Positions 1 through 14,957 of a stretch of DNA of 14,957 bases are shown here, piece by piece. Origin of the DNA: Candidatus Latescibacterota bacterium (lineage in GTDB: Bacteria; JAAXHH01; JACQVL01); contig JACQVL010000018.1 of the NCBI GenBank assembly GCA_016209865.1, forward strand, positions 1-14,957. Direction: 5' to 3'. Each line of letters opens with the position of its first letter. Within the stretch, counting starts at the first letter, position 1. The translations under genes were made by a program, and so were the position numbers. The notes beneath the pieces are model-generated. The model saw nothing but the letters and a program-made list of their open reading frames with translations, made no database searches and was not told the DNA's origin.

Positions 1-356
1 CCGAGATGGTCGTTCGTCAGGCTGGCCAGCGAACGGCGGGCGTAGGGGGTGCTGTCCCGCAGCAGCGTGCGGAGTTCATCGAGCGTGTTGATCGTCTTGA
101 GACTCTCACGGTCCGGGACTGGCGGGGGCACGATCTCCCAGTCGAGCACGCGCTGCGTCCAGACGAAATACCCGAAATACGCCGCGCCCGCGACATGGCG
201 CAAGACATGTCGGTAGGTCGTGGTCTCATCCCCCAGGACCGTCCGATTCAGCGTGTCCTCGTTCCATCCCTCGATAAACGCGAGAAGCGCGTTCATCGCC
301 CGTTCGTGTTCGTCGAAGAGCGCGACGACCTCGGTTCGTGATCCGGCGGCGTCCAT
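1..356 (-). CDS. DinB-like four-helix protein, 3' end cut by window edge
   Basis: The first 118 residues are visible; the C-terminus lies beyond position 1. The reading starts MDAAGSRTEVVALFDEHE and contains an R-H-V-L-R-H-V-A-G-A-A-Y-F segment at about residues 49-61. Its two histidines (50 and 54) sit in a helix, as in the DinB/YfiT putative metal-binding helical-bundle family. Many DinB-like proteins are small metal-dependent thiol transferases or have no known function, so no substrate can be given. ATG at 356 is preferred because GGGGGA lies about 8 nt upstream. An in-frame ATG at 371 has no ribosome site and lies 4 nt after the msrP stop. The gene follows the MsrP gene by about 20 nt on the same strand and is probably co-transcribed. 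Family assignment is from general pattern only; an unrelated helical protein is possible. Confidence 0.6.
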   Translation of the reverse strand, partial: MDAAGSRTEVVALFDEHERAMNALLAFIEGWNEDTLNRTVLGDETTTYRHVLRHVAGAAYFGYFVWTQRVLDWEIVPPPVPDRESLKTINTLDELRTLLRDSTPYARRSLASLTNDHL

Positions 357-375
357 GGCGATATCCCCCATTATG

Positions 376-1371
376 TCACGTCTGGTACAGATGGGCGACG
401 TACGGCGCGTAGCCGTTGTACAGCAGGGTATCCCGGTATTCCCCCGTGTCGATCATCCGCTCCCGCGCCTGCGACCAGCGGGGATGTGGTTTATACGGGT
501 TGACGTTCGACCAAAAATCGTACTCATCCGGCGCGATCTTGTTCCAGAAGGTGGGCGGCTGTTTATTCGTCACCTCGATCAACACGATCGATTTAATGCT
601 CTTGTACCCGTACTTCCATGGCGTCGCCAGCCGGATCGGAGCGCCGTGCGGGATGGTCAGCTCATGGCCGTAGATGCCCGTGACGAGGAAGGTCAACTCG
701 TTCATCGCTTCCGCCATCGTCAGCCCCTCAAAGTACGGCCACGGGTACCAGTCCTGCTCCCGCTGGCCGGGCGCTTCAGACGGCCGGAGGAAGGTCAGCA
801 TCCGGACATGGGTGGCGGACGACTTCGGCTGGACGTGGTCGAGCAGGGCCTTCATCGGGAATCCCGTCCACGGGACGGCCATCGCCCACGCTTCGACGCA
901 CCGGTGGCGGTACAGCCGCTCCTCCAGCGGCATCTTACGGACGAGATTGTCGATGTCGAAGACCTGCGGCTTCTCGACAAGGCCCTTGACCTCGACCTGC
1001 CAGGGCCGGGTGTGGAACTGATCGACATACCGCCAGACGTCTTTCTGGTCGCTGAATTCGTAGAAATTGTTGTACCGGCCCGCGACCTGTTCCGGGGTGA
1101 TCGGCCGGTCGAGCTTGAAATTCGGGTTCCGGCGGGCCGGGTAGAGGTTGCTGGTGGCCGATTTCGGGACGGAGCGTGTGGCGGATGGCTGGCCGGCGGC
1201 CGCTTGCGTCCCGTCGGCAGAGCCGTTCCGGCAGGCGCTGAGCAAGCCAAACGCCCCGATGCTGCCGAGTCCTAACGTCTTTATAAAATTCCGCCGGTTG
1301 AGGTAGACCGCTTCCGGAGTCGCTTCCCGCTCCGGGATCTCCCAACCGCGTCGGATGCGGATGAGTGGCAT
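376..1371 (-). CDS. msrP: Protein-methionine-sulfoxide reductase catalytic subunit MsrP (YedY), Tat-exported
   Basis: 331 residues, full length for the family. MsrP is a periplasmic molybdenum-cofactor enzyme that reduces methionine sulfoxide in envelope proteins. Seen here: a twin-arginine signal (LNRRNFIKTLG, RR at 26-27); the molybdenum-ligand cysteine C158 in YRHRCVEAWAMAVPW; GAPIRLATPWKYGYKSIKSI near 243-262; and the ending DEYDFWSNVNPYKPHPRWSQ, all typical of E. coli YedY. After the Tat motif comes LLSAC (C47), a good lipobox, so this copy may be a Tat-exported lipoprotein, unlike soluble E. coli MsrP. Start ATG 1371 has GGAGG 5 nt upstream. The heme membrane partner MsrQ is not next to it. 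The upstream neighbour is a second, signal-less molybdo-oxidoreductase. Confidence 0.93.
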   Translation of the reverse strand: MPLIRIRRGWEIPEREATPEAVYLNRRNFIKTLGLGSIGAFGLLSACRNGSADGTQAAAGQPSATRSVPKSATSNLYPARRNPNFKLDRPITPEQVAGRYNNFYEFSDQKDVWRYVDQFHTRPWQVEVKGLVEKPQVFDIDNLVRKMPLEERLYRHRCVEAWAMAVPWTGFPMKALLDHVQPKSSATHVRMLTFLRPSEAPGQREQDWYPWPYFEGLTMAEAMNELTFLVTGIYGHELTIPHGAPIRLATPWKYGYKSIKSIVLIEVTNKQPPTFWNKIAPDEYDFWSNVNPYKPHPRWSQARERMIDTGEYRDTLLYNGYAPYVAHLYQT

Positions 1372-1385
1372 GAGAACCTCCGGTT

Positions 1386-1521
1386 GATTTTGGATTTTGG
1401 ATTGAGAGCTTCCATAATGGATTCCCGCTTTCGTGGGAATGACATCTTTCCCTCTGCACCATAGTCACGGAGAATGAGTATGAGTTTTTCAATCCGCAAT
1501 CTAAAATCTAAAATCCAAAAT
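1386..1521. repeat. Inverted pair of period-7 arrays (GATTTTG / AATCTAA) flanking a palindrome
   Basis: The left array (1386-1404) reads GATTTTG twice plus GATTG. The right array (1498-1521) reads AATCTAA, AATCTAA, AATCCAA, AAT, which is the same heptamer on the other strand. They bracket about 90 bp that includes a dRS3-like palindrome. The composite fills most of the 161-bp gap between the two molybdoenzyme genes. It is AT-rich against GC-rich genes and has no coding potential. Confidence 0.75.
1421..1440. repeat. dRS3-like palindrome, ATTCCC-N8-GGGAAT
   Basis: The 20-bp sequence fits the pattern ATTCCC-N8-GGGAAT of the dispersed repeat first described in Neisseria (dRS3) and seen in many bacteria as 'GGATTCCCGC...GGGAATGAC'. 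Here the flanks are GG on the left and GAC on the right. It may serve as an integration target or a transcript hairpin. No T-run follows on either strand, so it is not called a terminator. Confidence 0.7.
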
Positions 1522-1532
1522 ATCTTTCCCCT

Positions 1533-2180
1533 TTATCCGTACCGTTCTTCCAGCCACGGGTCGCCGTGATTATGGTAGCCCCGGATTTCCCAGAACCCCG
1601 GCTCGTCGTACTGAACGAACCGGATCTGGCGGAGGAATTTCGCGGATTTCCACGCGTACAGTTTCGGGACGATCAGGCGCATCGGCCCGCCGTGTTCGAG
1701 TGGGATCGGCCGTCCGTCCAGTTCGTAGGCGAGGAGGACGTCGTCGTCCATCGCCTCATCGATCGAAAGGTTTGTGGTGTAGCCCTCGCCGCAGCCGAGG
1801 ATGACGTACCGGGCGGTCGGCCTGGGCATGACGAGTTCCGCGATCGTCTGGAACTTCACCCCGCCCCAGTGGACGTCGAACTTCGACCAGGTCGTGACGC
1901 AGTGAAAATCGGACACCTGGTCGACCTTCGGGAGTTGCTTGAACGCGTCCCAGTTCCACGCCATCGGGCGTTCCACGTCGCCCGTGACCTCGAACGTCCA
2001 CGTCCCGAAGTCGATCGGCGGGCGGATGCCCAGGTCGAGGATCGGAAACCCGTGGGTCAGATGCTGCCCCGGCGGCAATCGGTCCTCCCGGTCTGCCGTG
2101 GCCAGGGGCGGGCGCTCCCTCTTGAAGCGGGCCAGGAGCTTCTCCTTCGCGGAGAGCATCTTCTCGTTGAATTCTCCCAT
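1533..2180 (-). CDS. Sulfite-oxidase-like molybdopterin-dependent oxidoreductase
   Basis: 215 residues without a signal peptide or membrane segment. This is a single-domain member of the sulfite oxidase/YedY molybdopterin fold, of the YuiH-like group. The likely molybdenum-ligand cysteine is C94 in DFHCVTTWSKFDVHWGGV. GGPMRLIVPKLYAWKSAKF (164-182) matches the cofactor-binding segment of the fold, and the end GYHNHGDPWLEERY is characteristic of this subfamily. Substrate and electron acceptor are unknown. ATG 2180 has GGGAGG about 4-5 nt upstream. The next gene downstream is msrP, so two different molybdoenzymes, one apparently cytosolic and one exported, lie in tandem. The 92-bp gap upstream holds a short direct repeat (GCGGATCG) and nothing else recognised. 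Confidence 0.88.
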   Translation of the reverse strand: MGEFNEKMLSAKEKLLARFKRERPPLATADREDRLPPGQHLTHGFPILDLGIRPPIDFGTWTFEVTGDVERPMAWNWDAFKQLPKVDQVSDFHCVTTWSKFDVHWGGVKFQTIAELVMPRPTARYVILGCGEGYTTNLSIDEAMDDDVLLAYELDGRPIPLEHGGPMRLIVPKLYAWKSAKFLRQIRFVQYDEPGFWEIRGYHNHGDPWLEERYG

Positions 2181-2272
2181 AACGCCTCCCGTCTCTATCG
2201 TTCAGGGTGTCGTTAAACCCGCTCACTGATCCAAGAATGCGGATCGAGGCGGATCGGTTCCCGAAAAGCGCG

Positions 2273-3082
2273 TCACGTATCGCGTTGCTGGGACCGGGCA
2301 CGGTGCTTATACACCAGTGCTATCCCCCAGTCGACCAGGCCGGGGATGAGCGCGTTCAGGAACGCCAGTGTCTTCCCCGACGCCGAGATGATCACTTCTC
2401 GCTTGCGCTGTGCGGCCGCGTTTAGGATGATGTCTGCCACTGCCTCCGACGACATCGCGGGCCGGTCGACCCGTTGGCCCCCGCGATGCATCAGCGGCGT
2501 CTCCGCGAACTCCGTGTCCGTCCGCGTCGGGCAGACGACGATGACGTCGATGCCGTACGGCGCGACCTCTAAGCGGAGGGCGTCGGAGAACGCCTGCACG
2601 GCGAATTTGCTCGCGCAGTAGGCGGACATGTGCGGGATCGCCCGTTTCCCGACGATGGAGGAGACGTTGATGATCTGTCCGGCCCGCTGGCGGATCATCC
2701 CCGGCAATACCGCCTGCGTACACCAGATCAGCCCGTAGACGTTGACGTCCATCACTCGCCGCAGGTCGTCGGCGTTCATCTCGACCACCGGGCTGAGCAG
2801 GCCGATCCCGGCGTTGTTGACCAGGATGTCCACCCGCCCGAACGTGGACACGACCGTCTCGACCATCGCGCACACCCGGTCGCGTTCGGCCACGTCGACC
2901 GGGAGGGCCAGCGCCCGTCCGCCCGTCCGTCCGATCTCGTCCGCGACCTGCCGGAGCCGATCCTCCGACCGGGCGACGACGGCCACGGTTGCCCCTTCCC
3001 GGCCGAACGCGAGCGCGGTCGCCCGTCCGATCCCGGCGGACGCGCCGGTGACGATGACGACCTTATCGGCGAAACGGGACAT
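2273..3082 (-). CDS. SDR-family NAD(P)-dependent oxidoreductase
   Basis: 269 residues, a classical short-chain dehydrogenase. The cofactor motif TGASAGIG is at 12-19, NNAG at 89-92, the structural Asn at 114 (DVNVYG), and the catalytic Ser142, Tyr155 and Lys159 (YCASK) are all present, so it should be active. A motif-level reading cannot give the substrate. Arg38 after the second beta strand (VVARSEDR) favours NADP(H). The C-terminal stretch ALIPGLVDWGIALVYKH is hydrophobic and may attach to the membrane. ATG 3082 lies 6 nt after the stop of the RidA-like gene, so the two are almost certainly co-transcribed and perhaps coupled; no strong ribosome site is visible. Confidence 0.92.
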   Translation of the reverse strand: MSRFADKVVIVTGASAGIGRATALAFGREGATVAVVARSEDRLRQVADEIGRTGGRALALPVDVAERDRVCAMVETVVSTFGRVDILVNNAGIGLLSPVVEMNADDLRRVMDVNVYGLIWCTQAVLPGMIRQRAGQIINVSSIVGKRAIPHMSAYCASKFAVQAFSDALRLEVAPYGIDVIVVCPTRTDTEFAETPLMHRGGQRVDRPAMSSEAVADIILNAAAQRKREVIISASGKTLAFLNALIPGLVDWGIALVYKHRARSQQRDT

Positions 3083-3088
3083 GGGACG

Positions 3089-3538
3089 TCACCCATCACT
3101 CACTTCCACCGTCATCTCGACCACGACCGCCGCGTTGTCGGGCAGTTGCGCGACGCCGACGACGGACCGGACGTGCCAGCCGGCGTCTTCGCCGAAGAGA
3201 TCGGTCAACAACTCTGTCGCGCCATGCATCACCTGGGCGTGCTCGGTGAACTCGTCCGTGCAGTTGACAAACCCGGTCACTTTGACGACACGGGTGACGT
3301 GATCCAGGTCGCCGATCAACGCCTTGATCGCGCTGAGACAGCGAACCGCCGCGTCCTGGGCTACCAGGTAGCCCTCAGCGGCGGTCACCTCCCGGCCGAG
3401 TCTCCCCTTCGCCTCCGACGGATGCCCGGACGTGAACACCAGGTTGCCCGACCGGACCGCCGCGGCAACCTTGCCCTTCTCCTTTGGCGGTTCGAGCAAC
3501 TCCAGCCCCAGGTCTTCTAAGCGTTCTTCTACTCTCAC
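3089..3538 (-). CDS. RidA/YjgF-family protein (enamine/imine deaminase-like)
   Basis: 149 residues, slightly longer than canonical RidA (about 128) and like the TdcF/UK114-like subgroup of about 150. RidA proteins hydrolyse reactive enamine/imine intermediates to ketoacids and ammonia. Seen: VAAAVRSGNLVFTSGHP (about 24-40) and the C-terminal HVRSVVGVAQLPDNAAVVVEMTVEV, with Arg124 at the position of the RidA active-site arginine. The start is GTG 3538, chosen because GAGGAG stands about 9 nt upstream and no ATG fits. It is immediately followed by the SDR gene, suggesting that the pair handle the same metabolite. Whether it has deaminase activity or another Rid-subfamily role cannot be told. 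Confidence 0.9.
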   Translation of the reverse strand: MRVEERLEDLGLELLEPPKEKGKVAAAVRSGNLVFTSGHPSEAKGRLGREVTAAEGYLVAQDAAVRCLSAIKALIGDLDHVTRVVKVTGFVNCTDEFTEHAQVMHGATELLTDLFGEDAGWHVRSVVGVAQLPDNAAVVVEMTVEVSDG

Positions 3539-3647
3539 CGATGAGTGCTCCTCTTGTCAACGATGGATTTCCGCTTCCACATGCATAACCTGCTCTCTGG
3601 TCTGCATGATCTTCAAAGCGAACGGGAATAACCCTTCTTCGCTTTCT

Positions 3648-3679
3648 CTCGTCACTCGTCACTGGTCACTCGTCACTGA
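3648..3679. repeat. Period-7 tandem array (CTCGTCA)n
   Basis: Four heptamers in a row: CTCGTCA, CTCGTCA, CTGGTCA, CTCGTCA, then CTGA. The array ends 2 nt from the stop codon of the Gfo/Idh/MocA gene and occupies part of the 143-bp gap to the RidA-like gene. The rest of that gap (3539-3647) shows the RidA ribosome site and no other signal. Confidence 0.8.
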
Positions 3680-3681
3680 TT

Positions 3682-4764
3682 TCACTGCACCACCTTCACC
3701 GTCTGTCCCGTCGCGCTCGACTGGTAGGCGGCTTCGATGATCCGCAGGACGCGCAGGGCATCGTCGCCGGTGTTGGGCGGCGTTTCTTTATACAACGCCG
3801 ACCGGATAAACTGGCGGACGAACGCCATCCCGTACGTCCCGCCGTACGCCTCGGACGAGGACAGCGAGTACTTGAACTCCCGCCGGGGAGCGTCCACCCA
3901 GCCCGGCGTCACACTCTCCGCCCGGAGGACTGGCTCTTCCATGGGCGACCAGGTGACGTAGCCGTCGAGCCCACGGATGGCTAAGTACGTGTCATACGTC
4001 GCGCCCGTGTACCCGCTGACGCTGCGGGGGAGGAGATACCCCGCGTGCAGGGTGGCTAACGCGCCGTTCGTGAACCGCATCGAGACCGTCGCCGTGTCTT
4101 CGACGTCGATCGCCTCGCCGTTGAGCGTCCCGACGAAGGCGGACACCGCTTCGACTTCATCCTGGACGAGGAACCGCAGGAGGTCGATCCAATGACAGCC
4201 GAGCCAGGACAGGATTCCGCCGCCCGCCGTGCCCTTCTTGAACAGCCAGTGGGAGGGATCGCGGAACCTGACCTGGGAGGTCACCATCCGGGCTTCGATG
4301 CTCATCAGGCGGCCCAAGGCGCCCTGAGCGATCAGGTTGCGGATGTCGCGGGAGATCGGATGAAACCGCCACTGGTAGTAGAAGGACAACCGCACTCCGG
4401 CATGCCGGACGACGTTCAGGATCCGGCTCATGTCCGCTGAGTTGGCCGCGCCCGGCTTCTCGCTGATGACATGCTTCTCCGCCCCGGCTGCCCGGATGAC
4501 CAGGTCGGGGTTACGGTTGTTCGGCGCCAAGATGACGACGATCGGCACATCCGGCCGGGCTAAGAATTTATCCAGGGCGGTGACCGTCGTCTCCAATTTC
4601 TGTCCCATGTCCTGTTTGAGCAAGGCCAGGACGCGCTCGCCCTCGTCCCAGGCCACGACGGATTCGACCTCATCCAGGAGCTGGAGCGTGCGGAGGTGTG
4701 CGCGCGCATGGGGATGGTTGACACCGATCAGGCCGACTTTGACTTTGGTTCCGCGATCTGCCAT
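3682..4764 (-). CDS. Gfo/Idh/MocA-family NAD(P)-dependent oxidoreductase
   Basis: 360 residues, typical length. The N-terminal Rossmann motif is VKVGLIGVNHPHARAHL (8-24), less glycine-rich than usual (G-L-I-G-V-N). The family EKP signature is at 102-104 (VISEKPGA). The C-terminal half has GCHWIDLLRFL with His191 and Asp194, the conserved catalytic/structural pair. The family oxidises or reduces sugars, inositols and related polyols; the substrate is not predictable here. ATG 4764 has GGAGG about 8 nt upstream. A candidate promoter with a perfect TATAAT lies about 100 nt upstream (4867-4895), and the leader contains a 6-bp hairpin (4826-4842, GGAGCG/CGCTCC). It is divergent from the deacetylase-like gene. 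Confidence 0.92.
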   Translation of the reverse strand: MADRGTKVKVGLIGVNHPHARAHLRTLQLLDEVESVVAWDEGERVLALLKQDMGQKLETTVTALDKFLARPDVPIVVILAPNNRNPDLVIRAAGAEKHVISEKPGAANSADMSRILNVVRHAGVRLSFYYQWRFHPISRDIRNLIAQGALGRLMSIEARMVTSQVRFRDPSHWLFKKGTAGGGILSWLGCHWIDLLRFLVQDEVEAVSAFVGTLNGEAIDVEDTATVSMRFTNGALATLHAGYLLPRSVSGYTGATYDTYLAIRGLDGYVTWSPMEEPVLRAESVTPGWVDAPRREFKYSLSSSEAYGGTYGMAFVRQFIRSALYKETPPNTGDDALRVLRIIEAAYQSSATGQTVKVVQ

Positions 4765-4866
4765 AGAGACGACCTCCGAGGAGAGGGTTGGGGAGGGGAC
4801 GACGGAGGGGAGGTCACGGGGAAGAGGAGCGCAAATCGCTCCGCCTGACCCTCACCCTGCCTGTTC

Positions 4867-4895
4867 ATTATAGCTCGCTCCGCCTCGGAACGCAA
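4867..4895 (-). promoter_or_regulatory. Candidate sigma-70 promoter of the Gfo/Idh/MocA gene
   Basis: On the minus strand, TTGCGT (4895-4890), 17 bp, then a perfect TATAAT (4872-4867). Transcription would start near 4860, giving a pyrimidine-rich leader of about 95 nt. The -35 element is weak (3 of 6). Confidence 0.5.
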
Positions 4896-4961
4896 CGAAA
4901 AAAGCGCCGGGCGTCCATCACAGCGAGGACGGATAGTCCCGCGCGAGCGTGATAAAACCCC

Positions 4962-4990
4962 TTGACAACCGCCGTCCGGCGCTTCATGGT
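4962..4990 (+). promoter_or_regulatory. Weak candidate promoter of the deacetylase-like gene
   Basis: A perfect TTGACA (4962-4967) is followed after 17 bp by CATGGT (4985-4990), only 3 of 6 to consensus. The start codon at 5009 would leave a very short leader containing AGGAGG. Confidence 0.35.
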
Positions 4991-5008
4991 AGAGCAGAAG
5001 GAGGGAGC

Positions 5009-6436
5009 ATGGCGATGGGACGGGTTCACGTGCTCTTCTGGCTCGACACAGAAGATTACATCACCCCTGAATCGGACGACGCGCCGATGCGCCTGGCGGA
5101 AATCTTCTCGTTCTACAACGTTCAGGGGACGTTCAAGCTGGTAGGAGAGAAAGTCCGGGTGCTCGAACGGCGCGGACGGACGGACGTGATCGATGCCTTG
5201 CGCGGGCAGGACATCGGCTACCACACGGATTTCCACAGCAAACCCCCGACGATCACGCAGTACCTGGCTGAGATGGACTGGGACGAAGGGGTCACGGAGT
5301 TCATCCGGCGCGAGACGCCCGGCCTCCTCGATATCCAGCGGGTCTTCGGCATCACCCCGTCGTGCTACGGGCATGGCGGGGGCACCTGGGGGCCGCACGC
5401 GTTCCCGGCGCTCCAGACCTGGGGTATTCCCTGCTACGTGAGCGGGAGCAGTTACGTCGCCCTCAACGGCCGGCCGTTCTCTTATTGCGGCGTCCTGGCG
5501 TTCTCCGCCCTGGAGCACGCGATGAGCATCGAGTTCGACATCGACCGGCCGGACGCCGCAACCCAGCTCCTCGCCCGGCTGACTCCGATGTACGAACGCC
5601 TGCAGCACGACGGCGGCGGGGTGATCAGCATCGGGACGCACCCCCTTCAGTGGGTGACCGACGAGTTCTGGGATGGCGTGAATTTTCCTCGTGGACGCAA
5701 CCCGCTGACTGAAGGCTGGGTCAGGCCTCCGTTCAAACCCCCGGAACGGGTCGAGGCGGGATACCGGAACTTCCGGACGTTTCTCGAGGCGATCTTGAGG
5801 TTGCCGGACGTGGAGGTCAGTCCCGCCCACCGGCTGATCGGTCTCTACCCGGATCGGGCGCGCGGCCGCACGTTCTCCCTGGCTGATGTGGTCAGCCTCG
5901 CCCGCGCCACGACGGACGTGATCACGTTCTACCGGATTGATGAGGCCGATGTGTCCGCCTCGGAGGCGTTCTGGCTGATCATCGCCCCGCTCGTCCACTA
6001 CGCCGTGCAGAAGGAACTGCCCCAGGACATCAGCCATCGTCCGGTGCTCGGGCCGGTCCGGCAGACGGCGACGGACCTGGGGGGAGACACGATTCCGACG
6101 ACGGCGTTCACCGAGGGACTGGAGAGCGCCGCCCGGTACGTCGAGCACCACGGCCGGGTGCCGAGCGAGGTATGGGTCGGGCCCTGGCGGATGTCCCCGG
6201 AGGATTTTCTGGCGACCGCGGCCGCCGCCCTCGTCGCCCTGGCGGATGGAAAACTCCTCGATGACGTCCACATCCGGCGCGGGAGTCTCACCTGCACCCA
6301 GTATGCCCGCGAAGAGTATGCACGGGGGAACTGGCAGTGGGTCTGCTTTCCCGACGGGTTCACGGCCGGCCGGACGTTCGACCTGGCCCGGCTGCAGACG
6401 TGGACGATCAAGCCGGCGGGGATGGAGCAAGGGTGA
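5009..6436 (+). CDS. Polysaccharide-deacetylase-like (NodB-fold) protein with an extra C-terminal domain
   Basis: 475 residues. The first half carries NodB-type motifs: LDTED (12-16) in the position of the metal/base aspartates (TFDD), GTFKLVGE (40-47), and HTDFH (72-76), an exact H-[ST]-x-x-H metal motif. This suggests a divalent-metal carbohydrate esterase or related amidohydrolase. No signal peptide is seen, so it may act in the cytosol, unlike peptidoglycan deacetylases. The C-terminal part (about 315-475) contains AARYVEHHGRVPSEVWVG...MSPEDFLATAAAAL, faintly like a pseudomurein-binding-type repeat; this is weak. ATG 5009 has AGGAGG 4 nt upstream, and an in-frame ATG at 5015 is an equally good alternative. 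An opening at 4949 lies upstream of the promoter-like TTGACA and is not used. The nearest same-strand gene follows after 102 nt. Confidence 0.8.
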   Translation: MAMGRVHVLFWLDTEDYITPESDDAPMRLAEIFSFYNVQGTFKLVGEKVRVLERRGRTDVIDALRGQDIGYHTDFHSKPPTITQYLAEMDWDEGVTEFIRRETPGLLDIQRVFGITPSCYGHGGGTWGPHAFPALQTWGIPCYVSGSSYVALNGRPFSYCGVLAFSALEHAMSIEFDIDRPDAATQLLARLTPMYERLQHDGGGVISIGTHPLQWVTDEFWDGVNFPRGRNPLTEGWVRPPFKPPERVEAGYRNFRTFLEAILRLPDVEVSPAHRLIGLYPDRARGRTFSLADVVSLARATTDVITFYRIDEADVSASEAFWLIIAPLVHYAVQKELPQDISHRPVLGPVRQTATDLGGDTIPTTAFTEGLESAARYVEHHGRVPSEVWVGPWRMSPEDFLATAAAALVALADGKLLDDVHIRRGSLTCTQYAREEYARGNWQWVCFPDGFTAGRTFDLARLQTWTIKPAGMEQG

Positions 6437-6441
6437 AGGCC

Positions 6442-6591
6442 GGGGTTCGGGGTACGGGGTACGGGAAGGAAAAGAGATCGGGGGGATGGTTCTGTAAAAA
6501 TGCCGGATAAACCACACACATGAACTCGAGGCGAATCTGTGGTCACTTGTTTCATCTTTTCCCGAATCCCGAACCCCGTACCCCGAATCCC
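6442..6591. repeat. Inverted pair of period-7 arrays (GGGGTAC / CCCGAAC types)
   Basis: The left array (6442-6465) is GGGGTTC, GGGGTAC, GGGGTAC, GGG and begins 5 nt after the deacetylase stop. The right array (6561-6591) is CCCGAAT, CCCGAAC, CCCGTAC, CCCGAAT, CCC, the same heptamer on the other strand. About 95 bp lie between them. The right array falls inside the next coding region. Confidence 0.8.
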
Positions 6592-7423
6592 TGCTCTCTG
6601 CCTGTTGGCCCTCCTGATCGGCCTGACCCGCTGCGGCGGGGATTCGGCGTCGAGCCGAACGGGCACTGTCCGGATACGGCTGGCTGACGCTCCGTTTCCG
6701 TATCAGCACGTGCACGCCGTCTCAGTCACGATCGCGCGGGTGGACATCCGGCAGACGGGCACGTCGAACTACAGCGCGATCATGCCCGAACCCCGCACGT
6801 TCGACCTCCTCACTCTGCAAGGCGGGACGACGGACGTCCTGGGGAGTGCGGCGCTTTCGACACACTCGTACGATCAGGTTCGAATGAAGATCGAATCGGT
6901 GTCCTTGAGGCTCACCGATGGCCGGACGTTCGCCCCCGCCGTGGCCGATTCTCTGAAAGACGGGATGGTCGTCAAGATGGCCTCCCCGATCCAGGTCAAG
7001 GGCAACCGCACGATCGAACTGGTCCTCGATTTCGACGTGAACCGATCGTTCATCGCGCAGGACGATCCTGCCGTGTCCGGCGGGATCAGCGGGTTTGTCT
7101 TCAAGCCGTCCGTGCGGGTCGCCGACCTGTCCACCGTCGGCCGCATCACCGGCTCGGTCAAGCATAACAACCGCACCCCTTCGATCCTGACGGATGACCT
7201 CCCGGTCCTCGGGCTTCAGGTGTCCGTGTTTCAGGCTGGCTCGCCGGATACCGCATCGACCGTGACGGATGACACCGGCAGTTACGCCGTCTTCTTCCTG
7301 CCGGCTGGCCAGTACACGGTCGCGGCGGACGCGACGGACAGCACCACTGCCTGGAGCATCCCCGGCGTCGTCGTGACGACCGCCAACCCGACGCGGCAGG
7401 ACGCGCTGTCGGCCCGGCGGTAG
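6539..7423 (+). CDS. DUF4382-domain exported protein with C-terminal carboxypeptidase-regulatory-like domain
   Basis: 294 residues. After a signal region comes GTVRIRLADAPFPYQHVHAVSV (about 42-63), the opening of DUF4382, a beta-rich domain common in bacterial surface lipoproteins. DUF4382 runs to about residue 195. A transthyretin-like carboxypeptidase-regulatory domain follows (GRITGSV...TVTDDTGSYAVFFLPAGQYTVAADA). Function is unknown. The start is GTG 6539, supported by GAGG 7 nt upstream; the ATG at 6500 stops after seven codons and the ATG at 6520 is in another frame. The leader peptide has the hydrophobic core LCLLALLIGL followed by LTRC, a poor lipobox, so lipidation is uncertain. Residues 9-18 (RIPNPVPRIP) are encoded by the period-7 repeat array. 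The gene converges on the dipeptidase gene with 8 nt between stops. Confidence 0.82.
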   Translation: MVTCFIFSRIPNPVPRIPALCLLALLIGLTRCGGDSASSRTGTVRIRLADAPFPYQHVHAVSVTIARVDIRQTGTSNYSAIMPEPRTFDLLTLQGGTTDVLGSAALSTHSYDQVRMKIESVSLRLTDGRTFAPAVADSLKDGMVVKMASPIQVKGNRTIELVLDFDVNRSFIAQDDPAVSGGISGFVFKPSVRVADLSTVGRITGSVKHNNRTPSILTDDLPVLGLQVSVFQAGSPDTASTVTDDTGSYAVFFLPAGQYTVAADATDSTTAWSIPGVVVTTANPTRQDALSARR

Positions 7424-7431
7424 GGGCGCGG

Positions 7432-8568
7432 TCACTCTCCGCACACCTGTCGGAAGACGCGCAGGAAATTGCCCCCTAAGATCTTCCGGATGTCCTCCTC
7501 AGAATACCCGCGCTGCAACAGCGCCTCGGTCACCCTGGGCATCCCTGCCACATCCTCCAGCCCTGTCGGCGTCCAGGGCACGCCATCAAAATCTGATCCT
7601 AAGGCCACGTGATCAGGGCCGGCTAACTCGACGATGTGATCGATATGATCGATCAACCGGTCGATCGGGACCTCACGGGCGTTCGCTTGAAGATAGGCGG
7701 TGAAGAAATTCACGCCGATCACCCCACCGTTCCGGGCGATGGCGTGAATCTGGTCGTCGGTCAGGTTGCGGAAATGCGGGTTTAGGGCGGCGGCGTCAGA
7801 GTGAGAGGCCACGATGGGATGGGTGGAAACGACCAGGATGTCCTCGACAGTCGTAGCTGCCGCGTGGGAGATGTCGATCAGCATGCCCAGCCGGTTCATC
7901 TCCTGGATTACCTGGCGTCCGAACTCGGTCAGTCCGTCGTGGGATGGGGTGGCGTCTGCCGCGGCATCAGCCCAGTCGGTGCTGTTATTCCAGGTGATCC
8001 CGACCAGCCGCACCCCCTGGTCGTAGAACATCCGCAGGTTTTCGATCTTGTTTTCAATCGCATGTCCCCCCTCAATACCTAAGATGCCGGCGATTTTCCC
8101 CTGTTGATTCAAGCGCGCGATGTCCCCGGCTCGCAACGCCAGCCCTAAGTCATGAGGGTTCCGGGCGAGTTGCTCGTCGAATACCGCGATCAAGTCCCGA
8201 GCCCGGTTGGCCGCTCGATCGGGCAAGAAACTGGGGCTGACCCAGACGGCAAAGACCTGGGCATCAATCCCGCCCTCCCGTAATCGCGGGATGTCGGTAT
8301 CGTGATCTTGATGGCGATCGCCGAGCTGATGCCCCTCGTCCAGCACGGCCAGCAGGATGTCGTTATGCAAGTCTGCCACGAACGCCTGCTGATGCAGCAC
8401 CAATGCCTCGCGATGCCGGGAGGTGGCCGGAAGGGGCTCCAGTGAGGCTGGAGGCTCATGACGCCCTTCGCAGGCGGACAGAGACACGAACAGGGTCAAC
8501 GTCAGCGTCTCGATTGTCCTCTTGACAAGCCGGGGGCTTTGTGGTATGTACTGAGCGAGCAGCCTCAT
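7432..8568 (-). CDS. Membrane dipeptidase, peptidase family M19, predicted lipoprotein
   Basis: 378 residues from ATG 8568. M19 (renal dipeptidase-like) enzymes are binuclear zinc hydrolases that cleave dipeptides, including those with D-residues. The expected metal ligands are all present: His68 and Asp70 (DLHNDIL), Glu166 (GIEGGHA), His235 (IDISH) and His256 (VASHSD). The 21-residue spacing of the last two equals that of human dipeptidase. ALGSDFDGV is also conserved. The N-terminus has a charged and hydrophobic leader ending in LSAC (C33), a lipobox, so the enzyme is probably envelope-anchored. A longer reading from TTG 8607 is not preferred, because it would push the signal peptide inward. 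Its signal-peptide codons overlap, on the other strand, the promoter of the CAP gene. Confidence 0.93.
   Translation of the reverse strand: MRLLAQYIPQSPRLVKRTIETLTLTLFVSLSACEGRHEPPASLEPLPATSRHREALVLHQQAFVADLHNDILLAVLDEGHQLGDRHQDHDTDIPRLREGGIDAQVFAVWVSPSFLPDRAANRARDLIAVFDEQLARNPHDLGLALRAGDIARLNQQGKIAGILGIEGGHAIENKIENLRMFYDQGVRLVGITWNNSTDWADAAADATPSHDGLTEFGRQVIQEMNRLGMLIDISHAAATTVEDILVVSTHPIVASHSDAAALNPHFRNLTDDQIHAIARNGGVIGVNFFTAYLQANAREVPIDRLIDHIDHIVELAGPDHVALGSDFDGVPWTPTGLEDVAGMPRVTEALLQRGYSEEDIRKILGGNFLRVFRQVCGE
8522..8550 (+). promoter_or_regulatory. Sigma-70-type promoter of the CAP gene, inside the antisense dipeptidase gene
   Basis: TTGACA (8522-8527), 17 bp, TATGTA (8545-8550): a perfect -35 and a 4-of-6 -10 at ideal spacing. 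Transcription would start near 8557, giving a leader of about 90 nt before ATG 8646. The promoter lies wholly within the first 16 codons of the divergent dipeptidase gene. Confidence 0.65.
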
Positions 8569-8645
8569 CAGATCATGGCCTTTCGGATATCCGTGTCCAT
8601 TCCTCAAGAAACAGGATCAGCCCTGAAAAGCAAGGTGTTTTGGCG

Positions 8646-9446
8646 ATGTGGATCGCAGCCTTTCTCCTCCTTCAGACGATTCTCGTTCAGCGCAGCGAGC
8701 CGATTAGAACCGCCTTTTTTTCTCCTGCGCCCCTGACACGCCAGGCCAGCGCTGAGCGGCCCGGCATCGCGCATCTTGAAGATGTCGAAAACCTCATCCT
8801 GACGCTCACGAACGACGTCCGCCGGCAGCATGGCCTGCCCGCGTTGCTTCCCGAAGAGACCCTCCGCCTCATCGCGCGCGGACACAGCGATGACATGCTG
8901 ACGCGCCGCTTCTTCGCCCATGTCAACCCGGACGGCCAGAACGCCGCCGACCGGATTGCTCTTCAGCATCGTCGATTGATCGGGGTGACAGGGGAGAACA
9001 TCTGGAGCGGCTCCGGCTATGTCATCACCAACCGGAGACAGCTCGCTGAGACGATCATCGATGGGTGGATGCAGAGCCCGGGACACCGGGAGAATATTCT
9101 GCGGCGGGAATACACTCATCTCGGCGTGGGAGTGTCGGTCAGGAATTGCGAAATCCGGGCGACCCAGAACTTCGCCGCCGTCCGCGCCTACGTCAACTGG
9201 GCGATTCCGCAGAAGGTCGGGAAAGGCGGTCTGCTGAACCTCTCGATCACCTCATTCCCCGCGTCTGAGGCGAGCGCAGAACGGTACGACTACTGGCTCT
9301 CCAAGAGGGAGCAACAGGCCGGGGATTCGATTCCGATCATGGACGGCACGGTCAACGTCGATCCGGGGATGTACACCCTCCGGTTCTACTTCCCGCGGCC
9401 GGGCGGGTTCACGATCTACTGGGGACCGGCGGTTGAGGTGAGGTAG
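8646..9446 (+). CDS. Secreted CAP (SCP/PR-1) domain protein
   Basis: 266 residues from ATG 8646, which puts a signal peptide (MWIAAFLLLQTILVQ) at the very start; AAGG lies about 10 nt upstream. A longer in-frame opening at 8541 starts in the promoter and is not used. The CAP domain spans about 46-185: LTNDVRRQHGLPAL, then His80 (ARGHSDDM), GENIW (Glu117) and SPGHRENIL (His147), the residues that form the CAP cavity and its metal site. Bacterial CAP proteins are extracellular and mostly of unknown activity. The last 80 residues form a separate, probably beta-sandwich, domain ending TLRFYFPRPGGFTIYWGPAVEVR. The nucleoside deoxyribosyltransferase gene starts 4 nt after the stop, so the two share a transcript. 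Confidence 0.9.
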   Translation: MWIAAFLLLQTILVQRSEPIRTAFFSPAPLTRQASAERPGIAHLEDVENLILTLTNDVRRQHGLPALLPEETLRLIARGHSDDMLTRRFFAHVNPDGQNAADRIALQHRRLIGVTGENIWSGSGYVITNRRQLAETIIDGWMQSPGHRENILRREYTHLGVGVSVRNCEIRATQNFAAVRAYVNWAIPQKVGKGGLLNLSITSFPASEASAERYDYWLSKREQQAGDSIPIMDGTVNVDPGMYTLRFYFPRPGGFTIYWGPAVEVR

Positions 9447-9450
9447 GGAG

Positions 9451-9927
9451 ATGAGAGAAGATATGCTGATCTACTTTGCAGGCCCGCTGTTCTCCGAATC
9501 GGAGAAGCGATACAATCAGCGCCTGACGGACCGGTTGGAGGCGATTGGATACCGGGTGTTCTTGCCCCAGCGGGATGGGATTGAGCTGAACGAACCGCCG
9601 CATGATCAGCAGACGAAAGACGAGCGGCGGGGGGCTATCTTTCAGCTCGATGTCTCCAAGGTTCTCGAAGCGGACGTGTTCCTGTTCGTCCTCGACGGCC
9701 GGGTGCCGGATGAGGGAGCGTGCGTGGAACTGGGCGTGGCATACTGCCAGAAAGCGCTCCAGAACCGCAAGAAGCTACTCATCGGACTCCACACCGATGT
9801 TCGCGCCATCTTTCTTGACTCTAAACTCAACCCCATGCTGAGCGTCCCGCTGGAGTATATCGCCGAGAACGAGGATGAGTTGGTGCGGATGTTGAAACAG
9901 TACAAAGAGGCCGGGACGCTGGATTAG
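9451..9927 (+). CDS. Nucleoside 2-deoxyribosyltransferase
   Basis: 158 residues, the usual size. These cytosolic enzymes move 2-deoxyribose between nucleobases in nucleotide salvage, or hydrolyse the glycosidic bond in related members. Seen: YFAGPLFSESEKRYN (8-22) for the N-terminal substrate loop, and DGRVPDEGACVELGVAY (82-98), in which Glu93 matches the catalytic nucleophile and Asp82/Asp87 the substrate-contacting acids. ATG 9451 lies 4 nt after the CAP stop, with GAGGTAGGGAG just upstream; ATG 9463 is a possible later start. The stop TAG overlaps the stop TAA of the convergent ATPase gene. A functional link to the CAP protein is not obvious, and the pairing may simply be a shared promoter. 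Confidence 0.92.
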   Translation: MREDMLIYFAGPLFSESEKRYNQRLTDRLEAIGYRVFLPQRDGIELNEPPHDQQTKDERRGAIFQLDVSKVLEADVFLFVLDGRVPDEGACVELGVAYCQKALQNRKKLLIGLHTDVRAIFLDSKLNPMLSVPLEYIAENEDELVRMLKQYKEAGTLD

Positions 9928-11069
9928 ATCAGTGCTCCGGTCACCACTGCCTCTAACGATGTCACGGTCACACGATCCCCTAACGAATACTGTCGGTCAC
10001 CAGGGTACACCACGATCAGACGATCAAGCGCCAGATCCTCCAGGGCTATCCGCATCGAGGGCGTCAGGCGTGGTGCGTCAAGACGCTTGCATTCCACCCC
10101 CAGCTTCCGTCCATGCGTGATCAGCAGCAGGTCCAACTCTGCGCCGTTGTGGGTCGCCCAGAAATAACTCTCATCCGGTTGTATGGCCTTGAGCGTTTCT
10201 TCGATCACATACCCTTCCCATGATGCGCCACATTTTGGATGGGAGAGCAGGTCTTTCATCGAGCGGAGACCGAGCAACTGGTGGAGCAGCCCAGTATCCC
10301 GGAGATACACCTTGGGTGATTTGACCTGTCGTTTCTTGAGGTTGGCGTACCATGGCTGGAGCTGTCGTACCATGAACACGCCATCCAGGAGGTCGAGATA
10401 CCGGCGAGTGGTGGTTTCATTGACACCCAGGGACCGGGCCAGGTCTGCCGCGTTCCAGACCTGCCCGTGATAGTGAGCCAGCATCGTCCAGAATCGGAAT
10501 ACTGTGAGAGCCGGGACTCGAAGACCGAGCTGAGGCAGATCACGCTCCACAAAGGTCTGGATGAAGTTCCTCCGCCAGGCCAGGCTATCCGCTTCAGAAC
10601 GCGCCAGAAAGGATAACGGAAAGCCGCCGCGCAACCAGTGTCGGGTCTGGGCTGATACTCCCACTTCCTCCAGACTGAACCCGCTCATCGTGATGATTTC
10701 CAGCCGTCCTGCCAGGGATTCGGAAGCCTGACGTAGAAGCTGTGGGGAAGCACTGCCGAGGATCAGAAACCGGGCGGGCAGCGGCTGACGGTCGGCCAGC
10801 ACACGCAACACCGGAAACAATTCTGGGCGACGCTGAATCTCATCGATCACCACCAACCCCCGGAGGTCTCGGAGTGCCGTCATCGGCTGCTCCAGCCGTG
10901 CCAGACTGATCGGGTCCTCGAGATCGAAATAGTTCAACGTCTCGGCCGGCACAAACGTGCGGGCGAGGGTCGTCTTCCCGCACTGACGTGACCCAACGAG
11001 CGTCACCACCCGGCTGCGCTGCAGGGCTTGCTCGATCTGGTGCGCGAGACTCGTGCGTTCGATCATCAT
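9924..11069 (-). CDS. AAA-type ATPase with DUF4143 domain
   Basis: 381 residues. The N-terminal AAA_14-type ATPase has Walker A GSRQCGKT (26-33), Walker B LVVIDEIQ (72-79) and the sensor LGSAS (104-108). A winged-helix-like part follows (WNAADLARSLGVNETTTRRYLDLL, 205-228). The C-terminal DUF4143 has WEGYVIEE, then GAELDLLL and GVECKR: Glu311, Asp313, Glu326 and Lys328 fit a PD-(D/E)xK nuclease-like core. The family is widespread, patchily distributed and of unknown role. A longer opening to 11201 exists, but the tandem ATG codons 11069/11066 are chosen because a strong promoter ends just before them, and no ribosome site precedes either. The gene therefore looks leaderless. It converges on the deoxyribosyltransferase gene with overlapping stops. 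Confidence 0.9.
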   Translation of the reverse strand: MMIERTSLAHQIEQALQRSRVVTLVGSRQCGKTTLARTFVPAETLNYFDLEDPISLARLEQPMTALRDLRGLVVIDEIQRRPELFPVLRVLADRQPLPARFLILGSASPQLLRQASESLAGRLEIITMSGFSLEEVGVSAQTRHWLRGGFPLSFLARSEADSLAWRRNFIQTFVERDLPQLGLRVPALTVFRFWTMLAHYHGQVWNAADLARSLGVNETTTRRYLDLLDGVFMVRQLQPWYANLKKRQVKSPKVYLRDTGLLHQLLGLRSMKDLLSHPKCGASWEGYVIEETLKAIQPDESYFWATHNGAELDLLLITHGRKLGVECKRLDAPRLTPSMRIALEDLALDRLIVVYPGDRQYSLGDRVTVTSLEAVVTGALI

Positions 11070-11076
11070 GAGAAAG

Positions 11077-11104
11077 AATATACCATGAAAATCCAGCATG
11101 TCAA
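11077..11104 (-). promoter_or_regulatory. Strong promoter giving a leaderless ATPase transcript
   Basis: Minus strand: a perfect TTGACA (11104-11099), 16 bp, TATATT (11082-11077). The expected start of transcription is about 11070, one base before ATG 11069. No Shine-Dalgarno sequence lies between. Confidence 0.75.
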
Positions 11105-11119
11105 GCAGGATTTTCATGG
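11083..11119. promoter_or_regulatory. 12-bp perfect inverted repeat overlapping the ATPase promoter (operator-like)
   Basis: CCATGAAAATCC (11083-11094), a 13-bp spacer, GGATTTTCATGG (11108-11119). One arm lies between the -10 and -35 elements and the other just upstream of the -35, as for a dimeric repressor. A second, imperfect dyad (GTTTTC/GAAAAC, 11121-11146) lies next to it. Confidence 0.65.
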
Positions 11120-11190
11120 CGTTTTCTTCCCTGTGAGGGGGAAAACAGGAGAGCGGTGAAGGTTGGGAGCAATGGGGAGGAACACGAAAG

Positions 11191-11242
11191 GATAAACGCA
11201 AACAGCCCGACCAGGAGGCAATCTCGCCTCTCTTGATCGGGC
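11191..11242 (-). terminator. Rho-independent-like terminator after the T9SS-type gene
   Basis: On the minus strand GCCCGATCAAGAGAGGC (11242-11226) pairs imperfectly with GCCTCCTGGTCGGGC (11219-11205) around a short loop, followed by TGTTTGCGTTTAT. It lies between the end of the 11327-13228 reading frame and the ATPase promoter on the same strand. The T-tract is interrupted. Confidence 0.55.
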
Positions 11243-11294
11243 CGTTGTTGGGAGGATCAGCAGCAGGCAGGGCCGGGCATCGTCATTGCGGTGT

Positions 11295-11325
11295 CCCGAA
11301 CCCCGTACCCCGAATCCCGAACCCC
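11295..11325. repeat. Period-7 tandem array (CCCGAAC / CCCGTAC / CCCGAAT)
   Basis: CCCGAAC, CCCGTAC, CCCGAAT, CCCGAAC, CCC in perfect 7-bp phase, ending 1-2 nt from the stop codon (11327-11329) of the T9SS-type gene. It is built from the same heptamers as the array at 6561-6591. Confidence 0.85.
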
Positions 11326-11326
11326 G

Positions 11327-13228
11327 TCACTTCAGCATTGTCATCCGGCGGGTCTGACTGAACCCGGTGCTGGTCGTCAGCCGGTACAGGTAGACGCCGC
11401 TGGCCACCGGCTGGCCGTGGGCATTCCGGCCATCCCACGTCGCTCCATACCGGCCTGGTGCTTTAGGCTCATCCACCAAGCGAACCACTTCTTGACCCAG
11501 CAGGTTGAAGACAACCAGCATCACGTGCGCCTGCTGTGGCACCTCGTAGGCGATCTGGGTCGTCGGGTTGAACGGGTTGGGGCGGTTCGCCTTTAGCGCA
11601 AACGCCGTCGGCAGAGCCTCCGCCACCACCGGCTTCGCCGCCGCATTCTTGTGAATCACGATGCTCCCGCCCTCCAGCGCTGTCGTCGGCTCCGCATCGT
11701 CTCCCGCGCCTGACTGATTGTCGTACACCATCCCTCCCGGCCCCTGAATCTTGATTCGGAACTTGTCCACGCCGCCTCCACCAGACACCTGCCCATCCGT
11801 CGCACTCACCTGGAAGGTATAACTCCCACTCCCGTTGATCGTCCCCGATCCCTTGAATTTGGCCTGCGCGCCCGCGACCACCAGCCATTCGTACTGAGTG
11901 CTCTTGAAGGTCAAGTCCCCCGCTTTGAACTGAAATTGCGTATTGCCCGACGGGATCGTGGCCCCGGGCAGGTATTTGGACACGAACCCGACGGTGGCTT
12001 TGCCCGTGAGGGTGGGGTTGGCCGGGTAGGCCCCGGGCGGGGAGGTGAACCAGCCGCCGCCGGTCACAAAGCCGGCGCTCGGGTCGTAGATGACGACAAA
12101 CTGGAACGCGGCCTCGCCGGCCCCGCCGTCATCATCGGTTACCGTGAGCTTGACCGTGTAGACTCCCGCAGTCGTATACGCATGGGTGCCGCTCACGGCT
12201 CCTGAACCATTGGTTTCGGTGACCGTGCCTGCTGAGGTCGTGCCATCGCCCCAGCTCCATTCGGCCGTGTGGGTATCCGGCGTGCCGGGGTCGGAGAAGG
12301 ACGCGCTGGCGGTGATAGGCGTATTCACGCTGATGGGATCGATCGGAGCGGTGATCGCGCCCACCGTCGGGGCCACATTCTGCACGGTCACCGCGGTCTG
12401 GGCTGTGGTCGAGACGTTGCACCGGTCGGTGACTCGGACGGTGATGGTGCGGGTGCTCGGCCCGTCCAGGCCGACCGCCGAGAAGGCTACGCTCTGGCCG
12501 GGCGTCTCGAATGAGCCGTTGTGGTCCAGGTCCCAGGTGAAGGTCACAGGATGGCCGTCCGGGTCACTGCCGGTCGCGGCGACGGTCACGGTGCCTCCTT
12601 CATCCACACTATACGGCCCGCCCGCGTTGGCGATGGGCGGCTGGTTGACCACCTGGACGGTCCGGGTGGCGATCGCCTGATTGCTATGGGAATCGGTGAC
12701 GGTATACGTCCGGGTATAGGTCCCCGGCGTTTGGGTGTCCACATTACCAGTGATCACGATGGCGGCGGTGAGATCCCCATCACAGGCATCTGTCGCGGTC
12801 GCGCCCGGTTCCACATAGGGGGTCGGGCATTCCAGAGTCAGGGGATTGGCCCCGTTCAGCGTAATAGTCGGTGGGGTCGTATCTTGCACGATGATGCAGA
12901 CTTGATCGGAGGCAGTACCTCCTTTGCCATCATCGACGGTAAGGGTGACGATGGTTGTTCCCAGGGGGAACGTAGCCGTAGGAGTCGCGCTCGCAGGATT
13001 ATCAAAGGTGATCCCTGGTGCTGACCAGGCGTAGGTCAACGGATCACCATCAGGGTCGTAAGAGCCTGTGCCGTTCATAGTGACGGACGCACCGGATGGG
13101 GAAGTGCATTCAACCGTTTGGTTAGGTCCAGCAGCGGCTATGGGAGGGCGGTTCTCTGTACGACAAATTTTGACGGTTGAACACCCAACGTTATCACCAG
13201 CAAAGTCATCAATGAACAGTAAATAAAC
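11327..13228 (-). pseudogene. Secreted PKD/HYR-type repeat protein with T9SS type A sorting domain, 5' end lost at the IS
   Basis: 633 residues remain in frame up to the IS border. The frame stays open to a TAA at 13289-13291 inside the IS, without a start codon or signal peptide. An ATG at 13078 falls inside the first domain (SGASVT-M-NGTGSYDPDGD) and is not a true start. Domains in order: PKD-like (about 28-115, from PPIAAAGPNQTVEC), DUF5011/HYR-like (120-195), PKD (198-285), PKD (290-380, WSWGDGTTS...VTDDDGG), and a VTGGGWFTSPPGAY domain like those called post-COAP-1 (about 385-525). The C-terminal sorting domain carries NRPNPFNPTTQIAYEVP, VFNLLGQEV and GVYLYRL. Such proteins are exported and attached or released by the type IX system. 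The upstream half is missing; see the IS entry. Confidence 0.85.
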
Positions 13229-13245
13229 CTGTTGCGCGATAAAGG

Positions 13246-13384
13246 GGTGTTGTCCCTCAGTTGACTTGATGGGCTTGTTCAGGGCGGATTACCACTATAT
13301 ATGGGCCATAACCAAATATTGATCCCAACATGTAGTATGCCAATCCCATCGGTTTACCTATCAAGGCAGCTGAGGGACATTACC
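13246..13384. mobile_element. 139-bp MITE-like element nested in the left end of the IS
   Basis: The left end begins GGTGTTGTCCCTCAGTTGAC (13246-13273 is the full arm). The right end, on the other strand, begins GGTAATGTCCCTCAGCTGCC (13384-13357). The arms match at 23 of 28 positions. An 8-bp direct repeat, GATAAAGG, flanks it exactly (13238-13245 and 13385-13392). The AT-rich centre (about 13285-13350) has no coding potential. GGT-ends and 8-bp duplications occur in several IS families, so the mobilising family is not assigned. Confidence 0.8.
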
Positions 13385-13428
13385 GATAAAGGGGGTCCGG
13401 GTAAATTAGTCGCCGAGGAGGACTCGCC

Positions 13429-14430
13429 ATGACCCTCTACGAGAAACTCAGCCGGAAGCCGAAACAATTTTTGGCGTGTACCGGGATGCCCCTCCACCTG
13501 TTTGAGGAATTGCTTCCCCAATTGGCAGACGCGTATCACCACCAGGAGGCCCAGCGAAAACAACACGTGGTCCGCACCGGCCAGCCGCGCCACCGCCGAC
13601 CCGGTGGGGGCGGCCAATTTGCCAACGATGTGCCGAATCGCTTACTGATGTTGCTGCTCTACTATCGCCTCTATCTGACCCAAGAGTTCATGACCTTGTT
13701 GTTTCAGGCTGGTCATAAGAGTGTCATCTGTCGCGCGATTCACCAGATGCGCCCCGTCTTCGAGGCCGTGCTCCCGACCCCGGAGCGGGCCCGGCGCCGG
13801 ATCCTGGCGCTGGCCAAGAAAGAGCAGGAACGCCGCAAACGGATCGGCAGCCTCGACGAGTTTCGGGACACCTATCCGGAACTGACCTTCATCATCGATG
13901 GCACGGAACAACCCAAGCGCAAACCCCAAGACGCCGAGAAGCGCCGGTCCCACTACTCTGGCAAACGGAAGCGGCATACCCGCAAGCAATTGGTCACCAC
14001 GACGCCTTCCGGCATTATCGTGGACCAGAGTCCCTCCGTCGCTGGGCGGGTCCATGACTTCGAGGTGTTCAAGGCCGATCACGCCGCCCGGGGTGTCCTC
14101 CACGAGTTTACAGACTACCGGGTCAGTCTCTATGGCGACAGCGGCTTTCAGGGCATGGCCGACTTGGGGTTACCCGTCGAGGTCCGGCTGATGGCCCGGG
14201 CTCGGCGGAATCATCCCTTAACGACCGAGCAGCAGCAACTCAATCGGCTCCGGAGCCACACGCGCGTCCGCATTGAGCATACCCTCTCGCGCCGGAAGAA
14301 GTACCGCATCGCCGCCGAGGAGTATCGGAATCGCGATCGCGATTATGATCCGACGATGAATCTTGTGGCTGGCTTGGTGAACCTACGAGCCTATGACCGG
14401 ATCTTCCACCAAACGGGTATTCCGATCTAA
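13429..14430 (+). CDS. IS5-superfamily transposase (DDE_Tnp_4 type)
   Basis: 333 residues, intact. An N-terminal helix-turn-helix region (LLYYRLYLTQEFMTLLFQAGHKSVICRAIHQM, about 77-107) precedes the DDE nuclease core: Asp157 (TFIIDGTEQP), Asp237 (YGDSGFQG) and Glu283 (RVRIEHTLSRRKKYRI), 46 residues apart for the last pair. The basic stretch KRRSHYSGKRKRHTRKQ (171-187) is typical of this group. ATG 13429 has GGAGG 7 nt upstream. No frameshift or stop interrupts it, so the element may still be active. The MITE sits between the left IS end and this gene and may change its promoter. Confidence 0.92.
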   Translation: MTLYEKLSRKPKQFLACTGMPLHLFEELLPQLADAYHHQEAQRKQHVVRTGQPRHRRPGGGGQFANDVPNRLLMLLLYYRLYLTQEFMTLLFQAGHKSVICRAIHQMRPVFEAVLPTPERARRRILALAKKEQERRKRIGSLDEFRDTYPELTFIIDGTEQPKRKPQDAEKRRSHYSGKRKRHTRKQLVTTTPSGIIVDQSPSVAGRVHDFEVFKADHAARGVLHEFTDYRVSLYGDSGFQGMADLGLPVEVRLMARARRNHPLTTEQQQLNRLRSHTRVRIEHTLSRRKKYRIAAEEYRNRDRDYDPTMNLVAGLVNLRAYDRIFHQTGIPI

Positions 14431-14487
14431 TCCGAACACGGCCCGGGAAAACACGTCTCACAGAAAAGACACCTTATCACGCAACAG

Positions 14488-14708
14488 ATTTATTACCATT
14501 AGGCAACAGGAAACCGGGACTTGAGGCATATTCCCAAGTTTTGAGAGAAGCAGGGTTGATCTCCAAACAAGATGGGAAAGATATCATATCATGGGCTGGA
14601 ATACGGAACCATGCGGCTCATGGGGAGTGGAATGAAGTGTCAGACAAGAGTAGAATTTCGCTTATGCTGGAAGGGGTTAATCTATTCATGCGGAAATACT
14701 CCACATAA
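14488..14708 (+). pseudogene. 3' remnant of a HEPN-type (Abi-like) gene, probable integron cassette
   Basis: An in-frame reading of about 73 codons enters from the IS end without a start codon and stops at TAA 14706. Its sequence includes GNRKPGLEAYSQVLREAGLI, then IISWAGIRNHAAHGEWNEV and ends GVNLFMRKYST. The RNHAAH (about residues 44-49) fits the R-x4-6-H motif of HEPN RNases, and the surrounding helix resembles the abortive-infection-type C-terminal domain. The region is clearly less GC-rich than the rest of the window, as expected of an acquired gene. The TAA lies 7 nt before an attC-like site, the normal arrangement of a gene cassette. The 5' part was lost at the IS. Function (toxin or antiphage RNase) is inferred from the motif only. 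Confidence 0.65.
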
Positions 14709-14715
14709 GGTTGCA

Positions 14716-14842
14716 CCCTAACAACGCGTTGCAGGCCGACTGGAACCGCGTCCGGTTTTTGCCGCCCCGTGCTGAGTGTCACCCCTGTGCCTGTCGTCCC
14801 GTCTGCGTTCGCGGTGCCAGCGGCTGAGCGCGGGTGTTAGGC
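14716..14842 (+). other. Integron attC recombination site (candidate)
   Basis: The left simple site CCCTAAC (14716-14722; consensus RYYYAAC with one departure) pairs with the right site GTTAGGC (14836-14842; a perfect GTTRRRY). Inside, CGCG...CAGGCCGAC (14725-14740) is complementary, with bulges, to CAGCGGCTGAGCGCG (14818-14832), as in the L boxes. The left half, TAACAACGCGTTGCAGGCCGA, closely follows known attC sites of the TAACAA...GTT..A.GCCGAC type. At 127 bp it is within the known size range. No integrase gene is in the window. Confidence 0.72.
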
Positions 14843-14957
14843 CGCTCCCCCCCTCGATGCTCCGCTGCGCGGGCGGCGTGGTTGCCCGCCCCCCCGCCGG
14901 GTCTGAGGCCGCCGCTGGCCTGGCCGCGTGGGGTGGGAGTGGGTGCGTCTCCGGGCG
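14843..14957. other. GC-rich sequence after the attC site, no feature recognised
   Basis: 115 bp of very GC-rich sequence with C-runs. An ATG at 14857 opens a frame to the window edge, but it has no ribosome site and a low-complexity product. It could be the start of another cassette or plain flank. Confidence 0.3.

Follow-up and report, generated by a model that had tools for sequence, protein, structure and literature searches.

The window (the whole stretch of DNA analysed, 14,957 nucleotides) belongs to a fragmented draft genome of 3.75 Mb in 356 contigs, 83% complete, in which joins at repeats may be wrong. It carries an IS5-like insertion sequence (IS) with a MITE nested in its left end. 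To the left of the IS, a minus-strand gene for a PKD/Ig-like surface protein with a FlgD-type C-terminus (11327-13224) is cut by the IS on its N-terminal side. A sequence of the form CCCTAACAACGCGTTGC...GTTAGGC at 14709-14846, which has a strong hairpin on its bottom strand, looks like an integron attC site and lies behind a gene end (...IRNHAAHGEW...) matching no Pfam family. The features of the IS and the MITE were assigned as follows.

13225..14491, plus strand: IS5-like insertion sequence, 1267 bp with the nested MITE and 1120 bp after subtraction of the MITE and one duplication; ends AAACCTGTTGCGCGATAAAGG and AAATCTGTTGCGTGATAAGG, with the same ends and a length of 1122 bp in relative L042
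13225..13245, plus strand: IS left terminal inverted repeat, intact; the outer target duplication forms its last 8 bp (from comparison of IS ends)
13238..13245, plus strand: 8-bp target duplication GATAAAGG, outer copy (exact repeat)
13246..13384, no strand: MITE, 139 bp, no gene; further copies in C260, C312 and C114 (from arms and repeat copies)
13246..13273, plus strand: MITE left terminal inverted repeat, GGTGTTGTCCCTCAG... (from arm pairing)
13357..13384, minus strand: MITE right terminal inverted repeat, GGTAATGTCCCTCAG... (from arm pairing)
13385..13392, plus strand: 8-bp target duplication GATAAAGG, inner copy (exact repeat)
13429..14430, plus strand: transposase gene, 333 aa, uninterrupted (Pfam DDE_Tnp_4, 2.7e-22; relatives L042, 71%, and L043, 57%)
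14472..14491, minus strand: IS right terminal inverted repeat (from comparison of IS ends)

The ends of the 139-bp segment are inverted over 28 bp, with 23 of 28 positions matching (82% complementary). Arms were tested at exact 8-mers spaced 60-400 bp apart. Among the 203 identical pairs at this spacing in the window, a single pair (13238/13385) bounded arms matching at 23 or more of 28 positions. Window shuffles with the same first-order composition (200 first-order Markov shuffles) gave a best arm match of 17/28 versus 23/28 in the real sequence. The arms and the exact 8-bp duplication are far beyond chance, and the 28-bp arms with exact GATAAAGG borders given in a preliminary description were borne out. 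Short, non-coding, without a transposase gene and with terminal inverted repeats, the segment is a MITE by structure; the target site duplication is seen on both sides of the sole complete copy, the other copies being truncated.

Further copies of the MITE were located in the same genome. The copy in C260 is identical over all 113 bases present and that in C312 matches at 98 of 101, while C114 holds the first 50 bp without a difference (50/50; within C114:1-71), inside the left end of another IS copy. All three are cut by contig ends; the window copy is the sole complete one and alone shows both duplications. Similar copies were found at several unrelated sites (C40, C260 and C312, plus the IS end in C114). 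In C260 and C312 unrelated DNA without IS sequence begins where the MITE ends; the junctions read ...ATTACC directly followed by CATCTTTT, and CAGGATCG directly followed by GGTGTTG. Such boundaries with unrelated DNA are as expected of independent insertions. The 139 bp form a repeat of their own, distinct from the IS.

The host transposase matched PF13359 (2.7e-22) and PF01609 (2.2e-14), both over the cut-off, and is of the IS5 DDE type; against NCBIfam transpos_IS5_4 it scored 68.7 bits, under the cut-off of 140. The closest relative found (L042, in a Pyrinomonadaceae draft genome) shares 71% transposase identity, and a second (L043, in a Bacteroidetes draft genome) 57%. Both relatives have terminal repeats and ends as in the window IS, and are flanked by 3-bp target duplications (ACT/ACT in L042, AGT/AGT in L043); at the window copy the triplets do not match, with AAT before the IS and ATT after it. 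The host is classed as an IS5-like element with a DDE_Tnp_4 transposase, and its relatives show 3-bp duplications. Its subgroup, which we take to be ISL2/IS1031, is resembled in the single DDE transposase, the terminal repeats of about 20 bp and the 3-bp duplication (ANT in L042 and L043). With about 1120 bp and 333 aa, the window IS exceeds in length the members of the ISL2 group given in PMC3196728 (914-991 bp, 275 aa).

Neither relative carries the MITE, and none was found in the remainder of their genomes. Subtraction of 147 bp (the MITE and one duplication) reduces the window IS to 1120 bp, against 1122 bp in L042, and leaves 53 bp between CTGTTGCG and the start codon, against 54 bp in L042. 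The expectation that this deletion restores a compact IS was confirmed accordingly. The preliminary description had also asked for an IS copy lacking 13246-13384, a segment that the related IS of L042 and L043 do not have, and had held that the segment would be an original part of the IS if all IS copies carried it, which is not the case across these two relatives. With the independent copies, the related IS without the segment and the matching length after subtraction, nesting of the MITE in the IS is well supported.

The insertion point was redetermined. The IS starts at 13225 (AAACCTGTTGCGCGATAAAGG), and the MITE begins 21 bp inside it, rather than 17 bp as first described, at the inner edge of the left terminal repeat. 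The target GATAAAGG is itself the inner end of this repeat, with the MITE directly behind it. The outer duplication copy therefore belongs to the terminal repeat, and the IS end is complete. A sequence similar to GATAAAGG had been ascribed to the IS terminal repeat; at the other IS end it reads GATAAGG.

Two IS left ends were found in the genome, both with the MITE. The second, in C114, carries it at the same base as in the window, lies beside proC and adjoins other DNA on its outer side. Right ends of the IS were found at four sites (C40, C114, C1 and C69), that in C69 adjoining an mraZ-like gene; gene names beside IS ends were read from translations alone. C114 also contains, at 1-3580 (L055), a 3.4-kb stretch with prfA-, hemK- and proC-like genes and an IS end on either side. 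A further match to the IS end with 2 mismatches (C19:45239) sits in apparently ordinary gene sequence and was rejected. The MITE is unlikely to have inserted twice, independently, at one and the same base, which makes movement of the loaded IS the simplest explanation. Judged from these sequences, the loaded IS has most likely moved since the MITE inserted, and transposition would be the cause of the second loaded copy in preference to recombination.

Taken as a whole, insertion of the MITE into the IS, with the MITE then travelling as a passenger of the IS to one or more further sites, is very probably the right explanation. A transposase acting in trans and generating 8-bp target duplications would have mobilised the MITE, which would have landed in the IS precisely where the left terminal repeat ends on its inner side. 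As the outer duplication completes the repeat, the IS would have retained both ends and its transposase gene, and the loaded IS would then have taken the MITE along. We infer this order of events, with MITE insertion preceding movement of the loaded IS.

The presumed MITE transposase, not found in the draft, would have to make 8-bp duplications and recognise GGTNNTGTCCCTCAG ends. Families making 8-bp duplications include IS256, IS1595 and IS6. The 83% complete draft was searched by end pattern and with transposase models of these families, and no autonomous partner was found, including the autonomous IS with MITE ends that had been suggested as a check; the model search gave one IS256 match, sub-threshold. 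The single-end pattern with 1 mismatch gave 33 matches versus 15 for the reversed control, and those outside the MITE formed no credible pair within 1.5 kb. None of the three families can be chosen as the mobilising one. Paired MITE ends were not found in viral contigs or in 85,000 species genomes by a search that required exact 10-mers and so misses diverged copies. Neither MITE nor IS was found in 15 other genomes of the phylum, nor their DNA in plasmids, and Rfam gave no match.

An alternative that accepts the MITE in the IS takes the loaded end in C114 for an assembly artefact or a product of homologous recombination, in which case the loaded IS need not have transposed. The genome is a draft whose contigs break in these repeats, and the window copy of the IS gives grounds for caution: its flanking triplets are unmatched, whereas AAT stands at every other IS end in this genome and the relatives have identical triplets on both sides. 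Its two flanks are unrelated, and no continuation of the PKD-domain gene interrupted on the left is seen on the right. The mismatch and the uncontinued gene suggest that the window IS has recombined with another copy or is a misjoin of two loci; recombination or misassembly is likely here. The left-side MITE junction is, on the sequence of C114, unaffected. Against the alternative, the outer flank of C114 abuts the IS end directly with AAT, as expected of an ANT duplication, and no flank is common to C114 and the window. This alternative is considered unlikely, with perhaps a minor share of the probability, and movement of the loaded IS is preferred.

An effect of the MITE on the transposase, driving or silencing it via a promoter or hairpin, is improbable. 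Between the MITE and the start codon lie 44 bp, and the MITE folds strongly as RNA (-55.5 kcal/mol, z -5.35), as any element with inverted arms does. The stretch holds a single promoter-like match, which faces away from the transposase and is close to the chance rate; no promoter towards the transposase was seen, and the new promoter proposed earlier was not upheld. Nothing supports the silencing that had been proposed: the terminal repeat is intact, and the second IS left end, with the same MITE site and different flanks, argues against silencing of transposition. The IS right ends at four sites also show that the IS spread, with the timing not indicated.

A stronger claim, that the MITE has a preference for the inner border of this IS's terminal repeat, that it regularly spreads by hitch-hiking on IS transposition and that in this genome the loaded IS has taken the place of the empty one, is given slightly less credence still. 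A reading in which the segment has belonged to the IS from the start, as an extended subterminal region, and the copies elsewhere are IS fragments agrees with the presence of the segment in both IS left ends of this genome but is hardly credible, being largely refuted by what the sequences of L042 and L043 indicate, with L042 of the length predicted without the segment, and being opposed by the exact 8-bp duplication and by C260 and C312, which break off precisely at the MITE boundary and have no IS sequence past it.

The element is comparable to MITEAba12 of Acinetobacter, a 113-bp non-coding element presumed to rely on a resident IS for its transposition in trans (PMC6382973). Both are short and non-coding with imperfect terminal repeats and target duplications; MITEAba12 differs in its 9-bp duplications and resident parent ISAba12, whereas here the duplication is 8 bp, the ends are unrelated and no parent was found.

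The MITE family was not found elsewhere in the collections searched, and the lineage is sparsely sampled (16 phylum genomes). Nesting of mobile elements is common. The locus adds no new mechanism and is ordinary but tidy nested mobile DNA, a clean case in which a small element loads an IS and leaves the IS ends unbroken.

Follow-up and report, generated by a model that had tools for sequence, protein, structure and literature searches.

Gene cassettes found away from an integrase include CALIN, which consist of at least two attC sites within about 4 kb and no intI, and cassettes inserted at attG-type targets, whose consensus is GWT. Integrons are listed in 14 bacterial phyla (PMC8618304). Off-integron insertion of cassettes at attG sites is attributed to Loot et al. 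2024 in the passages of PMC12901181 that cite it, and a HEPN domain with the R-x4-6-H motif has been reported from an integron cassette (PDB 3jrt; Anantharaman et al. 2013, PMC3710099). The combination of HEPN and integron cassette is hence already published and not new. Here we describe such a combination in a Candidatus Latescibacterota genome bin of 3.75 Mb (356 contigs, 83% complete, 1.7% contamination). The window that was analysed is the whole of contig C40, 14,957 nucleotides in length. We are confident that positions 14492-14842 represent the 3' part of an integron cassette, composed of the tail of a gene for a HEPN-fold protein and its own attC. The cassette has been truncated by an insertion sequence (IS), which joins it to an unrelated surface-protein gene.

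The attC site (14716-14842, plus strand) is 127 bp long. It begins with the R'' box CCCTAAC (14716-14722) and ends with the R' box GTTAGGC (14836-14842), following the RYYYAAC-like / GTTRRRY consensus of attC ends except that the first base of CCCTAAC deviates from R. Between the boxes lie complementary L arms, with two unpaired bases on one arm, and a variable terminal part. The spacer between the preceding stop codon and the site, GGTTGCA, covers 14709-14715. In an earlier sequence-only reading of this DNA an RNHAAH-containing C-terminus was noted 7 nt before a 127-bp site with CCCTAAC/GTTAGGC ends and complementary inner arms, and all of these features are present exactly as described. The interval given by that reading was 14488-14842; its opening bases (14488-14491) belong to the IS, whose end is 14491.

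Two covariance models were used to analyze the site. Model R1 was built from four sites of the genome; model R2, a guard against circularity, was derived from five of its sites, that of the window being left out. Applied to the window, R2 found the attC as its sole match (93.1 bits, E 1.6e-22), and the earlier identification as attC passed the covariance check with this leave-one-out model. Over six sites of the genome, 90.1% of 161 pair cells in the arms were standard pairs, compared with 26-44% in a control in which the partners were slid by 1-3 columns. Twelve double-sided changes were counted across the six sites, a number that none of 500 shuffles reached. The bottom strand folds with R and L boxes, and its folding energy has a z of -2.06, with 10 of 200 shuffles being equally good; folding energy by itself is weaker evidence for an attC and would not have decided the matter. 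An Rfam scan of the region matched no family. When R1 was run on the integrase loci of other genomes, sites were found in 9 of 61 loci. All nine lay on the minus strand, upstream of and divergent from intI, where arrays lie. Among 14 relatives from the phylum without intact IntI, one marginal attC match was obtained (E 0.0066). Because of the leave-one-out match, the covariation, the presence of IntI in the genome and the sites beside intI in nine foreign loci, 14716-14842 is, as judged from its sequence, a real integron attC.

A DNA search revealed copies of the arms on other contigs of the same genome (70-93% identity), and R1 identified eight sites on eight contigs across the genome. C306:1859-2800 encodes a full-length IntI, which scores 478 bits with TIGR02249 (cut-off 265). 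Two attC sites lie divergently from this gene, one at 835-708 and another that the contig end cuts; of the two cassette genes on this contig, one specifies a hydrolase of the HAD type and the other a lipoprotein-like product that has no Pfam match. With an intI on C306 and further attC sites on other contigs, the integron that had been suspected from the window is indeed found in this genome. These comparisons show a genome equipped with its own integron, and the attC of the window belongs to the same family as the sites that adjoin IntI on C306. The IntI lies on a separate contig of a draft bin, but the spread of eight sites over eight contigs argues against binning by chance. Half sites were observed as well, one consisting of the left half only (L029:5403-5434 on C53) and one of the right half only (L027:5519-5561, minus strand, on C209); both represent decayed or rearranged cassettes.

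Upstream of the attC lies the C-terminal remnant (approximately 70 aa) of a gene for a HEPN-fold protein (14492-14708, plus strand; reading frame 14496-14708). The frame stops at TAA (14706-14708) and encodes a product ending in IRNHAAHGEWNEVSDKSRISLMLEGVNLFMRKYST. Its motif RNHAAH corresponds to R-x4-H, and its G+C content is 44% compared to 62% in the contig. Only the last third of the gene is left, the 5' part and the first HEPN helices having been removed by the IS. The remnant alone gave sub-threshold HepT-like matches in Pfam and NCBIfam, below every family cut-off. No match to it was found in PADLOC, among phages or, by DNA, among plasmids, and a sequence search of the PDB gave no meaningful match. 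Homologues are approximately 215-250 aa in length and come from a Gloeothece plasmid (annotated as DUF4145), Acinetobacter plasmids (DUF4145 or HEPN) and IMG/VR contigs, and from 5 of the 386 genomes in the phylum to which Calothrix belongs (Cyanobacteriota). Among the intact homologues is the Gloeothece protein WP_012599454. A protein search of plasmids returned DUF4145- or HEPN-annotated proteins only, at 32-41% identity. The R and H of RNxAAH are invariant among the aligned homologues. For the structure model of one homologue (L154, mean pLDDT 84) the top alignments were HEPN chains, with a Z of 14.2 over 117 residues against 2hsb and a Z of 11.8 against HepT of the MntA-HepT pair; Csm6 was likewise aligned, and the Foldseek E-values were weak. 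By way of these homologues the remnant is assigned as the C-terminus of a HEPN-fold protein; the invariant R and H and the modelled fold bear out the HEPN-family C-terminus proposed earlier. The motif and the fold suggest that the product of the intact gene was probably a toxin-like or abortive-infection RNase. The copy in the window is dead, because only the last third of the gene is kept and the first HEPN helices are missing, and a working RNase is not expected from it.

No homologues were found in 50 IntI-bearing genomes, in a search run without a positive control, and among the relatives checked no homologue gene was followed by an attC of this model. The sequence-only reading had named two outcomes that would speak against it. 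The first, lack of a covariance match for the attC, did not occur; the second, homologues without attC downstream, was indeed observed. It shows only that this HEPN gene family is not tied to cassettes.

The IS occupies 13225-14491 (plus strand). It is IS5-like by its transposase domains (DDE_Tnp_4 and HTH_Tnp_4; transposase gene 13429-14430, plus strand) and has the inverted ends AAACCTGTTGCGCG and AAATCTGTTGCGTG. It is present in multiple, near-identical copies, pieces of which terminate contigs C114, C1, C69, C312 and C260. To its left lies a gene for a surface protein with Ig/PKD repeats and a FlgD-Ig C-terminus (11327-13221, minus strand), whose 5' end is cut by the IS. This is the gene that had been labeled T9SS-type, a label that is soft, as FlgD_ig scores above and CHU_C below the cut-off. 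Its frame stays open as far as the IS, at whose opposite end the HEPN gene comes out. The triplet on the left flank of the IS is AAT (13222-13224) and that on the right flank is ATT (14492-14494). AAT also follows three other right ends of the IS; intact left ends are found only on C40 and C114. Alone, a mismatch of one base between 3-bp flanks is weak evidence, but it agrees with both genes being cut. The other half of the surface-protein gene was not found beside the right ends of the IS on C114, C1 and C69, nor was the missing half of the HEPN gene found beside a left end with ATT. A single insertion would split one gene, while here two genes are joined and the flanks differ. Therefore, the two neighbors probably came to lie side by side when one IS copy recombined with another, or else in the assembly.

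In the second case the assembly would have created a chimeric contig C40 at the IS, and in the cell the cassette remnant would not lie next to the surface-protein gene. We rate such a chimera at nearly an even chance: copies of the near-identical IS lie at the ends of other contigs, the flank triplets differ and both genes are cut at the IS, but C40 spans the whole IS, and the same pattern is expected if IS copies have truly recombined. The T9SS-type neighbor is uninformative about the place where the cassette was inserted, because its adjacency is either secondary or an assembly join. Its earlier use as a sign of off-integron insertion is hence abandoned, given that the IS lies between two genes that are both cut and is flanked by AAT on one side and ATT on the other.

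The window contains one attC, and the contig ends 115 bp past the site without an intI. These 115 bp (14843-14957, plus strand) have a G+C content of 82%, compared to 62% for the contig and 44% for the cassette gene. They contain no obvious cassette gene and have no strong second match in the genome; another cassette could begin here, or the stretch could be ordinary chromosomal DNA. The cassette may belong to the main array, the other part of which is on C306, and the IS would then have separated it from its neighbors. The second attC of C306 is interrupted by the contig end, so that the rest of the array lies on a contig not linked to it, and the ordinary GTTAGGC end of the window site is as an array member would have it. 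However, no sequence links C40 to C306, and the G+C-rich stretch without an obvious cassette gene does not favor an array. On balance we hold membership in the array to be a tentative reading, slightly less probable than its opposite.

Several sites of the genome stand single among ordinary genes (on C17, C52, C57, C93, C77 and C115). A complete attC of the same family on C17 (L028:3481-3607) lies alone between an enolase-like and a RecO-like gene and is a candidate off-integron insertion. The sites on C52 (L026:9626-9748) and C57 (L131:1010-1137, minus strand) lie 22-27 nt after the ends of ORFs. Both end in GATAGC and not in GTTRRRY, as an attG-type (GWT) insertion would leave.

The window might likewise hold a single cassette that entered an attG-type chromosomal target off the integron, before the IS struck it. 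The solitary sites, two of them with GATAGC ends, and the attG insertions ascribed to Loot et al. 2024 in the citing text of PMC12901181 give this some plausibility. However, the attC of the window ends in ordinary GTTAGGC, its left neighbor was brought by the IS and its right side is cut by the contig end, and we consider such an origin unlikely. Somewhat more doubtful still is the broader proposal that this genome scatters single cassettes, with the resident IntI inserting them at attG-like GWT sites and not only into one array, and with the window site among them. The alternative to an attC, an inverted repeat that arose by chance or a terminator of transcription, for which a bottom-strand energy just 2 sd below the shuffles and the lack of an Rfam match might speak, is rejected as extremely improbable in view of the R1 sites in nine foreign integrons, the leave-one-out match, the covariation and the genomic IntI.

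For the IS-truncated cassette end with its own attC, the following history can be proposed. By analogy with established integron biology, the bottom strand of the attC would fold into a hairpin, IntI would cut in R' (G/TTAGGC) and the cassette would be captured. The intact cassette gene probably encoded an RNase that acts as a toxin or in abortive infection. The IS at 13225-14491 then cut the HEPN gene off from its N-terminal two thirds, so that no working protein is made now, although recombination of the attC may still take place. This IS also joins the remnant to an unrelated surface-protein gene that is truncated as well, IS copies having recombined or the assembly having linked them.

The phylum is represented by 16 genomes, all of one order. 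A full-length IntI was found in 2 of the 16 and a broken fragment in a third, in keeping with the earlier description of the lineage as poorly sampled. The second IntI-bearing genome (G015) belongs to the same order and another family. It has two integrases (L134 and L135) with 59% and 51% identity to that of the window genome, and no attC was recognized at these two loci by the model of the window. The C306 IntI is at most 70% identical to the IntI of Chloroflexota, Poribacteria and Cyanobacteriota, and in a tree it was placed among sequences of Chloroflexota and Poribacteria, a placement that is unsupported. With the present locus, a phylum of few sequenced species gains an IntI integron and a family of approximately 125-bp attC, and the known cassette cargo is extended by another HEPN RNase gene. 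The locus also illustrates that a multi-copy IS can give a cassette next to an unrelated gene the look of an off-integron insertion. Through the solitary sites of the genome, off-integron insertion would become testable by means of empty sites in relatives.

Compared with HepT of the type VII MntA-HepT system, the fragment stays below the cut-offs of NF047751 (14.9 of 60 bits) and PF01934 (13.3 of 23.5 bits), which is a weak test on a fragment, and its 5' side, where an MNT antitoxin gene might stand, is the IS. CALIN resemble the locus in having attC without intI on the same contig, whereas here one attC is followed by the contig end. As with off-integron insertions at attG sites (Loot et al. 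2024), solitary cassettes occur elsewhere in this genome, and two of them have GAT at the 3' boundary; the window site, in contrast, ends in GTTAGGC. The integron-cassette HEPN family of 3jrt is alike in that a HEPN domain with R-x4-6-H is carried by a cassette. However, it has no sequence match to the window fragment, which is truncated and whose nearest relatives are DUF4145/RiboL-PSP-like HEPN proteins outside integrons. The present integron is like chromosomal integrons with long, genome-specific attC (Vibrio, Xanthomonas, Chloroflexota, Cyanobacteriota) in its TIGR02249 IntI, divergent from the array, and in having one attC family per genome; it differs in that its array is visible on C306 only, with several single sites on other contigs, and in belonging to a small and little-sampled phylum.
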